This document shows positions 1 to 64,000 of a stretch of DNA of 64,000 nt, one piece after another. Each line of letters begins with the position of its first letter. The first letter of the stretch is position 1. This stretch comes from a virus: positions 39,529 through 103,528 of the IMG/VR virus record IMGVR_UViG_3300044800_000271, one strand, 5' to 3'. The notes beneath the pieces are model-generated. The model was given only the letters and a program-made list of their open reading frames with translations, did not search any database and was not told where the DNA came from. A program made the position numbers and the translations under genes.

Positions 1-1
1 C

Positions 2-3000
2 TGGCATGAACGTTATCAGATTGAAGACCCAATTGAAATGCTTGCCAATGGTGAAACCGTCCGCTTTGATGGTGCTGGCTTGCTGGAAGAAGGAAAAACA
101 TCTGGCAAGAAATGCGCTTGCATCGAGCCCGCCGCTCACGAGACCCCGATTACGAACGTCGGGCCGGGCACCGAGGCAGCCGCAGCCCAAGAAGGCACGG
201 TCAAGGCCGTCAAGGAGCGTGTCGAAAAGCAGGAAGGCGAGCCGCCCATCGGCGTGGCCATCGACGAGACCGGGGTTCCCCGCCGCGAGGAAGAGGAAGC
301 CAAGGTCGGCAGCAAGAAGACTTCCGCCATCGAGGACGACACGCCGATCCTGCCCACGGTCATTGCTGACAGCGTCATCCGCGAAGTCCAAATGTTCTTC
401 GTTGGCAAGGGGCTGCAAGACTCCATTGGTGAGAACACCGAGCCTGTAGTGGACTACCTCACAAACTACGCGGAGAGGGTGTACGCCGCCAACACAGCCT
501 TCCGCAAGAGAATCCGCTCCCGTGGCAACGCCGGGCGCGATTACCTGTATGCGTTCATGCGCCACTGGCTAGCTGGATGGCTGAAGGACCACAGCCCCGA
601 GGCATTCCGTCAGCTTCCCAGCGGTTTCGCCAGTGGGGAGGAGCTTCCGAGAACGGTTTCGGAGAAGAAAGCCACTAACGGAGATTCGCAAAATGAGGAA
701 AATCCGCTGCAAAACGCCGCGGAAGGTGTCGGCAGCGCGATCAGCACCGCTGTCAAGGTTCTTCCGGAAGTGCTCGCTTCTGACAAGGAAGCCGCTATTA
801 CCAAGAATCGTAGCCGCACGGGAAAGCGTTACCCCGGCACACATCCGGACGCTGGGCGACTCATGCCAGCAAGCTCGTCAAATTCCCTTGGCAGCGGATA
901 CTCCGCGGCATATGGCACGGGTGGATTCCACGACAAGCACAGCTTCCCGCCCAAGGATGTCCGCGCCTACCTCATCAAGACCACGACGCCCGATGCGCAG
1001 CCGCACCATGCCATGCTCGACCATGCAGCAGAGATCGATGCAGGGAAATGGGGACCAAACCCGACTCTTAAGACAGCCGCCCAGCAAATCAAGGCGGATT
1101 TCATCGCCGAGCATATCGCCGCCGATTTCGACGAGGGCTATGAAGTGGCGTCCTTGAAGACCAAAAAGGCATATGACGAGCGCGAAGCAAAGCTGAACAA
1201 GCTCCGCCCCAAGCAGGCGGATGTCGCGCTCGACATCGACTCGATCTGGGAAGAAATTACCGAGGATATGGGACCGGCACCATTGGTCGATATTGATGTT
1301 CCTGGTGAGACCGCGACGCAGCCGGAGGGCAGCACTGATGGCCGCCCGAACAAGAAAGATGTAGGCGAGTTGCCCGAGGCGTTCAAGAGCGACGAGCCGG
1401 AAGACGACAAGGCATTGTCCGAGCCCGAAGCCGAGGCGCAAGAAGATTCCATGCCGGAGGCGAAGCAGGAACATGACGAGCCGGAGTCCGACAAGCCGTG
1501 GCAGGTTTCGTCCAGCATGGAAGACTTCGTGAAGGAAGCAGCCGACGAACTGGAATCCGATGCGCCGAAGTTCGGGTGCGACCAGTGCGAGATGCTCAGC
1601 ATCAACGGGATACCGTGCCACGAACTTGGCTGCCCCAACGGGAAGAAGACGTGGGTGCCGGAAAAGGGCTGGGTCCGCTACAACGAGTGCCCGATATGCG
1701 GCAGCGATGTGGAAGAGGGCGAGTCTTGCAACTGCCAAGAGCCTTCCGAGGAAGAAGAGCTTTACGAGAAGCCCGATCTGGACAAAAGTGGCGAGCCTCT
1801 TGAAGGGGACATCCACACGTCTGCCAAGAAGGTCAAGGCCGACAAGCCGAAGAGGGCGGACATTGCGGACAACGCCGTGGACGCCGATAAGGGCGAAGCA
1901 CCAACCAAGGAAACCGGGGAATCTTCGACCGTGCAGCACCACAAGGAATATGACAAGCAGCAGTCCAAGGGCGCTGGCGGTTTTGAAAAGCAGGTGCATT
2001 GCGAAAAGCATCCTGCTTGGGATGCAACTTGTCGTGGCTGTCAGGCAGCCTATCGTGCCGCACAATCGGATGAAAAACCGCGAGGCTATGAAGCAGAAAA
2101 TCTGCGGCATCATCCGGATTTTAAATCCACACTCACATCACGCACGGGCGTATCCCAAAAGAAAGCCGATACCGCCGACAACCCGTACAACTGGAAGGAC
2201 GGCGACGGAGCGCCGGAAGACAAGAAGAACGCCGTCAAGGCGGACACCAGCGGGCCGAACGCGAGGAGCGCCTCCGCCTTGGGAACCATAACGACGCCAA
2301 AACCGAAGAAGCCCATCGACAACATAGGGCCGAGCGACGGTCCCACGGGCCAGAAGTTGGCGGACGGCATCCAGCAGGACTTGGCGAAAGCCAAGGCGGA
2401 ATCCGTGAGCCCCTACGCCACGAACAGCAACACGAAGCCGGAAACCACTTCGGCCGAGGAACTGCGCAGCAAGACAGCGGCCGAGCCGACAGGCAAATTC
2501 GATGGTCTCTATGTGACCGCTGTTTATTCAAAGGGCGGCATCACACTGAAGCCGACTCCGGAGCTTCTCAACGAAGTTGCTGAGAACAAGGCTGATGTGG
2601 GCAAGGGGTTTGTTGAATGGAACCCGCAGCTTCACGATTTGCTCGAAGACTTCACTGGCAACGGCTGGGAATGGGTCAACCCCGAGGATATCGGTGCATT
2701 GACCTCTGGCGAGATCATTTCCGATCCGGGCGGGAACGTCTACTGGCACGAACGCTACCAGATCGAAGATATGGTTGAGGAACTAGTGAGCGGAAAGAAC
2801 GTATGGATGCAGTACGGCGGAAATCTGTACGATGAAGAGGAACCCGCATCCGAGCCCGACCCGAACCAGATGAGCTTGCCTCTGACTTCCAGCGATGTTA
2901 GTCGCGACGTGGCCGAGGCTAAGTCCGAGACCGTGAGCCCCGACACCGTGGACACAGATATCCATCAGGAAACCGAGTCGGTACCGGAGGCGGCCAAGGT

Positions 3001-3535
3001 CGCTGCTCCTGTCTCCGGAGACGTGGCGGAAGCCAAGTCCGAGACTGTGAGCCCCGATACGGTTGACCCGAGCATCAAGCGGGAGACCAAGTCGGTCCCG
3101 GAAGCCGCCAAGGTTTCGGCGTCCGAAATCCCTGTGGCACAGGGCGAAACGGAAAGCGGCAAACAGCCTGTGTCCAACCTGGGCGGCGGAGCGCCGGAAG
3201 CTTTGGATGTTCCGGCGATCCTGGCGAGCGACAAGGAAGCCTCGGGGCTGTTCGAGAGCCAAGAGCAGAACCCCAGAATCGGCGGGGAAAGGGCGTCGAG
3301 GGGCGAATGCCCCCGCTGCTTCTCCCCCGACACGGAGACCTTCACAGTCGCGGAAGGCAAGAAGATGTTCTGCCATGAATGCAACCAGATCGTCTGGACC
3401 TTCGGGCAGATGGCGGCAGGCAAGGAAGCGGCGGCGGGCGACAATCTGCCGGAGGAAATCCCCATCGACCTCGGGGCCGGGGACTTGGCTGATGTAGTCA
3501 TGGCGGAAGAACCCGAGGCGGGCGAGGATAAATAA
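2..3535 (+). CDS. Giant linker-rich zinc-ribbon protein, 5' end outside window
   Basis: The reading frame is open at the left edge, so the N-terminus lies upstream; at least 1,177 codons are present. The protein is hydrophilic and acidic. It has a Cys-rich zinc-ribbon stretch around nt 1565-1745 (CDQC, CHELGC, CPICG, CNC), a His/Cys motif near 2010-2045 and a C-terminal ribbon near 3307-3390 (CPRC...CHEC). A WHERYQIED segment at the window edge recurs near nt 2743, and two tandem copies of about 38 residues (DVAEAKSETVSPDTVD...) lie near 2905-3115. Lys-Lys/Thr-Ala linkers are scattered through it. The next gene starts directly after its stop. It looks like a polyvalent or virion-associated protein; no enzymatic domain was recognised. 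Confidence 0.75.
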   Translation, partial: WHERYQIEDPIEMLANGETVRFDGAGLLEEGKTSGKKCACIEPAAHETPITNVGPGTEAAAAQEGTVKAVKERVEKQEGEPPIGVAIDETGVPRREEEEAKVGSKKTSAIEDDTPILPTVIADSVIREVQMFFVGKGLQDSIGENTEPVVDYLTNYAERVYAANTAFRKRIRSRGNAGRDYLYAFMRHWLAGWLKDHSPEAFRQLPSGFASGEELPRTVSEKKATNGDSQNEENPLQNAAEGVGSAISTAVKVLPEVLASDKEAAITKNRSRTGKRYPGTHPDAGRLMPASSSNSLGSGYSAAYGTGGFHDKHSFPPKDVRAYLIKTTTPDAQPHHAMLDHAAEIDAGKWGPNPTLKTAAQQIKADFIAEHIAADFDEGYEVASLKTKKAYDEREAKLNKLRPKQADVALDIDSIWEEITEDMGPAPLVDIDVPGETATQPEGSTDGRPNKKDVGELPEAFKSDEPEDDKALSEPEAEAQEDSMPEAKQEHDEPESDKPWQVSSSMEDFVKEAADELESDAPKFGCDQCEMLSINGIPCHELGCPNGKKTWVPEKGWVRYNECPICGSDVEEGESCNCQEPSEEEELYEKPDLDKSGEPLEGDIHTSAKKVKADKPKRADIADNAVDADKGEAPTKETGESSTVQHHKEYDKQQSKGAGGFEKQVHCEKHPAWDATCRGCQAAYRAAQSDEKPRGYEAENLRHHPDFKSTLTSRTGVSQKKADTADNPYNWKDGDGAPEDKKNAVKADTSGPNARSASALGTITTPKPKKPIDNIGPSDGPTGQKLADGIQQDLAKAKAESVSPYATNSNTKPETTSAEELRSKTAAEPTGKFDGLYVTAVYSKGGITLKPTPELLNEVAENKADVGKGFVEWNPQLHDLLEDFTGNGWEWVNPEDIGALTSGEIISDPGGNVYWHERYQIEDMVEELVSGKNVWMQYGGNLYDEEEPASEPDPNQMSLPLTSSDVSRDVAEAKSETVSPDTVDTDIHQETESVPEAAKVAAPVSGDVAEAKSETVSPDTVDPSIKRETKSVPEAAKVSASEIPVAQGETESGKQPVSNLGGGAPEALDVPAILASDKEASGLFESQEQNPRIGGERASRGECPRCFSPDTETFTVAEGKKMFCHECNQIVWTFGQMAAGKEAAAGDNLPEEIPIDLGAGDLADVVMAEEPEAGEDK

Positions 3536-6500
3536 ATGGCGAAATTGCTGGCGGGCTGGGGTTATTGGGACGTGACGAAGTATTCCTACGGCGGGGATTT
3601 CCGCCGTTCGGGAACGGACTTGGAGATCATCGAGAATCTGGGTCCGGCAGGAAAGTACCCCAATAAGGAAACCAAGGTCCGCTTCGCGGACGGTTCCGTA
3701 GCTGTCATCCCGAATCAAGGAATATCCGACGACGGTCAGGTTACCGCCTCCAAGAAGGCAGCAGGGGAACAGAAATGCGGGCGGTGCGGCGACCCTATCA
3801 CGAAAGAGCCTTATCGAGCCAACGGCAAGCTCTTATGTTCGCAGACGTGTTACGACTTTGAGCGTCGGGGCATTCCGGTAGGCGGCAAGAAAGCAGCGGA
3901 AATGATCCATAGCGACAACGAACTGGGGCAGAAAATGGAGCCCGCGGTTCCCGGCCCCGAGGCAGGTCCGGCGAACGACGAGCTTCATGAGAACTCGCAC
4001 TCGGAGAACGGGGCTTCCCCCGTGCTCGATGGCGACCTGCATTCTCCGGAGCGTGCGAACGTGAACGCCATCCGCGAGGCCATCGAGACGCAGTCCGAGA
4101 TGGAAGTCGGTGTGCCGATTTCTGAGAAGCAGGAAGAAGTCAAAGCCGAGGAGGCTGGCAAATCGGTGGAGATCGACGCCAAGCCCGGCAAGCAGATCAT
4201 CATCAACATCGCTTCCAAGAATGACGAGGCAATTGGCGGCGAGGATCAAGGCAAGATTACATCAGGTCATGGAGGCGGCATGTTCGGCGGAACCGATCTG
4301 GAAGGTCCGGCCCTTGAGTCCTGGGATTACCCGGCGAAGAAGGCGGCGGCGCTCAGCAAGACCGCAGCAATTTCCATAAGGGATTTGAAGAAAGCGGGAC
4401 GGGAATTCCTGGGCCGTATACGTACTGCCGCGATCTCCGTGTTGCAGGGCCGGGACGCCAGCGGTTTCCAGATGGTCATCCTCATGGACGGGCGGGAGTA
4501 CGTGTTGCGCGGCCAGGATGCGGAAGACTTCCGCCGCGAGTACGCGGGGATTTCCAGGCCGGAAAACAAGGTCAATGCCTTGGTTGAGAAGTATTTGTGG
4601 AAGCTCCAGCCCTACAAGCCGAAGACAACGCCGCAAGCACCGTCCCGGACCGTCCCCGAGCGGACTCAGGTCATGAGCTCCAAGACCGCCGCCGACACGA
4701 TGCGCTGCCCGTGGTGCGGCGCTGAGGCGAGGAAAGAGACCCACGACGGAACCTACAAGTGCACGAAATGCCCTTGGCAGGAGCAGCAGCGCAAGGCGGC
4801 GTCATCCAAGAAGGCGGACGAGGATGGAGGCTACGAGGGCTGGACGAACTGGAGCACATGGCACGTCGCCCTGCTGATCGACAACACGGAGTCCGTCTAC
4901 AACACCAAGCGCAATTTGGCCGCCAACGCCCTGAAGAAGGGCATCGGGATAAAGCAGCTTGCCGGGCAGTTCAGCCGCCTGTTCCGCAAGCAAGCGGAGG
5001 AGACCGCGCAATTTCACGAGGATAACGCCCAGAATGCTCGCGATGACCGCGGGGAATTCGAGCGCAAGGAGCTTGAGGGCTACCAGCCCCAGACCAAGGA
5101 GGAGGGTTTCAAGCACAGGGTTGACAACCTCTTCTACGGCATCGGGGATGTCCAGAACAGTTGGGAGCAGCCCATGGGCGAGGTCAACTGGGAAGAGATA
5201 GCGGAGAGCGCCGTCGAAAGCGAGAAGGAAGAACTGAAGGCAGCGGGAAAACCGATTCCGGAGCCGAAGTCTAAGGACAAGCTGGACCTCACGGAAGAGG
5301 ACCAGAAGCTCATGCAGGAAATGGGGATCAAAGGCGCTCTCAGCGTGCCCGACAGGCACCAGCTTCGCATCGCGATCGATACTCTCAAGGCACCCGATGC
5401 AATGGTGGGCGTCATGGGCGGGATGAACAAGGAGCAGGCGTTGCAGGTCTTGGCGAGGCACGGCCTTCGCTGGGACGATGCCGACTACATGGCGGGCGGC
5501 AAGGGCGTGAAGAAAGCGGCTGAGTACAAGGAAGCCATGGGCGATGTGATGCACGGGATGCAGCAGGGCGGCAAGATTTTGAGCATCTTGGAGCAGGGTC
5601 CGAAAACCACGGGCGAGGTTAACCGGTTGCTCGGCGGCGAGGAGCACTCGAATCTTGCGTACCCGTTTCTCAAGGAGCTTCAGGACCGCGGCATGGTGAA
5701 ACAGAAGCAGATGCGCTGGTACATAGTGGCAAAGGACAAAACAATGGCAGACGACACAAAACCGAAGGGCGTGGTAAAGAGCCAAACGGAACTTGAAAAG
5801 GAAGCGGGCTTCAATTTCTTCTTCCCCGGTCAAGTCCTGAAGGAATTCTACCCGGAAATCCAGCACGAGATCGTGGACTACCCGAACGCCACCAACACGC
5901 CGCAAGGCGTGCAGGCACCGGAGATGGTCGGCGAGCCGGACCAGCAGAACCTCGACACCATGATCGACAACGCCATGGACAACATCGGCATCGTGGAGGC
6001 GATCCAGCTTCCGGGCGACGTGGGCGAGGTCGAAGAGGTCCACACCTCGGCGGACTATTCCTCAACCAGCCCCGCCGGGGCGATGGGGATCGGACGCGAC
6101 GGCAAGCCCGAGGTGCTCGAAGGAGCACCGCTCCGCAAGGAGAATGATATCAGGGGGTTAATGTTTACTGATGAGTTCTACGGAAATTACGACAGCGTTC
6201 CGGGCTCGTCGCTGCAAGTGGCATCGAAGAGCGCCGCAGGGTCCAACAGCGGCAACGACGACATCCGCGGCGCGGGCGACCTGTGGCGCGAGCAGTTCTA
6301 CGGGCAGTATGAAGGTGGACCTTCGGCTGAGTCTATCTTGCAGAAGAAAGCAGCCGCAGGGACCGAGGTTGAACAGTTCGGGATGTTCCTGAAGAAGGTG
6401 TGCGGAGAGATAGCCGCAACAATGACCAGCGCATTTAAGGTCACCAGCCGCCCGCTGCTGGACAAAGTTCCGGGCGTCGGCGAAGTACAGCTTGCCCAGA

Positions 6501-6745
6501 TCGAGCAGCCGCAGGGCATGAGCAGCTACAACATTGTTAACACGGGCAGCCGCGTGAAGTATTTGCTAGACAAACTGAGCGACAGTCAAGTGCAGGACTG
6601 TATCAATGATAGTTGGAGCCAAGCGGCCGTTTGGAACGATAGCCCGAAGGGGGGCTATGTGTACGAGGTATTCGTGAGGGCCGAGTCTATCGACACTGAC
6701 TCTATGATTATGCGCTATAAGTTTGTTTGTGGAACTCGTGAATAA
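3536..6745 (+). CDS. Giant multi-domain protein with zinc ribbons, NWxTW domain and winged helix
   Basis: This is a 1,069-residue protein whose ATG abuts the upstream stop, so the two genes are probably co-translated. In order: a four-Cys zinc motif at residues 81-105 (CGRC...CSQTC), a second ribbon near 385-410 (CPWCG...CTKCPW), a domain near 430-560 opening with YEGWTNWSTWHV, a motif known from phage and plasmid proteins of unknown function, and a winged-helix-like segment near 665-735 ending in a KQKQMRWYIV wing. At least eight SKKAA/SKTAA-type pentapeptides separate these modules. The composition resembles the first gene. Role unknown; injected or virion-borne polyvalent protein is an inference. 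Confidence 0.75.
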   Translation: MAKLLAGWGYWDVTKYSYGGDFRRSGTDLEIIENLGPAGKYPNKETKVRFADGSVAVIPNQGISDDGQVTASKKAAGEQKCGRCGDPITKEPYRANGKLLCSQTCYDFERRGIPVGGKKAAEMIHSDNELGQKMEPAVPGPEAGPANDELHENSHSENGASPVLDGDLHSPERANVNAIREAIETQSEMEVGVPISEKQEEVKAEEAGKSVEIDAKPGKQIIINIASKNDEAIGGEDQGKITSGHGGGMFGGTDLEGPALESWDYPAKKAAALSKTAAISIRDLKKAGREFLGRIRTAAISVLQGRDASGFQMVILMDGREYVLRGQDAEDFRREYAGISRPENKVNALVEKYLWKLQPYKPKTTPQAPSRTVPERTQVMSSKTAADTMRCPWCGAEARKETHDGTYKCTKCPWQEQQRKAASSKKADEDGGYEGWTNWSTWHVALLIDNTESVYNTKRNLAANALKKGIGIKQLAGQFSRLFRKQAEETAQFHEDNAQNARDDRGEFERKELEGYQPQTKEEGFKHRVDNLFYGIGDVQNSWEQPMGEVNWEEIAESAVESEKEELKAAGKPIPEPKSKDKLDLTEEDQKLMQEMGIKGALSVPDRHQLRIAIDTLKAPDAMVGVMGGMNKEQALQVLARHGLRWDDADYMAGGKGVKKAAEYKEAMGDVMHGMQQGGKILSILEQGPKTTGEVNRLLGGEEHSNLAYPFLKELQDRGMVKQKQMRWYIVAKDKTMADDTKPKGVVKSQTELEKEAGFNFFFPGQVLKEFYPEIQHEIVDYPNATNTPQGVQAPEMVGEPDQQNLDTMIDNAMDNIGIVEAIQLPGDVGEVEEVHTSADYSSTSPAGAMGIGRDGKPEVLEGAPLRKENDIRGLMFTDEFYGNYDSVPGSSLQVASKSAAGSNSGNDDIRGAGDLWREQFYGQYEGGPSAESILQKKAAAGTEVEQFGMFLKKVCGEIAATMTSAFKVTSRPLLDKVPGVGEVQLAQIEQPQGMSSYNIVNTGSRVKYLLDKLSDSQVQDCINDSWSQAAVWNDSPKGGYVYEVFVRAESIDTDSMIMRYKFVCGTRE

Positions 6746-6806
6746 TCAATAACTTACAGGATCAATGTAAGCGGATACAAATACGAACTTTTCAGTATTG
6801 GTGTAT

Positions 6807-8588
6807 ATGCTGAAAGATTATTGGCTGGGCCAATTGTGGGGTGGGGTTAGACTAGACCCCACTCAAAATCTACTAGATGAGTGGGGGCCGGGCAGTCATC
6901 AAAAGCTTTCAGCGATCTGTTCTTGTGGTAGATCGTTCTCTCCTGTGTTCAAAAATCTAACTCGCGGGCAGGTCAAATCTTGTGGCAAATGTACCTGTAA
7001 GCCAGCCTCTTATTGGCTCGAACAGGCTTGGGGAAGTTTGAAACTATCAGCGGATCAACCTCTTCCTAAGGAGTTCCCGCCCAGCCACGCCAAATTTTTA
7101 ATCTTCAACTGCATCTGTGGCAGTATTACACGCAAGTATTTGCCTGATGTTCAATCGGGACGAATCGCTTCCTGCGGTCATTGCAATGACCGTCCAAAAA
7201 ACTACTGGCTGAGTCAGAAGTGGGGCAAATACTCTCTGCGTAAAACCCAACCTTTACCTGACGTATTCAATCTAATGTCAGCAAAGAAGTTTGAATTTCA
7301 ATGCCAATGTGGCCGGAATTCTACGCTACGCGGATCGTGGGTTGTGTCAGGCAACTCCACCTCCTGCGGTAAGTGTAGCTGGAAGCCCAAGGCATATTGG
7401 TTAAAGCAGAGATGGGAAAAACTAGCGTTGGATGGGAACCAAGTCCTGCCGGACGAGTGGGGGGATGGGCGATCAGCACCGCTACGTTTCATTTGTGATT
7501 GTGGCCGAAGTGTATCAACCAGCATTTACAATGTTGTAAATCAACGCGTTAGTTCCTGCGGTCGCTGCAATTGGAAGCCTAAATTTGAGTGGTTAGACCA
7601 ATCGTGGGGCAGCCTTAAAATAGACCCCAACCAACCTCTCCCCGAGGAATGGGGGGTTACAAAGAAAGTACGCTTGCTTTGCGACTGCGGGGGTAAAATC
7701 GTTTCCAACCTATTCAATATAATTTCGGGGCGAACAATTTCCTGCGGCTGTAGCAAGGGGCAAGGTCCCGCTTCCCCCGAATCGGAAATCAGAAAGTTTG
7801 TGGCATCATTAGAGCCCAGTACGTACAACGGAACTTACCGAATATTGGGTACCCGCAAAAGTTATGACATCTACATCCCGTCTAAGAAACTAGCTGTTGA
7901 GCATCACGGACTGATATGGCACTCGGAAAAATACAGTGGGACAAAAGCCGACTACGATAAGAGTTTGATCGCCGTGAACCGTGGAGACCGTCTGATCCAG
8001 ATTTACGCTGATGAATGGAAAAACAAACGCAATATCATGGAACGTATGCTTTGTGATGCGATCAAACCGACAAGCAAAAAACGCATCAATCCAATTTTCA
8101 CGGTTGAACGCGGAACTCCCAAGGATGCTAGAGGGTTTTTGGATGCCAATCATTATCTTGGGGCCGCCAGTGGATGTCTTACTGTTGTGGCGAAATACAA
8201 AGAAGAGATTGTAGGTTGCTGGGTGTTCATGAAACGCGAAGCTCATACCGTGCTGTGGCACCGAGCTTGCTGGGATTGCCGGTTTAAGGCTTGGAATCCC
8301 CATGAAAAGGCTTTAACCATGGCGAAGCCGTCGCTCAAGGCCATGGAGTTCACTCGCATGGTGACTTTTTCCGACAACCGCTTTCATACAGGAAGTCTGT
8401 ATGAAAAGCTTGGATTTACATTTGAGAAGGAGCTTAGACCGGATTACGGATATACAAATGGGGTTAAACGAGTTTCTAAGTATGCATTCCGGGTCAAAGC
8501 CGGAGTTAATGAAAAGCAAGCAGCAAGGGTTGGGGGTTGGTATCGCATATGGGATTCTGGGAAAAGGCGCTATTCAATGCCTTTATGA
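6807..8588 (+). CDS. Homing endonuclease with five zinc-ribbon repeats and GNAT-like C-terminus
   Basis: The N-terminal 330 residues are five tandem modules of about 66 residues, each with YWLxQxWG..L..., then CxCG and SCGxC, so each can bind zinc and probably DNA. A nuclease domain of the EDxHD/Vsr-like fold follows (E in PESEIRKF, D in SYDIYIP, VEHHGLIWHSEKY). The C-terminal 150 residues resemble the GNAT-like domain seen in related phage endonucleases (SDNRFHTGSLYEKLGF). The codon use is AT-richer than the neighbours, which suggests recent arrival. ATG at 6807 was chosen over upstream TTG and GTG codons; no strong ribosome site is visible for any. Confidence 0.8.
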   Translation: MLKDYWLGQLWGGVRLDPTQNLLDEWGPGSHQKLSAICSCGRSFSPVFKNLTRGQVKSCGKCTCKPASYWLEQAWGSLKLSADQPLPKEFPPSHAKFLIFNCICGSITRKYLPDVQSGRIASCGHCNDRPKNYWLSQKWGKYSLRKTQPLPDVFNLMSAKKFEFQCQCGRNSTLRGSWVVSGNSTSCGKCSWKPKAYWLKQRWEKLALDGNQVLPDEWGDGRSAPLRFICDCGRSVSTSIYNVVNQRVSSCGRCNWKPKFEWLDQSWGSLKIDPNQPLPEEWGVTKKVRLLCDCGGKIVSNLFNIISGRTISCGCSKGQGPASPESEIRKFVASLEPSTYNGTYRILGTRKSYDIYIPSKKLAVEHHGLIWHSEKYSGTKADYDKSLIAVNRGDRLIQIYADEWKNKRNIMERMLCDAIKPTSKKRINPIFTVERGTPKDARGFLDANHYLGAASGCLTVVAKYKEEIVGCWVFMKREAHTVLWHRACWDCRFKAWNPHEKALTMAKPSLKAMEFTRMVTFSDNRFHTGSLYEKLGFTFEKELRPDYGYTNGVKRVSKYAFRVKAGVNEKQAARVGGWYRIWDSGKRRYSMPL

Positions 8589-8595
8589 GGTCACA

Positions 8596-8937
8596 ATGAA
8601 AGCCTGGCTCAGGAAGACGGCAGGAGCTGTGCAGTATAGATGGCGGGAGACGGTGGACGACTTCGACCGGACGCTCGAAGCCGCCTGCAACGAAGAGACG
8701 GAAGAGGCTGTCGTGGACCTCTGGCTCGAATACCCCGAATCGTTCATGCGGGGGCTCGGAGCTTCCCCCGAGGGGGAAGTCCAGCTTTCGGCCATCCGCA
8801 GGGTCAAGACGGGCGGCACAGGCCTCCAGCGGCACGATCCGATGGCAAAGATCGCGTCGGCTTCCAATTGGGACCAGGAATTCGCCGACGCGCAAAAGCA
8901 TGCGGCCGACGTTTTGCAGCAGATGGGAAAAAGCTAA
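8596..8937 (+). CDS. Small protein of unknown function
   Basis: This 113-residue protein begins with ATG just after the endonuclease stop. It starts MKAWLRKTAGAVQYRW, so it carries a KTA motif like the giant proteins upstream, and ends with a Lys/Gln-rich helix. The base composition returns to the GC-rich style of the first two genes. It may be the displaced end of the 3536-6745 operon, separated from it by insertion of the endonuclease gene. No family was recognised. Confidence 0.65.
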   Translation: MKAWLRKTAGAVQYRWRETVDDFDRTLEAACNEETEEAVVDLWLEYPESFMRGLGASPEGEVQLSAIRRVKTGGTGLQRHDPMAKIASASNWDQEFADAQKHAADVLQQMGKS

Positions 8938-8952
8938 GCATTAAAAGACGAT

Positions 8953-9062
8953 ATGCGGGTAGCTCAGTCGAGAGGGGCAAGTCACCTCCTAAATGTTTTG
9001 CCCCACAGAGCACCGTCCATTTAAGACGGAGGTCGTGAGTTCAATTCTCACCCCGCGTTCCA
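8953..9062 (+). tRNA. tRNA-like gene, anticodon TTT, with a hairpin inserted in the D loop
   Basis: The acceptor stem ATGCGGG/CCCGCGT (8953-8959 with 9052-9058) has one T-G wobble and is followed by discriminator T and an encoded CCA. The T arm GTGAG-TTCAATT-CTCAC and the anticodon stem CCGTC/GACGG are perfect. The D stem GCTC (8962-8965) pairs with GAGC (9008-9011), but the D loop is 42 nt instead of about 8. The extra sequence holds a 7-bp stem GGGGCAA/TTGCCCC (8974-8980 with 8998-9004) whose loop shows TCACCTCCT. The anticodon loop is CATTTAA, so position 33 is A, not the usual T. It could be Lys(TTT), a pre-tRNA with an insert, or a tRNA mimic. Confidence 0.55.
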
Positions 9063-9073
9063 AGTTTGAGTTT

Positions 9074-9324
9074 GTGCTGCATCCAGAAATTCCCTATCGC
9101 ACCGGGTAACGCCGCCATGTGGGTCAGCACGGGATGCAACCGGGGTGAATGCCCGGCAGCACAAAAAGTATATGGGCTCGCCCGCGAAATCCCCTGAGAG
9201 ATGCGAGCCGATCACAGGGATGTGAAATCCGACCAGCCACTTCCCGAGATATGGACTCCCGTTCTCAGCCGGGTCAAAGCCGGGGGAGTCGATAACAGGA
9301 GCCGGGAATCTACGCCCCGGCTCC
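9074..9324 (+). ncRNA. Candidate structured RNA upstream of the terminase gene
   Basis: The 340-base gap between the tRNA-like gene and the terminase has no convincing reading frame but a chain of inverted repeats: GTGCTGC 9074-9080 with GCAGCAC 9156-9162 (competing partners CAGCAC 9125-9130 and GGATGC 9132-9137), GGCTCGC 9175-9181 with GCGAGCC 9203-9209, TCACA 9212-9216 with TGTGA 9221-9225, GACTCCC 9254-9260 with GGGAGTC 9284-9290, and GGAGCCGGG 9298-9306 with CCCGGCTCC 9316-9324. No T-run follows the last stem, so it is not a simple terminator. A leader RNA, packaging RNA or regulatory RNA are all possible. Confidence 0.45.
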
Positions 9325-9403
9325 ACTCTTTCTGACGTGCGGTACCTAGCCTCCATGGAATCCGCATAACCCCGCTTTTCGCCCCTTTAAGTAGGGGTTA
9401 AGC

Positions 9404-12400
9404 ATGCCGCCACGCAGGGTCTCGATATTCAACAAGGAAGCGCAGAGGAATTCCGCCTTCGGCAAGGCGATCAGCGCCGGGCTAACGGACATCAACCGCA
9501 AGTTGATGAACGCGGTCGAGTTCATCGAAGGCCCGCAGGGCACCGGCATAGTCCTGCGCCCCGTGCAGCGCGTCATCGCCAAGTGCATCTTCGGCGTGCC
9601 GCTGGATTGGCGTCCGGAGTGGGCCGACCGCATCCCGCTCTGGGGCCAGGTGCAGATGTGGGACGTGTTCCGCGAGAAGCTCATCCGCACGGTGTCGGAG
9701 GAAGAGTACCTCCACATAGCGTTCAACGAAAACCGCTGCAACATCGACGATTGGCGGGACATCCCGAACCTCGGCAAGACTTACGGCGGGTACAACGAAG
9801 CGGTCGTCTTTGCTGGCCGCCGTGGGGGGAAGGCCCTCGCTTTGGATGAGCCTATCCCCACCCCCAATGGGTTTGTTCGGAACGGTGACATCAAGGACGG
9901 GGACATGGTTTTATCTCCCAGCGGTAAGCCTACCAAGGTTGTTTACGCCCACGAGCCGTTTGTTTCAGAAGTATATTGTGTCACATTCGACGACGGCACA
10001 TCCGTGTTGGCCCATCCAGAGCATCGCTGGCTGACGTTTACTAGGGCTGACCGTATGGCCTCGTGTTATCGCACACCAGAACACCGTAAAGCACGCAGAG
10101 AACAACGCAGGGTAAGGGCGGTTGCTGCTGGTTATGAGTATGCGCCACGCCCTGAAATAGTTGGTTTATGTACTAAACTTCAACCGATGGGGTCTGTAAA
10201 AACAACCCAAGAAATTTTTCAGACACTTAAAGTCGGCAATTATTCTAATCATGCGATTCCGCTGCCTAGAGCGGTTGAACTACCGGATAAAGACCTTCCC
10301 CTTGACCCGTATTGCTTTGGGTGTTGGTTAGGCGATGGAGAAAGCGCTGGAGGAAATTATGCTGCGGAAGAGTCTGACGCCTTGGAAATTCTTAAATATT
10401 TTGTAAGTGCCGGGTTTAGCTGGAAAAAGTCTAAAAGAAAACATCGTTGGTCTATCCGCGGGTTAAAAGTTGTGTTGCGAAAAATGGGGGTTCTTGGAAA
10501 CAAACATATTCCGAATGATTATCTTTGGGCTTCATCTTCTCAAAGAAAGGCGCTATTGCAGGGTTTGTTAGATACAGATGGGGGATGCTCAAAAGGATTA
10601 GTGACATTCACCAACACGAGACGTAATCTTTCGGAGGGAGTGTATCATTTAGCAGCAAGTTTGGGGCTTAAGCCTTATTGGAAAGAGGTGCCCCCTCGTA
10701 ACCCCAAGCACAAAGTGCAATATTGGGTAACATGGACAGGAGAATCTTCTGTTTTTCGTCTACAGAGGAAGCTTAATCTGCTCTCTGTGACTGTGCGTAA
10801 AACTCAAAAATACAGGTACGTTGTGTCTATAGAACCCGCTGGAAGGCGAATGGTGCGTTGTTTGACGGTCGAAGACCCGGACGGTTTGTTTTTGTTTGGC
10901 AAAAACTTCAATATCACGCACAATTCGGAACTTGTCGCCGCCATCACCTGTTTCAAGCTGTACCTCCTTCTGAACATCCGCTCGCCGCAGGAATTCTTCG
11001 GCTTGGTCCCCGGCTCCCCCATAGACATCACCTACTTGGCTCAAGATGACACCGGCGCTGACCGCCTGTTCAAGAAGCTCAGCGAGCGCGTGAACCATTG
11101 CAGTTTCTTCGAGCCCTTCGTCCGGGACAACAACAGCAAGAAACTGACCTTTGTCTGCGAAGCCGACCGCCACAAGCGGGACATAACGCCGACCCTCACG
11201 GTGTGGTCGCTGCCCTGCTCCACGAACGCCGTCCGCGGACCTTCGTCCGTGTTCCTCGCCCTCGACGAATTCGCCCATTTCCGCGCCGAAAAAGGCAGCA
11301 CATCGGAGGACATGTACGCCGCAGCCACTCCATCGACCGTGGACTTCCACCACACGGAACGCATTTATGCCGATGGCACGACGGAAGCCATCCCTCCGGA
11401 AGCCGATCCCGACAACGAAGAGGAGGTTCTTGAGGAGGACATCTCGGCGCAGGTCTACGAAAAGAACATTCTGGCTCCCCGCCTCCCTGGGCAATTCGGC
11501 GTCCAGGACTCGATGATCTTCAGCATCTCCTCGCCCCTGAAGCGGGTCGGCAAGATGTACGAATTGCACAAGCTGGCTTTGTCCAAGGGTGCCGCCTCCT
11601 CGATTTTCACCTTGAACTGCTCGACCGCCGAGATGAACAACAAGGTCCTTTCCAAGACCCTGCGGGCCGACCATGAAAAGAATCCCCTGACGTTCAGGGC
11701 CGAGTTCGGCGGGCAGTTCCTCGAATCGTCCGAGTCGTACGTCACGGAAGCCGCGGTCAAGTCCTGCGTGGACTGCCATTGGGACGAGACGGGGCTGCCC
11801 ACGGAGGGCAGCACCCGGCTGAACGTCGTGAGCTTCATCCCGCAGCTTCACCTCGGGCGCAACTACTTCTGGGGATTCGACCTCGGCATGATCTGCGACG
11901 CCAGCGCGCTCGCGATCGCGCACCTCGAATACGGCGGCGGGGGCGGCATCAGGCTGATCTATGACTACATCGACCGCATGATGGTGGGGGAGCATTTCAC
12001 GGGGCCGTTCATCCCGCAAGCGCCGGGGGAGAAGAGGTACGAAAATTACAAGGTGCTGCCGCTCGAAGACATCCTCGTCTGGATGAAGGCCATCAACAGG
12101 ATTCTGCCCTGCTTCCGCGGGGCGACCGACCAGCACGGAGGTCAGCAGCTTGCCCAGCTTCTCGAACTGAACGGCATCTTCAACTTCGAGATGCTGAACA
12201 TCACCCCGGCGATCAACTCGCAGATGGCGTACGCCCTCAGGGGCTACATCGAGAACAAGCTCTGCTCGTTCCCGTACGAGCCGAAGTTCATCAAGGAACT
12301 GAAATTGGTGGAACTGGAGGTGGCGTCCAAGTACAGGATTCGCGTCCAAGCGCCGATGGAGAAGGGAGCCCACGACGACATGGCGGACGCCGCGATGCTT

Positions 12401-12646
12401 TGCGCCCTGCTCGCCCAGAACTGGCTCGTCAAGGAAGGCAACGTGCACATGGACCCCAAGGGCATCGGTCTCCTGATGCAACAGCAGCAATCCAGGCCCC
12501 CGGCACCGCTCTCGAACATCGATGGCGTCCCGCTTTCGACCCTCAAGGTCATGGAAAGGACCAAGAAACTCACAACAAATCTGGGATATTCGAGCGGCAC
12601 GGCCCCGAGGAGCCCGTGGAGCCGCAGGGGCGGCCGCCACAGATAA
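9404..12646 (+). CDS. terL: Terminase large subunit with in-frame intein
   Basis: This is the DNA-packaging motor ATPase and nuclease. The 1,080-residue precursor contains a 364-residue intein; the spliced product is about 716 residues, a normal to large TerL. The N-extein ends in the Walker A motif (AGRRGGK), completed by Ser directly after the intein. Walker B is VFLALDEFAHF. The C-terminal RNase H-like nuclease domain shows FWGFDLGMICDAS, ATDQHGG and HDDMADAAML. The intein lies exactly within the P-loop, so ATPase activity should depend on splicing. It follows the structured region and precedes a membrane protein. Confidence 0.95.
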   Translation: MPPRRVSIFNKEAQRNSAFGKAISAGLTDINRKLMNAVEFIEGPQGTGIVLRPVQRVIAKCIFGVPLDWRPEWADRIPLWGQVQMWDVFREKLIRTVSEEEYLHIAFNENRCNIDDWRDIPNLGKTYGGYNEAVVFAGRRGGKALALDEPIPTPNGFVRNGDIKDGDMVLSPSGKPTKVVYAHEPFVSEVYCVTFDDGTSVLAHPEHRWLTFTRADRMASCYRTPEHRKARREQRRVRAVAAGYEYAPRPEIVGLCTKLQPMGSVKTTQEIFQTLKVGNYSNHAIPLPRAVELPDKDLPLDPYCFGCWLGDGESAGGNYAAEESDALEILKYFVSAGFSWKKSKRKHRWSIRGLKVVLRKMGVLGNKHIPNDYLWASSSQRKALLQGLLDTDGGCSKGLVTFTNTRRNLSEGVYHLAASLGLKPYWKEVPPRNPKHKVQYWVTWTGESSVFRLQRKLNLLSVTVRKTQKYRYVVSIEPAGRRMVRCLTVEDPDGLFLFGKNFNITHNSELVAAITCFKLYLLLNIRSPQEFFGLVPGSPIDITYLAQDDTGADRLFKKLSERVNHCSFFEPFVRDNNSKKLTFVCEADRHKRDITPTLTVWSLPCSTNAVRGPSSVFLALDEFAHFRAEKGSTSEDMYAAATPSTVDFHHTERIYADGTTEAIPPEADPDNEEEVLEEDISAQVYEKNILAPRLPGQFGVQDSMIFSISSPLKRVGKMYELHKLALSKGAASSIFTLNCSTAEMNNKVLSKTLRADHEKNPLTFRAEFGGQFLESSESYVTEAAVKSCVDCHWDETGLPTEGSTRLNVVSFIPQLHLGRNYFWGFDLGMICDASALAIAHLEYGGGGGIRLIYDYIDRMMVGEHFTGPFIPQAPGEKRYENYKVLPLEDILVWMKAINRILPCFRGATDQHGGQQLAQLLELNGIFNFEMLNITPAINSQMAYALRGYIENKLCSFPYEPKFIKELKLVELEVASKYRIRVQAPMEKGAHDDMADAAMLCALLAQNWLVKEGNVHMDPKGIGLLMQQQQSRPPAPLSNIDGVPLSTLKVMERTKKLTTNLGYSSGTAPRSPWSRRGGRHR
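9833..10924 (+). mobile_element. Intein in TerL P-loop (Ala1, LAGLIDADG type)
   Basis: The 364-residue intein starts with Ala (ALALDEPIPTPNG) and ends FNITHN followed by Ser. Block B contains AHPEHRW. Two LAGLIDADG motifs are visible (CFGCWLGDGES and LLQGLLDTDGG), so it should be a bifunctional splicing and homing element. The base composition drops toward AT relative to the exteins, in keeping with horizontal acquisition. Ala1 inteins are known to splice without the first N-S or N-O shift. The insertion site, the Walker A Lys-Ser junction, is one of the most conserved points of TerL. Confidence 0.93.
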
Positions 12647-12704
12647 CTCTGTGGGAATTTTATGCCTATGGAAGCCTATTACAGAGAGATCGATAAGGCC
12701 AACA

Positions 12705-13148
12705 ATGCTCAACGAACCCACAGTTTTAGATTTCATTTCGAATCACATGCCCATCGTCGGCTGGGGGACGCTGAGTGCATGCACCATCCTAATCACGAAG
12801 TGGGTCTGGAAAGCACGCGGGGCGTTTGACAGTTTCGTGGCGAACCAGAAGACAGACCGGGACTTGGTGATGAAAACGCTTGCGGGCATCGAAATCGCCA
12901 AGGCGGACGCCCTGAAAGAAGTCGCAGAAGCAAGGGCACACGGGGAAAAATCCGTCGTTGAGTTACAGGAGCAAATCTCAGCAACCTCCTCCAAGATAGA
13001 TACTTTGGACAAAAACCACCTGACGGGGATCGAGAAGGGAATCGAGTCCTTGAACCAGAAGACCGACAAGATGGTGGACACCTTGACCGGGATGGCGGTG
13101 GACATCAAGATTCTCGTGGACCGTACCCCGCGACTGCCCACAAGCTAA
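12705..13148 (+). CDS. Membrane-anchored coiled-coil protein, possible holin/spanin type
   Basis: The 147-residue protein has one N-terminal membrane segment (about residues 14-33, VGWGTLSACTILITKWVW), then a long charged heptad-like region rich in Lys, Glu and Gln. The ATG at 12705 was chosen because the membrane segment follows it directly and because upstream codons overlap the terminase end. Position behind the terminase is typical of small structural or lysis genes. A holin, spanin-like or tail membrane role cannot be separated from sequence alone. Confidence 0.65.
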   Translation: MLNEPTVLDFISNHMPIVGWGTLSACTILITKWVWKARGAFDSFVANQKTDRDLVMKTLAGIEIAKADALKEVAEARAHGEKSVVELQEQISATSSKIDTLDKNHLTGIEKGIESLNQKTDKMVDTLTGMAVDIKILVDRTPRLPTS

Positions 13149-13287
13149 ATCGTCCGCCTCTAGCCAACAGGGCCCGATTCCGCCAGTATTAACGTCCGTG
13201 GAGACCGCGGTTCCAATCGCGGCTTAGAAAGTTCAACCCAAAAAATCACTTGCATTGGCCCCGTATCCGGGGTGTACCATCATAGTT

Positions 13288-13320
13288 GGAAGGAGACCCG
13301 GCTCGCCGGGTCAGACTATG
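13288..13320 (+). promoter_or_regulatory. Shine-Dalgarno site bridged to its start codon by a hairpin
   Basis: GGAAGGAG at 13288-13295 lies 22 nt from the ATG at 13318, too far for normal initiation. Between them is a perfect 7-bp stem with a four-base loop: GACCCGG (13295-13301), CTCG, CCGGGTC (13306-13312). Folding the stem leaves about 5 nt between site and start. Phage T4 gene 25 is a known case of such a bridge. Confidence 0.6.
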
Positions 13321-13500
13321 CAAAACGCGATTCCAACCGAGTTGAAAAACTCGCGGGGGCTCCGCAAGCTGAAGGATTTTTACGCCGAGCAGCTAGCTAA
13401 GCTGAACGGCGACAAAACAGCGCCGTCGCTGGGGCAACTGCGATCTGACATCCAATGCATCGAAAGCGAGCTCACGGTGTCAGCCGCCGCTCGGAAATAA
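13318..13500 (+). CDS. Small protein of unknown function with bridged ribosome site
   Basis: The 60-residue product (starts MQNAIPTELKNSRGLRKL) is a charged, probably helical protein with no recognised family; the residues 18-55 could form a coiled coil. ATG 13318 was chosen because an ideal ribosome site is brought to it by the hairpin at 13295-13312; an upstream in-frame start at 13255 has no ribosome site and gives an unlikely Gly/Pro-rich extension. Confidence 0.6.
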   Translation: MQNAIPTELKNSRGLRKLKDFYAEQLAKLNGDKTAPSLGQLRSDIQCIESELTVSAAARK

Positions 13501-13620
13501 TTTTGTTCGCCAACTAGGCACAATCAGGCCCGACTCCCTGAGGTGGCCCGTGTTGTCCGTAAACTGTGGCTCCCTCGCGGGCCACAGCATCCCTAATTAC
13601 CTCGTGGTTGTCGGAGGCCC

Positions 13621-14799
13621 ATGGCAGAAGATACAGTCGCACAGCCGCCAGCATCAATTGCAAAATTCAATCGTCTTATCACAGAAGCCTTGACCGAAGG
13701 TCCGAAACGGGTCAAGGAAATCTACCAGATCGCACTGGAGCGCCAGCCCCAGGACTGCCCGGATATTTTTTGCCCGCACCGCAAAAAGACGAGCAAGAGC
13801 TACGAGTGGCAGCACGAAATCCAGCGCCAGCTATCCCGGATCGCCGCCAACCACGAGGGGTCGTGGTGCCTGAAGACCGCCCAAGCGGCCATCAGTGCGC
13901 AGGCCGAGGAACCCGCCGCCGAGACGCCGGAGGACGGCATTCCTGTAGCGCCAGCGGCTCCGGACGTTCCCTACACCGGCGACCCGTTCATCGTGACGGA
14001 GTCCGGGCATTTCATGGACGAGGACGAACTGAAAAAGCCCGCGGGGAAGCGGTTCATCGTCCCCAACAACTTCGACGAGTTCTACGCATGGAGGCCGGAG
14101 TACGTCCTGACATGGGTGAAGAAGCGCCTGAACCGGTTCCAGGTCGACGACGAGGTCGAGGACTGGACGCAAGACCTGCTCATCCACCTCCGCTACCTGC
14201 CGCAAAGCTCGAAGCACCGCCGTCCCGGCGCTAACGGCCGCCCGCGGGGATGCACCGACATTATCGAGACGTTCGATCCGCTCCAGCAGTACGGAGCGAG
14301 CGAGCGCCGCTTCCGCAACTACGTGAACAACATCCTCGGCAACAAATTCTTGACGGTGCAGAGCAAGCGCAGCAAGAACCCCGTGCTCCGCCCCGGCAAC
14401 ATCTCGTTCGGCTCCGACCCCGACGAGTCGAAGGAGCGCCGCGGGGGAACCAGCGACGAGTTCATACACGCCAGCAGCAACTATCTGGCAAGCCAGACCA
14501 CCCGGCTCGCCAAGCAGCACGACGACCGCCTGTACACGAACGAGTTCAAGCAGTTCGTGGAGAATGTTGACCCGTCCGTTTATCCGGCTCTTGAAGCACT
14601 GGAATCCACGGGCACCATCGGCGATGCGGCCAAATTCATGGAAGTCAGCGGCGGCGAATTTTCGAGGTTCCGCAACCGCCTGAAGCAACTTGGCGAATGC
14701 TTCGAGAAGGGTCTGCCTGTGCCAAAGCAGCGCCGCCCATACAAGAAACGCACCAAGGCAGCAGCGGCAACACCGACTGCATGGCCAACCTATAAGTAA
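13621..14799 (+). CDS. Sigma-70-like protein, candidate phage sigma factor
   Basis: The 392-residue protein has an N-terminal segment with a CPxH-type motif near residues 45-60, a central part resembling sigma region 2 (WVKKRLNRF, EVEDWTQDLLIHLRYL, FRNYVNNILGNKF, residues about 160-255) and a C-terminal helix-turn-helix-like segment (IGDAAKFMEVSGGEFSRFRNRLKQL, in parts, about 330-360) in the place of region 4, then a basic tail. A 7-bp hairpin CTGTGGC/GCCACAG lies upstream at 13564-13587. If real it could direct RNA polymerase to the recurring phage promoters. The family assignment rests on pattern only; another DNA-binding role is possible. Confidence 0.5.
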   Translation: MAEDTVAQPPASIAKFNRLITEALTEGPKRVKEIYQIALERQPQDCPDIFCPHRKKTSKSYEWQHEIQRQLSRIAANHEGSWCLKTAQAAISAQAEEPAAETPEDGIPVAPAAPDVPYTGDPFIVTESGHFMDEDELKKPAGKRFIVPNNFDEFYAWRPEYVLTWVKKRLNRFQVDDEVEDWTQDLLIHLRYLPQSSKHRRPGANGRPRGCTDIIETFDPLQQYGASERRFRNYVNNILGNKFLTVQSKRSKNPVLRPGNISFGSDPDESKERRGGTSDEFIHASSNYLASQTTRLAKQHDDRLYTNEFKQFVENVDPSVYPALEALESTGTIGDAAKFMEVSGGEFSRFRNRLKQLGECFEKGLPVPKQRRPYKKRTKAAAATPTAWPTYK

Positions 14800-14803
14800 T
14801 TGA

Positions 14804-15169
14804 AAATACTGTAAGGCGGTCTTTGAGAAAAAGGAATGGAGATTACACAACGGACACAGCGGAGAATTCTGCTCTTTTGAATGTAAGACCGCTCATTGGC
14901 GGGAGTACTGTAGCGGAGAAAACTCTCCCGACTGGGTTGGCGGCCCTAAAACGTATCGCGGAAGGGGCTGGAAGGCCATTCGTCGTGTTGTGGTGACTGA
15001 ACAGGGAGGAAAGTGTAGCCACTGTCCCGCCTACCTTGGGAGCAGCTTACCCGTTCACCGCATTAAGCCGTTTCGCTTATTTGAGACTGCGGCTGAAGCA
15101 AATAGCAGAGACAACCTTATCGGACTTTGTCAGCCTTGTCACATGAAGGCTGAGCATCAAGCTCGGTAG
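14804..15169 (+). pseudogene. HNH homing endonuclease lacking a start codon
   Basis: Reading from 14804 gives a typical zinc-finger HNH homing endonuclease: KYCKAVFEKKEWRLH, GEFCSFECKTAHWREYC, GENSPDWVGGPKTYRGRGW, then the HNH core (CSHC, VHRIKPF, NLIGLCQPCH). A TGA at 14801 stands just before it and no ATG, GTG or TTG occurs before the catalytic part, so the N-terminus has been lost or never starts here. It sits between the sigma-like gene and a methyltransferase stump, which it may have helped to break. Confidence 0.7.
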
Positions 15170-15260
15170 GCGATTCATCGGGATCGACCTCTATCCGGAT
15201 GTTGCGGAACGCATGAAAAAGCGATGCGCGGACGCTATTTTCCCCCCGATTGTCGTTTCC

Positions 15261-15410
15261 TCCCAGATTGGGAATGTTCGGGAATCGATATGCCAGCACC
15301 GCGTTCGGGAACGGCTCGATCTCGCTGAGCCACGCGGCCTTCCAGCCGAGGGGCTCCCAAGCGACCGTGGCCGCCTCTATCCCGCTGCATACGCTTCCGT
15401 AGACCATCAT
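15261..15410 (-). pseudogene. N-terminal stump of a cytosine-5 DNA methyltransferase
   Basis: The frame opens MMVYGSVCSGIEAATVAW and continues with EPLGWKAAWLSEIEPFPNAVLAYRFPNIPNLG, which is motif I and the next helix of C5-cytosine methyltransferases (the cofactor-binding start of Dcm-type enzymes). After about 50 residues the similarity stops and the frame runs into unrelated sequence. Motifs IV, VI, VIII and X are absent, so this is a remnant. A Vsr gene lies divergently 75 bases away, as expected of a former dcm-vsr pair. Confidence 0.7.
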
Positions 15411-15431
15411 CGGGTATTAATACTTGTCGCC

Positions 15432-15460
15432 TTGCCATTTAGCGGTTTTCGGAGTACACT
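15432..15460 (+). promoter_or_regulatory. Sigma70-like promoter for vsr
   Basis: TTGCCA (15432-15437) and TACACT (15455-15460) are separated by exactly 17 bases and stand 25 bases before the vsr ATG. Confidence 0.55.
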
Positions 15461-15484
15461 ATCGGGGAGATTCCTAGAAGCATA

Positions 15485-15880
15485 ATGGACTTCCTCACGA
15501 AAAAGCAGCGCAGCCGCCTCATGGCGAGGATACGCTCCGTGTCCAAGCTGGAGCTTTCCGCCAAGGCCGAGGCGGAGCGGATCGCCGGATGCAGGCTCCG
15601 CAGGGGCGAGTCCGGGCTCCCCGGCCGACCGGACTACTTCAACAAGCGCCGCAGGACCGCCGTGTTCGTCCACGGGTGCTTCTGGCATGCCTGCCCCGAG
15701 CACGGCACCGTGCCGGAATCCAACGCGGGATTCTGGTCCGCCAAGCTTGCCCGCAACAAGGCCCGGGACGCCGAGGTTTTGGAGGAATACCGCAGGATGG
15801 GCTGGAACGCTATGGTGCTGTGGGAACATTCCCTGAAGGCCCGTTCCAAACGGGCCAAAGGCGTTGCGGCGCAGTATTAG
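15485..15880 (+). CDS. vsr: Very short patch repair endonuclease
   Basis: Vsr nicks DNA next to T:G mismatches that arise from deamination of 5-methylcytosine. The 131-residue protein shows the family pattern throughout: RSRLMARIRS, LPGRPDYF, AVFVHGCFWHACP, the zinc-linked Cys/His residues, NAGFWSAKLARN, RDAEV and a closing WEH. Length is normal. Its usual partner is a C5-cytosine methyltransferase, and only a stump of such a gene remains next door, so here it either serves another methylase or is left over. Confidence 0.92.
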   Translation: MDFLTKKQRSRLMARIRSVSKLELSAKAEAERIAGCRLRRGESGLPGRPDYFNKRRRTAVFVHGCFWHACPEHGTVPESNAGFWSAKLARNKARDAEVLEEYRRMGWNAMVLWEHSLKARSKRAKGVAAQY

Positions 15881-15910
15881 TCAGGCGAGTCCTGTTGGAG
15901 GGAGCCCCGC

Positions 15911-16933
15911 TTGGCGAAGAAATCTGCGTCTATCGCTACCGTTAAAAACTACCAGCCGTTCCGTTATCCGGGTGGCAAAAGCAAGCTCATAATCAACCCA
16001 GCCTTTTTGGCGTTGCTGTACCCGCTCGCCCAGAGTGGGGAGGTTTTCTACGAGGGATTCGTTGGCTCCGCCGCGGTCTCCCTCGCCGTCGCCATCCAGT
16101 TCCCCGAAAAGAGAATATTCGTCACCGATAAGGACCCAACCATCAGCGGGTTCTGGGAACTGATCGCCAACGGCACGGACGAGGAAGCCGCCGAACTCGA
16201 AAACCTAATACTGAATTTCCCGATGATCCAAGGAGGCCCATTGGACACCGAGGGGGAGGACCAGTACTGCGCGAAAGTACGGTACTTTCGCCAGCTTCGC
16301 ACCAATCCCCCGGCGACACTGGTAGAACGTGCGTTCTACGCCATCTTTTTCAACCGTACTTGTTTTTCCGGTATCGCTATGTCCCAGCCCATCGGCGGGT
16401 ACTTCCAACGGTCGAAGTGGGTTATCGACTGCCGCTTCAACGCGCCGCTCCTGGTCGAGAAGGTGCGCAACCTCCGCACCCTCCTCCGCGGACGGATGAC
16501 TGTCAGCGATGCCGACATCTGGGATTGGCTGCCCGGCATACCGAAAAACGCCCCGATGTATCTAGATGCCCCTTACTATGTTAAGGGAAAAGCTTTGTAC
16601 CCCGTAGCGATGAAGGATTTTGAGCACGAACGTTTAGCGGCTGTGCTTGGCGCTCGAACCAACTGGATCATATCGTACGACATCTGCAAACCAATCGAGA
16701 AGCTTTATGAGAACCAGAAAATGCTGGAAATTCCCTTTCGGTATTCGATCAACGGCTCGAAGGATGCCTGGAACCACCAGCAGGAGTACCTGATCTGCTC
16801 CCCGGAGATCAACACGGAAGCTTTTGAGTCTGAATTGGTCAAGTGGCACGCCGATGTTGAGGCGCGGACGAAAGAAGCCAAGGAGCGGTCGGCGAAAAAG
16901 AAAGCCGCGGCGGCTGCGCCGGAAGCTGTATGA
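15911..16933 (+). CDS. dam: Dam-type DNA adenine methyltransferase with altered motif IV
   Basis: The 340-residue protein fits the D12 class of N6-adenine methyltransferases: RYPGGKSKL near residue 18, EGFVGSAAVSL (motif I, residues about 45-55), FFNRTCFSG and a C-terminal SYD segment. Motif IV reads YLDAPYY, so the first Pro of the usual DPPY is Ala, which may lower activity or change specificity. A TTG start at 15911 was chosen for its GGAGGGAG ribosome site eight bases upstream. A basic Lys/Ala tail ends the protein. It overlaps the next gene by four bases (ATGA). Confidence 0.88.
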   Translation: MAKKSASIATVKNYQPFRYPGGKSKLIINPAFLALLYPLAQSGEVFYEGFVGSAAVSLAVAIQFPEKRIFVTDKDPTISGFWELIANGTDEEAAELENLILNFPMIQGGPLDTEGEDQYCAKVRYFRQLRTNPPATLVERAFYAIFFNRTCFSGIAMSQPIGGYFQRSKWVIDCRFNAPLLVEKVRNLRTLLRGRMTVSDADIWDWLPGIPKNAPMYLDAPYYVKGKALYPVAMKDFEHERLAAVLGARTNWIISYDICKPIEKLYENQKMLEIPFRYSINGSKDAWNHQQEYLICSPEINTEAFESELVKWHADVEARTKEAKERSAKKKAAAAAPEAV

Positions 16934-17799
16934 GAAGACGGGATCAGGGTTTTGCGCGCACCAGTCCCGTAGAACCAGCCTTGGCTCAACGGGGACTTTC
17001 TTTCATTGGGCCGGATCATTACTATCTGATGTACTGCCCGCGCTGCTGGGAGGCCTTCAAGAAAGCGGTCTTTTTGCTGGGCATCGTGCGTCCCGATACT
17101 CCGCATCTTCCTATCATCCGGAAGACATTGGAGTCCCTCGGCATCGAAGCGTGGACATTCGACTGCGACGAGGAGGTCAAGCGCAAGTTGCTGGCTCCGG
17201 AACTCCCGGAGCTTTTGAGCGTGGAAGAGCTAATTAAGAGCCCGAAATGGCAAGAACTGTCCCTACGGAAGGCGATCACCATCGATGGCAAGAGGTTTGA
17301 CACGTTTGAGTCGCAGACAAGGTTCATGCGGGTAATCGAGAAGCACCACGACATTTGCCACGGGCATAACACCGGATGCGGATGGATTCACGAATCGGGA
17401 ACCGACCGAGGATATGTTTCCGATCCGTTTGGTGGACCGGGCCGCGGCGCTGGTCCGGGCGACCCTAACCGCTGGCCATTTGGGCTTTGGCAGCGCAAGG
17501 TGGACTCGCGCAGGTTCAAGGGAATCGGCATCGACACCACCCTGCTTTCCGGGGGACGTTTCGCACTGCTTATGGAAACCTGCCGCCCGCAGGATGATAA
17601 GCCAACCTACCTCATCGAGGGCCTTTCCGACCAGTTGAACATCGATGCGTGTTTGGTCGAATATTTCTCCTACGACGATGAAGACACAGCCTATGTGCGG
17701 GTGAGCGGAGGCAGGAAAAAGCGCCTGTTGAACGATTTTGTCCAAACGCTGATCGACAAGTACTCGCCGGGCATCAACCTTCCAGTCACGCGCCAATAA
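16930..17799 (+). CDS. Conserved-looking protein of unknown function
   Basis: The 289-residue protein starts within the stop of the methylase, so the two are co-translated. It has a CPRC pair near residue 37, a Gly/Pro-rich stretch near 160-180 (DPFGGPGRGAGPGDPN) and several aromatic residues. No family was recognised. The tight overlap suggests a function tied to the methylase or only to shared expression. Confidence 0.7.
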   Translation: MRRRDQGFARTSPVEPALAQRGLSFIGPDHYYLMYCPRCWEAFKKAVFLLGIVRPDTPHLPIIRKTLESLGIEAWTFDCDEEVKRKLLAPELPELLSVEELIKSPKWQELSLRKAITIDGKRFDTFESQTRFMRVIEKHHDICHGHNTGCGWIHESGTDRGYVSDPFGGPGRGAGPGDPNRWPFGLWQRKVDSRRFKGIGIDTTLLSGGRFALLMETCRPQDDKPTYLIEGLSDQLNIDACLVEYFSYDDEDTAYVRVSGGRKKRLLNDFVQTLIDKYSPGINLPVTRQ

Positions 17800-17831
17800 C
17801 CCAGCTTCCCGCCTAATTGGTGAGAGGCAAA

Positions 17832-18563
17832 ATGAACCGATACCGTAGCGTTTGGACCTCCGACCACCACTTAGGCAACCCGCTTTCGCAGGACAGGGCG
17901 TTCCTTCGTTTTCTTCGTGACACCGACGCCGATGTATTCGGGCTCGTCGGCGATTTCATCGACGGCTGGTCCTTCAGGCGTCGGTTCTATTGGCCGCAAT
18001 CCCACAATGACGTGATACAGAAAATTCTCCGCAAGGGACGCAAAGGGGCGCAAATCCTGCTGATACCCGGCAACCACGACGAGTTCTTCGAATTCCTTCT
18101 CGGCACGGCGCTCGGGCAGGTCACCGTGCAGCACGAGTACATTTATACCGCGGCGGACGGCAAACGGTACCTTGTCATCCACGGGCACCAGTTCGATACG
18201 CATGTTCCGATCTGGATGATGAAGGTCGGAAGCTGGGCCTACGACATGACCATTGTCTTCAATCATATCGTCCACAAAGTCCGGGGCTGGCTGCATATGC
18301 CCCATTGGAGCCTCAGCGCCTACCTGAAAAAGCGGGTCAAGGAAGCGGTGACCTATATGCGGGAATTCGAGGAGATCGCCGTCGAGTACGCCCGGACCAA
18401 GGGCTGCGATGGGGTGATCTGCGGGCACATACACTCTCCCGTCATCAAGGAAATAAACGGATTGATTTATGTCAATGCGGGTGATTGGCTGGAGCACTGT
18501 TCGGCTGTTGTAGAGCACCCGGACGGCAGGTTCGAAATCGTCCACACCCCAAGAAACGTCTGA
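17832..18563 (+). CDS. LpxH-like metallophosphoesterase
   Basis: The 243-residue enzyme has all calcineurin-like metal motifs: SDHH near residue 9, GDFID near 36, GNHD near 81, VIHGHQFD near 113 and CGHIHSP near 198. The layout matches UDP-2,3-diacylglucosamine hydrolase-like enzymes, which act in lipid A synthesis of Gram-negative cells. A phage copy could change host envelope lipids or cleave another phosphodiester. ATG 17832 was preferred over upstream TTG because GAGAGG precedes it. Confidence 0.85.
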   Translation: MNRYRSVWTSDHHLGNPLSQDRAFLRFLRDTDADVFGLVGDFIDGWSFRRRFYWPQSHNDVIQKILRKGRKGAQILLIPGNHDEFFEFLLGTALGQVTVQHEYIYTAADGKRYLVIHGHQFDTHVPIWMMKVGSWAYDMTIVFNHIVHKVRGWLHMPHWSLSAYLKKRVKEAVTYMREFEEIAVEYARTKGCDGVICGHIHSPVIKEINGLIYVNAGDWLEHCSAVVEHPDGRFEIVHTPRNV

Positions 18564-18594
18564 CTACCACCCTCTTTCATAGGGGTGATTTTAT

Positions 18595-18738
18595 ATGTTT
18601 GAGTTATTTAAAATTGTACTTGAGTTTGTCCTTGCAGTTGTTGTCTTTTTCGGTGGCATGTTCTTTGCCATCAAATACCCCGGCATTGCGGGTCGCATTG
18701 TCTCGGCGGTAGAGGCGTTATTTAGCAAAAGTGCCTAA
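18595..18738 (+). CDS. Small single-pass membrane protein
   Basis: This 47-residue protein (MFELFKIVLEFVLAVVVFF...) is mostly one hydrophobic helix with a short polar tail. AGGGGTGA lies six to thirteen bases before the ATG. Its stop overlaps the GTG start of the HNH gene that follows. Function unknown. Confidence 0.6.
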   Translation: MFELFKIVLEFVLAVVVFFGGMFFAIKYPGIAGRIVSAVEALFSKSA

Positions 18739-19288
18739 ATTTGTTGATCTTACGGGAAGAAAGTTTGGCAGATTGACTGTCCTTCGGCGGGGTGTATCGG
18801 CGACTCGCTTTATCCATTGGGATTGCAGGTGTAGATGCGGCAAAGAAGTCACAGTTCAAGGCGGCAACCTCACGAGCGGAAATAGCAAAAGCTGTGGCTG
18901 CTTGCAGCGGGAAATCCAACATGAACGCAGCGAGGCGAACAAACTTCGTCCTTTCGAAGCGGCCTACAACAACCTGAAACGCATGGCAAAATTAATGAAT
19001 GCCGACGTTCAAATTTCGTACGAAAAATTTCTAGGGTACACCAAAGTCACTGTTTGCCACTATTGCGGAGAAGTCATAACGTGGAAGCCCCAGGGAATTC
19101 AGGCTTATCGACTTGATCGTAAAGACCCCAAAGTTGGGTATCTGGAAGAAAATTTGGTCGTCTGCTGCGCCCGTTGCAACCTCTCAAAAACTAACCGCTA
19201 TACTCATGACGAATGGCTGTGTATGGCTCAAGCTTTGCAGCAGCTTAAACTTAGAACTACGAAATTCAAAGTAGTGGGGGTCTCTTAA
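18731..19288 (+). CDS. HNH homing endonuclease with zinc-ribbon N-terminus
   Basis: The 185-residue protein opens with a zinc ribbon of the type LTGRKFGRLTVLRR, CRCGKEV, SCGC (residues 6-57) and has an HNH nuclease core near residues 107-155 (CHYCGEVI, YRLDRKD, NLVVCCARCN). The same ribbon type is found in the HNH gene at 43755-44459. It begins at a GTG that overlaps the upstream stop. It is a selfish mobile gene cutting a specific target in phage DNA. Confidence 0.85.
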   Translation: MPKFVDLTGRKFGRLTVLRRGVSATRFIHWDCRCRCGKEVTVQGGNLTSGNSKSCGCLQREIQHERSEANKLRPFEAAYNNLKRMAKLMNADVQISYEKFLGYTKVTVCHYCGEVITWKPQGIQAYRLDRKDPKVGYLEENLVVCCARCNLSKTNRYTHDEWLCMAQALQQLKLRTTKFKVVGVS

Positions 19289-19337
19289 TGCCCGTTCCGC
19301 CCATAGATTTGTACGACATAGAGGTTAGGGGGTTAAC

Positions 19338-19874
19338 ATGCCAAAAACAGCCGTATCCAATAGAGCATTGCTCACGCTTCAGCCCACGGGGGCGTCATCT
19401 CCCGCGCTGAACCCGGTCTTCGTCGCCTGCGACCCTCTCAACGGGAATTATTTCACCGCCACTGGGCGCGACTTGGTGACGTTCTACAGCCTGCCAGCCG
19501 CCTCCGCCCCGGCATGGAGCGCTACTGTCAACTACACCGTGGGGCAGGTCGTCAACGTTGCTGGCAGCCCGCCGAATACTTACATCGCGACCGCTCCCAG
19601 CTTCGGTCAGGCTCCTCCGAACGCATCGTACTGGGCGGTGTACACGAGCTCTACGATCACCTTGTACTCGGCTCCGGACGCCTGCACGGGACGCAAGTCC
19701 GATGTCGTGAGCTATCCCGTTCCGGATATCACGGTCGCTCCCAGCAGCCCCAGCATTCCCGGAGGAGCGATCCAGTTTCAGGTTCTCCCGTCCTCGGTCT
19801 TCACGCAGACGGACGGCAGCGTGCAGTTCTTCGCCAGCAGCAATCTGGTGCAAGTAAGCGTAAATAGTTTATGA
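19338..19874 (+). CDS. Virion or fibre protein with carbohydrate-binding-like module, C-terminus cut
   Basis: The 178-residue product is Ser/Thr/Pro-rich with beta-type repeats. Residues about 58-100 (WSATVNYTVGQVV, NTYIATAPSFG, PPNASYW) resemble small chitin/carbohydrate-binding modules common in phage fibres. The frame ends exactly where a GIY-YIG-like fragment begins (19871), and fibre-like coding resumes in another frame at 19933, so the gene appears split. It may still be made as a shortened protein. Confidence 0.65.
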   Translation: MPKTAVSNRALLTLQPTGASSPALNPVFVACDPLNGNYFTATGRDLVTFYSLPAASAPAWSATVNYTVGQVVNVAGSPPNTYIATAPSFGQAPPNASYWAVYTSSTITLYSAPDACTGRKSDVVSYPVPDITVAPSSPSIPGGAIQFQVLPSSVFTQTDGSVQFFASSNLVQVSVNSL

Positions 19875-19938
19875 ATCACGGACGCACGTATGAGGTCTTT
19901 GTGGACGGCGAGCCTATAAGGCTCGTGGGGAGTACTAC
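19871..19938 (+). pseudogene. Fragment of the 5' end of a GIY-YIG-like homing endonuclease
   Basis: Translation gives MNHGRTYEVFVDGEPIRLV followed by GST, nearly the same as the first 22 residues of the intact mobile endonuclease at 46242-46931 (MTSGRTYEVFVDGKPAGLV then GST). The similarity stops after about 68 bases. It interrupts a virion gene and contains a perfect hairpin CGAGCC-TATAA-GGCTCG. Confidence 0.7.
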
Positions 19939-20334
19939 ACGTGGCCCCAGCCCCAAAACGGCTACTGGCAGAACGGGAACTGGACGACTACTCCGTACCA
20001 GCAGCCAACCACTACCACCCAAAACTTGAACACGGCCAGGAACGTCGTCCGCACTGGCAATGCCGGGAGCGTCAACGCTTCCAACCCGACCATCGGCACG
20101 TCGAATTTCGTGAACGATGCGGGCCTTACCTTCGCCAGCACCGCTTGCGGCAGCGGCTTGCCGGACGCCGCCATCAGCGGGGCGAGCGTGAACGCCCTGA
20201 CGGGCAACGTCACTTTCGCGAGCGCACCGGCCCGCAATTCCGCCGTCGCCTCTTTCGTGGTCGATCTGAGCACGGGCGCGCCCGCGGAAGCCGGGGAAGT
20301 CTCAACTTCGGAAGCAAAGGGAGAAACAGCCTAA
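19933..20334 (+). pseudogene. Downstream part of a split virion gene
   Basis: From 19933 an open frame without a nearby ATG reads YYTWPQPQNGYWQNGNW and continues Thr/Ser/Asn-rich to a stop at 20334. Its style matches the fibre-like gene upstream, but in a different frame. The only candidate starts are a TTG at 20026 or later codons. It is either the separated 3' half of the 19338 gene or a second gene with a non-standard start. Confidence 0.5.
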
Positions 20335-20343
20335 TCCGCGGTA

Positions 20344-20595
20344 TTGAGTCTCGTGGATTACAACTACTCGGCGGCGGGGGAGCATCTGTACGCATTCTAC
20401 ACTCGCTACCCTCGCCAAAACGACGGTAGCTGGCCCAAAGAAGCGGAAGACCTGACATGTCCCAAATGCGGCGCTCAGGAAATCATCTGTCCGGATGGCA
20501 CAGGCATCGAATTGGGAAACCGGGCCCAGTGCTGGATATGCAAGCATGAGTTTATAATTACGGGGAGTTGCTGGAAATGGCGGAAGATCGACTAG
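20344..20595 (+). CDS. Small zinc-ribbon protein
   Basis: The 83-residue protein has two Cys pairs (CPKCG and CWICK) about 25 residues apart, a typical zinc ribbon. The start is TTG 20344 or GTG 20353; neither has a strong ribosome site. It overlaps the next small gene. Function unknown. Confidence 0.55.
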   Translation: MSLVDYNYSAAGEHLYAFYTRYPRQNDGSWPKEAEDLTCPKCGAQEIICPDGTGIELGNRAQCWICKHEFIITGSCWKWRKID

Positions 20596-20717
20596 AAGAA
20601 AAGGACGAGCCAACGGAATCCTCGGTCGCTTGGCCGGAAGAGGGCTATTGCTCGTCCTCCGACCGGCCCATGTCGTCTTGGGAGTCTCCGCTTCAAAGCC
20701 CATTAGCATGGGCGTAA
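20577..20717 (+). CDS. Small acidic protein
   Basis: A 46-residue frame (MAEDRLEEKDEPTES...) starts at ATG 20577 with GGGGAG nine bases upstream and overlaps both neighbours. Ser/Glu-rich; no family recognised. Confidence 0.45.
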   Translation: MAEDRLEEKDEPTESSVAWPEEGYCSSSDRPMSSWESPLQSPLAWA

Positions 20718-21124
20718 AAAGGTCTGCGAATCAGCTTGCATGGGACGATTTCCCCGCGCGGAAAGAGGCCGATGGCTGGCACTGCCGCTATTGCGGAAAG
20801 GCGCTCACGGGCCGCAGGACCGCCTGGTGCGACAAGAAATGCCTCAGGGAAGTCCTTCGCCGGGTCGAGTGGCGGTATATCCGGGCGAGCGTCCTCCGCC
20901 GCGACCGCCGCAAGTGCCAGATTTGCGGGAATTGGGCCTCCGATGTCGATCACATCGTCGAGTTGGCGGATGGCGGCAGCTTCTTTGAGCTATCAAATTT
21001 GAGGGCCCTATGCTATGAGCACCATCTGGCAAAGACCCTCTTGATGCGCCGGGCGAGGGCCGAGAAGAAAAAGGTGGAGAAACGGGGAAAAGCAGTATTA
21101 ACCAGCGATGGCCCCACGGGCTAA
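20708..21124 (+). CDS. HNH endonuclease with zinc finger
   Basis: The 138-residue protein has an N-terminal Cys4-like finger (CRYCGKALTG...CDKKC) and an HNH core (CQICG, VDHIVELADGG, NLRALCYEHH). This McrA-like form is common among phage homing endonucleases but also among small nicking enzymes near packaging genes. Its last 13 codons lie inside the first copy of a 52-bp tandem repeat. Confidence 0.8.
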   Translation: MGVKRSANQLAWDDFPARKEADGWHCRYCGKALTGRRTAWCDKKCLREVLRRVEWRYIRASVLRRDRRKCQICGNWASDVDHIVELADGGSFFELSNLRALCYEHHLAKTLLMRRARAEKKKVEKRGKAVLTSDGPTG

Positions 21125-21188
21125 AGGACAAACTATGGGAAAAGCAGTATTAACCAGCGATGGCCCCACGGGCTAAAGGACAAACTAT
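21085..21188 (+). repeat. 52-bp tandem duplication
   Basis: Two perfect copies (21085-21136 and 21137-21188) of a unit beginning GGGAAAAGCAGTATTAACC. The unit carries the end of the HNH gene, an AAAGGA ribosome site and an ATG, so the duplication also duplicates a translation start. GGGAAAA is present at both joints. Confidence 0.9.
21135..21176 (+). CDS. 13-residue mini reading frame made by the duplication
   Basis: ATG at 21135 reads MGKAVLTSDGPTG and stops at 21174-21176, inside the ribosome site for the next gene. It has the same AAAGGA site and spacing as that gene. It may act as a translational coupling peptide or be an accident. Confidence 0.35.
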   Translation: MGKAVLTSDGPTG

Positions 21189-21447
21189 GGGAAAAAATTT
21201 CTCTGCGATCAAGGCCGGTACGTACTTCACTGCGGACGGCATGAGGTTCAAGAAAACCAGCGAATTGACCTATGACGATTCGATAGGGCTGGAGCACTAC
21301 ATCGGCAGCGAACTGGGCTTCGACGAGAAGATCAACGCCCCGGACGCCCCGCCGAAGCCGGGCGTGGACACCAGCGCCCGCGTGGTGAAGAGCGACGAGA
21401 CCACGGCCAAGCCCAAGAAGGCGAAGAAATCCAAAAAGGCGAAGTAA
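21187..21447 (+). CDS. Small protein with Lys-rich tail
   Basis: The 86-residue product (MGKNFSAIKAGTYFTADG...) ends in a run of Lys and Ala (KPKKAKKSKKAK). ATG 21187 was chosen for AAAGGA seven to eight bases upstream; an in-frame ATG at 21160 lies inside the repeat. A virion or DNA-binding role is plausible from the basic tail. Confidence 0.6.
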   Translation: MGKNFSAIKAGTYFTADGMRFKKTSELTYDDSIGLEHYIGSELGFDEKINAPDAPPKPGVDTSARVVKSDETTAKPKKAKKSKKAK

Positions 21448-21448
21448 G

Positions 21449-21607
21449 TTGGGCGGAAGGCCCAAACAAGGCACCATCAAATGCTCCTGCGGCAGGGTTG
21501 TCGTGAGGGGCTGCGGATGCTGGGGGGAGCCCCCGGTGCAGGTCATTCCCAATTTCTGCGCTGTGTGCAAGGCGAAAGGAAGATCAGATGGCCCAAAGAA
21601 AACCTAA
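21449..21607 (+). CDS. Small Cys-rich protein
   Basis: TTG at 21449 opens a 52-residue frame with CSCG, GCGCWG and CAVC motifs, spaced like a zinc ribbon. It overlaps the next gene's start. The start codon is weak and no ribosome site is clear, so the call rests on the Cys pattern. Confidence 0.45.
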   Translation: MGGRPKQGTIKCSCGRVVVRGCGCWGEPPVQVIPNFCAVCKAKGRSDGPKKT

Positions 21608-22220
21608 GAAGGGCACTCCGGGATACCTGCGGCAGAAAAACGCGATGAAGCGCCAGACCCTCACCCAAGCGGTCAAATATATCGACCAACTTGAGAAGGA
21701 CAATGAGGCGATGCGGTTCGATCCCGGCACCATGATCGGGAAGTTCTTCACCCAGTACCGGGAACTATCCTCGCAGAACAGCCGCCTCTCCGTCCTCTGC
21801 GCCTGCCTGCTCAAGAAATCGGGCGACAAGGTAGTGCTCACCAAGGAGGAGACGGAATCCTTCAAGGATCAGCGCATCAACATCAAGTGGGAGCTTCCCG
21901 AGGGCGTGACGGAAGCGGCGGAGGCGGCGTCATTCGTCTTTACTTATGCGGTCCAGCCGATCCAGCAGCCCGGCCAGCCCATGACCGTCGTCCCGACCGA
22001 GACGCCGGGAGCCGAATCCCCTCAAGAACCGGAACCGGAATTAGCAGATACCCCTGATGAGGCGGCCGAAACCACGGGGGGGTCGATATCCCGGCCCGAA
22101 GAATGCGATGCCACCATAGAAGCGGCCGACGAGGCAACCCGAGAAGCCGTGCACATCGCTGCCATTAGCGACCAACGCTCCGAGGAAATAATCGCAGCCG
22201 GGGACGACGACCACAGCTAG
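21588..22220 (+). CDS. Protein of unknown function with acidic C-terminus
   Basis: The 210-residue protein has a basic N-terminus, a coiled-coil-like stretch near residues 25-45 and a Pro/Glu-rich acidic tail from about 130. A terminator follows the gene, so it closes a transcription unit. A scaffold or virion-associated role would fit the composition but is not shown. Confidence 0.65.
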   Translation: MAQRKPKKGTPGYLRQKNAMKRQTLTQAVKYIDQLEKDNEAMRFDPGTMIGKFFTQYRELSSQNSRLSVLCACLLKKSGDKVVLTKEETESFKDQRINIKWELPEGVTEAAEAASFVFTYAVQPIQQPGQPMTVVPTETPGAESPQEPEPELADTPDEAAETTGGSISRPEECDATIEAADEATREAVHIAAISDQRSEEIIAAGDDDHS

Positions 22221-22245
22221 CAAAAACCCGCAAGCAGAAATTTTG

Positions 22246-22272
22246 AGCCTCTCTCTCCGGAGGGGCTTTTTT
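22246..22272 (+). terminator. Rho-independent terminator
   Basis: AGCCTCTC pairs with GAGGGGCT (one T-G pair), loop TCTCCG, followed by TTTTTT. It lies 26 bases after the 21588-22220 gene. Confidence 0.75.
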
Positions 22273-22346
22273 ATTGGGCTTTTTCGCATTGCCAGTGAGA
22301 TAATTTTCGCCCGACTTTTTGCCCCTTTGAGTGAGGCGGCCGGGCG

Positions 22347-23132
22347 ATGAAGCTTGGATTCAAAAACCCTTTTAGGAAGCGTCCAGTTAAAGCTTATTGG
22401 TGGAACCAGGTTCCCAATTTCGGCGACGCCATAGCTCCGCTCCTGCTCGAACACTTTGCCGAGATCGAAGTCGAGTGGGACACGATTTCCCATTCCTCGA
22501 TAGTCTCGGTGGGCTCGATCCTTGAGCACATCCCGCCGCTCTGGGACGGCTACATCCTCGGGTCCGGCAGGCTGATCGAAAACTCCCGTCTGCAATTGCA
22601 GCAGCTTAGGTCCGGCGTGACCGCCAAGATTCTCGCCATACGCGGGCCGCTGTCGGCGAGGGGAATACCGGGCAGCTTCGCCTTGGGCGATCCCGGCATA
22701 CTGGCCGACGAGCTTGTCGGGCCGCAGGAAAAGCAATGGGACCTGGGGATCGTTCCCCATTGGCAGGACAAGGAATTGGCGGCAAGGTTTATCCCCCTGA
22801 TTCAAAAGCCCTACATCACCAAGGTCATCAACCCGAGCGGAGACCCGCTGGAGGTGCTGCGCCAGATCGGCGCGTGCCGCAAGATCGTGACCTCTTCGCT
22901 GCACGGAATGATCGCCGCGGACGCTTTTGCCATCCCGCGCCGGGTAGAAATGTGCTCGGCAATGGAGAAAGATGGGGGTTTGTATAAATTCAAAGACTAT
23001 AGTGCGTCAATTCAAACTCCGCTCGAAATCGGCAAAGTAACCGCCCCATCTCGATTTCGGGTTGAAGATCGAAAATTCGAAATATATGACGCATACCGAG
23101 CTTTGAAGGATGCCATAAGGAAGGGGCAATGA
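22347..23132 (+). CDS. Polysaccharide pyruvyltransferase family protein
   Basis: The 261-residue enzyme shows the family pattern: NQVPNFGDAIAPLL near residue 21, SVGSIL, ILAIRGPLSARG, LGDPGILADEL and VTSSLHGMIAADAFAIP near 190. These enzymes add ketal pyruvate to sugars of surface polysaccharides. Next to the glycosyltransferase downstream it suggests modification of virion or host glycans. It overlaps the following HNH gene by four bases. Confidence 0.85.
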   Translation: MKLGFKNPFRKRPVKAYWWNQVPNFGDAIAPLLLEHFAEIEVEWDTISHSSIVSVGSILEHIPPLWDGYILGSGRLIENSRLQLQQLRSGVTAKILAIRGPLSARGIPGSFALGDPGILADELVGPQEKQWDLGIVPHWQDKELAARFIPLIQKPYITKVINPSGDPLEVLRQIGACRKIVTSSLHGMIAADAFAIPRRVEMCSAMEKDGGLYKFKDYSASIQTPLEIGKVTAPSRFRVEDRKFEIYDAYRALKDAIRKGQ

Positions 23133-23860
23133 GAACGGGCTATAAATTCGCGTTAAAGCACGTGTGTGTTGGGACTGCGGGCAAAGAATGCACTGCTTCG
23201 GTGTCCCGCCTTAATGTTCGATGCAAGTTGTGCAACACACGGGAACAAATGAGAAAGCGAATAGCCTCTGGAAAAAATGTTGAAATCAACACCCGATATC
23301 GAAAGGCCCATTTGGAAGAGATCAAAAAACAGGATCATCAACGATATTTAACACATAGGAATGAAGTACGAGCGAGATCAAAGAAATATTGTGAAGATAA
23401 CCCAGAAAAGGTGGCAGCTACCCTCGCCGAATACTACAAAGCCCATCAAGCGAAGATAAAAGATAGGTCTTTACAATGGAGACACAACAATCCAGAACGG
23501 GCGTATGAAAACCACCGTAGATGGAAACGTAACAATTTGGCACGGTGTAATGAGTTGAACCGTAAGTGGAAAAAAGCCCACCCAGAAACCAGCCACGCAT
23601 ACTGTGCCCGTCGTAGAACTCGTGTAGCCGCTAATATGGACGCTTTTGATATAGAACTGTCAAAAGCCTATCGAAAAGCCATTGCCAACGACCCTTGTTT
23701 TTACTGCGGTGATCTCGGTGAACAGGACGACCACTATAACCCCCTAGCTAAAGGAGGTACCGACCATTGGTGGAACTTAGTTCGTGCTTGCATATCCTGT
23801 AACTATCATAAACATGATATGCATGGGGATGACTTTCTTAGCCTCTTAAGGGGGAACTAA
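23129..23860 (+). CDS. HNH homing endonuclease
   Basis: The 243-residue protein has a long basic repeat-rich middle (YYKAHQAKIKDRSLQW and similar helices, likely DNA-binding) and a C-terminal HNH core (CFYCGDLGEQDDHYNPLAKGG, in parts, then NLVRACISCNYHK). AT-rich codon use separates it from its neighbours. It overlaps the stop of the pyruvyltransferase and ends two bases before the next ATG. Confidence 0.8.
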   Translation: MRTGYKFALKHVCVGTAGKECTASVSRLNVRCKLCNTREQMRKRIASGKNVEINTRYRKAHLEEIKKQDHQRYLTHRNEVRARSKKYCEDNPEKVAATLAEYYKAHQAKIKDRSLQWRHNNPERAYENHRRWKRNNLARCNELNRKWKKAHPETSHAYCARRRTRVAANMDAFDIELSKAYRKAIANDPCFYCGDLGEQDDHYNPLAKGGTDHWWNLVRACISCNYHKHDMHGDDFLSLLRGN

Positions 23861-23861
23861 A

Positions 23862-25856
23862 ATGATAAACGTTTTGCTCACCGTGGTGGCGATCCTGTCG
23901 GCTGCGGCCGGGGCCGCATATGCAGCCGCCCCGCGTTTTCGCAAAGGTCACGGCGTCAGCATCCTAATCCCATTCCGCTGCTCAGATAAATTTTCTTCCC
24001 GTGTAAGAAATGTTGAATGGCTTAAGAAGTACTGGGCCGCCCAGTTTCCGGGTGCCGAGATCATCCTGGGCGATGACTCGGGTGAACCTTTCTCCAAGTC
24101 GGCCGCAGTGAACAACGCGGCGTCCAAGGCAAGCGGCGACGTGTTTGTGATCGTAGATGCAGACGGATACGTTCCCGCCAACGCAGTTCTCCACTGTGTC
24201 AGGGAGATTCGCCGCGCACGGAAGAGGGGCCGCAGGCTGTGGTTCGTCCCCTACCGCAAGTTTTATCGTCTGACGGAGGAGGCGTCGTGTTTTCTGCTGG
24301 AATCCGACCCAGCATCGCCTTATGTGTTTCCCTCGCCTCCGGACGGGGACTCCATCTTGGGCGACACCGATCCCAACGTCGGGCATTGGTACGGGGCGAT
24401 GATCCAGATCATGCCCCGCGAAGCATTCGAGCTTGTGGGAGGCTGGGACGAACGTTTTTGTGTTGATGATTCAACTCAAATCCTTACACAGCAAGGCTGG
24501 AAATTCTACCAAGAATTAAGGGTCGGTGATGCAGTTTTGACTTTGAATCATAACACGGGGCTGAGCGAGTGGCAGCCTGTGAAAGCCGTCAACGTGTACT
24601 ATGGCCAGCATAAAATGTTGTCAATTGAAAGCAAAACTCATTCTTCGTTGACTACCATGAACCACAATTGGCCTATTATTTGTCGTCCAGATTACCGCTC
24701 CAAGACAGGTTGGGGCTCAAAAGAAGAAACCCGAGGCTGGGCGACTTCCAGCGGTTTTACCTCCGAGAGCATGGTTCCTATGGCGGCTCCGCACGCCACT
24801 CTTCCCGCTGTTGCAAAATATAGTGATGCAATTGTTGAATGTGTAGCATGGTTTTGGACTGAAGGTTCAATTAGCCGTCTGCGAAACGGGCATCACGGTC
24901 GCAATGTTGCTATTTCTCAGTCGATTGTTGTTAATCCTGATAAATGTGAACGTATACGAACGGTTTTAATCAAGGCTTTTGGAAAACCAAGCTCTTTTCC
25001 ACGCAGGGGGGCGTCTATTGCGCCTGATATTCCTCGTTGGAATGAACGTCCGGATCGAAGAAACGTAATTTTCAATTTGAATGCGGAAGCCGGATCGATC
25101 CTGCAAAAGTACGCCCCCAATCGTGTGCCGTCCCATGATTTCTTGCTGTCGTTAACAAAACCCCAACTTGACCTGTTTATCGAATGCTCCATTCTAGGGG
25201 ACGGTCACGTTAGGCCGAAAAATGGGGAAACAGCACTCGGGCAAAAAAATCCGGCTGCGATAGACACTTTTCAGTTCGCTTGTATCTTAGCCGGTCATTG
25301 CACATCCGTACATACGGAGAAAACGATAAAAGGCTACGACTATGGTATGACGGCCCTAAGAATACGCCAGCAAGACCGTTTCAAACTATGCAAGGGTAAG
25401 CACACTGCCGTAATGTTTGAAGGGGTCGTTTGGTGCCCCACAACCGAAAATAAAACATGGTTGGCAAGGCGTAAGGGCAAAACCTACTTTACAGGCAATA
25501 GCGGTTGGGGTGGCGAAGACCATGCTGCGATGCGTGCGATGGATACGCTTTACTGGACACACAAGACCCTGTCCAACCAAGTCTTGCATCTTTGGCATCC
25601 GCAAATCGGCCCACAGGGAGTGCGAGAATGGGTCCACTGGAAAGAGCGCATGTGGGAGCATCAGTCTGAGATTGGAGTGAACGACAAGCTTTCGCACCGC
25701 TACTATGCGGCGCAAGGCAAGCCGCCTATGATGCGCAAGCTGGTTGACGAGGGACATCACGAGCCCAAGCACCACCACCATCACGAGCCGCCCAAACCCA
25801 AGCACCATAAGCGCCGCCACCGCCATCACCATCACCACCACCGCCCCTCAGTCTAA
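23862..25856 (+). CDS. Glycosyltransferase with intein and His-rich tail
   Basis: The precursor is 664 residues; removal of a 347-residue intein leaves about 317. An N-terminal membrane or signal segment is followed by a GT-A fold glycosyltransferase (VSILIPFR, ILGDDSG, VIVDADGYVPANA with the DxD motif). The intein separates GWDERF from SGWGGEDHAAM, the conserved (F/W)GGED acceptor-site motif. The C-terminus is extremely His-rich (about 20 His in the last 40 residues), which may bind metal. Acts on surface or virion glycans together with the pyruvyltransferase, by inference. Confidence 0.85.
   Translation: MINVLLTVVAILSAAAGAAYAAAPRFRKGHGVSILIPFRCSDKFSSRVRNVEWLKKYWAAQFPGAEIILGDDSGEPFSKSAAVNNAASKASGDVFVIVDADGYVPANAVLHCVREIRRARKRGRRLWFVPYRKFYRLTEEASCFLLESDPASPYVFPSPPDGDSILGDTDPNVGHWYGAMIQIMPREAFELVGGWDERFCVDDSTQILTQQGWKFYQELRVGDAVLTLNHNTGLSEWQPVKAVNVYYGQHKMLSIESKTHSSLTTMNHNWPIICRPDYRSKTGWGSKEETRGWATSSGFTSESMVPMAAPHATLPAVAKYSDAIVECVAWFWTEGSISRLRNGHHGRNVAISQSIVVNPDKCERIRTVLIKAFGKPSSFPRRGASIAPDIPRWNERPDRRNVIFNLNAEAGSILQKYAPNRVPSHDFLLSLTKPQLDLFIECSILGDGHVRPKNGETALGQKNPAAIDTFQFACILAGHCTSVHTEKTIKGYDYGMTALRIRQQDRFKLCKGKHTAVMFEGVVWCPTTENKTWLARRKGKTYFTGNSGWGGEDHAAMRAMDTLYWTHKTLSNQVLHLWHPQIGPQGVREWVHWKERMWEHQSEIGVNDKLSHRYYAAQGKPPMMRKLVDEGHHEPKHHHHHEPPKPKHHKRRHRHHHHHHRPSV
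24459..25499 (+). mobile_element. Intein in glycosyltransferase (Cys1, LAGLIDADG type)
   Basis: The 347-residue element starts CVDDSTQILTQQGWKF and ends KTYFTGN before Ser. The penultimate residue is Gly instead of the usual His. LAGLIDADG-like motifs are VECVAWFWTEGS and FIECSILGDGHV. AT-rich composition contrasts with the exteins. Confidence 0.88.
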
Positions 25857-25887
25857 CTTTCAAACCCCTTTAGGAGGAGAAACACAG

Positions 25888-27783
25888 ATGCGATTTGAAT
25901 ACAGGTTCGGCAAGAAAGACGCCAAGTTCGATTCCACCGTACCACACATGAAGGACTATGTGCTGTCAACCTACGTCCCGCCGCCGTATGCCCAAAACAC
26001 CTGGGGCATTACGAACTGGGGCATGATGCTAAACGGACCCAATACCTACGGGGGCAAGGTTCCCGCGGCAGGATTGGGCGATTGCACCGTCGCCGCCTGC
26101 GGCCACGCCGAGCAGGTCTGGACGAAGGGCAAGACCACCCCTCCGGACAGCCTCATCCTAGCCAAGTACGAGCAGTGGGACGGCTATGTGCCGGGCAATC
26201 CGAATACCGATGAGGGCGGCGTCGAAAGCACCGTCATCAAGGACTGGTACAACCAGACGTTCGGCGGGCACGTGCTCGTGGCTTACGTCAGCCCGCAGCC
26301 CCAGAACTTCGGGCACGTCATGCATTCCATCGCGGAGTTCGGCGGCATCTACATCGGGTTACAATTGCCAAATTCGGCGATCACCCAGAACCAGAACGGC
26401 CAGATTTGGGATGTCGTCAAGAACGACGGCGGGATCGCAGGCGGACACGCTGTTTATTGTCTTTCGGGAGACACCGAAGTTTCCCTGCTGGACGGACGGG
26501 AGGTATCCATAAAGCAGGCACAAGAAGAGTTCAAAGATGAGTATTTTTGGGTCTATAGCTATGATTACGAAAAGGACAAACTAGTTCCCGGTAGGGCACA
26601 TAGCGTAAGAAAAACTAAAGAGAACGCTCCCGTGTACAGAGTTACCTTAGATTCTGGAGAATCTTTCAAGGCAACAAAAGACCACTCCTTTCAAATGCTG
26701 GATGGGACTTGGAAATTTCCAGAAGTCGGGGAATCTCTCGTTGGGCTGTATCGGTGGGACTGCAAAGGATATGAGAGGATTCGGATATCAAAATGGAGAG
26801 ATACCCAGTTTACCCACAAAATTATTGCTTCAGAACTTCCCAAACCTGAAATTCTCAGGCGCGATGCGGATGGCGTGGATCACGGTGGTTGGGTCGTGCA
26901 TCACAAGTTTAACCCAGAAACAAGCGACTTCAACCAACGGGACAATCGCCCGGAAATGCTGGAGTGGATGCGGTGGATGGACCATCAACTGTACCATTCT
27001 CAGAGTCCAGAGCGGCGAGAAATATCCCAACAAAATATGTCCAGATTGTGGGCAGACCCAGAATGGAGAGCCGCCAGCTTGTTGAGACTCGCTGAAAACG
27101 GTAAGAAAGCGACGGAGTTACTGAAGGCAGAGGGCAGATGTGGGTTTCAAGTGGTTGATAAAAGTATTCTCTCCGCTCAAGGAAAAGCGATTTGGCGAAA
27201 AAGTCTTGCTTTGGCGCGTACTCCTGAGGCCCTTGAAACTCTCTCGAAAACAAACAAAGAGAGATATCAGAACGATCCAGAATATCGGGCTCACTTGACC
27301 AAAATTAGCGAGCTTGGCGGTATCGCCTCCAACTTGTTTATCACAGATTGTCAGCGGAAAGCAAGAAGAATGAACGGCCTGAAATCTTGCTATGAAAAGT
27401 GGCACAAAGGCAAATTCAATACATTTGAGGCCTACTTGGATCACCACAGAAACGCGGCTGAGACCTCCCCCAACCATAAAGTGGTTTCGATAGAGTTCGC
27501 AGGATATGAGGACGTGTACGACCTTACGGTAGATGACTACCACAACTTTGCTTTGTCCGCTGGCGTTTTCGCCCATAATTGCCCCGCCTACCACGTCAAG
27601 GACACCATGGCGGGCGGCGCGACGACCATCACCTGCATCACGTGGGGCATGCTCCAGAAGATGACCCGAGCGTTCTGGGAGAAGTACTGCGACGAATCCC
27701 ACACGCTGCTGGGTGCCGCTTGGGACCCCGCGGGCTTCAACACGGCGCAGCTTAAGGCGGACCTAGCCACCGTAGCCGGGTAA
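25888..27783 (+). CDS. Papain-like cysteine protease with intein at the catalytic His
   Basis: The precursor is 631 residues; the spliced product is about 257. The N-extein carries LGDCTVAACGHAE (residues about 64-76), a papain-type catalytic Cys, and ends GIAGGHAVY, the catalytic His region; the intein follows three residues later, before CPAYHVKDTM. AGGAGGAG stands nine bases before the ATG. Splicing is therefore needed to rebuild the area around the active site. Possible roles are processing of virion or injected proteins, or attack on host proteins or peptides. Confidence 0.8.
   Translation: MRFEYRFGKKDAKFDSTVPHMKDYVLSTYVPPPYAQNTWGITNWGMMLNGPNTYGGKVPAAGLGDCTVAACGHAEQVWTKGKTTPPDSLILAKYEQWDGYVPGNPNTDEGGVESTVIKDWYNQTFGGHVLVAYVSPQPQNFGHVMHSIAEFGGIYIGLQLPNSAITQNQNGQIWDVVKNDGGIAGGHAVYCLSGDTEVSLLDGREVSIKQAQEEFKDEYFWVYSYDYEKDKLVPGRAHSVRKTKENAPVYRVTLDSGESFKATKDHSFQMLDGTWKFPEVGESLVGLYRWDCKGYERIRISKWRDTQFTHKIIASELPKPEILRRDADGVDHGGWVVHHKFNPETSDFNQRDNRPEMLEWMRWMDHQLYHSQSPERREISQQNMSRLWADPEWRAASLLRLAENGKKATELLKAEGRCGFQVVDKSILSAQGKAIWRKSLALARTPEALETLSKTNKERYQNDPEYRAHLTKISELGGIASNLFITDCQRKARRMNGLKSCYEKWHKGKFNTFEAYLDHHRNAAETSPNHKVVSIEFAGYEDVYDLTVDDYHNFALSAGVFAHNCPAYHVKDTMAGGATTITCITWGMLQKMTRAFWEKYCDESHTLLGAAWDPAGFNTAQLKADLATVAG
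26458..27579 (+). mobile_element. Intein in cysteine protease (Cys1, HNH type)
   Basis: The 374-residue element starts CLSGDTEVSLLDGREVS, has block B TKDHSFQM, and ends SAGVFAHN before Cys. An HNH-like endonuclease core is visible near residues 140-185 (GGWVVHHKFNPETSD, NRPEMLEWMRWMDHQLYH), so the homing enzyme differs in class from the other three inteins. Confidence 0.88.
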
Positions 27784-27788
27784 ACTGT

Positions 27789-27817
27789 TTGCTTTTTGTT
27801 TCCTGTCCGCCTATAAT
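27789..27817 (+). promoter_or_regulatory. Sigma70-like promoter giving a leaderless start
   Basis: TTGCTT (27789-27794), 17-base spacer, TATAAT (27812-27817). The ATG of the next gene follows after five bases, at the expected transcription start. Confidence 0.7.
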
Positions 27818-27822
27818 GAGGC

Positions 27823-28122
27823 ATGCGCCGAATCCTCGCATGGCTGAAGCGATACTTTGGCTGGAACCATCCGCCGCTTACGGCCCTGCCGCCCGAGAAC
27901 CTCCGGGACTCCCTGCGCTACCACAACTGGGCGCAAAGACCGGAGGTGGACAGCGAGTGCGGCCGCGCCCATCCGATGTTCCTCCTGCGGTCCTACGGCG
28001 GCAAGAAGGAACAGCTTAGCGTGGACACCGAGGCCCGCTCGGTCAACTACTACGTCTTGGTCCGGGAGTTCGGCGGCAAGCCGGAGCGCTTGGACGATCT
28101 GGACATCCGGCCCAAGTCCTAA
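27823..28122 (+). CDS. Small protein, probably leaderless mRNA
   Basis: The 99-residue protein (MRRILAWLKRYFGWNHPP...) has an amphipathic basic N-terminus and no recognised family. No ribosome site precedes the ATG; a consensus promoter ends five bases upstream, so translation probably starts at the mRNA 5' end. Confidence 0.7.
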   Translation: MRRILAWLKRYFGWNHPPLTALPPENLRDSLRYHNWAQRPEVDSECGRAHPMFLLRSYGGKKEQLSVDTEARSVNYYVLVREFGGKPERLDDLDIRPKS

Positions 28123-28156
28123 CCGGACTTTCAACGCCATAGTTGGGGAGCAACCT

Positions 28157-28348
28157 ATGTTTGTCATCCAGCTTATAGTTATCCTGACGGTAATCGGCCT
28201 GCTGCTGTACTTGGTGAACCGCTACGTTCCCATGGAAGCCCCGATCAAGAAAATCCTGAACGTCGTCGTCTTCATCGCCCTCGTGCTGTGGCTTTTGGAA
28301 GTCTTTGGGGTTTTGGGGCTTATGTCCAATATCCATTTCGGGCGTTGA
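28157..28348 (+). CDS. Two-helix membrane protein, Thivi_2564-like
   Basis: The 63-residue protein has two membrane helices joined by NRYVPMEAPIKKILN, a pattern shared with small bacterial and phage membrane proteins of the Thivi_2564 type. GGGGAG lies nine bases upstream. It could be a holin or an envelope factor. Confidence 0.65.
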   Translation: MFVIQLIVILTVIGLLLYLVNRYVPMEAPIKKILNVVVFIALVLWLLEVFGVLGLMSNIHFGR

Positions 28349-28436
28349 ACCTCAACTTTTCCGACTTTAGCGACCCTATAAGAGTGCTCGATTCATCGGG
28401 TAGAATTCTGGGCCGAACGAGCGTTGAGGAGCTATT

Positions 28437-28598
28437 ATGCATCCATCTTATACACACGTTTCGATAGCGTTGTTCCTGCAAGTCGCAGGCACCGTGCTTT
28501 TCATACTCGCAGGTCTGGGGCTTCCGGAACCGGCCCGTTTCCGTTTCATCGGATGGGGCTTGGCTTGCTGGGGCCTTTCATTCCTTCTGCCGTATTAA
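28437..28598 (+). CDS. Small two-helix membrane protein
   Basis: The 53-residue frame has two hydrophobic segments (VSIALFLQVAGTVLFILAG and FIGWGLACWGLSFLL). A GAGGAG site precedes the ATG. A holin-like or envelope function is possible. Confidence 0.6.
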   Translation: MHPSYTHVSIALFLQVAGTVLFILAGLGLPEPARFRFIGWGLACWGLSFLLPY

Positions 28599-28602
28599 GC
28601 TC

Positions 28603-28630
28603 TTGACTTTTCCGGCTTTCGCGGTATTAT
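28603..28630 (+). promoter_or_regulatory. Sigma70-like promoter
   Basis: TTGACT (28603-28608), 16-base spacer, TATTAT (28625-28630). The spacer CTTTTCCGGCTTTCGCG is closely repeated near 28355 as CTTTTCCGACTTTAGCG before the previous gene, so the two regions share an element. Confidence 0.6.
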
Positions 28631-28633
28631 GAT

Positions 28634-28752
28634 AGGAGAGGCGAGGAAGCTTTACGAGGCTTCCAGAAGCCCTACGGGGTTCCTCTCCTTGATCTTCCGA
28701 AAGGAGAACATATGCGATTAGCTCCGTATTAGTGCTACAGGAGAGCACGCAT
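28634..28752 (+). promoter_or_regulatory. Structured leader with a six-residue leader peptide
   Basis: GGAGAGG (28634-28640) can pair with CCTCTCC (28681-28687), enclosing hairpin GGAAGC/GCTTCC. Then an AAAGGAG site drives ATG at 28712, reading MRLAPY and a stop at 28732. The main gene's AGGAGAG site follows at once. The arrangement resembles attenuation leaders. Confidence 0.45.
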
Positions 28753-29424
28753 ATGTTTCCCAAACTACTTCGGAAGGTCAATTCCTTCCTTCGCAATACC
28801 CCCATCCGTAAACCCGACGAACTCATCGAAGTCAATGATGACTACTGGGAGGGTCTTTGGGACGACAGCAAAGACCCGTGGTACACCCACGTCTACTGGG
28901 CTGTCTATCGCTTCTTTGCCAACACCAAGGTCTTCCACCCCCGCGACATTTACTACGACATCAAGTACTTTATCCAGCGCGGCCGTAGGGGCTGGTCTGA
29001 TCGCGACGCTTGGAGCATCGACTGGTACCTCTGCGAGCCCACGATGATGCCCGCCTTCCTCCGCCGCCTCAAGGCGCACAAGCACGGCACGCCCATGACC
29101 ATGTTCCCCACGGAGGCCGAATACATTCAATCCGATGGTAATCCCACGGAAGAGGCCCACGAGATCGCCATTCGCAACTGGGACGCCACAATGGACAAGA
29201 TGATTGCCGGGTTCGAGGCCGCGTGGCGCATCAACGACGGCCTGTACGAGAAGGAGCTTGGCGAATACCCCATGGATCGCCCCGAGGGCGTAACTAAGGA
29301 AGAATGGTGCAAGGTCAGCGACGACCGCTACAAGGCCAGCCGCCTTCTTGAGGAACGGGATCAGAAAATCTTCGAGGAAGGACTGGCGTGTTTTACGAAA
29401 TCGTTCTTTTCGCTTTGGGATTAG
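28753..29424 (+). CDS. Conserved phage protein of unknown function
   Basis: The 223-residue protein begins MFPKLLRKVNSFLRN after an AGGAGAG site. It has an aromatic core (WYTHVYWAVYRFF, GWSDRDAWSIDWYLCEPTM) of a kind that recurs in hypothetical proteins of large phages. The structured leader upstream suggests regulated expression. No enzymatic motif is evident. Confidence 0.7.
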   Translation: MFPKLLRKVNSFLRNTPIRKPDELIEVNDDYWEGLWDDSKDPWYTHVYWAVYRFFANTKVFHPRDIYYDIKYFIQRGRRGWSDRDAWSIDWYLCEPTMMPAFLRRLKAHKHGTPMTMFPTEAEYIQSDGNPTEEAHEIAIRNWDATMDKMIAGFEAAWRINDGLYEKELGEYPMDRPEGVTKEEWCKVSDDRYKASRLLEERDQKIFEEGLACFTKSFFSLWD

Positions 29425-29429
29425 CATGC

Positions 29430-29458
29430 TAGTCAAAATCGCCCCGATGCGGTATACT
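29430..29458 (+). promoter_or_regulatory. TAGCNA-class promoter
   Basis: TAGTCA (29430-29435), AAA directly after it, 17-base spacer, TATACT (29453-29458). It lies just before the gene at 29474. Confidence 0.6.
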
Positions 29459-29473
29459 GTGGGTGGAGGGACC

Positions 29474-29869
29474 GTGGTAAGAAAGCAGACCTGCCGGGAA
29501 TGTGAACGGGAGTTTAGCCCTGCGCCGGACAAGCTCGGTCCCATTGACGTGTGTCCGCGGTGCGAGACGGAAGACGTGCCCCTCACCATGGCCAAAGTAT
29601 CGTGGGAAGGCAAGCATACCCCCATCATCGAATTGACAGACGACCGTCTTGCTGCGAAGTACTTCAACGGAGCGCAGAAGCGGCTTGGGGCTTCGGTTGT
29701 CAGAGCATTCAGCGCCGCCAGCGACGCAGAAACACAAGCCAAAATTGAACGGCACAAACTCGCCTGGAAAGAGCGGGAAGAGCGAGAGGCTGAGGAAAGT
29801 CCGAAACGAACTCGCGATTTTGTTGATGGCAAGGTGACCGGGTTCGATTTGGCGGGGAACAAGCCATGA
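29474..29869 (+). CDS. Zinc-ribbon protein of unknown function
   Basis: The 131-residue product starts at GTG 29474, four bases after GGAGGG; earlier in-frame codons lie upstream of the promoter. It has a CREC...CPRC ribbon at residues 6-34 and a charged helical tail. The stop overlaps the next ATG. Confidence 0.65.
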   Translation: MVRKQTCRECEREFSPAPDKLGPIDVCPRCETEDVPLTMAKVSWEGKHTPIIELTDDRLAAKYFNGAQKRLGASVVRAFSAASDAETQAKIERHKLAWKEREEREAEESPKRTRDFVDGKVTGFDLAGNKP

Positions 29870-29997
29870 AAAAGCATAAGATCAGCAACGCCTATGATGT
29901 GTACCATTTTTTGCATGAGCACCCGAAGCTCATGTTGGAGGAACGTAACGAGGTCTCACCCGAGGAAGCCGTTAGACTTGAAGCGGTGGCATTTTGA
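29866..29997 (+). CDS. Small protein, possibly truncated
   Basis: A 43-residue frame (MKKHKISNAYDVYHFLHEH...) overlaps the upstream stop. It ends just where endonuclease-tail coding begins in another frame, so its C-terminus may have been replaced. Confidence 0.45.
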   Translation: MKKHKISNAYDVYHFLHEHPKLMLEERNEVSPEEAVRLEAVAF

Positions 29998-30118
29998 GAA
30001 CTGCAAGGCTTTGGGTGTCGAACGAAAGCTGTATACTTGTCCGCACCGCGGGGTCAGCAAAGCACCGCCGGGGGTGATGCGGCACCATTTCGACAATTGC
30101 AAACTGAGGATGAAATGA
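29966..30118 (+). pseudogene. C-terminal remnant of a homing endonuclease
   Basis: An open stretch reads KPLDLKRWHFENCK, then CPHRGVSKAPPGVMRHHFDNCK. The WHF(E/D)NCK and CPH elements are typical of the C-terminal zinc tails of phage homing endonucleases. The catalytic part is missing. The stop overlaps the next gene's ATG. Confidence 0.55.
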
Positions 30119-31905
30119 ACAAGGAAAACACCAAGCGTTTGCTGGAAGCCTTCCCCGTGCTGTACCAAGACTACTACAGCCCGATGACCCAGACCTGCAT
30201 GTGCTGGGGCTTTTCATGCGGCGATGGCTGGTTTGGCATAATCTGGAACCTTTCCGAGGCGATCAATGCCGAGATGGGGTATGACAGCGCCTTTCCCGGC
30301 CTTTGGCTGCTCTTCAAAAAGCGGCTTTCCGTGCGCTGGAACCGCCTTGTTTATCGGCTGTCTCCCGTAACGCGGAACACGCGGGAAACTCTGGGCGCGG
30401 GCACCAAGGACGATCCCTGCCGCTTTGTCGTGCACGAAGGAAAGCCAGCTTGGGACGAACGCATCATACAGGCCGTTTTCGGCAAGCACCGCAAGGCCGG
30501 GAACTTCAATATCACGCGCCTCGGGCTGAAAAATCTCGCCTGGTTCCCGTCCACGGGGCTGGCGGTGGACCAAGTCAAGGAAAAGTTCGGCTGCTACGAT
30601 GAAAAAACGGAAACCCTTACAAAGGGTGGTTGGAAGCTTTTCTCGTCATTAACGATGGAAGACGATCTGGCTACGCTGGATGAACACGGATTTCTCGTCT
30701 ATCAAAAGCCAAATGATTTGATCGCCTATGATTACGCTGGACCCATGTACTTTCTTGAGTCTCGTGGGGTAGATTTGCTTGTCACTCCCAACCATCGCCT
30801 TTATTTAGCCAAGGCTCCGTTCTGGTTTGGAAGGTACCTACCCCCGCTTGTAAAACGGATTTATCCGCTTGGCTTTCATCTTCCCCATGAGTTTTTTGGA
30901 AAAAAGAAAGACATGCAAAAGGGCGCTTTGTGGCTGGGGCGGCAACAGGATGAATTCCTTTTGCCCGAATATCGTCGATCCAATCAAACTCGAAATCCTT
31001 TCCGGTCGGACGGAACCCTTATGACCCGCGGGTACATTCGGGAAGTGCGAAGCGTGCCCATGGGGGCGTGGTTGACTTTTCTTGGCTGGTATGTGGCTGA
31101 GGGCTGTTGCTCTTCTGATCAGATCAACATATCTCAAATCAGCATAAGCGCCAACAATGCGGATGGGGGTATTGAGAGGCAGACAGTCGAAGCGGCCATC
31201 AAAGCCATAGGCTATGATCCGATCCCAAGCATGGAAGACAAATCGGCGGTCGTTTATAATTTTTATGATGCGCAGCTAGCCCCTTGGCTTTTGGACGAAT
31301 GTGGGCATTTTGCCGAGAACAAACATGTTCCGTCTTTTATCAAGGAACTGCCCCCGGACCAGATACGGATTTTTCTGGATGCCTTATTCGCTGGAGATGG
31401 GCACAAAGCCCGCACCGCGCATACCTTGTATACTGTATCTCCAAAATTGTCAGATGATGCGACTGAGTTGATTTTGAAAGCGGGGGATGTCGCTGACGTG
31501 GATACCCGTCCGCCAAGCACTACTGTTTTAAGAAACGGACGAGTTATTAAAGGTAACTTTCCCTGTTTTTGTATTAGCTGGATGAAGAAAAGCTTTCGGC
31601 ATACCGTGCCAGCGAACGCCAAGGAGGGGTGGTTGGGGTACACAGGTAAGGTGCACTGCGCCACTGTTCCAAACGGACTACTATACGTGCGGCGAAACGG
31701 GAAATCTGTATGGAGTGGAAACAGCCTCAGATTCTACTGCTCTTGCAATGACAAAATCCGCTCCTTCATCAGGGAAGCGGAAAGGCTTTCGGGAATCACC
31801 TGCGAGGCGTGCGGCAAGCCCGGCAAGCTCGGGCAGCGGGGCGGATGGTATTCGACGCTTTGCCCCGCATGCGCCCCGGAAGGATGGAAGGACGAGAGCG
31901 GATAA
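30115..31905 (+). CDS. VKEKFG-family zinc protein with intein
   Basis: The precursor is 596 residues; splicing leaves about 219. The exteins join as QVKEKFG plus SLRFYCSC, a motif widely shared by phage and bacterial proteins of unknown function, followed by zinc-ribbon Cys pairs (CEACG...CPAC). ATG 30115 overlaps the upstream stop. The intein interrupts the most conserved motif. Role unknown. Confidence 0.75.
   Translation: MNKENTKRLLEAFPVLYQDYYSPMTQTCMCWGFSCGDGWFGIIWNLSEAINAEMGYDSAFPGLWLLFKKRLSVRWNRLVYRLSPVTRNTRETLGAGTKDDPCRFVVHEGKPAWDERIIQAVFGKHRKAGNFNITRLGLKNLAWFPSTGLAVDQVKEKFGCYDEKTETLTKGGWKLFSSLTMEDDLATLDEHGFLVYQKPNDLIAYDYAGPMYFLESRGVDLLVTPNHRLYLAKAPFWFGRYLPPLVKRIYPLGFHLPHEFFGKKKDMQKGALWLGRQQDEFLLPEYRRSNQTRNPFRSDGTLMTRGYIREVRSVPMGAWLTFLGWYVAEGCCSSDQINISQISISANNADGGIERQTVEAAIKAIGYDPIPSMEDKSAVVYNFYDAQLAPWLLDECGHFAENKHVPSFIKELPPDQIRIFLDALFAGDGHKARTAHTLYTVSPKLSDDATELILKAGDVADVDTRPPSTTVLRNGRVIKGNFPCFCISWMKKSFRHTVPANAKEGWLGYTGKVHCATVPNGLLYVRRNGKSVWSGNSLRFYCSCNDKIRSFIREAERLSGITCEACGKPGKLGQRGGWYSTLCPACAPEGWKDESG
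30592..31722 (+). mobile_element. Intein in VKEKFG-family protein (Cys1, LAGLIDADG type)
   Basis: The 377-residue element starts CYDEKTETLTKGGWKLF and ends KSVWSGN before Ser, again with Gly as penultimate residue. LAGLIDADG motifs are LTFLGWYVAEGC and FLDALFAGDGH. Block B holds TPNHRLYL. Confidence 0.88.
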
Positions 31906-31988
31906 AACCCGACGCGCCAAGGAATGCGGGAAAGTTGTTCCGTGCGCCGACTGCGAAGACATCGGCGCAACGATGAAGAAGATCGGGC

Positions 31989-34079
31989 TCAAGAAGAAAT
32001 AGTGGCAGTCTTGGTTGCGAGCATGGCGGCGATCCGTCCCGGCATGAGCTTCTCGCCGGAGGCCTCTTTCTTCGAGACGCCATGCCGCTCCTCGCGCAGC
32101 GCCCGCCTGATGGCCTGCTCGGAGTTGGCCAGGAACTTGGCGAATTCCGGGTGGTACTTGCCGCTGTTCGCCTTGATGTCGTCCAGCACCTCTTGGAACG
32201 GCACCCAGTCGATGCCGACGTTCTCGTCCTCGAACGCGAGGTTCGCGCTCTCGCCCTTTTGGGGATGCAGCCCGAACTCCTTGCCAACCACGCCGATGAA
32301 GTTGTGGTATTTAAATCCGCCCCCGGACGCAAAGGTGTATGCGGGGATCAAATTGATTCCGCCGCCGTATCCGGTCTCTTCCTTGAGTTCCGCCTTGGCG
32401 CTCTGCTGGGGCGACATTCCCGATTTGACAGCCCCTCCCACCGTGGAATACGTATGGGGATAGTCCACGGCTCCGGAGCGCATGGCGAGCCCCACACGCC
32501 CCGTGGCGGGGCATACAGGGAGGATGCCGGACGCGGCGTCGCCTTCGCCCGCCCAGAAGCCCTCGGGATTGTACCTGTCGGCGGTCTTTACTACTTTCTG
32601 TGACTCGATCTTGTCACGGTTGAAAAGGGCCACGCTGTCGTGCGGACGCCCCCGCTTCAGTTGGTCATTGACGATGACCCCATCGACGCCCCGATCCTTC
32701 ATGAACTTCACCAGCTTTGGGCTGCCCTCCACGCGACGCCATGTCGCCCAACGCTCCAAGTATTCGGCGTCCAGTGTATCGGGGAACTCGACTTCCTTGT
32801 ACTCCCGCACGATGGGATCGGATAGGTCGCGGATGTCTATCAGCTTGGTGTTTGACTTCAATCGAACCTCAAACAGACGGGGCTCACCTTCGCGATAGCT
32901 GCGGATCGTGTAGTCTTGAGCGGCATCTGTTTCAGCAAGCCACAAGATTCCGTACATGTCGGGTTTAACCTCATTGAAATCCTCATCCTTATTTGTTCCA
33001 TGGTAGAGGACACGAGTGTTTGTGTCGATGGATGCCAGTTTGCTCACCCCGGTCTTGCCCCAATCATCGTCCCCCACGAGGTCTTCCATCGGGTGCAAGT
33101 TTATGTACAGCACCTTGATCGGCACGCCAGCGAGCTTGGCGGCGGAGCAGCGGTGGTTGCCGTCGAACACGAACATGCCCTGATCGGTTCCGAGGACCAG
33201 CGGGTGGGCGAGATGCTCCTCGTCCGTGCTCTCCGTGGGCTCGTCGATGCTGCCGATGTTCTTTACAAGCTCCTCCACCTCGTCCTTGCCCACGGTAAGC
33301 TGGTCCGTCTTCAGGTCGTTCGGATCGACCATGATCTCCTTGGCCTCGGAAAGCATCTCCTTGCGGTCCCGCTCCGGCAAGTAGACCCAGTCCTCGATGA
33401 TGTCCGGTCGCGTGTCCACGAGGGTCAGGGGATTGGGCATGCCTCCGAGGATGTGCTCCCCGGCTGTTTTGCTGGCGGGTTTTTCACGCTTCGCCGCCGT
33501 CACGGACATGAGGCTGCCGCCGGGAAATTTTTCCTCGGCTATCTCGAAGGGCATTTCGAGGAACTTGCCTTGGCCGTATTCCATGCCGACAGTCCCGATC
33601 CCCGCGGGGAAGCGGCGCATGATTTCCCCGGCGCGGCGCAGCGCGTCGGCTGCGCTCCGGAACAGGAGGAAAGCCGTTCCCTTCTCCAGCCACACGACCA
33701 CCCGCACATATCCGGCGTCGATGGCTTCCCGCACCGGGTCTTTGCCCCGGAACCCGAAGTCCGCGGCGATGTCGGCATGCGTCTCGGCGACGCCGACATG
33801 AATCCATCTGCCCTGTGGCGTCACCCAGCCGTCGTCGTCGATCTCCTGCGGCATCGGGACGGCTTTGGGCTTCTCGGCGGCTATGCGGGTCTCGGACGAC
33901 GGGCCGAGGCGGTACTTCTCCTCCGCCTCTTCCGAGGTGAGGGAAGCCGGAGCCATCTCTTCCTCTTCCGCCTCGCACAGTTCGTCCCAGCGTTCGAGGT
34001 CGGATGCCCATGGCACCTCGGCACATTCGTCCAAGGCAACAAACCCCTTGTGGAAATCCATCTGGAGCAGCTTGGACAA
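31989..34079 (-). CDS. Polyvalent protein: ParB-like, ART-like and NUDIX domains
   Basis: The 696-residue protein starts at TTG 34079, eight bases after GGGAGG. A ParB-like domain near residues 255-330 shows FDGNHRCSAAKLAGVPI. An ADP-ribosyltransferase-like domain near 355-470 opens RVLYHGTNKDEDF. A NUDIX domain near 520-670 has GGAVKSGM...AELKEETGYG, lacking the first Glu of the box. KTA-type linkers (SKTAGEH, VVKTADR, SKKEAS) separate them. Such mosaics are known as polyvalent proteins of phages and plasmids and are thought to enter the cell with the DNA to counter host defence. Confidence 0.85.
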   Translation of the reverse strand: MSKLLQMDFHKGFVALDECAEVPWASDLERWDELCEAEEEEMAPASLTSEEAEEKYRLGPSSETRIAAEKPKAVPMPQEIDDDGWVTPQGRWIHVGVAETHADIAADFGFRGKDPVREAIDAGYVRVVVWLEKGTAFLLFRSAADALRRAGEIMRRFPAGIGTVGMEYGQGKFLEMPFEIAEEKFPGGSLMSVTAAKREKPASKTAGEHILGGMPNPLTLVDTRPDIIEDWVYLPERDRKEMLSEAKEIMVDPNDLKTDQLTVGKDEVEELVKNIGSIDEPTESTDEEHLAHPLVLGTDQGMFVFDGNHRCSAAKLAGVPIKVLYINLHPMEDLVGDDDWGKTGVSKLASIDTNTRVLYHGTNKDEDFNEVKPDMYGILWLAETDAAQDYTIRSYREGEPRLFEVRLKSNTKLIDIRDLSDPIVREYKEVEFPDTLDAEYLERWATWRRVEGSPKLVKFMKDRGVDGVIVNDQLKRGRPHDSVALFNRDKIESQKVVKTADRYNPEGFWAGEGDAASGILPVCPATGRVGLAMRSGAVDYPHTYSTVGGAVKSGMSPQQSAKAELKEETGYGGGINLIPAYTFASGGGFKYHNFIGVVGKEFGLHPQKGESANLAFEDENVGIDWVPFQEVLDDIKANSGKYHPEFAKFLANSEQAIRRALREERHGVSKKEASGEKLMPGRIAAMLATKTATISS

Positions 34080-34202
34080 CGGTCGGCCTCCCTACCTAAA
34101 GGGCTCGGATAGACGGGATTTGGAAAGCCAGCCTAAAACAACATCCAAGCGGCTGATTTTTCAGTATTAGACGACTATAAAACCCATAACAGAGGGCAAA
34201 CC

Positions 34203-34502
34203 ATGGCATCTCCTGAAACAATGGAATCCGTGCTGCAAGCTGCCGAAAAGGCATGGAAGAAGCATTTGACAAAACAGAAGAACTCCACTAAGATGGACGG
34301 CATGGGCGCACAGCCAAAACAAGCCGTAGCGGAAGCCAACCAAACCGTGTTTTCCGCCCATGAGGCGGCAATGAAGATTCCCGCACGCCGCAAGTCCCAA
34401 GAACTGTTCGCCGCGGCTTTTGCCCATCCCCAAGGCTCGACGCAGAGGCTTCAAGCGTTCAAAGAATATTTGAAGGCTTTGCGAGACGAGCATGCCCGGT
34501 AA
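34203..34502 (+). CDS. Small helical protein
   Basis: The 99-residue Ala/Lys-rich protein is predicted helical, with no recognised family. GAGGGCAAACC precedes the ATG, a moderate ribosome site. It overlaps the next gene by eleven bases, in another frame. Confidence 0.6.
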   Translation: MASPETMESVLQAAEKAWKKHLTKQKNSTKMDGMGAQPKQAVAEANQTVFSAHEAAMKIPARRKSQELFAAAFAHPQGSTQRLQAFKEYLKALRDEHAR

Positions 34503-34851
34503 AAAGCTCGAACCGAGCCTGTACAACTGCAACGCCAAGCGCCTTCTAGATATCGCCGAGGAATTTCTCAGGCTGGCGGGAGGCGACCAGCTTAAGGCCG
34601 AATCGTTCTTTAACGAAATTGAAAACCTCCTTTCATGGCGAGAATACCCAATTCCCGACAACCAGCCTTGGTACTGGGAATTCGCTGACTTCGTGCTCGA
34701 AGGAAAAGCCGGGGAAACGTGCCCTTTCATAGTTTGGTCCAAAGGACGGTTCCGCCCCAGTCCAGACCACGCCGACTTGAAGCATCCCGAAACATGGAAA
34801 AAACCGAAATCCGGCAGCCTTGGCGGGCTTACCGTTGCGGAATCCGAGTAG
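34492..34851 (+). CDS. Protein of unknown function
   Basis: The 119-residue protein has a helical N-terminal half (CNAKRLLDIAEEFLRLAGG) and an aromatic Pro-rich second half. It starts inside the preceding gene, so the two are probably co-translated. No family recognised. Confidence 0.6.
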   Translation: MPGKKLEPSLYNCNAKRLLDIAEEFLRLAGGDQLKAESFFNEIENLLSWREYPIPDNQPWYWEFADFVLEGKAGETCPFIVWSKGRFRPSPDHADLKHPETWKKPKSGSLGGLTVAESE

Positions 34852-34888
34852 TCTTCCCCCAAATATCTGATTTTCAAGGGGTTATAGG

Positions 34889-34917
34889 TAGCTAAAATCC
34901 CCGCGCCGCTGTATACT
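34889..34917 (+). promoter_or_regulatory. TAGCNA-class promoter
   Basis: TAGCTA (34889-34894), AAA after it, 17-base spacer, TATACT (34912-34917), then AGGGG. It drives the small operon from 34940. Confidence 0.65.
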
Positions 34918-34939
34918 AGGGGTGTAAAGGAGAAATGCC

Positions 34940-35125
34940 ATGCCCGCGATATTCTTTCTGGTCTTTTTACTTTGCGGTCTGATTGCGTGGATTACCGGCA
35001 GTCACAGTCAAGTGCTGGCGTGCATCGGCTTCGGCTGCTTGGCGTTTTCCATCGTGCAGACTTGGGAAAAAGAACGGGATGAACGCCATGCCGAAATCCT
35101 GCGGGCGATCAAGGACCGCGGATGA
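34940..35125 (+). CDS. Small two-helix membrane protein
   Basis: The 61-residue protein has two membrane segments (IFFLVFLLCGLIAWITG and VLACIGFGCLAFSIV) and a charged tail. AAAGGAG precedes the ATG. The stop overlaps the next start (ATGA). Confidence 0.65.
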   Translation: MPAIFFLVFLLCGLIAWITGSHSQVLACIGFGCLAFSIVQTWEKERDERHAEILRAIKDRG

Positions 35126-35265
35126 CCCCCGCGCAAGCCAACACGCTCGAATCTAAGCTGGAAGAATTGATCGCCGCCGTGAAGAACGAGAACGGCATCG
35201 AACTCAGCCCGCTGTCCAAGGACATCCTGCGGGTCATCGTCGAGTGCGAGTTGGGGAAGCGATGA
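35122..35265 (+). CDS. Small protein of unknown function
   Basis: A 47-residue acidic helical frame (MTPAQANTLESKLEELIAAV...) overlaps both neighbours by ATGA, which supports translation as part of the operon. Confidence 0.55.
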   Translation: MTPAQANTLESKLEELIAAVKNENGIELSPLSKDILRVIVECELGKR

Positions 35266-35579
35266 TCCTCGGCTATGAAGTCCAGACGGTCTCGCACATC
35301 AAGGATGAATATGTTCGTGGGAATGTCCACACGAACGGTATTGAGAGCGTGTGGGCCGTGATGAAGCGGGGACTTCACGGAGTCTACCACCACGCTAGCA
35401 AGAAGCATCTCGGGCGATATGTGGACGAGTTTGCGTTCAGGCTCAACGCGGGGAACGTTGGCGGGCATACGTGGGAGCGGCTTGACAGTTTCGTGGATGC
35501 GGTCGCAGGTTGCAGAATCACTTACGAGCGGTTGACCCAAGGCAAGACTTGGTTTGACGCCGTGGAAGGAAACTCGTGA
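35262..35579 (+). CDS. C-terminal part of an IS1595-type transposase, possibly domesticated
   Basis: The 105-residue product reads VRGNVHTNGIESVWAVMK, GLHGVYHHASKKHLGRYVDE and FAFRLNAG, the end of an ISXO2-like DDE transposase, including the final Glu of the triad but none of the N-terminal catalytic part. No insertion-sequence ends are visible. It starts and stops with ATGA and GTGATG overlaps inside an operon, so it is translated and may have been kept for DNA binding. Confidence 0.7.
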   Translation: MILGYEVQTVSHIKDEYVRGNVHTNGIESVWAVMKRGLHGVYHHASKKHLGRYVDEFAFRLNAGNVGGHTWERLDSFVDAVAGCRITYERLTQGKTWFDAVEGNS

Positions 35580-36253
35580 TGATAAACAGAATCGTACTCG
35601 GTGACTGCCAAAAGTTGATGGCTGACGTTCCTCCCGATGCTTACATTATCTCCGATCCGCCGTATAACCAAGGGTACCACTACGCCGAGTATGGAGACTC
35701 TTTGGCCTTACAGGAATACCGCCAATTGCTGGCGGCGGCTTTCAAAGACAGGAAATCTGTTGTCATACACTACCCGGAAGAGACCATCAATCTTTTGGGC
35801 GGCGGCTTACTCGGACAAGCGGAGCAGTCGGTTGCTTGGGTCTATCCGTCGAACACCGCAAAGCAGCATCGCTCAATCACATGGTTTAACTGCAAGCCCG
35901 ATATGCGCAGGATCACACAGCCCTACAAAAACCCCACGGACAAACGCATCGCCAAGCGCATCGCGGAGGGCAAAGCCTGCAAGCTATATGATTGGTGGGA
36001 GATCAATCAAGTCAAGAATGTCAGCAAAAAAGAAAACCCCCACCCATGCCCCATCCCGTATGAACTTGCACGGAGAATCATCATTTTAACCACGAATGAG
36101 GGGGATTTGGTTTGTGACCCCTTCGCTGGCAGCGGAACGGTCTTACTCGCCGCCAAAAATCTCAATCGTCAATACTTGGGTTTTGAGATGGACCCGGTGT
36201 ACGTCAAGTTCGCGCAACAACAACTCAGGAGGATTGACCATGCCAAGAAATAA
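35579..36253 (+). CDS. Beta-class DNA methyltransferase (N6-adenine or N4-cytosine)
   Basis: The 224-residue enzyme has motif IV SDPPYN near residue 26 and motif I DPFAGSGTVLLAA near residue 182, in the permuted order of beta-class enzymes. Length is typical. The next gene starts inside its end and encodes a nuclease-like protein, so the two look like a restriction-modification pair. Confidence 0.88.
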   Translation: MINRIVLGDCQKLMADVPPDAYIISDPPYNQGYHYAEYGDSLALQEYRQLLAAAFKDRKSVVIHYPEETINLLGGGLLGQAEQSVAWVYPSNTAKQHRSITWFNCKPDMRRITQPYKNPTDKRIAKRIAEGKACKLYDWWEINQVKNVSKKENPHPCPIPYELARRIIILTTNEGDLVCDPFAGSGTVLLAAKNLNRQYLGFEMDPVYVKFAQQQLRRIDHAKK

Positions 36254-36692
36254 AAAACGAACATCAGGAGGGGAAGCCAACAAAAACGGGCGGATTCTCG
36301 AAAGGCAAATCGTGCCTCTCTTGGAGGAAAACGGCTATAAGGAACAGCCCCCCGTTGCGGGAGAAAAAACCTTTCAGCGGCATGTTTATGTCGGGGAAAC
36401 CGTCTACGGGTCTAAGCGGCACGTGGATATTTTGATAACGGAGCGAGACGGCAGCAAGAAGTGCATCGAATGCAAATATCAAAAAAGCAAAGGTTCAGTG
36501 GACGAAAAGTTTGTTTTCCTTCACGAAAACATAAAAAAGACGGGTATTCCTACCTATGTTGTTCACGGTGGCGGGGGTCAAAAGCCTTGCTCCATCCGTT
36601 GGCTACAAGAGCAAATTACCCCCCGTTCTAAAATGCGCTCGGTAACTGACCTTGATGGGTTGACCACCCTTATTAACAACAATTGGGAGTAA
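36240..36692 (+). CDS. PD-(D/E)XK nuclease, probable restriction partner
   Basis: The 150-residue protein shows a core RHVDILITERDGSKKCIECK, with the Asp and Glu-x-Lys spacing of PD-(D/E)XK enzymes. AGGAGG stands seven bases before the ATG. Its last 12 codons lie in a 39-bp sequence that is repeated 1,206 bases downstream. Function as restriction enzyme is inferred from the overlapping methylase. Confidence 0.7.
   Translation: MPRNKKRTSGGEANKNGRILERQIVPLLEENGYKEQPPVAGEKTFQRHVYVGETVYGSKRHVDILITERDGSKKCIECKYQKSKGSVDEKFVFLHENIKKTGIPTYVVHGGGGQKPCSIRWLQEQITPRSKMRSVTDLDGLTTLINNNWE
36651..36689 (+). repeat. 39-bp direct repeat, copy 1
   Basis: Begins CTTGATGGGTTGACCACCC and ends at the last codon of the nuclease gene. 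An identical copy is at 37857-37895. The two copies bound the endonuclease gene at 36793-37719. Confidence 0.9.
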
Positions 36693-36792
36693 CCTCGGAC
36701 AACTAGGCCCACTATCCAAACCTATGATAATCAGCCACTTACGGATAGCCGATTTACCATTTTTGGCCGTATCCTATAGGTAGGACAACGTC

Positions 36793-37719
36793 ATGACCAA
36801 GGCCGAAATCAAAACACGCGCCAAGCTTATCCGCAACGCAACGCCCGATCTCCTCGAAGCGTGCTATAAGAACCAGCGGCGGCTGTGCGACCTGTGCGGG
36901 GAGGGGATTCAGGATTTGATCTTGGCGGCTCTTGATCATAGCATCCCCGTCATATGGATCGCAAAGTCCGATTTGCCCATCGAGGAAGCTATTGCGTTAG
37001 CCAACGCGCCGATGAATTTGAAGGCGGTGCACTGCCGGTGCAACCATGTAAAACTTGGAAAGTCGCGGAAACTGTGGTTCTCTCTGGGGCTGGACAAGGC
37101 CGTTGGCAGGCCGCACACGTACACCGATGTCGAACTGCTTGAACTTGAGTTTCGGGTTGGTATAGGTCCTCGGGCTGGTGGTCGCAGCAATGCAAAAAAC
37201 AAGACAGGTTTTTGTGGACGTACACCTGAAAAGATGTCGGAAGATGGGCGTAAAGCTGGGCTCATTCAAGGTCCCATTCGGGGCCGTCAAATTGTGGAAA
37301 GTGGTGAATGGGACCGCATCCGCAACTTGCCGCAAACAAAAGAAGCGCAACGAAAAAACGGCCGCACTCAAGGTCGCAAGAACTTCAAAAACAAAACAGG
37401 ATTGTTTGGGCGTACATTAAAGCAGAGGACAGAAGACAGTCGCAGGGGCGGTCTTAAGAGCGGGTGTGAGGCGGCGGAAAGGGGTCAGATACAAGCCCTT
37501 CAAGATTTACCACAAACAAGAGCGGCGGCACGACGGAACGGGCGTAATAATGTTGAGAACGGGCATCTTCAGAAGATTTCTTCCCAAGCTGGTCGTATGT
37601 CCAACCACCTTCATTGGCATGTCAACGGCTACTCTCGCAGCGGCAAGTTCTATCTCCCCAAGCCCAGTGCGAAGTGCGCCCTCTGCATCGCCGCCGGTCT
37701 GATCAAAGCCGCCGCCTAG
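36793..37719 (+). CDS. HNH-type homing endonuclease with modular DNA-binding repeats
   Basis: The 308-residue protein has an N-terminal HNH-like core (CDLCGEGI, LDHSIPV, NLKAVHCRCNH), several repeated basic modules (GRTQGRKNFKNKTGLFGRT and relatives) and a C-terminal tail (HLHWHVNGY...CALC) shared with the element at 46242-46931. It sits between two copies of a 39-bp repeat. Confidence 0.75.
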   Translation: MTKAEIKTRAKLIRNATPDLLEACYKNQRRLCDLCGEGIQDLILAALDHSIPVIWIAKSDLPIEEAIALANAPMNLKAVHCRCNHVKLGKSRKLWFSLGLDKAVGRPHTYTDVELLELEFRVGIGPRAGGRSNAKNKTGFCGRTPEKMSEDGRKAGLIQGPIRGRQIVESGEWDRIRNLPQTKEAQRKNGRTQGRKNFKNKTGLFGRTLKQRTEDSRRGGLKSGCEAAERGQIQALQDLPQTRAAARRNGRNNVENGHLQKISSQAGRMSNHLHWHVNGYSRSGKFYLPKPSAKCALCIAAGLIKAAA

Positions 37720-37764
37720 CCCCCCAATTACTCCCAAATTCCGTCTGTCTAACCCCTAGTCGTA

Positions 37765-37780
37765 GGGGGCCTTCGCCCCC
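37765..37780 (+). other. GC-rich hairpin
   Basis: GGGGGC-CTTC-GCCCCC stands 46 bases after the endonuclease gene. No T-run follows, so termination is uncertain. Confidence 0.3.
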
Positions 37781-37856
37781 CGTGTACCTGTGTTTCCCAC
37801 GCACCGCCCTCTGGCGGCTGAAGGACAAGCATGAAGTTTCCACTCTTCGATCACAA

Positions 37857-37895
37857 CTTGATGGGTTGACCACCCTTATTAACAACAATTGGGAG
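37857..37895 (+). repeat. 39-bp direct repeat, copy 2
   Basis: Perfect copy of 36651-36689, here followed by GGGTGA instead of the nuclease stop. The rest of 37896-38041 holds a TATAAT at 37951, a TTGACA near 37969 and a weak hairpin, but no clear gene. Confidence 0.9.
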
Positions 37896-38041
37896 GGGTG
37901 AAGCGCATAGCCTTCAAAACAAAGGGTCTAAATCTGTGGAATCAAGCGTATAATTCCCCTAAATAGCGTTGACAGATTCCCGTTTATGTGCCACCGCCCT
38001 TCGGATGCGGCACAGGCGAAAGTCGATTTATCAAATGCCTT

Positions 38042-38266
38042 TTAACCTGCTTGGGTATATTTCCTGAAGGTATCCGGACGCCAAAGAACTTTGTAGTAGT
38101 TAAGGTACTCTTGAGTTTCGCTGCATACGCTCTGGCCTGGCTCCTCGATCTTCAGCACCGTCGCTTCCGCGATGGGCTTGCGGTCGAACGTGAAGACGAT
38201 CTTCTGGTCGTAGAAGCACCGCGGGCGGTCGCGGAACGCCCAGAATTCGAGGTTGTGGTCGGTCAT
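38042..38266 (-). pseudogene. Detached C-terminal domain of a polyvalent protein
   Basis: The 74-residue frame (LEFWAFRDRPRCFYDQ, then KPIAEATVLKIEEPGQSVC and a closing WRPDTFRKY) resembles a small domain found at the ends of phage polyvalent proteins. It follows the GIY-YIG gene on the same strand and has no ribosome site. It was probably the end of the 39140-42118 gene before the endonuclease inserted. Confidence 0.5.
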
Positions 38267-39147
38267 GACCTTGCTCCCATACCAAGCAGCCAGCCCGCAT
38301 TCAAAGATTCTGGCACTTCATTTAAGGGTACCATCTTTGCTTTTCCCGATTCTTGGTGTATCCATTTTGTGCCCCGCTTCGTGCCGGGCTTTCCAAACTG
38401 CGGGTTCTTTGCCCCAGTTTTTGATTCACGATAGCGTTGGCGTGATTCTTCCGACCTAACTTTGCCTCGGTTAGCGAGGCTGATCTTCCTACGCGTTTCT
38501 TCAGACGGTGCTTGTTTCACTTTTCCCCGATTAGCGAGGCTGATTTTTCTGCGAGTTTCTTCAGACGGGGCGTATTTCACCTTTCTTTGTTTTTGCTTTA
38601 CTCCCCCCAAGAGGCTCTTAAATGCCCCAATTTTATCCTCTGAGAATTGTTGACCGTGCAACGGATGAGAGGAGCCGGAATTGGCTATGCTTAATTTTAT
38701 CTTGGCGGCCAACGGCAGGGGTTTTCCCCTCCAAACACTGGCTTTGCCATAATTCGGGTTTCTAGTCCCAGACGTTGCTCGGCTGAGCTTCAAACGTGTC
38801 TCTTTACTCGGATGGTATCCAATGCTTCCTTCTCCTCCAGACGTGAGGTTGTATCCAGTATCCGCGTTATCAGCTTGCAGTTCTTGAATGTACTTCTTTT
38901 CCAAACGACAAAGTTCATCATTGGTAGTGGCGGTTGCGAGGATGCTAAGTTCAAATGCTTCTTCTCCATATTTACGCAGCGCCCGATGGAAGAAGGCGGG
39001 GCTATTATTTGAAAAAGCATGCCAATGATGGGTTTTCCAGCGTGTCCGCATGGACTTAACAGTTTTTCCTATATACACTTTACCTGTTATCTTGTTACGA
39101 AAACAGTAAACAACGTTTTTCTGGCAGAGGACGGCATCATCAAACAT
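38263..39147 (-). CDS. GIY-YIG homing endonuclease with NUMOD3 repeats
   Basis: The 294-residue protein has a GIY-YIG core (NVVYCFRNKITGKVYIGKT near residue 10, then ALRKYGEEAFE and a Glu-rich RLEKKYIQEL) followed by NUMOD3-like DNA-binding modules (SKETRLKLSRA; two near-identical copies of PSEETRRKISLANRGKV). ATG 39147 was preferred because it overlaps the stop of the upstream gene. It is a mobile gene lodged at the end of a polyvalent gene. Confidence 0.85.
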   Translation of the reverse strand: MFDDAVLCQKNVVYCFRNKITGKVYIGKTVKSMRTRWKTHHWHAFSNNSPAFFHRALRKYGEEAFELSILATATTNDELCRLEKKYIQELQADNADTGYNLTSGGEGSIGYHPSKETRLKLSRATSGTRNPNYGKASVWRGKPLPLAAKIKLSIANSGSSHPLHGQQFSEDKIGAFKSLLGGVKQKQRKVKYAPSEETRRKISLANRGKVKQAPSEETRRKISLANRGKVRSEESRQRYRESKTGAKNPQFGKPGTKRGTKWIHQESGKAKMVPLNEVPESLNAGWLLGMGARS

Positions 39148-42118
39148 CGTATTTGTCCTTCTCTTCAATGTGGTGAAGGCGACAGAAGCGTTCCCGAGCC
39201 CAGCGCGGCACTTCTATGTAGAAATACACGGGGGCGACTGGCTGTGCCGCGGCTATCTTCCGAATGGGGACTTCTTGCAGGATGCTTTGCAAGTCTGTGG
39301 TATATAGGGCGTCTTTCTTGCCGAAGCGCCAGCAGCGATCCGGGAATACGGGGCCTTGGTGCGCAACGTGAGCCCCGTGGTCGAGAAGCCATTCGGCGAC
39401 ATCGGGCGGCAGCCGCTTCTGGAGCTTTTTGCCGACCTGCGACTGCACGGCCGCTTCGTCGATGCGGTCCAGTTGCGCCGGTGTCAGGTAAGTCTTGAGC
39501 CAGGCAAGCCGGTTTTGAATGTCTTCCGGGGCTTTGGCGATCGGCTGCTCCATGACGGCCTTCAAGCCGCGCTGCAAGCCTTCCTTCTCGCCCTTCCAGC
39601 GTTCGGGCTGGGTCTCAAGCTCTTCCAGCCTGCGCGTATCCTTTTTGTAGTCGATCATCCACGCGAGGGCTTCGCCGATGCTATCCTCGTCAGGCACCAC
39701 ATCCCCGGCGAGGTCGGCTCCCCGCACCTCGAAAATGTATCCGTATTCTCCCGCCTTGATGTGATTCTTGAGCCACATGTCGGCGGTATAATTGGTTTTC
39801 GTCCGGTCGCTGAGCCCCATTCCGAACGCTTGACCGCCCAAGGCGTAAATCGCGGCATAACCAAAGCTGTCAGTCAGATAAACACGATCCGGCACCGGAG
39901 CTTGCATCGCCCGGCTCTTGGCTTTGTTTGGCAGGATAATTTCGCGGGGCTGGATGCCCTCTTTGAGAATGGCTTGAGCCCGAGCTTCTTCATCGGTGCC
40001 ATGATAATATGTCTTTTGCTTCGCTTCATCGTGAAGCGGCGCGGCAGTCTTTTTGTTTTCGGAATACAGCTGCTCGACCCAAGCGGCGATCCTTGACGGA
40101 TCTTCGGGAACCACATGCATGCCGATGAATTTCGTCCGCAAGTTCCTGAGGTATTTCGCGTGGGTGTCGTTGAGCAATGCCAGCGCCTCCTCGGGGGTCT
40201 TGCACTGGTTCTTGATGCGGAGCGGCCCGCCAGCGATATTCACCAAATCCCACAGCGTCACGTAGGTTGCCTTGGCGGCAGCCTTGTTCAAAAGGCTCTT
40301 GATCTCCCCGCCCGGCGTCATGGGGGCGTTCGTCTCCGGCTCCTGCGCCTCGGGCTCGTCCTTCGGAGCGAACAAATCCCATTCCTCTTGGAACGGGTCG
40401 CGCTTGGGGGTCTTGTACATGCCGACCGGCTTGTGGTCGGTGTGCTGCACTTGGTTCTGCGCCTCGGCGAAGACGGCGGTCACGCTGCGGAACCTCGGAG
40501 GCGGATTGCGCCATGTGGTCTCGCCATATTTCTTCACGCCCGTGACTTGGATTCGAGCGCCCTTGACCAGATGGACTTCTTTCTCGTCCTCCGCCGCAAG
40601 GTTTGTCCAAGCCGTATGCAGCCAATCCACCTTGGAGGGATCGGAGATGACGGCGCGGAACATGATGATGCCCTTCTTGCCCCACGCCGGACAATTGTGG
40701 AGAAGCTCCTTGCTCAGGTAGGCGCTATCTTCGTCGTATGCCCAATAGACCCCCAGCCCACGTCCCGTTATGCTTTCCTTGGACACGAAATCGGGATCGG
40801 TGACGACCTCTTTCGCGCTGTTCGCGCAAACGCCGCGGTAGACGGTGAGCGGGAATTTGTGCGATTGCATGAGCGCATTGACTTGTTTCCAACGCCGGGT
40901 GACCTCCTTCAAGCCCAGCTTGTTGAGGGCGGTTTCCTGCTCGGCTTCAGGTAAATTCTTTACCTTTTTGCGGAGCGGTTCCCAGTCCACGAGGTCGTTG
41001 ACCACGCTTTCGACGCTGCCGCCGCCGTATTCGAGCACTTCTTCCAAGGATGGAAATCCGGCTGCCTTCTTTTCGAACATCTCCGGCGCAAGTTCCTCCA
41101 GAGTCGGAAGGGCTTCGACGCCCTTCACGCGCTCCGGGATGTCGGCATAGGCATTGGTCTCCTGCCCGATTTCCGGGTTCTCGTACACGGTGTCGGAGAG
41201 CGGCGGGGTCTTGTGGCTGCCTTGGATCGCAAGCGGGGCATGGGGCTTCCCGACCGATTGGAACGACCCGTCGGGCATGATGTCGTACATCACGAGTTTC
41301 TGCTTGGCCGCCCATTCGGGGAATCTCTCTTGCTGTTCGGCGTATCCGCCCCACGGGTTTTCGAAGATACGGATGTCTCTCCAAGGGACGCGCTTCCCGG
41401 CGACCTCTCCGACAATTTGTTTTACAATCTTGAGCACCTGACGCCACTGCATGCCGCGCTGCGGAAAGCGGACGACCACCGCGGGCGGGAATCCCTCCGC
41501 ATCGGCTGCCAGAGTCACGCAGCTTCCCCTGTCGCTCGCCGCCGTCTTGGCCTTCCCGAACGGCACGGCGACGCAAACCCTGTCCTTCTTCGAGATGGTG
41601 ATGCTGTCGGCCTCGAAGGCGATGCCTTTGAAGATGTCCAAGCCTTCGTACTTGCTCGCGGCCTCGGGCTTGACGTACGCCAAACAAACGTGCGGTAAGT
41701 AGTCCGGAAAGCTGTCTTCCTTGACGCCCATGGCCTTGTCGATAGCCGTATGCAGTTCGTGAAGCTCGGGAGCATCGACCAAGACCGCTACCGGGGCCGC
41801 GCCGTCGCTGGACTCGCTCGGGTCGAAGACGTGCGTCTTGCCCAACTCGACGACGAACGCAGCTTGCCCGGCAACCGCTTTGACGAGGTCGTCTTCGGAC
41901 TCTTTAACCCCGTATTTGGTCGTCACGTGCAAATTTTCCTCGTAGCCGTCAGCCATGAGGTCGGACTCCGGGATGACCTCCCGCACGGCTTCCCGTAGCT
42001 TCTCGGCCAGTTCCTCCGGGAGGTTGATTTGCGTGCTGGCATGCTTGGCCGTGGTCTTGGCGATTTTTCCGTTCTCGGGTGCGACACTGATGGCGGATTT
42101 GAGCAATGATGATTCCAC
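39140..42118 (-). CDS. Polyvalent protein: 2H phosphoesterase and two ART-like domains
   Basis: The 992-residue protein starts at GTG 42118 after AGAGGG. Residues 25-190 form a 2H phosphoesterase (HVTTKYG at 64 and HVCLAYVKP at 143; the second box has Cys in place of Thr/Ser). An ART-like domain follows near 425-520 (YRGVCAN, GLGVYWAYDEDSAYLS) and another near 700-800 (YHGTDEEARA, RVYLTDSFGYA). KTAA/KKAA linkers divide the modules. Such domains can reverse or install RNA and protein modifications against host defence. Confidence 0.85.
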   Translation of the reverse strand: MESSLLKSAISVAPENGKIAKTTAKHASTQINLPEELAEKLREAVREVIPESDLMADGYEENLHVTTKYGVKESEDDLVKAVAGQAAFVVELGKTHVFDPSESSDGAAPVAVLVDAPELHELHTAIDKAMGVKEDSFPDYLPHVCLAYVKPEAASKYEGLDIFKGIAFEADSITISKKDRVCVAVPFGKAKTAASDRGSCVTLAADAEGFPPAVVVRFPQRGMQWRQVLKIVKQIVGEVAGKRVPWRDIRIFENPWGGYAEQQERFPEWAAKQKLVMYDIMPDGSFQSVGKPHAPLAIQGSHKTPPLSDTVYENPEIGQETNAYADIPERVKGVEALPTLEELAPEMFEKKAAGFPSLEEVLEYGGGSVESVVNDLVDWEPLRKKVKNLPEAEQETALNKLGLKEVTRRWKQVNALMQSHKFPLTVYRGVCANSAKEVVTDPDFVSKESITGRGLGVYWAYDEDSAYLSKELLHNCPAWGKKGIIMFRAVISDPSKVDWLHTAWTNLAAEDEKEVHLVKGARIQVTGVKKYGETTWRNPPPRFRSVTAVFAEAQNQVQHTDHKPVGMYKTPKRDPFQEEWDLFAPKDEPEAQEPETNAPMTPGGEIKSLLNKAAAKATYVTLWDLVNIAGGPLRIKNQCKTPEEALALLNDTHAKYLRNLRTKFIGMHVVPEDPSRIAAWVEQLYSENKKTAAPLHDEAKQKTYYHGTDEEARAQAILKEGIQPREIILPNKAKSRAMQAPVPDRVYLTDSFGYAAIYALGGQAFGMGLSDRTKTNYTADMWLKNHIKAGEYGYIFEVRGADLAGDVVPDEDSIGEALAWMIDYKKDTRRLEELETQPERWKGEKEGLQRGLKAVMEQPIAKAPEDIQNRLAWLKTYLTPAQLDRIDEAAVQSQVGKKLQKRLPPDVAEWLLDHGAHVAHQGPVFPDRCWRFGKKDALYTTDLQSILQEVPIRKIAAAQPVAPVYFYIEVPRWARERFCRLHHIEEKDKYDV

Positions 42119-42181
42119 GATACCCTCTATCTTAAGGTACTGGAAAATCGAGGTTTCTCCGAAGTTGTCATTTTGCCTGTT

Positions 42182-43762
42182 TTACTGGGGGTTTCTGCCG
42201 GACTTGATCATCGCCAGCCGGGCTTTCAAGTACGATGCCCATTGGCTCTTGGCGGGCTGTGTCGGAGCCGCAGCAGTGACGCCGAGGTCCTTCAGAAGCT
42301 TTGCGGCATCCTCTTCCGCGCCGACGCTTTTGAACTTCAGGAGAAGAGTTTCGGGCGGGGGGAATTTCTTGATGAAGTCCATAAGGCGGGCTTCCGCGTG
42401 GCGGTCGCCACCCTTGCGCTCGATCACCATCGCCCCGGACATGTCAAGGTCGAATTTCGCCGCGCCGTTATCCAAAGCCGTCTTCTCGTTCCCCACCGAA
42501 GGCACGACATTCGTATTGGAAAGGAGCCAGCCGCCGTAGCGCCAGATGTCCTTGGGGTTAAATCCGGCTGCGATCTTGCCCGCCTGCAACCTGAACTCTT
42601 CCACGTCGCCGCGGCCGATCTTGGCGAGCTTCTCCAGCGTCGCCACGATGTCGAACCTCAGGTCTTCCGACGTGCGGTGCTCGATGGCGTTCTGGAGCTT
42701 CTCAAGCTGCTGCTCGCCCATTTGCACGATGTCGTTCAGGTCCTTGAGCAGGCTCATTTCCGCGGGAGTCAGCTTGCCCTTCTCCGGCTTGTAGATGAGG
42801 TCGTGACAAACTTCAGCCCAAGCGGCCATCAGCACGCTCGCCACTTGTATCTCGACCTGCGTGTCGGCATACCGGAATTCTTTCTTCCGCAGGGCTTCGG
42901 GCTTGAGCTTCACCAAATAGTGGTCGGCGACATAGCCGAGGGAGTCTCCCGGCCCCCTATCCTCGGGAAAGTGTTTGGTCGGGCGGACCTCGGTGAACAG
43001 TTCTTGGATGATCGCCCCCACCTCTTCGCGGTCTTTGGGCATATAGAGCGCCACGCGGCATCCCGCGAGGTCCACGATGTCGTCGGTAATATTGCGGAAG
43101 GTCTTGTAGCCTTTCTCCGACTCGCGCTTGAGGAGCTTCTTTTCTAGGCGGCTGGGGCGTTTTGCACGGGATGACACGACCGCCTTGATGCCCCCGTCCT
43201 GCAAGGCGGAGTCGAGCTTGTCTTGTGCAAGATGGGCGACCTCTTCATAGAAGTCAATTTCATGGGCATAATTTTTTACGTAAGCCTCGATCAGGGCGTG
43301 CTCCCCGGCGGTCTTTTCTTCCAGTTTTTCTTGGCGATCCGGTGTCCGTGTTTTTTGGTGGGCCTGAACCTGTTCGGCGAACTCGTCGAACGGGATTTCC
43401 TGAATCTCCCCGAGGCGGTCCTCCCCCGCATGGACGGCGTATATTTCCTCGGCGTCTTCCAAAGAGGAGAAATTCAACATGACTTTGTATTCGTCGAACG
43501 AGCCGTCATCCTTGAGTTGTTCAACCGCATAGGCATATTCGGCTTTTTCGTCCGGCCCGATGTACACATCAATACGGCCATCATTATCGGCGTCCGTCGT
43601 TCCGGGCACATAACCGTAATCTGACTTCATCTCTGACTTGAATTCGGTGCCGTCTTCGCGCTTGCCCACCCGGATGCTGCCGCGAGGCCATTGAATGACT
43701 ATCGGCAATCCACGAACCTCCGTGCTGTGCATATTTGGTAGTTTATCGGCCGATTTAAGCAT
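42182..43762 (-). CDS. Polyvalent protein: pyrophosphatase-like domain fused to RelA/SpoT synthetase
   Basis: The 526-residue protein starts at ATG 43762, eight bases after GGAGG. Residues 18-130 match the phage InPase-like domain (PIVIQWPRGSIRVG, DYGYVPGTTDADNDGRIDVY). Residues about 165-350 are a RelA/SpoT nucleotidyltransferase: SSRAKRPSRLEKKLL (198-211), DIVDLAGCRVALYM (228-241), SLGYVADHYLV (274-284) and VEIQVASVLMAAWAEVCH (303-320). All key residues for ATP and GDP binding seem kept. The C-terminal 170 residues are unassigned. It could raise alarmone levels in the infected cell. Confidence 0.88.
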   Translation of the reverse strand: MLKSADKLPNMHSTEVRGLPIVIQWPRGSIRVGKREDGTEFKSEMKSDYGYVPGTTDADNDGRIDVYIGPDEKAEYAYAVEQLKDDGSFDEYKVMLNFSSLEDAEEIYAVHAGEDRLGEIQEIPFDEFAEQVQAHQKTRTPDRQEKLEEKTAGEHALIEAYVKNYAHEIDFYEEVAHLAQDKLDSALQDGGIKAVVSSRAKRPSRLEKKLLKRESEKGYKTFRNITDDIVDLAGCRVALYMPKDREEVGAIIQELFTEVRPTKHFPEDRGPGDSLGYVADHYLVKLKPEALRKKEFRYADTQVEIQVASVLMAAWAEVCHDLIYKPEKGKLTPAEMSLLKDLNDIVQMGEQQLEKLQNAIEHRTSEDLRFDIVATLEKLAKIGRGDVEEFRLQAGKIAAGFNPKDIWRYGGWLLSNTNVVPSVGNEKTALDNGAAKFDLDMSGAMVIERKGGDRHAEARLMDFIKKFPPPETLLLKFKSVGAEEDAAKLLKDLGVTAAAPTQPAKSQWASYLKARLAMIKSGRNPQ

Positions 43763-44459
43763 TTGATTTTCCTCCGTGGCATTCATAGCATAGTGTTCGG
43801 CCGTTGTCGATATCCCACATCGGGGCGTATTCCAGCGCCTTTTCGTGTAGATTGGCTGTGCCGTACAACCCTGTGATTTCCACGACCAAGCTTCGAAACG
43901 GCCTTGGGTGGCGGTCGGCTTCCAATCGTCCGCCACGGACATTGCACTTTTGGCAAGTAAAGTTGTCCCGCTTAAATACGGATCGTTTCCAGTTTCTCGT
44001 TTTTCGATGGTTTCTAATCCGTTGGACTTCAGGGGTTATGCCTCCCCTCCAGCCGGGATTGGAAGGCCCAGTCATTCGAGCTTGCGTGATTTCACGGCGT
44101 AAACAGCCGCAGCTTTTAACTAGGTTTCTCAATAAATTGGTGCCATGAACAGCGCCTTTTTCGCCACAATCGCAGCGGCAGAGCCAAACAGACTGTCTTG
44201 CGGATGAAGCGGGAAGCCGCTGTAGAACCAGCAATTTACCGAATTTGCGTCCGGTGAGGCTGCTGATTTTCTCGCAGCCACGGGAAATGCTCCGACCCCC
44301 CAAAAGCCGACCCCCCCGCACGACCCGTTCAAGCCCGCATCCGCATCGGCAGTTCCACATGGCTTGCCCGTGCTTGTTGTTGCCCGCACAATCCAGCACG
44401 GCCCAGCAGCCCATTGTTCGCCCCGCCAGATTTTTGATGCGCCTACTAGATAGCTCCAT
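43755..44459 (-). CDS. HNH homing endonuclease with two zinc-ribbon repeats
   Basis: The 234-residue protein has two N-terminal ribbons (LAGRTMGCWAVL...CRCGCG and LTGRKFGKLLVLQRL...CRCDCG...SCGC) and a C-terminal HNH core (CQKCNVRGGRLEADRH, DNGRTLCYECH). Its end overlaps the start of the alarmone-synthetase gene, so it inserted directly before that start. Confidence 0.85.
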   Translation of the reverse strand: MELSSRRIKNLAGRTMGCWAVLDCAGNNKHGQAMWNCRCGCGLERVVRGGRLLGGRSISRGCEKISSLTGRKFGKLLVLQRLPASSARQSVWLCRCDCGEKGAVHGTNLLRNLVKSCGCLRREITQARMTGPSNPGWRGGITPEVQRIRNHRKTRNWKRSVFKRDNFTCQKCNVRGGRLEADRHPRPFRSLVVEITGLYGTANLHEKALEYAPMWDIDNGRTLCYECHGGKSNA

Positions 44460-44675
44460 TGTATCCCCAACAACACTGGAAAAACCGAAAGGCAGCGCTC
44501 ACGCACTCCCCATCTAATGTATTTCAAATACGGTATTTCCAAGCGATAACGAGTATTGAAGGTCTGAGCGTTGTTCCCGGCGTGCAGCTTGCTCGCACGG
44601 ATGGGGACACCAATTATGCTGTGCCAGAGCTATTGAGTTCTTAAGTAGAAAGTTCCGTTGGAGGGAACGTCCACT

Positions 44676-45968
44676 TTGTCTAAGAAACCCCAGTCAAGGA
44701 CAGCGGAGGGCCACAAAAGGGCCACCGCTTCCCGTGAGCAACTCCTGAATGACATACGCAGTATCCGCAAGAGCTTTCCAAACGCCGTAATCACCCGCGA
44801 TTTCTACCGCCAGCAGGGCAAATTCGCCGACAAGGCCATTTCCCTTTACTTCCCGAAGTTCAGCGATCTGGTGAAGGAGGCCGGGTGCGAGGCAGCCGAT
44901 TTGACCCCAGAACCGAAGGCACCCACGCCGATTGAACCAAAGTTAACCCCGGAATTGAAGCTTGATCTGGAAAAAGAGAAGATCAAGGCCAAGCAAGAGG
45001 ACGCCAAGGGACAGCTAAAAGTAGCGGCCACGCGCATCATTAAGCTTGAAAAAGAACTGGAAGCCGCTGTGTCCCTCGGGCAATACACGCCCCAAGTCAC
45101 CATACTTGCCCCACGTACGCCGTCCAGCACCAGCGAGTCCGTGGCGTGTGTTGTCGCTTCCGACTGGCACCTTGAGGAAGAGGTCATCAACACGCACGTA
45201 GCGGGTCTTAACGAGTTTAACCTTGAGATCGGCGCTGCGCGTGTCGCACGGTTCTGGCAGGGGGCTCTTCGCTTGATTGATATCCTCAAGCGGGACACCG
45301 CCATCAAGCAGGTCATCATCGCGCTGCTGGGCGACTTCATCACGAACAACATCCACGAGGATGCAGCGGCCAGCAACTTGCTCCTTCCGATGGAGGCCAT
45401 CCAGCACGCGGAAGATCAGCTTGTCAGCGGCCTTAAGTTCATGCTGGAAAACACGGACCCGGACACTCGATTCCTCATTCCTTGTCATTCCGGCAATCAC
45501 GCCCGCACCACCAAGAAGCGGATGATCACGACAGAAGCCGGGAATTCCTTGGAGTATTGGATGTACCACCATCTCCGCCGCTACTTCGACGGCGAGAAGC
45601 GCATCCAGTGGCAGATCGGCGAAGGCTACCACACATTCACCCGCTTGTTTGACGACAGCTACGTCATCCGCTGGCACCACGGGCACGCCATTAGGTACAG
45701 CGGGGGCATAGGCGGCATCACGATCCCGGCGAACAGGGCAATCGCCAACTGGAACCAAGCCGTCCGCGACGTGAACCTCGACGTATTCGGGCACTACCAC
45801 CAGTACATCAACACCGGAAACTTCATATGCAACGGATCGCTTATCGGCTACAATGATTTCGCCGTGAGCATCAAAGCCAGCTTTGAGCCACCCACCCAAG
45901 CGTTTTTTCTCGTGAACAAACGTTGGAACGCGAAAACGATGTCCACACCGATTTTCCTCGAAGAATAA
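44676..45968 (+). CDS. Metallophosphoesterase with N-terminal coiled coil
   Basis: The 430-residue protein has a helix-rich N-terminal third with a coiled coil near residues 95-140 and a calcineurin-like phosphoesterase: ASDWHLEEEV, LLGDFITNNIH, SGNHART, RWHHGHA and FGHYHQ. TTG 44676 follows GGAGGG by ten bases; an earlier TTG at 44658 overlaps that site. It may act on DNA ends or nucleotides. The 216-base gap before it, between divergent genes, shows no clear promoter. Confidence 0.85.
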   Translation: MSKKPQSRTAEGHKRATASREQLLNDIRSIRKSFPNAVITRDFYRQQGKFADKAISLYFPKFSDLVKEAGCEAADLTPEPKAPTPIEPKLTPELKLDLEKEKIKAKQEDAKGQLKVAATRIIKLEKELEAAVSLGQYTPQVTILAPRTPSSTSESVACVVASDWHLEEEVINTHVAGLNEFNLEIGAARVARFWQGALRLIDILKRDTAIKQVIIALLGDFITNNIHEDAAASNLLLPMEAIQHAEDQLVSGLKFMLENTDPDTRFLIPCHSGNHARTTKKRMITTEAGNSLEYWMYHHLRRYFDGEKRIQWQIGEGYHTFTRLFDDSYVIRWHHGHAIRYSGGIGGITIPANRAIANWNQAVRDVNLDVFGHYHQYINTGNFICNGSLIGYNDFAVSIKASFEPPTQAFFLVNKRWNAKTMSTPIFLEE

Positions 45969-45978
45969 GGAGCCGCAA

Positions 45979-46224
45979 ATGGACAAAGTCACTAGAGACG
46001 CTGTATACGCCGCCATTGACAGCGAACGGGACTATCAGGACCTCAAGTTCGGGGGCAACCCGCACGAGATTGATGCGTTCGCCACCCACATCCGCCAGTA
46101 CAGCATGGTTCTGGATGAGACGGCCACCTCGCCCAATGATCCGAGGGCAAAGCTCGCCGTCGTGCGCAAGATCGCGGCGATCTGCGTCCGGTGCATGGAA
46201 CAACACGGAGTGCCGACGCACTAA
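45979..46224 (+). CDS. Small phage protein of ERDYQD type
   Basis: The 81-residue protein shows AIDSERDYQDLKFGG and a helical rest, a pattern common in small phage proteins that are sometimes linked to MazG-like folds. The metal-binding Glu pattern is not clear here. AAGGAG precedes the ATG. Confidence 0.6.
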   Translation: MDKVTRDAVYAAIDSERDYQDLKFGGNPHEIDAFATHIRQYSMVLDETATSPNDPRAKLAVVRKIAAICVRCMEQHGVPTH

Positions 46225-46241
46225 AAGCAGTTTTTGAAATT

Positions 46242-46931
46242 TTATCCCTCGTGTTTTCTGCACAGTTCGCAATTCGGATTATTGAGATTCCGGTTGACAT
46301 GCCAACGGATATGACGAATGCGAGCAAGATGCCCATTCTTGGCGTTCTTACATCCCTGCTTGTGCCCGAGGGCTTGAATATATCCGCTCTCAGCGTTTTT
46401 GCGTCCTTGCTTGTATCCAAGTTTTAGAACTTGCCCGCTCTCTATGTTTGTGCGCCCGGCTTTAGCACGCCCCTCAGAAGTGGCTGGGTTGCCATAAAGC
46501 TCGTTGTGCTTGCGACTGCCTGTACGTCCACCTTTAGCGCGGGATTCATAGGTAGCAATCTTAGCAACCTGTCCGCTTTCTATATTCTTACGTGCAGCCG
46601 TACGTCCGCCTATCCGCCCCATTTCTCTTTCAAGCATCGGGTGTCCTAGTGCTTGAATCAACGGGGATATCCTGTTGAGTCCCCCGTCTTCTACATAGGT
46701 CTTTTTCCTCGCGATGTCCATCGCCTCGCAGGCCTTGAGGTAAAAGTTGTAGTCAAAGTCCAAATAGCCTTCCGGACGAGGGATTTCCCGGATAAGGCGA
46801 AGCTCTACCGTGGAACCGAATCGTTTGGGGTACTTGTTTTTCCGGCGCTGTTCCAAGGTCTTCACGGTGCTCCCCACAAGCCCCGCAGGCTTGCCGTCCA
46901 CGAAAACCTCGTATGTTCGTCCCGATGTCAT
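46242..46931 (-). CDS. GIY-YIG-like mobile endonuclease with modular repeats
   Basis: The 229-residue protein begins GRTYEVFVDGKPAGLVGST, a divergent GIY-YIG-type N-terminus, followed by repeated basic modules (GRTNIESGQVLKLGYKQGRK and relatives) and a HIRWHVNRN...CELC tail. A broken copy of its 5' end is at 19871-19938. It overlaps the end of the metallopeptidase gene. Confidence 0.7.
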   Translation of the reverse strand: MTSGRTYEVFVDGKPAGLVGSTVKTLEQRRKNKYPKRFGSTVELRLIREIPRPEGYLDFDYNFYLKACEAMDIARKKTYVEDGGLNRISPLIQALGHPMLEREMGRIGGRTAARKNIESGQVAKIATYESRAKGGRTGSRKHNELYGNPATSEGRAKAGRTNIESGQVLKLGYKQGRKNAESGYIQALGHKQGCKNAKNGHLARIRHIRWHVNRNLNNPNCELCRKHEG

Positions 46932-47659
46932 CTAAGTGCCACCCCGCACAACTCAGCCGCTTCCCGCCACCACTTCCCCTCGGGCTGGGACCATGCCGGA
47001 AGCGGACAACAGTCGTGGGGCCAGAACTCCATTTCTTGCTTTGTGAATAATATGCGGAAATCGTTGGCGATGATCTCTCCGGGGTTGCGGTGCCAGTCGC
47101 CGCCCCGGTATTTCTTGGCGTAATCCTCGATTCCCCGAAGCTCCATGTACTTCGCTTCCAGCTTGTCCCTCTCGCTGTCCTTGTAGCCCATGGCTCGTGC
47201 GACGGCATAGAAGGCGGCGTGCCCGTATTCGTGGGACACGAGGTAGCGGGTCATCGCCGGATGAATAGGAACGCGCTTGGCCGCCAGCGCGATGCTGATC
47301 GCCTGCCCGTAGAACTTGCGCATCTCGCCGGAGCCGTCGTAGCGGGGGATCATGTCCTCCCAGTCGGAGCCGTCCTCCCGGTAATACTCGTAATCCTCGT
47401 AGGTGAGCCCGTTTATCCTGTCGATCAGGTCGTGGCTCAGCACCCACAGCCCGAACTTGGCAGCCTTGAGGGGGAAGACATCCATGCAATGGCCGAGGGT
47501 TCTTTCCACAAGCTCCAGATCATGCGGGTAGGCGGGATACGGATCGACCTTGAGGCTGCGCTGGTGGGTGCCCGAGCCGAAGGTGTACTGCGGCGTCGTG
47601 TCTTGCACGCCGAGGGGCCAACAAAGGTCATTCGGGGTCAAAAAGGTTATGGAATCCAT
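46928..47659 (-). CDS. Zinc metallopeptidase-like protein
   Basis: The 243-residue protein has LVSHEYGHAAFY near residue 140, an HExxH zinc site, with Glu-rich helices downstream that could supply the third ligand. No signal peptide is seen, so it should act in the cytoplasm or virion. It may cleave virion or host proteins. Confidence 0.7.
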   Translation of the reverse strand: MDSITFLTPNDLCWPLGVQDTTPQYTFGSGTHQRSLKVDPYPAYPHDLELVERTLGHCMDVFPLKAAKFGLWVLSHDLIDRINGLTYEDYEYYREDGSDWEDMIPRYDGSGEMRKFYGQAISIALAAKRVPIHPAMTRYLVSHEYGHAAFYAVARAMGYKDSERDKLEAKYMELRGIEDYAKKYRGGDWHRNPGEIIANDFRILFTKQEMEFWPHDCCPLPAWSQPEGKWWREAAELCGVALR

Positions 47660-47665
47660 GTCCGG

Positions 47666-48001
47666 TTAGCTTGCGGCTGGCGGCGAAACCGAGTGGTTTC
47701 CGTTTCCGTTCCCGTTTTCGGACATTTTCCGGTCGTGGTAGTCTTGGGCTATGGCCCGCCCGATATGGAAGCCGGAAAGCGCGGTGATGACCGCCGCGTA
47801 GGAGTCCGTCAGCTTGCCGTACCACGCCAATACCGTCGCCGCCAAGGCGAAAAAGCCGACAAGAATCCAGCTTCTTCCGCCCAGCTTGTCGTAGATGGGC
47901 ATCATGCTGGCGCTGCCCCAAGCTGCAATCGCCCTCGTTTTTGCGCCGTTGTAGAACCGGAACGGCATTCGCCGCATTTTCTCGAACCATGGGAATCGCA
48001 T
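47666..48001 (-). CDS. Membrane protein, possible holin
   Basis: The 111-residue protein has two hydrophobic stretches (SWILVGFFALAATVLAW and YAAVITALSGFHIG) and a polar Asn/Gly-rich tail. The layout fits small phage holins, but nothing nearby proves a lysis role. Confidence 0.6.
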   Translation of the reverse strand: MRFPWFEKMRRMPFRFYNGAKTRAIAAWGSASMMPIYDKLGGRSWILVGFFALAATVLAWYGKLTDSYAAVITALSGFHIGRAIAQDYHDRKMSENGNGNGNHSVSPPAAS

Positions 48002-48059
48002 ATCCGCCTCCGCTTAGGGAGCCTGTAGACGCTATAAAACGGGGCCGCTATTCAGGATT

Positions 48060-49208
48060 CTATTTCTTGCGCCTCGGCGCTACCGCCGCGACGGGCGACG
48101 GCGCTACCGGGGCCGGATTCTGCGAACCCGTCGGCGATCCGCATTTTTCGAGGAGGATCGGGATCAGCGCCCCCTCGGCCTCCCTAGTGAACACAAGCTC
48201 CATTTGGTCGTTCAGGTCGATCCTGACTATGTCCCCGAGCTTGATCTGCCCGGTCGCCACGAGGTTCGCCAGCGGGAAGGTGAGGCTGCGCTCGATCACC
48301 CGCTTCAGGTGGCGGGCACCGTACTTCACGTCCGTGCCCTCGGCCAGAATCTTGTCCTTGACCGCCCGCGTGCAGGAGAAGACGAAGTGGTTGTTCCCCT
48401 GCGCGGCGAGCACCCGCTGCTGCAATATGCCAAGCTCGATGTCGAGAATCTGCCGCAGGTGCTCGTCGCGGAGCGTGTTGAAGACGACAACCTTGTCGAT
48501 CCGGTTCATGAACTCCGGCGTGAACTTCCTGCGGGCGGCGTTGATCGCCGAGTCGTTGATCCGGGTATCGAATTTTTCGTCCACGACGGGCTTGCCAATC
48601 GTGAAGCCCATCCCGCCGCCCTCCTGAATCTGGATCATGCTGCCGCTGCCGAGGTTGGATGTCATGACGATGATGCATTGGCTGAGATCGACGCGGCGGT
48701 TGTCGCCGAGGGTGAGCGTGGCCTTGTCCAAGATGCCGAGGAGCAGTTGCCACAGCGCATCGGACGCTTTTTCGATCTCGTCGAAAAGCAGGACGGAGAG
48801 CTTCAGCTTGTCGGTGTGGTATTTGCTCAGTTCCTCCTGCGTGATGAGCGGGTGGGTTTCCCGGTGCCCGAGGTAGCCGGGGGGCGAGCCGATGAGTTTC
48901 GCGATCTCGTGGGAGTGCTGGAATTCCGCGCAGTCGATCTTGATCATGGCGTGGGAATCGCCGAACAGGATTTCCGCGGTGGATTCGACGATGCGCGTTT
49001 TGCCGGAGCCGGTGGGTCCAAGGAAGAGAAGATTGCCGACAGGGCGTCCCACGGGATTCAACCCGGCCAGGAAAACCTGGTACACCTCGACCATTTTTTC
49101 GATCGCGGCATCCTGCCCCACGATCCTGCTGCGGAGATTGGCTTCGAAGTCCTTCGCTTCTGTGCTGCGGCGGCTCGGATCAAGCTGCTGCTTCGTCCCG
49201 GTCTTCAT
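48060..49208 (-). CDS. ClpA/ClpC-like AAA+ unfoldase, single ring
   Basis: The 382-residue protein matches the second ATPase domain of Clp/Hsp100 proteins: Walker A GPTGSGKT (64-71), pore loop GSPPGYLGH (107-115), Walker B VLLFDEIEKA (139-148), arginine finger MNRID (234-238) and the C-terminal small domain (KYGARHLKRVIE). A tripeptide MGF at 200-202 sits in the loop where ClpA and ClpX carry the ClpP-docking (I/V/L)G(F/L). A phage clpP lies 3.5 kb upstream on the same strand. ATG 49208 follows AGGGA; ATG 49232 is possible. Confidence 0.9.
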   Translation of the reverse strand: MKTGTKQQLDPSRRSTEAKDFEANLRSRIVGQDAAIEKMVEVYQVFLAGLNPVGRPVGNLLFLGPTGSGKTRIVESTAEILFGDSHAMIKIDCAEFQHSHEIAKLIGSPPGYLGHRETHPLITQEELSKYHTDKLKLSVLLFDEIEKASDALWQLLLGILDKATLTLGDNRRVDLSQCIIVMTSNLGSGSMIQIQEGGGMGFTIGKPVVDEKFDTRINDSAINAARRKFTPEFMNRIDKVVVFNTLRDEHLRQILDIELGILQQRVLAAQGNNHFVFSCTRAVKDKILAEGTDVKYGARHLKRVIERSLTFPLANLVATGQIKLGDIVRIDLNDQMELVFTREAEGALIPILLEKCGSPTGSQNPAPVAPSPVAAVAPRRKK

Positions 49209-49312
49209 TCTTTTGGTCCCTGTGGTCGGCATGGAGCGGCACTGACGCCTCTTCCTAAGGGATCGCAAAGGCGATTCGCTCCGCACTGTCGGGATCGGGG
49301 GGTGGAAATGGC

Positions 49313-49822
49313 TTATTTCAGGGTCAAATCGTTGAGTTCCCGGCGCATGTTCTCCCTCGCCGGGGCCTCGAACTGGAGGAAATCCGGGGTGACGAAGATG
49401 CGTTCGGAAGCCAGGAGCCGGGCAAGGGAGGCCGATCTTCCGGCTTTCCATTCATCATCGGAAAAGTCGGAGTACTCCAGCCGTATGCGGATGCTGCATT
49501 CGTCGTAAATCTCGGGCTTGAACCCGAGGCCCGCAAGATCGACATCCGTGACGATGTTCTTTTCCCTGTCGTGCTTGGTGCTGAGGATGAGGTCGATGGC
49601 CCTGTTCAGGTCCGCAGCCCCGAAGCCGAGCAAGGCATTGTCCTGCACCGGGACGGGTTCTCCGTACCCATCGAGTCCCACGGTGGAAACGGTGACAAAC
49701 GGCGTCACCGACCGCCCGGACATCAAGTGGGTAATCGGGTACAATACGACGCGCTCCGGGGACAACACCCAGTTGAATCTGGTGGGAATTCCGTCGCAGT
49801 TCTGCCAGCTAACCTGCGCCAT
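49313..49822 (-). CDS. Protein of unknown function
   Basis: The 169-residue protein is of mixed alpha/beta character with no recognised family. It starts MAQVSWQNCDGIPTRFNW. It precedes the unfoldase gene by 105 bases on the same strand and may share its transcript. Confidence 0.6.
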   Translation of the reverse strand: MAQVSWQNCDGIPTRFNWVLSPERVVLYPITHLMSGRSVTPFVTVSTVGLDGYGEPVPVQDNALLGFGAADLNRAIDLILSTKHDREKNIVTDVDLAGLGFKPEIYDECSIRIRLEYSDFSDDEWKAGRSASLARLLASERIFVTPDFLQFEAPARENMRRELNDLTLK

Positions 49823-49961
49823 CGCCTACTGCCAAGCGGAAATCGCCGCAGACCAATCGCCGCCGATATCCGGCTAGCGTTGGCTGGTGCCTCGGCGTTC
49901 CCGCCGAGCGGGGACGGAACGGCTTCGGCTGCGAATATTAGGAGGAATCAGAGGTGAATCT

Positions 49962-50162
49962 ATGGCACATCTTATCGGCTACTTGAAACCGTACCGGGGA
50001 CTGAAAAAGAACTTGAAAAAAGGAATCGTGAATTCGGTTCCCTCCCAACTCATGCTTTGCACGGACACGGGCGAACTCTACGTGTCCAACGGTCCCGACA
50101 AAAAACCCATACGCCTCGGCCGGATACCCTACAAGGAATTCGCCCTCGTTCGTCAGGATTAA
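49962..50162 (+). CDS. Small fibre-like protein
   Basis: The 66-residue product contains QLMLCTDTGELYVSNGPDKK, similar to the short beta motif of phage fibre and head-decoration proteins. AGAGGTGA precedes the ATG. It may be a minor virion protein. Confidence 0.5.
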   Translation: MAHLIGYLKPYRGLKKNLKKGIVNSVPSQLMLCTDTGELYVSNGPDKKPIRLGRIPYKEFALVRQD

Positions 50163-50292
50163 GGACCGTGCGGCTGCGATCTCTTGCTTGATCACCGTGC
50201 CTTCGGACAGCCCCCCGACCGAAACCCGCCTTACCTACAACTGCTCGTTTATGTGTATCTCGGTGATTTCCAGCCAACGGGGAAAAGATGCC

Positions 50293-50418
50293 ATGAAATC
50301 GTTTTTGATCGACGAAACGGTGGGCAGGCGGGCATCCCTGAATTGCGTTCTGGCGGATTTGATTGACCGGTACGGCATGCAATACATAGCAGGCGGGGGC
50401 AGTCCTCCGACAGATTAG
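50293..50418 (+). CDS. Small protein of unknown function
   Basis: A 41-residue frame (MKSFLIDETVGRRASLNCVL...) with a modest GGGGAAAAG site. It converges on and overlaps the gene at 50415-50675. Confidence 0.35.
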   Translation: MKSFLIDETVGRRASLNCVLADLIDRYGMQYIAGGGSPPTD

Positions 50419-50675
50419 CGTGCGAAGATCGAGTTGCCCTTGGTCAGACGCGTGAAGTCGCAGTGCGCCCCGCTGCTCGCTATCTGGCGGCAGCACGGGG
50501 TCTCGAAGGCGATGTTGCGGGTGGTGACGCCGTGGACGCCGTAGTCGCCAACGATCCGGACGATGGTCAGGTCGTAGACCTTGCGGCAGAACTTGCACCG
50601 GACGGGCTCCCCCATCGGGAAGCAGTCCCCCACCACGGAGAGTCGGCTTGCAAGCTGCTCGTACTGGTAGTTCAT
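50415..50675 (-). CDS. Small zinc protein, probably leaderless mRNA
   Basis: The 86-residue protein has CKFC and CC motifs (CRKVYDLT, PCCRQIAS). A strong promoter ends six bases before the ATG and no ribosome site is present, so the mRNA should begin at or next to the start codon. Confidence 0.65.
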   Translation of the reverse strand: MNYQYEQLASRLSVVGDCFPMGEPVRCKFCRKVYDLTIVRIVGDYGVHGVTTRNIAFETPCCRQIASSGAHCDFTRLTKGNSIFAR

Positions 50676-50681
50676 GGACGC

Positions 50682-50710
50682 ATGGTATCAGGTCTTGGGG
50701 GCCTTGTCAA
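50682..50710 (-). promoter_or_regulatory. Consensus sigma70 promoter giving a leaderless start
   Basis: On the minus strand TTGACA (50710-50705), 17-base spacer, TACCAT (50687-50682), then six bases to the ATG at 50675. It lies inside the end of the next upstream gene. Confidence 0.7.
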
Positions 50711-50942
50711 TCCATCTCTTGAACAGCCCGTTCGTCCATTGGTAGAACTTCCAGGTCAGCGCCCCTCCCCCGAGGCATATGACGACGACCAGCAAATCCT
50801 TGCCGCACTGGAGCCATTCATGGTGATAGGTCCGCCAGCAGGCGTCCCCGAGGGCCACGGCCGCCACGGAGGCGTAGGCGGCGCAGACTATCAGCGCGCA
50901 GAAGTTGTTCCACGCCCACTTCGCTTTTTCCCAGTTGGTCAT
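50688..50942 (-). CDS. Two-helix membrane protein
   Basis: The 84-residue protein has two membrane helices (FCALIVCAAYASVAAVAL and LLVVVICLGGGALTWKF). It overlaps the upstream gene (ATGA) in a tight minus-strand operon. Confidence 0.65.
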   Translation of the reverse strand: MTNWEKAKWAWNNFCALIVCAAYASVAAVALGDACWRTYHHEWLQCGKDLLVVVICLGGGALTWKFYQWTNGLFKRWIDKAPKT

Positions 50943-51199
50943 CGGTCGCTCCTTGGCTTAGGGGCCCAGTTCCAGCGGCGCACCCAGTTCACCGGGTTGA
51001 GGGGGTTTACCTTGAGGTGGGACGCGGCCACTTCATGCCAGTAGTAGCTTTCGTCCCAGTCTTCCCGAGCTATGGCTTCTCCCCACGGCTTGTCCACCAG
51101 TTTCCCGTACAGGCGGAACCAGCGGTAGACGAAAACAGCGCTGCCGAAAACATAGGCTAGGCTGAGGATACCGACGGATATGACAATGATACGGATCAT
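50939..51199 (-). CDS. Membrane-anchored small protein
   Basis: The 86-residue protein starts MIRIIVISVGILSLAYVFG, one membrane helix, followed by a Trp-rich soluble part. GAGGTG lies six bases before the ATG, which overlaps the RNA ligase stop. Confidence 0.65.
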   Translation of the reverse strand: MIRIIVISVGILSLAYVFGSAVFVYRWFRLYGKLVDKPWGEAIAREDWDESYYWHEVAASHLKVNPLNPVNWVRRWNWAPKPRSDR

Positions 51200-51858
51200 T
51201 CTTGCACCTCGTTGAATTCGATATGCCGGGTCCGGTTGTACCGTGGTGGCTGTTCTTTCCAATGGTCAGAAGTCCGCACATGGTTTTTTCTGACCCACTT
51301 TCCAGTCAGAACGCTGAATCGGTCAAAGTGAAAACGGTTTGCAGGGCGTACAACCAACCCCTCTTGGTGATTTGTGTCCAGCGAATCACAGAGCGCTTTG
51401 CAAGCATCATCGGTATACAGTCCTTGGTAAAGCACCGGAACAGGCGTTAAGTCCAGTAACGCGCACCATTCGGTTGTTTCTACCCAGCCAAGGCAAATAT
51501 TGTCTCGGTCCCAAGTGGAAAAAACTAAAAATAGCGAAGGCAGGTTGTCATATTCAATGGAATGGACGGCTGTCATATTCTCCAAGCATATGCGCCAGCC
51601 CACGGGTATTTCGTGGGACATAGCGGCATGCATCGCCTTGAGCTTGTCCCATTGCCAATGCGAATCCAACTCCAACGACCGTCCATGCAGGCCGTCACAG
51701 TATAACGTGCACTGACTGCCATCCATTTTTTCCGTGATGACGACCTCCGTTCCCTCCCACGAAGCGGTCGTTTTCAGCACGCGGTCATCAGACGTGGCTC
51801 CGGGGCTCCACATCAGATGCGGGGTTCTCGGGTAGCGGATTCGTTCTTGTCCCGGCAT
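51196..51858 (-). CDS. RNA ligase
   Basis: The 220-residue protein shows nucleotidyltransferase motif I (VITEKMDGSQCTLY, with the adenylated Lys in KxDG), motif IV (EGLVVRP) and motif V (KWVRKNHV). It seals RNA ends, in other phages often tRNAs cut by host defence nucleases. ATG 51858 was chosen after GAGGAAGATC. An HNH gene runs into its 5' end. Confidence 0.85.
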   Translation of the reverse strand: MPGQERIRYPRTPHLMWSPGATSDDRVLKTTASWEGTEVVITEKMDGSQCTLYCDGLHGRSLELDSHWQWDKLKAMHAAMSHEIPVGWRICLENMTAVHSIEYDNLPSLFLVFSTWDRDNICLGWVETTEWCALLDLTPVPVLYQGLYTDDACKALCDSLDTNHQEGLVVRPANRFHFDRFSVLTGKWVRKNHVRTSDHWKEQPPRYNRTRHIEFNEVQE

Positions 51859-52405
51859 GATCTTCCTCGGTGCAACCACCATACCTCTTAGTATTATGGC
51901 AGTTTGCACACAGTAATTGCAAATCATTTCGCTTTTCTTGGCTCAACACTAGCTTAAAAAACTTGGTTCCCCGAATCGATGGCGGCAACGCTTTTCGTTC
52001 TATACCGCCATCGTTGTTTTTGTGATCCAATTGCAGGTATTTGAAGTTTGAAACCGTACAGCCGGGACACTGGCATTTTCCCCCATATAAAACAAGAACT
52101 TTGAGTCTAGTTTCACGGGTTAGATTGTTCATTTTCTTACAGCCACGTTCACGGCATTTTTGGCAACTAGTCAATCCGGGTACTGCCGGGCGAGTTAAAC
52201 ATTGCCTACAACTCCCCTCCGGTCTGTTTTCCTTTTGTTTTTGCGAGATGGCTTTTCGTATCTTACGGCAGCTAGCACATCTTAGCACCCCTTGGATTGG
52301 TGGTCGCTTCCCGCACGCCACACAAATTCCCGACAAGCGCCTATCATGGTACAGCTTTAGAGCTTTTTCCGCGTTAATCCTTCTCTGTTCTAAAGTCATT
52401 TTCAA
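51788..52405 (-). CDS. HNH homing endonuclease
   Basis: The 205-residue protein has two N-terminal Cys4 modules (CVACGKRP...CASC and CRQCLTRPAVPG...CQKC) and an HNH core (CQCPGC, YLQLDHKNNDGG, DLQLLCANCHNTKRY). Its last 24 codons overlap the start of the RNA ligase gene, so it sits at a point where insertion spared the host gene. Confidence 0.85.
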   Translation of the reverse strand: MKMTLEQRRINAEKALKLYHDRRLSGICVACGKRPPIQGVLRCASCRKIRKAISQKQKENRPEGSCRQCLTRPAVPGLTSCQKCRERGCKKMNNLTRETRLKVLVLYGGKCQCPGCTVSNFKYLQLDHKNNDGGIERKALPPSIRGTKFFKLVLSQEKRNDLQLLCANCHNTKRYGGCTEEDHAGTRTNPLPENPASDVEPRSHV

Positions 52406-52453
52406 CCCCCATTTAGGGAGTTGAAAGTATCCTAATTCATTTGTTAGTGGTAT

Positions 52454-52651
52454 TTATGGCGTTGGTCTCCCATCCCTCTTCCACCGTTCGTGAACCTCGC
52501 TGTGATCCGTGCCCAGTATCAGATAAGAAGCGGGGCAGCAATCGCAGCAAACATAGAAAAAATGCGGCGGGGCGTCCCAGCCCGCCTCGAACGCCTCCTC
52601 GGCGTCGGCGAACTCCCGCTCGAACCCGCAGCATTGGCACTTGAGAATCAT
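52454..52651 (-). CDS. Small zinc-ribbon protein
   Basis: The 65-residue protein has CQCCGFE and CCDCC pairs. ATG 52651 follows AGGAG by five bases; the promoter -10 box ends ten bases before the ATG, so the ribosome site overlaps the transcription start. Confidence 0.65.
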   Translation of the reverse strand: MILKCQCCGFEREFADAEEAFEAGWDAPPHFFYVCCDCCPASYLILGTDHSEVHERWKRDGRPTP

Positions 52652-52661
52652 ACGCACTCCT

Positions 52662-52691
52662 AGTATACAGCGACCGGGGAGGAATCGGCTA
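52662..52691 (-). promoter_or_regulatory. TAGCNA-class promoter overlapping the clpP stop
   Basis: Minus strand TAGCCG (52691-52686), 18-base spacer, TATACT (52667-52662). It overlaps the last codon of clpP and drives the small zinc gene. Confidence 0.5.
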
Positions 52692-53282
52692 GCTGCCCTT
52701 CTTCCCGACGATGGTGTCCACGATCCCGTATTCCTTCGCTTCCTCCGCGCCCATGATGAAGTCCCGGTCGGCGTCCTTCTCCAGCTTTTCGAGCGGCTGC
52801 CCGGTGTGCTTCGACATGATCTCGTTCAAGCGCCTCTTTATGCGCAGGATGTCCTTGGCGTGGATTTCGATGTCCGTCGCCTGTCCGCTCAGCCCGAACA
52901 GCATCGGCTGGTGGATCATGATCCGGACGTGCGGCAGGGTGAGCCGCTTCCCCGGAGCGCCGCCCGCCAGCAGCACCGCCGCCATGCTCGCCGCCTGCCC
53001 GATGCATATCGTCTCGATGCTCGGCTTGACGAACTGCATGGTGTCGTAGATCGCCAGCCCCGACGTGACGCTGCCGCCCGGCGAGTTGATGTAGAGGGAT
53101 ATGCTGCGGTTCGGGTCTTCCGCTTCGAGGAAGAGCATCTGCGCGATCACGAGGTTGGCAACGTCGTCGTCGATTTCCGCCGCGAGGAAGATGATGTGGT
53201 CCTTCAGCAGGCGGGAATAGATGTCGTAGGCGCGTTCGCCGCGGCTGGTCTGCTCGACCACCATCGGAACCAATATGCCCAC
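52689..53282 (-). CDS. clpP: ClpP serine protease
   Basis: The 197-residue protein is a full-length ClpP: catalytic Ser99 in GQAASMA, His124 in MIHQPM, and Asp in KDADRDF near 171; SPGGSV and the handle helix are normal. It forms the barrel-shaped protease that works with an AAA+ unfoldase, for which the gene at 48060-49208 is the obvious partner. N-terminal [20 protein letters not shown] is the usual mature N-terminal region. Confidence 0.95.
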
Positions 53283-53291
53283 TTTGCCCCC

Positions 53292-53564
53292 TTAGACTTT
53301 TTGCCTGATCAATCGGTCGATCAAGGCCCGCAACGCCCGCAGGTTCCTGCGGGCGACGATGATATCCGCCTGCCTTTTGTAGGGGGCGAAGTCCTTATTG
53401 GGTTTTTCGTCCCCGTTGTAGGCGCGGACGAAATTGTTGCTGATCTCCGGCCCCGTGGGTTCGATGTGGAACTGGACGTAATCCCTGTCGAAATTCTCGT
53501 CTTCGGGGGAGGGCATCTGCCGCAGCACCACCCCGCAAGGCAAGGTCTTCTTGATCGGCCGCAT
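53292..53564 (-). CDS. Small protein of unknown function
   Basis: The 90-residue basic protein begins MRPIKKTLPCGVVLRQ. It lies nine bases upstream of clpP in the same operon; no family recognised. Confidence 0.6.
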   Translation of the reverse strand: MRPIKKTLPCGVVLRQMPSPEDENFDRDYVQFHIEPTGPEISNNFVRAYNGDEKPNKDFAPYKRQADIIVARRNLRALRALIDRLIRQKV

Positions 53565-53774
53565 TTATCCTCTCCTCAGGTACTTTTCCAAGCACCCCGT
53601 CGTGCGAAGAACTTCGCTCTCCTCGCCGTCGATCTCCCAGCGTATGCCGTTCAGGAGGTCGTGGAATGCCATTTGCCCCGGCATCAGGCCCACCCAGTCG
53701 TTCTTCGTGTCGATCAGCATGATAAGCTTGCGGGCGGATTCCCGCAGCTTTTCAAGGTCCATGTTTTTCGCCAT
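53565..53774 (-). CDS. Small protein of unknown function
   Basis: The 69-residue charged protein (MAKNMDLEKLRESARK...) directly abuts the next gene of the minus-strand operon. Helical N-terminus; no family recognised. Confidence 0.6.
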   Translation of the reverse strand: MAKNMDLEKLRESARKLIMLIDTKNDWVGLMPGQMAFHDLLNGIRWEIDGEESEVLRTTGCLEKYLRRG

Positions 53775-53777
53775 CGG

Positions 53778-54170
53778 TCACCTCGGCATGTTTGTCAGCC
53801 AGAATCCTTCCTTGGCTGCGCAGCGCAAAACCGCTTCGACCACCGTCAATTCCGCTTCGACCGCCGTCAATCCCGGAAACGCAGGATAGATGTTCGCATC
53901 GCAATGCTTGTAGCGCATTGCGATCCTTCGCAGAATCTCGTCGGCGATGACCTGCTGCGGGATCGCGGTTGCCGCGCTATTCCCGTCTTCCGGGGATTTT
54001 TCCGCCGCCCGGATGGCATCCCATTCCTCCAGTCGGCGCACGGCGTCGTGGTCCTGGGCCAGTTCGGCGTATTCCTCGTCCGTGATGAGACTCGCCGTGT
54101 GCAATTCCATTCGCATGTACCGCGCCAATTCCCACAGCCGCGTCCGCAGCGGCGGAACCGTTTTGCTCAT
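53778..54170 (-). CDS. Helical protein of unknown function
   Basis: The 130-residue protein (MSKTVPPLRTRLWELARYM...) starts inside the stop of the MazG-like gene, so the two are co-translated. It is mostly helical with acidic patches. No family recognised. Confidence 0.6.
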   Translation of the reverse strand: MSKTVPPLRTRLWELARYMRMELHTASLITDEEYAELAQDHDAVRRLEEWDAIRAAEKSPEDGNSAATAIPQQVIADEILRRIAMRYKHCDANIYPAFPGLTAVEAELTVVEAVLRCAAKEGFWLTNMPR

Positions 54171-54658
54171 CGCGGCACCCCGCTCTCCGGAAGGACGTAG
54201 CCCAACTCTTCCTTGCGTGCCGTCTTCTCGGCATAATACTCCGCCGGGCGGCTGCGGTTCAATGCCATTTTTTCGTCCAGTTCCTTGCGGGCATCGTACC
54301 CCGCCTCCTCGGCGCAGGCGTAGACGCAGATCATGACATCCGCGATCTCCTCCGCGTCCCCGTTTTTTCCAGTCATCGAATTGAACGGCTTGTGCTCGCC
54401 GCAGGCGCATCCGTCCGGAACCCAGAAAAAGGCGGCGCATTTGCGGCATTGAATCGTGGGCCAACCACTCTTGGCTCTGGCGGCTTCCTTGAGGATCGGC
54501 ACCCTCGCAGTGGCGTAAATGGTTTCACTGCTCAGTCCAGCAGTCAACGCCAATTCAACAGCTTCTTCCAACAAGGCGGTCGCCCGCCCCTGCAATCCCG
54601 CAAACCGGGAAAAGGTCGTCTTGCACCATTCATGGACGGATTTCTGCGTTTCAGCCAT
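54167..54658 (-). CDS. MazG-like nucleotide pyrophosphohydrolase with inserted zinc ribbon
   Basis: The 163-residue protein has the two metal motifs of the family: LLEEAVELA near residue 30 and DAEEIADVMI near 101. Between them lies a ribbon (CRKCAAFFWVPDGCACGEH) instead of a short loop. Members hydrolyse nucleoside triphosphates, and a link to alarmone removal has been proposed for some. It overlaps the next gene by ATGA. Confidence 0.75.
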   Translation of the reverse strand: MAETQKSVHEWCKTTFSRFAGLQGRATALLEEAVELALTAGLSSETIYATARVPILKEAARAKSGWPTIQCRKCAAFFWVPDGCACGEHKPFNSMTGKNGDAEEIADVMICVYACAEEAGYDARKELDEKMALNRSRPAEYYAEKTARKEELGYVLPESGVPR

Positions 54659-54661
54659 GGC

Positions 54662-54877
54662 TTATTTGCTGGCTCCTTCGAGGAATCCCTTGGTGTAGGC
54701 TTTCACGATGGGAAGGAAGATGGGAGTGACATCCCCGAAAATTTTCACGCTCGTGCCCGCCGAGGTGACAAGCGTGCCGCTCGCGGTGACCTTGATGCCG
54801 AACACCTCCCTGAGCGCCTTGACCAGCCTCATGGCGATTTCCCCGCTCGGGGCTGTGGCTATCAGTTCGTCGTACAT
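54662..54877 (-). CDS. Small protein of unknown function
   Basis: The 71-residue protein (MYDELIATAPSGEIAMRLVK...) is of alpha/beta character. GGAGGATCGC precedes the ATG. No family recognised. Confidence 0.6.
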   Translation of the reverse strand: MYDELIATAPSGEIAMRLVKALREVFGIKVTASGTLVTSAGTSVKIFGDVTPIFLPIVKAYTKGFLEGASK

Positions 54878-54973
54878 GCGATCCTCCGGGCGGCAGCCGT
54901 GACCTTGATGCCCTTCTTGATTGCCTTCCTTTGAGACTCCCCACGCCTAAAGGCGGGGGATTCTTTGGAGTTA

Positions 54974-55110
54974 CTATGCGGCATTGCCGCACGTCTCCAA
55001 CGATGTTTCCTGCTTCACAGGCACATGCTTGGGCTCGCGCTCAAGACTTACTGTGCCTCCACAGGCTGATACCGAGCGTCCCTCGGCTAGGATTCTCAAA
55101 CCTTCAATGA
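54974..55110 (-). pseudogene. C-terminal remnant of TnpB
   Basis: Minus-strand reading gives EGLRILAEGRSVSACGGTVS, then LEREPKHVPVKQETSLETCG and a stop at 54974-54976, the usual end of IS605-family TnpB. The RuvC and DNA-binding parts are gone. Confidence 0.75.
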
Positions 55111-55111
55111 A

Positions 55112-55140
55112 AGTGTACGCCTTCGCTTTCTGTTTGTCAA
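55112..55140 (-). promoter_or_regulatory. Consensus promoter inside the IS605 remnant
   Basis: Minus strand TTGACA (55140-55135), 17-base spacer, TACACT (55117-55112), directed into the tnpB tail and the RNA-like right end. Confidence 0.5.
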
Positions 55141-55197
55141 TAAATATCTTTAAGCTGTATAACGCGCCTTATATCCCCATGCCTGAAGGCAGGGGCT

Positions 55198-55488
55198 CTA
55201 CGGCGCGACTTGGTAGAACAGCGGATAGAACTTGTTCTTGTACTCGTCGGAGTCGCAATTCATGGGCCGATTATACCCCTTGCCAAGCGCATCCTCCACG
55301 ATGATATTGATGAACAAGTCCCGGTCCATGGTGTCGAAGATGTCCTCGGGAATATCCTCCTTGAGGATGCAATGCGCTTGCGCATATTTATCGATCCGCT
55401 TGTCGGTGGGCACGATTCCGAACCAGTGGCGGCAGCCAGCGCGGACGGTCGGATACTTACTTCTTGGCTTTCGACTGGTTTTCCTCAA
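55198..55488 (-). CDS. Protein of unknown function, start uncertain
   Basis: The stop CCGTAG touches the IS605 hairpin. The C-terminal 80 residues (GCRHWFGIVPTDKRIDKYAQ..., EDIFDTMDRDLFINIIVED) look like a true protein. No ATG or ribosome site fits; TTG 55488 is a guess. Another frame, ending LANERWDKEMEPFLEENQ then SKAKK at about 55454, overlaps the start and could be joined by a +1 shift. The stretch 55489-55633 has a CYTCKREGY motif but no start codon. Confidence 0.4.
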   Translation of the reverse strand: MRKTSRKPRSKYPTVRAGCRHWFGIVPTDKRIDKYAQAHCILKEDIPEDIFDTMDRDLFINIIVEDALGKGYNRPMNCDSDEYKNKFYPLFYQVAP

Positions 55489-55633
55489 GGAACGGCTCCA
55501 TTTCTTTGTCCCAGCGTTCGTTCGCAAGGCGGATTTTGCGGCTCTTCAGGCTCTCGTAGCCTTCCCTCTTGCAAGTATAGCACCTCCGCTGGGATGCGCA
55601 ACAGAAACCGTTGGGAATTATACGCTTGATACC

Positions 55634-55834
55634 CTACAAAAACTCTTCGCCTTTTGGTAATTTTTTGACTTCGCCCCATGTGAGCAGCCGATCAGGAATA
55701 GGGCCAATCTTTTCAGTTAGTTGTAAATGAGCATCTTCCTGCGTAGGCGCTTGGATATAGAGTGTGTCTCCTTGTGCCTCGACTTTGAAGATTCTGTTGT
55801 CCGATTCATTAGGTCTAGCTTCTTTCTTTCTCAT
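55634..55834 (-). CDS. Small protein of unknown function
   Basis: The 66-residue protein (MRKKEARPNESDNRIFKV...) has AGGAGATAAACC before the ATG and overlaps the upstream stop by ATGA. Confidence 0.65.
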   Translation of the reverse strand: MRKKEARPNESDNRIFKVEAQGDTLYIQAPTQEDAHLQLTEKIGPIPDRLLTWGEVKKLPKGEEFL

Positions 55835-56007
55835 GGTTTATCTCCTTGTGGTGTAAAGCGTATAGTTCCCAAACCGTTGGCATCCTCCCGGCGCAGCATC
55901 GTGTGCCCGCATGACAGGGTTTCGGTGGAGGTCCGGAGGTTTTTCCGCGCGTGCTTCACGATCTTGCGAAACGGCACGCCGCAGATTGCTGTTATTGACC
56001 TTGGCAT
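55831..56007 (-). CDS. Small protein of unknown function
   Basis: A 58-residue basic frame (MPRSITAICGVPFRKIV...) with a CGH motif near residue 38. It overlaps the next gene by ATGA and follows the previous one by six bases, as in the rest of the operon. Confidence 0.5.
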   Translation of the reverse strand: MPRSITAICGVPFRKIVKHARKNLRTSTETLSCGHTMLRREDANGLGTIRFTPQGDKP

Positions 56008-56013
56008 GTTTCC

Positions 56014-56265
56014 TCAGTTGCGAGTCAGCCTGGTTTCGTTCATTTCAAACGGCAACTCCATGTTGCCGTTCCACATCGCCTTGCCGAAAACGAGCATGAG
56101 TTCGTGCAACTGGAACCGCGTCCACCCGCACGCTTCGACTTGCGATCTGCGGATGGCGTCCGGCACGCCTTTGGGGTTCGTCCTCTTCCAGTGCTCGGCC
56201 CACAGCGCCTCGCCTGACGGCGTCAGTTTCACCCGGACGTTACCGTTGACGTTGATGCTAATCAT
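56014..56265 (-). CDS. Small phage protein of unknown function
   Basis: The 83-residue protein (MISINVNGNVRVKLTPSGEA...) resembles short phage proteins of the type VKLTxxG. It overlaps its upstream neighbour by ATGA. No known role. Confidence 0.6.
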   Translation of the reverse strand: MISINVNGNVRVKLTPSGEALWAEHWKRTNPKGVPDAIRRSQVEACGWTRFQLHELMLVFGKAMWNGNMELPFEMNETRLTRN

Positions 56266-56432
56266 CCGCTACTCCTCGGCCCGAGCGGCGGCTTGTCCTC
56301 GGCGATAACGGCTTTTTCAAGGGCGTTCCGGGCGTCGAGCCGCTTGAGGGCGGCCATCGTCGCCGCGCCCTGGTCCTTGCGGCGGCCCTTATTGCGGCGG
56401 TCGGCTTTCGTGACTTTGTGCGCGTGCGCCAT
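56262..56432 (-). CDS. Small basic protein
   Basis: A 56-residue Lys/Arg-rich frame (MAHAHKVTKADRRNKGRR...) that overlaps the next gene. Could bind nucleic acid; no family recognised. Confidence 0.5.
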   Translation of the reverse strand: MAHAHKVTKADRRNKGRRKDQGAATMAALKRLDARNALEKAVIAEDKPPLGPRSSG

Positions 56433-56435
56433 GTT

Positions 56436-56606
56436 TTATTCCTCTTCTTCCTCGGTTCCTATCGAATAGATGAACCCGTGCGCCCGCAACCCGGATGTCT
56501 TGAATGCGCGGCCGCAACTCTGGCACCGGGTCTGCGGCGACTCTAGGGCGTGGGGGTCGAGAGTAACCCTCGCATCGCAGTCCGGGCATTCGAAAATCCA
56601 TGTCAT
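56436..56606 (-). CDS. Small zinc-ribbon protein with acidic tail
   Basis: The 56-residue protein has CPDC and CQSC pairs 20 residues apart and ends in five Glu. It starts inside the stop of the metallopeptidase gene (ATGA). Confidence 0.65.
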   Translation of the reverse strand: MTWIFECPDCDARVTLDPHALESPQTRCQSCGRAFKTSGLRAHGFIYSIGTEEEEE

Positions 56607-57136
56607 GTCACGCCCCCCTGTTTGCATGCCTCTTGGAGCCTGCCGAAGCGATGGACGACTATCCGGTTGTGCGGGCCGGTAGGATTCTTGAGAATGCTGG
56701 GAAAGTACGGCAACGCCTTCGCCATGGCATGATAGGCATCGCAAGGGCCGTATCCCGCCCGGCGCAGGGTGACGAGGCTGAAGTCGTCGGCATCTATTTC
56801 GTCCTTTTCCAGCGCGGCGAGGCTTTCGCCGAACAGCCCGAAGGCTATGTCCTGTTCCAGTTTCGCGTGTCCCATCTCGTGGGCGAGGACGGCGGCGATC
56901 TCGGCCCTTTTGAACTTCATCAATCCGGAGTCGATGACCATGTTGCCGTTCGAGTAGGTGGCGTCCGGGCGGGGATCACAAATGAAGACGAGGCGGACAT
57001 TGCTGGCCATCTCATCGTTCGGAAAAAGCCGGACCAAGATGGAACGGACGCGGGTGTGCCACTCCTTGCGGCCGCAGTCAGCCCTCGCCGGGATAGCAAG
57101 CAAAACAAGCAAAATCGAAAGGAGCATGTGCTTCAT
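56603..57136 (-). CDS. Exported M48-like zinc metallopeptidase
   Basis: The 177-residue protein has a signal peptide (MLLSILLVLLAIPARA) and an HEMGH zinc site near residue 86 in AEIAAVLAHEMGHAKLE, with Glu-rich helix EIDADDF downstream that supplies the third ligand in this family. It should act in the periplasm or outside. Possible roles are envelope proteolysis or defence against host surface proteins. Confidence 0.8.
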   Translation of the reverse strand: MKHMLLSILLVLLAIPARADCGRKEWHTRVRSILVRLFPNDEMASNVRLVFICDPRPDATYSNGNMVIDSGLMKFKRAEIAAVLAHEMGHAKLEQDIAFGLFGESLAALEKDEIDADDFSLVTLRRAGYGPCDAYHAMAKALPYFPSILKNPTGPHNRIVVHRFGRLQEACKQGGVT

Positions 57137-57498
57137 TTAGCTTCCTGTCCGGCCCGATGCGACCGTCCGCGCAGGCTGACCGGGATGTGGCTCGGCAGGT
57201 CTTCCTCGATGGCGGCGACGATCGTGTTGATCTCCTTGCCGCCAAGGCGCTGGGAGCCGAACGGCCCCCAATCGAAGTACAAGTCGTAAGTGTGGGAAAG
57301 GGAGCCGTTCTCATGCCTGTAGGAATGGTTGAACACGACACGGCGGCACAGGAACCTGGCGTGCTTCCAGATCACGTCGAGAAGCTGGTCCGAGCTAAAC
57401 GTCGCCTTGTCCAGCAGCGTGACGCTGATGGACTTCATCAACGGCCGCTGGGGATGCTTGTATTCGACCTCGTGGCCTTCCTTCGTGACGTAGACCAT
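57133..57498 (-). CDS. Protein of unknown function
   Basis: The 121-residue protein (MVYVTKEGHEVEYKHPQR...) is co-translated with the metallopeptidase (ATGA overlap). No family recognised. Confidence 0.6.
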   Translation of the reverse strand: MVYVTKEGHEVEYKHPQRPLMKSISVTLLDKATFSSDQLLDVIWKHARFLCRRVVFNHSYRHENGSLSHTYDLYFDWGPFGSQRLGGKEINTIVAAIEEDLPSHIPVSLRGRSHRAGQEAK

Positions 57499-57500
57499 GC

Positions 57501-58232
57501 TTACGGCTTTCCGATGCCGCGGTCGTCATTTTCGATGATGATCTCGGCATCGACGATTTCCGGCAGTTGCTCCTGCGGCTTGCCCACCGCGAACATCCTA
57601 TCGTACTCCGGCATGTTCTGCCGCAGGGAGGCGAGCCCCGCCTCGCGGAGCCCGTGGGCGATGGTGCCCTCGACCTCGATGATGGCGGCGGCGACCTTGG
57701 TCTCCATCGCTTCGTCGAACTGGCGCTCGATGAAGGGGACGTTGCTCTTGATCCGCATGACGGCTTGCTTGATATCGCCGAGCACCACGGCTTGTTCCTT
57801 CTTGCCGAGGGGCTTGTTGCCTGGCAGGTTCGATTCGGTGAGCTTCGTGATCAGCCCCTCCAGCTTCTCCATGGCTTCGTTCACGGTCTCTTTCAGGTCG
57901 TCTTGGAACTTGCTGGTGAAGCTCTCGGGCTCGGGCGGCTCCTCGTACCGCTTGGTGCCGACCTGCCGCAGGGTGCAGGGCGTGCCCATGCCGAGCCCGA
58001 AGCTCGACACGAACCGGGCCCACTGCTCGTACGTCATGTCGACGGTGACCAGCCTGCGGTCGGCGTAGACGTGGTCGTCGCTCAGGCTCCGGCGCATGTC
58101 CGCATCGCTGATCTCCACGCGGATGAAGCCGTGGTGCAGCGCCTCGGAGCCGAACAAATACGACTGGCCGCTCACGCGGTTCACCGTGATCGCGCCGAAG
58201 CTCTCGTGCTTCGTGATCTTGTCGTCAAACAT
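57501..58232 (-). CDS. Conserved phage protein of unknown function
   Basis: The 243-residue protein has an N-terminal part (GFIRVEISDADMRRSL, VTVDMTYEQWARFV, GMGTPCTLRQVG) that resembles a hypothetical family found in many phages, then a coiled-coil middle. ATG 58232 follows GGAG by seven bases. Its role is unknown. Confidence 0.7.
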   Translation of the reverse strand: MFDDKITKHESFGAITVNRVSGQSYLFGSEALHHGFIRVEISDADMRRSLSDDHVYADRRLVTVDMTYEQWARFVSSFGLGMGTPCTLRQVGTKRYEEPPEPESFTSKFQDDLKETVNEAMEKLEGLITKLTESNLPGNKPLGKKEQAVVLGDIKQAVMRIKSNVPFIERQFDEAMETKVAAAIIEVEGTIAHGLREAGLASLRQNMPEYDRMFAVGKPQEQLPEIVDAEIIIENDDRGIGKP

Positions 58233-58338
58233 CTTTTTTCTCCAATCCATCCAATGGAATCCTGAACGTGATGGGCCCGTCGTTGACGAAGTTCGCCAGC
58301 CAGAACTCGACCAGCCCCACGAAAAGTTTCGGCTTCAC
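58225..58338 (-). CDS. Small protein of unknown function
   Basis: A 37-residue frame opening at GTG 58338 (MKPKLFVGLVEFWLANFV...) that overlaps both neighbours; its stop lies in the next gene's start region. Confidence 0.45.
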   Translation of the reverse strand: MKPKLFVGLVEFWLANFVNDGPITFRIPLDGLEKKDV

Positions 58339-58619
58339 AGTACCCCCTCGTCCCGGAACGCCCTCACCCGAGGGTCGAGTTCGTCGTCCGCCAGCAAGAC
58401 CTTGTGGCCGTCCACGGCCTTGCATTCGAACTGTTCTCGGGCATGCCCGATGTCGTGGTAATTCCGGTTGTTCAACTCCGCGTTGATCAGGTCCAAGTCC
58501 CGTTCGAGATCGCAAATGATGCTTTCCTTGACTTCGGCTTGGCGCTTCACTGTTTCCAGCCCGGTATGGAGCATCCGCAGTAATCGCGCACGTTCATACC
58601 CATGGTAGGTCAGTTCCAT
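58335..58619 (-). CDS. Coiled-coil protein
   Basis: The 94-residue protein (MELTYHGYERARLLRML...) has a coiled-coil-like central part. An alternative ATG at 58652 would add 11 residues. No family recognised. Confidence 0.55.
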   Translation of the reverse strand: MELTYHGYERARLLRMLHTGLETVKRQAEVKESIICDLERDLDLINAELNNRNYHDIGHAREQFECKAVDGHKVLLADDELDPRVRAFRDEGVL

Positions 58620-58638
58620 GTCGGTCGCCGTTGTCAGG

Positions 58639-59091
58639 TCAGCAGTTTCCACGGTTCCATTCCTTCTGGATTTCGTTGACCGACTTCCCGATGTCGATGG
58701 GAAGCTGGTAAGGGCACAGGACTTCGTTGACGGGATCGATCTTCGCCAGTTGCGAAAGCCCTTCCTCCCGCCAGCGGACGGTGTCCCGGCTGTGCCTTCC
58801 GGTGAAAGTCCCGTCCGCGATGGCCTTGAGTTCCTCCCGCGTCGCCAAGCGGCTCCGCCCGGTCATCGATTCGATCAAGATCGGTTCGCTCTTGCGCCAT
58901 CCAGAGACGCGAAGCCTGTAGCATTTCTCTGGCCGGTTGCCGTTCCACGATGCGAGGACCCAACGCTTCTCGGGGTCGATCCCGACGATGTCCACCGGAT
59001 GCACGCGGGTCGTGACGATGGTCGTGTTCCCCATCTTCCCCTTGGTGACGCTCCAGGCCCTCTGCCCGACGAATAGGCCCTCGATATTCAC
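58639..59091 (-). CDS. Protein of unknown function
   Basis: The 150-residue protein (MNIEGLFVGQRAWSVTKG...) has a beta-rich N-terminal half and overlaps its upstream neighbour by ATGA. No family recognised. Confidence 0.6.
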   Translation of the reverse strand: MNIEGLFVGQRAWSVTKGKMGNTTIVTTRVHPVDIVGIDPEKRWVLASWNGNRPEKCYRLRVSGWRKSEPILIESMTGRSRLATREELKAIADGTFTGRHSRDTVRWREEGLSQLAKIDPVNEVLCPYQLPIDIGKSVNEIQKEWNRGNC

Positions 59092-59243
59092 TTTTTCCTC
59101 CGCAGCTTGCGTGCCGCTTTCTTCAATCCCTTGGAGCGGTCGTCGTCGCCCGTGGCCTTGTAGAAGAACGACAGGTCGTCGAACAGCCCCGCCATGTGCC
59201 GCAGCCGCCGCGTACGCTCGGCCTTTTTCGTCTCTTTCTTCAT
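59088..59243 (-). CDS. Small basic protein
   Basis: A 51-residue Lys/Arg-rich frame (MKKETKKAERTRRLRH...). GAAAGGC precedes the ATG. ATGA overlaps link it to both neighbours. Confidence 0.5.
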   Translation of the reverse strand: MKKETKKAERTRRLRHMAGLFDDLSFFYKATGDDDRSKGLKKAARKLRRKK

Positions 59244-59446
59244 GCCTTTCCTTTCTTCAACAGCCGGACTTTTGTTCCCGGCTCCCCGTACCAAACGCCC
59301 GGAGGATTGACGATCTTCGGGTTGTCGAACTTCAGCGTCCACAGGTTCCCGGAGGCATGGGATTCCCTGACGATGCTGGGACCGTGCCATGCTGGGGGAA
59401 GAAAGCTGAACCTATTCCCCGGTTTGAGTTGTCTCGTTTCCTTCAT
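59240..59446 (-). CDS. Small protein of unknown function
   Basis: The 68-residue protein (MKETRQLKPGNRFSFLPP...) looks like a small beta-barrel with a KVRLLKKG end. It overlaps the next upstream gene by 35 bases. Confidence 0.5.
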   Translation of the reverse strand: MKETRQLKPGNRFSFLPPAWHGPSIVRESHASGNLWTLKFDNPKIVNPPGVWYGEPGTKVRLLKKGKA

Positions 59447-59642
59447 CAGTCTTTTCCTTTCTCTTCGGCAACAGGTGCTCTGGAATCTCGCCGCCGCATT
59501 CCTTGACGAAAGCATTCACGTAAGGAACCAGCTTGCCAGCCTTCCGCCAGTCGGTGTGCTCCCGCGGCGCCATGTTGCGCTGGTGGATTTCGTCCAGCCA
59601 GCGCCAGATGGTCCGCTTCAGCGATGGCTTGCAGCCGCGCAC
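59412..59642 (-). CDS. Small protein of unknown function
   Basis: A 76-residue frame from GTG 59642 that shares bases with the upstream stop (TAGTG). Helical and charged; no family recognised. Confidence 0.5.
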   Translation of the reverse strand: MRGCKPSLKRTIWRWLDEIHQRNMAPREHTDWRKAGKLVPYVNAFVKECGGEIPEHLLPKRKEKTDEGNETTQTGE

Positions 59643-59881
59643 TACTCCTCCTCGTAGCTCATCTTCTTGGGCTCCAGAATTTGTACGGTGCGCGGAGCCG
59701 CTTGGCGCTGTTCCTTGGGCAGCGCGAGATGCTTCATGCAGAACTCCAGCACCACCATGTCCACTATCGGCGGGCGGGGGACGAACTTGTAGCTGCGGAT
59801 TTCCTTCACAAGTCCGGTGTCGGGCATCCTGCCCAGCCGTTCGCCGTATTCCTCAAGGTTCTCTTCGACGCGCTTGGTCAT
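59642..59881 (-). CDS. Small protein of unknown function
   Basis: The 79-residue protein (MTKRVEENLEEYGERLG...) has GAGGAG before the ATG and a TAGCNA-class promoter about 40 bases upstream, so it opens an operon. Confidence 0.6.
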   Translation of the reverse strand: MTKRVEENLEEYGERLGRMPDTGLVKEIRSYKFVPRPPIVDMVVLEFCMKHLALPKEQRQAAPRTVQILEPKKMSYEEE

Positions 59882-59927
59882 CCGTCATCTCCTCGGGCAA
59901 AACTGGAACCGCTCCGGTCATACCCCA

Positions 59928-59956
59928 AGTATACAGGAGTCCGGGGGTTTTGGCTA
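59928..59956 (-). promoter_or_regulatory. TAGCNA-class promoter
   Basis: Minus strand TAGCCA (59956-59951), AAA after it, 17-base spacer, TATACT (59933-59928). Confidence 0.65.
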
Positions 59957-59994
59957 CCGAGGTTTCGCTTTAAGTAAGCAGTTAGCTACGGGTT

Positions 59995-60348
59995 CTACTT
60001 TTTCCATTCGGGGTGCCCGGCAAGCCAGTCCGCCGCGGTGTCCACAAGCTCAATGTTCGTTGCCAATCGGCGGCCTCGGGTGTACTTGTTCTCATCGGGA
60101 CCGAGGACGGATGTGGGCATTTCCCCTCGCCCCACTAGCCGCCAGCCGCGAAGCGCCAGATGGTACAGGTCAAATTCTTTGTACCACTCCTCGCCGTAAC
60201 CGACGTGTGGTACACCGCTGCCCCACGACTTCAGGGCTGCCCAAAATTCGGGAGGGGCTTTGCGACTTCTCGCACGTTCTAGGGTGTGGGTCGGCCACCG
60301 TTCGGGGTTGATGATGATTGGTATGAGATCGGTGCGGGAACGGGGCAT
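59995..60348 (-). CDS. Protein of unknown function
   Basis: The 117-residue protein (MPRSRTDLIPIIINPERW...) is Trp-rich in its second half. It lies two bases after the next upstream gene. No family recognised. Confidence 0.6.
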   Translation of the reverse strand: MPRSRTDLIPIIINPERWPTHTLERARSRKAPPEFWAALKSWGSGVPHVGYGEEWYKEFDLYHLALRGWRLVGRGEMPTSVLGPDENKYTRGRRLATNIELVDTAADWLAGHPEWKK

Positions 60349-60350
60349 GG

Positions 60351-60602
60351 CTAGTTGAAGAAAGCGAAGAATTCTTTCTCGGCGGCTTTGTATTCGGCGC
60401 TGGTCTTGGGAAACTTGCGCATGCGAGTTTCGATGGCAGCAAGCTTTTTGGTGTCGGCTGCGAACTGGCGCTTGAAATTCAGGTCGGCAAGCATCTTCTT
60501 TTCGGCAGTGGGGTTTTCCCACGTACCGCTGGCGGTCTTGACATAACCGCGGGACTTGAGTTCGGCGGCGGTGATGGTCTTGGCTGTCTTTGTGGTTTTC
60601 AT
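60351..60602 (-). CDS. Small Lys/Thr-rich protein, probably leaderless mRNA
   Basis: The 83-residue protein (MKTTKTAKTITAAELKSR...) begins six bases after a TATACT box, so its ATG should be the first codon of the mRNA; no ribosome site is present. It may bind DNA, given its charge. Confidence 0.65.
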   Translation of the reverse strand: MKTTKTAKTITAAELKSRGYVKTASGTWENPTAEKKMLADLNFKRQFAADTKKLAAIETRMRKFPKTSAEYKAAEKEFFAFFN

Positions 60603-60608
60603 GTCTAT

Positions 60609-60637
60609 AGTATACATCGGAAAGCGGGTTTTCGCTA
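60609..60637 (-). promoter_or_regulatory. TAGCNA-class promoter giving a leaderless start
   Basis: Minus strand TAGCGA (60637-60632), AAA after it, 17-base spacer, TATACT (60614-60609), then six bases to ATG 60602. Confidence 0.65.
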
Positions 60638-60690
60638 GTTTTCCGTTCCTATAACCTGTTGATTTTCAACGACTTAAAAATAACTTGAGG

Positions 60691-61035
60691 TCAGAAGTCA
60701 ACGATTTCCACGTAGTCGGCTGTGCCCAGAGCCCAGCGGGGATTGAAATTCGGATCGTCGAATGTCGTCCGGTAGAACATAAGCCACGGGTACTCGGTTT
60801 CGTCCCGGTACTCCCCGTCCGGGAGGCAGGTCAACTCCGGCGTGACTGCGGCGATGCACGCCGGGCACCCGTAACGGGCATTTGCCGCCATTTGCAGCGC
60901 TTCTGGGAGGGTCGGCACCCGCCCCAGTGCCCTGAGTGCCGCCGCCAGAGTTCGCGCCTCTGTGCCGCAGCAGCCGCAAACCAGCTTCATCACCACCTTG
61001 CCGTCCCGCCGGACGCTGACCACGGCCTGTGTCAT
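60691..61035 (-). CDS. Zinc protein of unknown function
   Basis: The 114-residue protein has CGCCG near residue 20 and CPAC near 57. It overlaps the next upstream gene by one base (TAATG). No family recognised. Confidence 0.6.
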   Translation of the reverse strand: MTQAVVSVRRDGKVVMKLVCGCCGTEARTLAAALRALGRVPTLPEALQMAANARYGCPACIAAVTPELTCLPDGEYRDETEYPWLMFYRTTFDDPNFNPRWALGTADYVEIVDF

Positions 61036-61190
61036 TATTCGCCCTCCGTTAGGGGAATCTCGCGCTGGAAATTCGGGAGGCGCTCCTCGACTTTTGCGAC
61101 CAGCGCCACCACACCGAAATTCGACCAGTCGAAGCTTCCATTGATGGCAGTATCCAGCGCCACCAGCTTCGGGCTTTGCCCCCGTCTCAT
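61035..61190 (-). CDS. Small protein of unknown function
   Basis: A 51-residue frame (MRRGQSPKLVALDTAING...) joined to both neighbours by overlaps. Confidence 0.5.
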   Translation of the reverse strand: MRRGQSPKLVALDTAINGSFDWSNFGVVALVAKVEERLPNFQREIPLTEGE

Positions 61191-61450
61191 TGGACCCTTC
61201 CTTCCTTCGCTTCCATCAACATCACAATGTCCACGATCAGCGCCGTGCGCTCAACGGGGAATCCGAGGCGCTTTTGCAGCTTCTCCAAGTCCTTCTCGTC
61301 CAGCCCGAAGTCGCTGAGGCGGCTCTCGTCGGTCACCAGCAGGGGCTTGATCCTCGTCGCCTTCTTGAACTGCTCAAGGAAGCGGTCCAGCGTCGGCTGG
61401 CGGGCGTCCAGTTGTTGCGTCGGTGCCAATTCTATCCGGGGCTTTTTCAT
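61187..61450 (-). CDS. Small helical protein, probably leaderless mRNA
   Basis: The 87-residue protein (MKKPRIELAPTQQLDARQ...) starts six bases after a TATTCT box and has no ribosome site. Helical and charged, no recognised family. Confidence 0.6.
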   Translation of the reverse strand: MKKPRIELAPTQQLDARQPTLDRFLEQFKKATRIKPLLVTDESRLSDFGLDEKDLEKLQKRLGFPVERTALIVDIVMLMEAKEGRVQ

Positions 61451-61456
61451 GGGACT

Positions 61457-61485
61457 AGAATAGCAAACTGGCAGGAACTTAGCAA
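61457..61485 (-). promoter_or_regulatory. Sigma70-like promoter giving a leaderless start
   Basis: Minus strand TTGCTA (61485-61480), 17-base spacer, TATTCT (61462-61457), then six bases to ATG 61450. Confidence 0.6.
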
Positions 61486-61529
61486 GCCCGTTTGTCAGTT
61501 ACAATGTTTCGACTTTTGCTCTATCTAGT

Positions 61530-62021
61530 ATGACTGCACAACCAACAAAACGATGTCATAAACGACCGATAGAAACGAAACGGTGCCCCATTTGTACACT
61601 CCCAAAACTTATAGCCGAATTCGGCGTCAGAAAAAACGGATACTTACGTGCTTATTGTAAGTCGTGCGATAATGATCGCTATAGACAATGGTGTAAAACA
61701 CATCCAGAAGCCGTAAAACAGGCACAAAGAAAAACCGATCTTCGCTTGAGACACGGAATTTCAGAGACGCTATATCAACGACTTTCCGAAGAGCAAGGAG
61801 GAGGTTGCGCCCTTTGCGGTCGTCCTCCCAAAAAGAATCGTAGACTGTCCGTAGATCACGACCATGAGACGGACGAGATACGCGGCTTGTTATGTGACGC
61901 GCATAATCGAGCCCTTGGCTTGTTTCAAGATAACGTGGAGCTTTTATACAAGGCTATCGCGTATCTTAAAAAGAAACATCTAATTGTTCGCGATCTTCCA
62001 CAATCGCGGTGCACGCGTTAA
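61530..62021 (+). CDS. Recombination endonuclease VII-like protein
   Basis: The 163-residue protein has an N-terminal Cys4 module (CPICTLPK...CKSC) and the endonuclease VII core (CALCGRPP, LSVDHDHETDEIRGLLCDAH, ALGLFQDN). In T4 this enzyme resolves branched DNA before packaging. In other phages such proteins also act as homing enzymes; the AT-rich codon use here leaves that open. Confidence 0.85.
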   Translation: MTAQPTKRCHKRPIETKRCPICTLPKLIAEFGVRKNGYLRAYCKSCDNDRYRQWCKTHPEAVKQAQRKTDLRLRHGISETLYQRLSEEQGGGCALCGRPPKKNRRLSVDHDHETDEIRGLLCDAHNRALGLFQDNVELLYKAIAYLKKKHLIVRDLPQSRCTR

Positions 62022-62030
62022 GATACAACT

Positions 62031-62204
62031 ATGCCGATAAAGTTGTTGAATTGCCTAAAATGCCATGATGTTGTGAAGTTAAGACGCCGGGGGGTAAGAA
62101 GCTGCAAGTGCGGCAAATCAAGCGGACAATTCGATCTTGAAGGCAACCTCATCCGAAAAGGCCCGTGGCGTTTAATTACGTTGAAATTTCCGATTAACCC
62201 CTAA
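62031..62204 (+). CDS. Small zinc-ribbon protein
   Basis: A 57-residue frame with CLKC and CKCG pairs. It begins nine bases after the endonuclease stop with no strong ribosome site. Confidence 0.5.
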   Translation: MPIKLLNCLKCHDVVKLRRRGVRSCKCGKSSGQFDLEGNLIRKGPWRLITLKFPINP

Positions 62205-62359
62205 GTCTCTCCCGCACAGACCGCTGACGACGGTGTGCAGCCATCTTTGGGGCAGGGGCTCGGATGTGACTAGAACTCGTTTAAGCATTGCGGTTTCGCC
62301 TGCGCCGAAGTTTCTTTGTCCGATAGGGGCAGTCTTTTACTTTGCCTGTAGCTGTAGGA

Positions 62360-62377
62360 CCGTGGTTCTTACCACGG
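62360..62377 (+). terminator. Hairpin between convergent genes
   Basis: CCGTGGT-TCTT-ACCACGG, perfect 7 bp, followed by CTCTTGCATTT. It lies between genes that face each other. The rest of 62205-62396 shows nothing clear. Confidence 0.4.
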
Positions 62378-62396
62378 CTCTTGCATTTAACCGGGG

Positions 62397-62522
62397 TCAC
62401 GGTCGTATCGCCGTGCGCAGCAGGTGGCGGCACCACATGATGATGCCGAATGCCGAGACGACGAAAATGACCGCCTCGATCACGACAACCTTTACCGCCT
62501 CATTGCCTCGGGAGCCTTTCAT
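62397..62522 (-). CDS. Small single-pass membrane protein
   Basis: A 41-residue frame (MKGSRGNEAVKVVVIEAV...) with one hydrophobic helix and a basic end. Confidence 0.45.
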   Translation of the reverse strand: MKGSRGNEAVKVVVIEAVIFVVSAFGIIMWCRHLLRTAIRP

Positions 62523-62559
62523 GGTTTGTGGCGTTCGCAGCCTCTCCATACATTATACC

Positions 62560-63438
62560 CTACTCTGCCGCTTTTTTCTTGACAATCAAGTCGAGAGTAT
62601 GGTCCGTCATGTTGATCGTCACCTTGTCGAAAAGCCCGAGGAAGGACAGCCCGAGCAGCGGTTCCGCCTTGGCGGGTATGTCATCGACAGCCACGGTGGA
62701 GCACAGCGTGCCGACATAGCAGAAGGAAGCGCTCCCGGTGGAGAGCGTCGTGGCGCTCCCGTCGCCGAGGGTCACTTCCTTGGTGCCGGAAACGGGGATG
62801 GAGAAAGAGGAAAAGTTGAGGGCGATGGAGCTAGCGCCGGTGTCCAAGCTCAGGAATGCCAGCTTGCCGTTCACCCATCCGGCGGTTATCAGGTCGGAAC
62901 CGTTGAATGCCAAAGGCATCCTGGCGATCGGCTCCGGCGCACGGATGGCAAAGAAGCCGTTCCAGCCGGTTCCGACAACGGGGCATTCGGCGGGAGTCTT
63001 CTTCATCGGGGACCAATCGACCGCTTGCGACAAGCCGGAGACGCCCTCGGGGCTGCTGGCGGCGATGATCTCCCCGGTCCTGACCGAACATAGCAGCGAC
63101 ACATTGGTCAGGTCGCCTACGGGAGCCGAAAGAATCTGGTAGTCGCAATGCCCGCCGTACACGGCGGCCTTGTTCAATTCCCTCGATGCGTTGAGGGCGG
63201 GCGCTTCCTTGGCGGTCTCGCAGAACGTGTAGTGCAAGCGGACATACTCGTCGTCGGCGGACAGATACATGATCTGCTCGTTGAGCTTTTTTCCGTCGGT
63301 CGAGATGAACACGGGATAATCGTTCTGCAGGAACAGAAAGCTCTTCATTTCCGCTTGCCCGAAAGCGGGGCCGACACCCGACAGGAACAGCAGGATCGAC
63401 GCGGCGAATTTCCACGCATTTTCCCCCTTGATCGGCAT
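62560..63438 (-). CDS. Exported retropepsin-like aspartic protease
   Basis: The 292-residue protein has a signal peptide (FAASILLFLSGVGPAFGQA) and one copy of the retropepsin pattern: LSLDTGASSIALN near residue 198 (catalytic Asp) and LLGLSFLGLF near 262. One active-site motif implies a dimer. The first 160 residues are unassigned. It should act in the periplasm or on the envelope. Confidence 0.75.
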   Translation of the reverse strand: MPIKGENAWKFAASILLFLSGVGPAFGQAEMKSFLFLQNDYPVFISTDGKKLNEQIMYLSADDEYVRLHYTFCETAKEAPALNASRELNKAAVYGGHCDYQILSAPVGDLTNVSLLCSVRTGEIIAASSPEGVSGLSQAVDWSPMKKTPAECPVVGTGWNGFFAIRAPEPIARMPLAFNGSDLITAGWVNGKLAFLSLDTGASSIALNFSSFSIPVSGTKEVTLGDGSATTLSTGSASFCYVGTLCSTVAVDDIPAKAEPLLGLSFLGLFDKVTINMTDHTLDLIVKKKAAE

Positions 63439-63636
63439 TTAGCACCCACCGTAATGGAGTTTGTTTATCAGCTTGAACCCGGCGTAGAGCAGCAGGAGAT
63501 ACGCCATGAGCAAGACTGGGAGGGCTGGTTCCCAGAAGATGAACCAGGCAGCGCGGTCGCACGCCCAGACCAGCGCCAAGGAACACAGCATGAGCCAGAT
63601 GATTCGCAGCATGGCTTTTTCCGGCGCGGTTTTCAT
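63439..63636 (-). CDS. Two-helix membrane protein
   Basis: The 65-residue protein has two membrane segments (IIWLMLCSLALVWACD and LPVLLMAYLLLLYAGF). Its stop abuts the protease start. Confidence 0.6.
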   Translation of the reverse strand: MKTAPEKAMLRIIWLMLCSLALVWACDRAAWFIFWEPALPVLLMAYLLLLYAGFKLINKLHYGGC

Positions 63637-63642
63637 GGGTCC

Positions 63643-63876
63643 TCAGTTGCGGCGGCGTTCTTGGCGTTTGGTGGAATTCAGGTCGCGCCGGATGACGGAG
63701 ACGGTCCGCGCCATCCGCCTGCTTACCGTCTGCACCACGGCCGCGCCGTAGCTGTTCCTGTTCTTCCTCACGTCCGCCTCGATGTTCGAGAGCGTGACGA
63801 TGTGGTCCGTCCGGCGATGGAGCACCGGGTAGTTCTTGGCGTCCTGCGATTCGTTGTCGGTTCCGAGATGGATCAT
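63643..63876 (-). CDS. Small basic protein
   Basis: The 77-residue protein (MIHLGTDNESQDAKNYPV...) ends in Arg-rich sequence. GGAGAAGC precedes the ATG. No family recognised. Confidence 0.55.
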   Translation of the reverse strand: MIHLGTDNESQDAKNYPVLHRRTDHIVTLSNIEADVRKNRNSYGAAVVQTVSRRMARTVSVIRRDLNSTKRQERRRN

Positions 63877-63909
63877 TTGCTTCTCCTTGTGCCCCCGAAC
63901 TGGGGGATT

Positions 63910-64000
63910 TCAAATAAGCCTGAACTTGTGTTCGTCCGAGACGGCGCTGGGTTCGCCAACCATGTGGCCGTTTGAGCCTAGCCGGAACACGATCTGGTGC
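63910..64000 (-). CDS. C-terminal end of a gene that starts beyond the window
   Basis: The minus strand reads QIVFRLGSNGHMVGEPSAVS then DEHKFRLI and a stop at 63910-63912. The frame is open to the right edge. Too short to assign. Confidence 0.45.
   Translation of the reverse strand, partial: HQIVFRLGSNGHMVGEPSAVSDEHKFRLI

Follow-up and report, generated by a model that had tools for sequence, protein, structure and literature searches.

Phage-encoded tRNAs are already known, and the build of the RNA gene analysed here is new among them. The canonical tRNA (RF00005) shares with this gene the acceptor, D, anticodon and T stems, the T-loop consensus and the CCA end, whereas our gene has a 42-nt D loop containing a hairpin, and its position 33 is A, not U. 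Some phage tRNAs carry mutations in the anticodon loop that have been proposed to evade anticodon nucleases (PMC10264068); like our gene, they are phage tRNAs with an altered anticodon loop, but they are otherwise ordinary, and the paper mentions no D-loop insert. In Bacillus cereus, tRNA-Other is a pseudo-tRNA reported to have a role outside translation (PMC3399842); this tRNA-like RNA is bacterial, not from a phage, and we liken it to ours by description, not by sequence.

The gene lies at 8953–9062 on the plus strand of the window, by which we mean the whole 64,000-nt stretch of phage DNA that was analysed, bases 39,529–103,528 of a 103,528-nt viral record, and it is the sole tRNA match in that entire record. 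An earlier note on this DNA had described a gene that keeps all tRNA stems and an encoded CCA, in agreement with the sequence, the predicted fold and the RF00005 match. The acceptor stem joins AUGCGGG (8953–8959) to CCCGCGU (9052–9058) with 7/7 positions paired, one of them G-U. The 5′ strand of the D stem, GCUC (8962–8965), can pair with GAGC (9008–9011) or alternatively with GGGC (8975–8978), the constrained folds reaching −39.4 versus −33.1 kcal/mol. The T arm, GUGAG-UUCAAUU-CUCAC (9035–9051; stem 9035–9039/9047–9051), lies within the RF00005 match and is followed by the acceptor 3′ strand, the discriminator U73 and the CCA (9059–9062; CCA at 9060–9062). The acceptor, D, anticodon and T stems are all fully paired. 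In a lax-filter search the match to RF00005 spans 8953–9059 and scores 44.4 bits, above the curated gathering score of 29, and the gene is missed by a default-filter Rfam scan and by ARAGORN in its default bacterial mode. The whole RNA (minimum free energy −40.5) folds better than 200/200 shuffles (z −4.0). No promoter-like site was found for the gene, and phage isolates showed no DNA similarity to this region.

At the standard anticodon position, the arm CCGUC-CAUUUAA-GACGG (9013–9029; stems 9013–9017/9025–9029) has 5 bp and a 7-nt loop with UUU where the anticodon would be and A33 replacing U33, a break of the T33 rule that had been correctly noticed before. A tRNA that has lost U33 should decode poorly, and with A33 in CAUUUAA the gene falls outside decoding elongators, defined by a 7-nt anticodon loop with U33. 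The same loop could nevertheless belong to a tRNA-Lys(UUU) that escapes host anticodon nucleases through its altered position 33 and still supplies lysine; the tRNA-Lys(UUU) genes of three related phages (G002, G003, G029) likewise carry U73, and the nuclease-evading phage tRNAs provide a precedent. We regard this explanation as improbable, as it leaves the D-loop insert unexplained, has to accommodate the expected impairment of decoding, and leans on a precedent that makes no mention of position 33.

Our preferred reading, to which we assign a probability of about 45%, is that the window RNA is a non-decoding tRNA-derived RNA, a tRNA mimic that belongs, as a divergent member, to the assortment of non-canonical tRNAs found in related phages; we infer both its kinship within this assortment and its function. 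RNase P, CCA enzymes, EF-Tu, synthetases and tRNA-cleaving defence proteins read the conserved parts of tRNAs, and the acceptor stem, T arm, D stem and CCA, which such tRNA-handling proteins read, are the parts that the window RNA keeps, making a tRNA mimic the likeliest role. The RNA would be processed as a tRNA is, its arm at the anticodon position, devoid of U33, would not support normal decoding, and its extra D-loop hairpin would present an anticodon-like loop, CCUCCUAAA. As a mimic, it may bind tRNA-handling or tRNA-attacking host proteins, for example anticodon nucleases, rather than decode mRNA or base-pair with ribosome-binding sites.

The D loop extends over 42 nt (8966–9007), the length given in the earlier note, and contains the extra hairpin at 8974–9004. 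The stem of this hairpin (8974–8981/8997–9004), previously described as 7 bp with a 17-nt loop, holds up with seven Watson-Crick pairs and one G-U; inward of the helix, a U-U mismatch and two further pairs leave CCUCCUAAA (8985–8993) unpaired. Taken alone, the hairpin is marginally better than chance, with 4.7% of dinucleotide shuffles folding equally well. Its loop includes CUCCUAA, which in tRNA-Arg(CCU) genes is the anticodon loop, and a scan for the loop string CCUCCUAA recovered five ordinary tRNA-Arg(CCU) genes; alternatively, CCUCCUAAA can be viewed as the amber-type loop CUCUAAA plus one additional C. An archaeal-type D-loop intron was set aside, as visual inspection showed no bulge-helix-bulge and the host of the nearest isolate is a bacterium.

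Within the loop region of the hairpin, TCACCTCCT (8982–8990) is identical to nine bases of the 16S rRNA tail, an exact match from which it had been proposed that the RNA could bind to the ribosome-binding sites of mRNAs or act as a competitor of the ribosome and its 16S rRNA. Of dinucleotide-shuffled D loops, 0.1% contain some 9-mer of the 16S tail, a post hoc value for a single motif when many others could have drawn notice. In the window, TCACCTCCT occurs once against 0.37 expected, and at least once in 30 of 100 shuffles; with these values it is uncommon at such a position, yet chosen after the fact. The bases T8982–A8984 are not all free because of the two extra pairs beyond the U-U mismatch, and in the predicted fold the CA of the motif is paired, the free part consisting of CCUCCU and AAA only. 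A gapped pattern scan of IMG/VR for the same arrangement yielded no second tRNA D loop with TCACCTCCT, while 17 pattern matches in 84,980 prokaryote species genomes included no comparable tRNA after structure filtering, and 86 matches to a looser viral pattern included none of the window kind under the same kind of filter. Among 38 viral tRNA-likes with long D regions, described below, CCTCC is found in the long D region of one, the window gene itself. The earlier note had made conservation of the loop the touchstone of its proposal, and what we found largely contradicts it: D-loop inserts among comparable RNAs are sometimes present and sometimes absent, their sequences differ, and TCACCTCCT is in no comparable RNA. 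The Shine-Dalgarno signal of the phage is itself weak (20/111 candidate ATGs, where the background is 11% and the choice of starts was crude). Given the lack of conservation, the chance expectation, the Arg(CCU)-like loop and this weak signal, we reject an anti-Shine-Dalgarno function as unsupported and very improbable, although the idea, had it held, would have made a more striking claim; the match is probably a by-product of the anticodon-like loop.

The next protein gene downstream, beyond a leader, is terL (9404–12646, plus strand), encoding a terminase large subunit with a LAGLIDADG intein (residues 144–507) inserted in its Walker A motif. With this protein as query, IMG/VR yielded 44 TerL relatives, of which the closest is 65% identical; the nearest isolate, the acidobacterial phage Tunturi_5, is rich in tRNAs and has a TerL without intein that is ~47% identical outside the intein. 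Several of the TerL relatives carry tens of tRNAs, two unusual sets among them. The site of the tRNA-like gene is variable among relatives. Directly upstream of terL, G010 has a five-armed CUA tRNA and G029 a CUA tRNA with U73, and the five-armed copies of G001 and G002 are located elsewhere.

The first unusual set consists of seven five-armed amber (CUA) tRNA genes, in G001, G002, G010 and four further contigs (L281:7403-7506, L331:7631-7736 and L382:2706-2809, and, on the minus strand, L334:3047-3152, L335:59-163, L383:13524-13630 and L384:345-451). Their arms follow the order D arm, CUA anticodon arm, a mini-hairpin CUC-NNNA-GAG, an 8-bp arm with mostly a 4-nt loop ending in UUA, and T arm. 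The extra 8-bp arm is strongly supported by covariation, with 98.7% of alignment cells paired and both sides changed in 14/32 pairs, a level that 0/500 shuffles reach and that slid registers come nowhere near. ARAGORN in default bacterial mode misses these genes, a search of isolate phages for D-insert or five-armed RNAs gave partial matches to ordinary tRNAs only, and no description was found in the open-licence papers searched. The five-armed amber tRNAs are a stronger discovery than the window gene.

Like the window RNA, these tRNAs have two anticodon-like arms in tandem, and the parts of the window RNA come in the same order (GCUC, GGGC, the hairpin with CCUCCUAAA, CCCCACA-GAGC, second arm). 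The spacers compare as CCUCNNNA-GAGC in the set and CCCCACA-GAGC in the window; U73 (5/7 members) and the U-U-C-A-A T loop (4/7) are shared, the second arm lacks U33 in both, and the G010 member occupies the same place directly upstream of terL. In contrast, the acceptor differs, the loop of the first arm is CUCUAAA or CCCUAAC in the set and CCUCCUAAA in the window, and the preferred fold is reversed, with the relatives favouring the first D 3′ strand by 2.5–8.6 kcal/mol and the window favouring the second by 6.3 kcal/mol in constrained folding.

These features could be accommodated if the window gene were an ortholog of the five-armed CUA tRNAs caught in a flipped state, a two-armed amber-type tRNA whose arms compete for the anticodon position by exchanging D-stem partners. 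The first arm, with CUCCUAAA, would then carry either a CCU loop or an amber loop to which a single C has been added. The shared spacer, U73 and T loop, the gene order upstream of terL in G010 and G029, the four mutually complementary strands and the opposite D 3′ preferences are all consistent with this. However, CUA is absent from the window gene unless one C in CUCCUAAA is an insertion, the first arm of the window contains C-A and U-U mismatches, and CUCCUAA is in no other two-armed tRNA: in a search for two-armed tRNAs with this loop, nothing but ordinary tRNA-Arg(CCU) genes came through the structure filter. On a covariance model of the set (R1), the window gene scores 49.3 bits, a value that ordinary tRNAs also attain (up to 56.4) and that leaves it outside the set when membership is taken as an R1 score above ordinary tRNAs; the members score 107–122, being the same genes that built the model. 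TAG is moreover an ordinary stop here, terminating 10/42 genes, and no TAG recoding was seen in the window phage. We consider the flipped state unlikely. Similarly unlikely is a single switchable family that unites the five-armed amber tRNAs with the window RNA, in which two anticodon-like arms share one tRNA body and alternate at the anticodon position by exchanging D-stem partners; if this were true, one gene could switch between acting as a suppressor tRNA and as a non-decoding mimic. TAG recoding, which would have given amber tRNAs a plain role, was rejected for the window phage on the same grounds of ordinary TAG use.

The second unusual set comprises tRNA-likes with the acceptor ACGCGGG/CCCGCGU, present in G001, G002, G003, G029 and further contigs (L261:1527-1600, L256:455-536, L395:1749-1830, L283:6670-6771, L386:10213-10299 and, on the minus strand, L240:5094-5168; L260 is also listed as a member). 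Their anticodon arm mostly has 6–7 bp and a tetraloop (GCAA, CUCG or UCCG) at its end, with another short loop in the others; the genes often lie beside tRNA-Lys(UUU) or CUA tRNAs, and no literature description of them was found. The acceptor differs from that of the window (AUGCGGG) at a single place, 13/14 positions being equal, both kinds have a non-decoding arm, and two members, L283 and L386, also have a D-loop hairpin. The window gene departs from the set in its arm of 5 bp with a 7-nt loop, where the set has an arm closed by a short loop, and in its discriminator (U versus G/A). A covariance model of this set (R2) gives the window gene 63.7 bits, with ordinary tRNAs reaching 70. A separate tRNA-like (L395:2941-3020) has, as its anticodon arm, a stem of 8 bp capped by CUAG.

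A pattern scan with a structure filter collected 38 distinct viral tRNA-likes with 34–49 nt between the D-stem strands. A canonical 7-nt anticodon arm with U33 is absent from 33/38 of these, compared with 43/256 normal-D tRNAs taken from the relatives (Fisher 1.5e-17), a comparison that is descriptive, as the 38 include five-armed amber genes along with near-copies, and the pattern put some limit on arm length. Long D inserts go with loss of the decoding arm, and the insert sequences differ. A further tRNA-like family, GACCCTG/GGTCCTG, seen in several viral contigs (L265, L330, L349, L364, L378), has a conserved body, a hypervariable D-loop insert and a tetraloop-like anticodon arm.

The mimic reading draws on the intact body and CCA, the related RNAs in TerL relatives and the association of long D regions with non-decoding arms. 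Its placement within the assortment is complicated by signals that split, with place, spacer, U73 and T loop pointing to the five-armed tRNAs and the acceptor to the ACGCGGG tRNA-likes, and it is opposed by the covariance models of both sets, which score the window gene no better than ordinary tRNAs. The marginal D-loop hairpin and the failure to find a promoter-like site likewise count against it. Aligning the body outside the D loop against ~270 tRNAs of the relatives was ambiguous, the best match being an ordinary tRNA-Ile, followed by the ACGCGGG set.

The most serious rival to the mimic reading is a decaying phage tRNA without present function, which acquired a D-loop segment by chance or duplication, lost U33 and owes its oddities to drift. 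Decay would fit the last tRNA remaining in the record, one missed by ARAGORN, with A33, a U-G pair in the acceptor, a hairpin marginal against shuffles and a location that varies among relatives. It accounts poorly for four fully paired stems with an intact T loop and CCA at z −4.0, and for the many phages that keep comparable RNAs with compensatory changes. The earlier note had argued that simple decay would not favour a perfect stem and an exact anti-Shine-Dalgarno loop. Comparable intact-bodied RNAs kept in relatives and other phages make the gene not obviously a case of simple decay. As our comparisons reach only relatives at 65% TerL identity or less, decay must be taken seriously, and we judge it rather unlikely.

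Standard tRNA finders miss or misname such genes. Large phages keep RNAs with all that tRNA-binding proteins need, minus the decoding part, and they also keep amber tRNAs whose added arm is strongly constrained to pair. Should such RNAs be expressed, they point to roles of tRNAs in phage infection beyond codon supply.

Several further features were observed around the locus and in the relatives. The terL leader (9063–9403) is structured (z −3.1), and by comparison with relatives a hairpin with a CUACGC loop (9299–9328, plus strand) is conserved upstream of terL, as is a TTTAAGTAGA-like motif ahead of where terL starts; the two are a possible terminator and a possible late promoter. An HNH/homing endonuclease gene lies at 6798–8588, two genes upstream of the tRNA-like gene. 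Reading through TAG raises the mean ORF length from 331 to 548 amino acids in the relative G004 (L041) and from 359 to 627 amino acids in G005 (L044), suggesting that TAG may be reassigned in these two. Finally, a 992-residue protein encoded at 39140–42118 on the minus strand of the window has a 2′-5′ RNA ligase/anti-CBASS Acb1-like domain near its N terminus.
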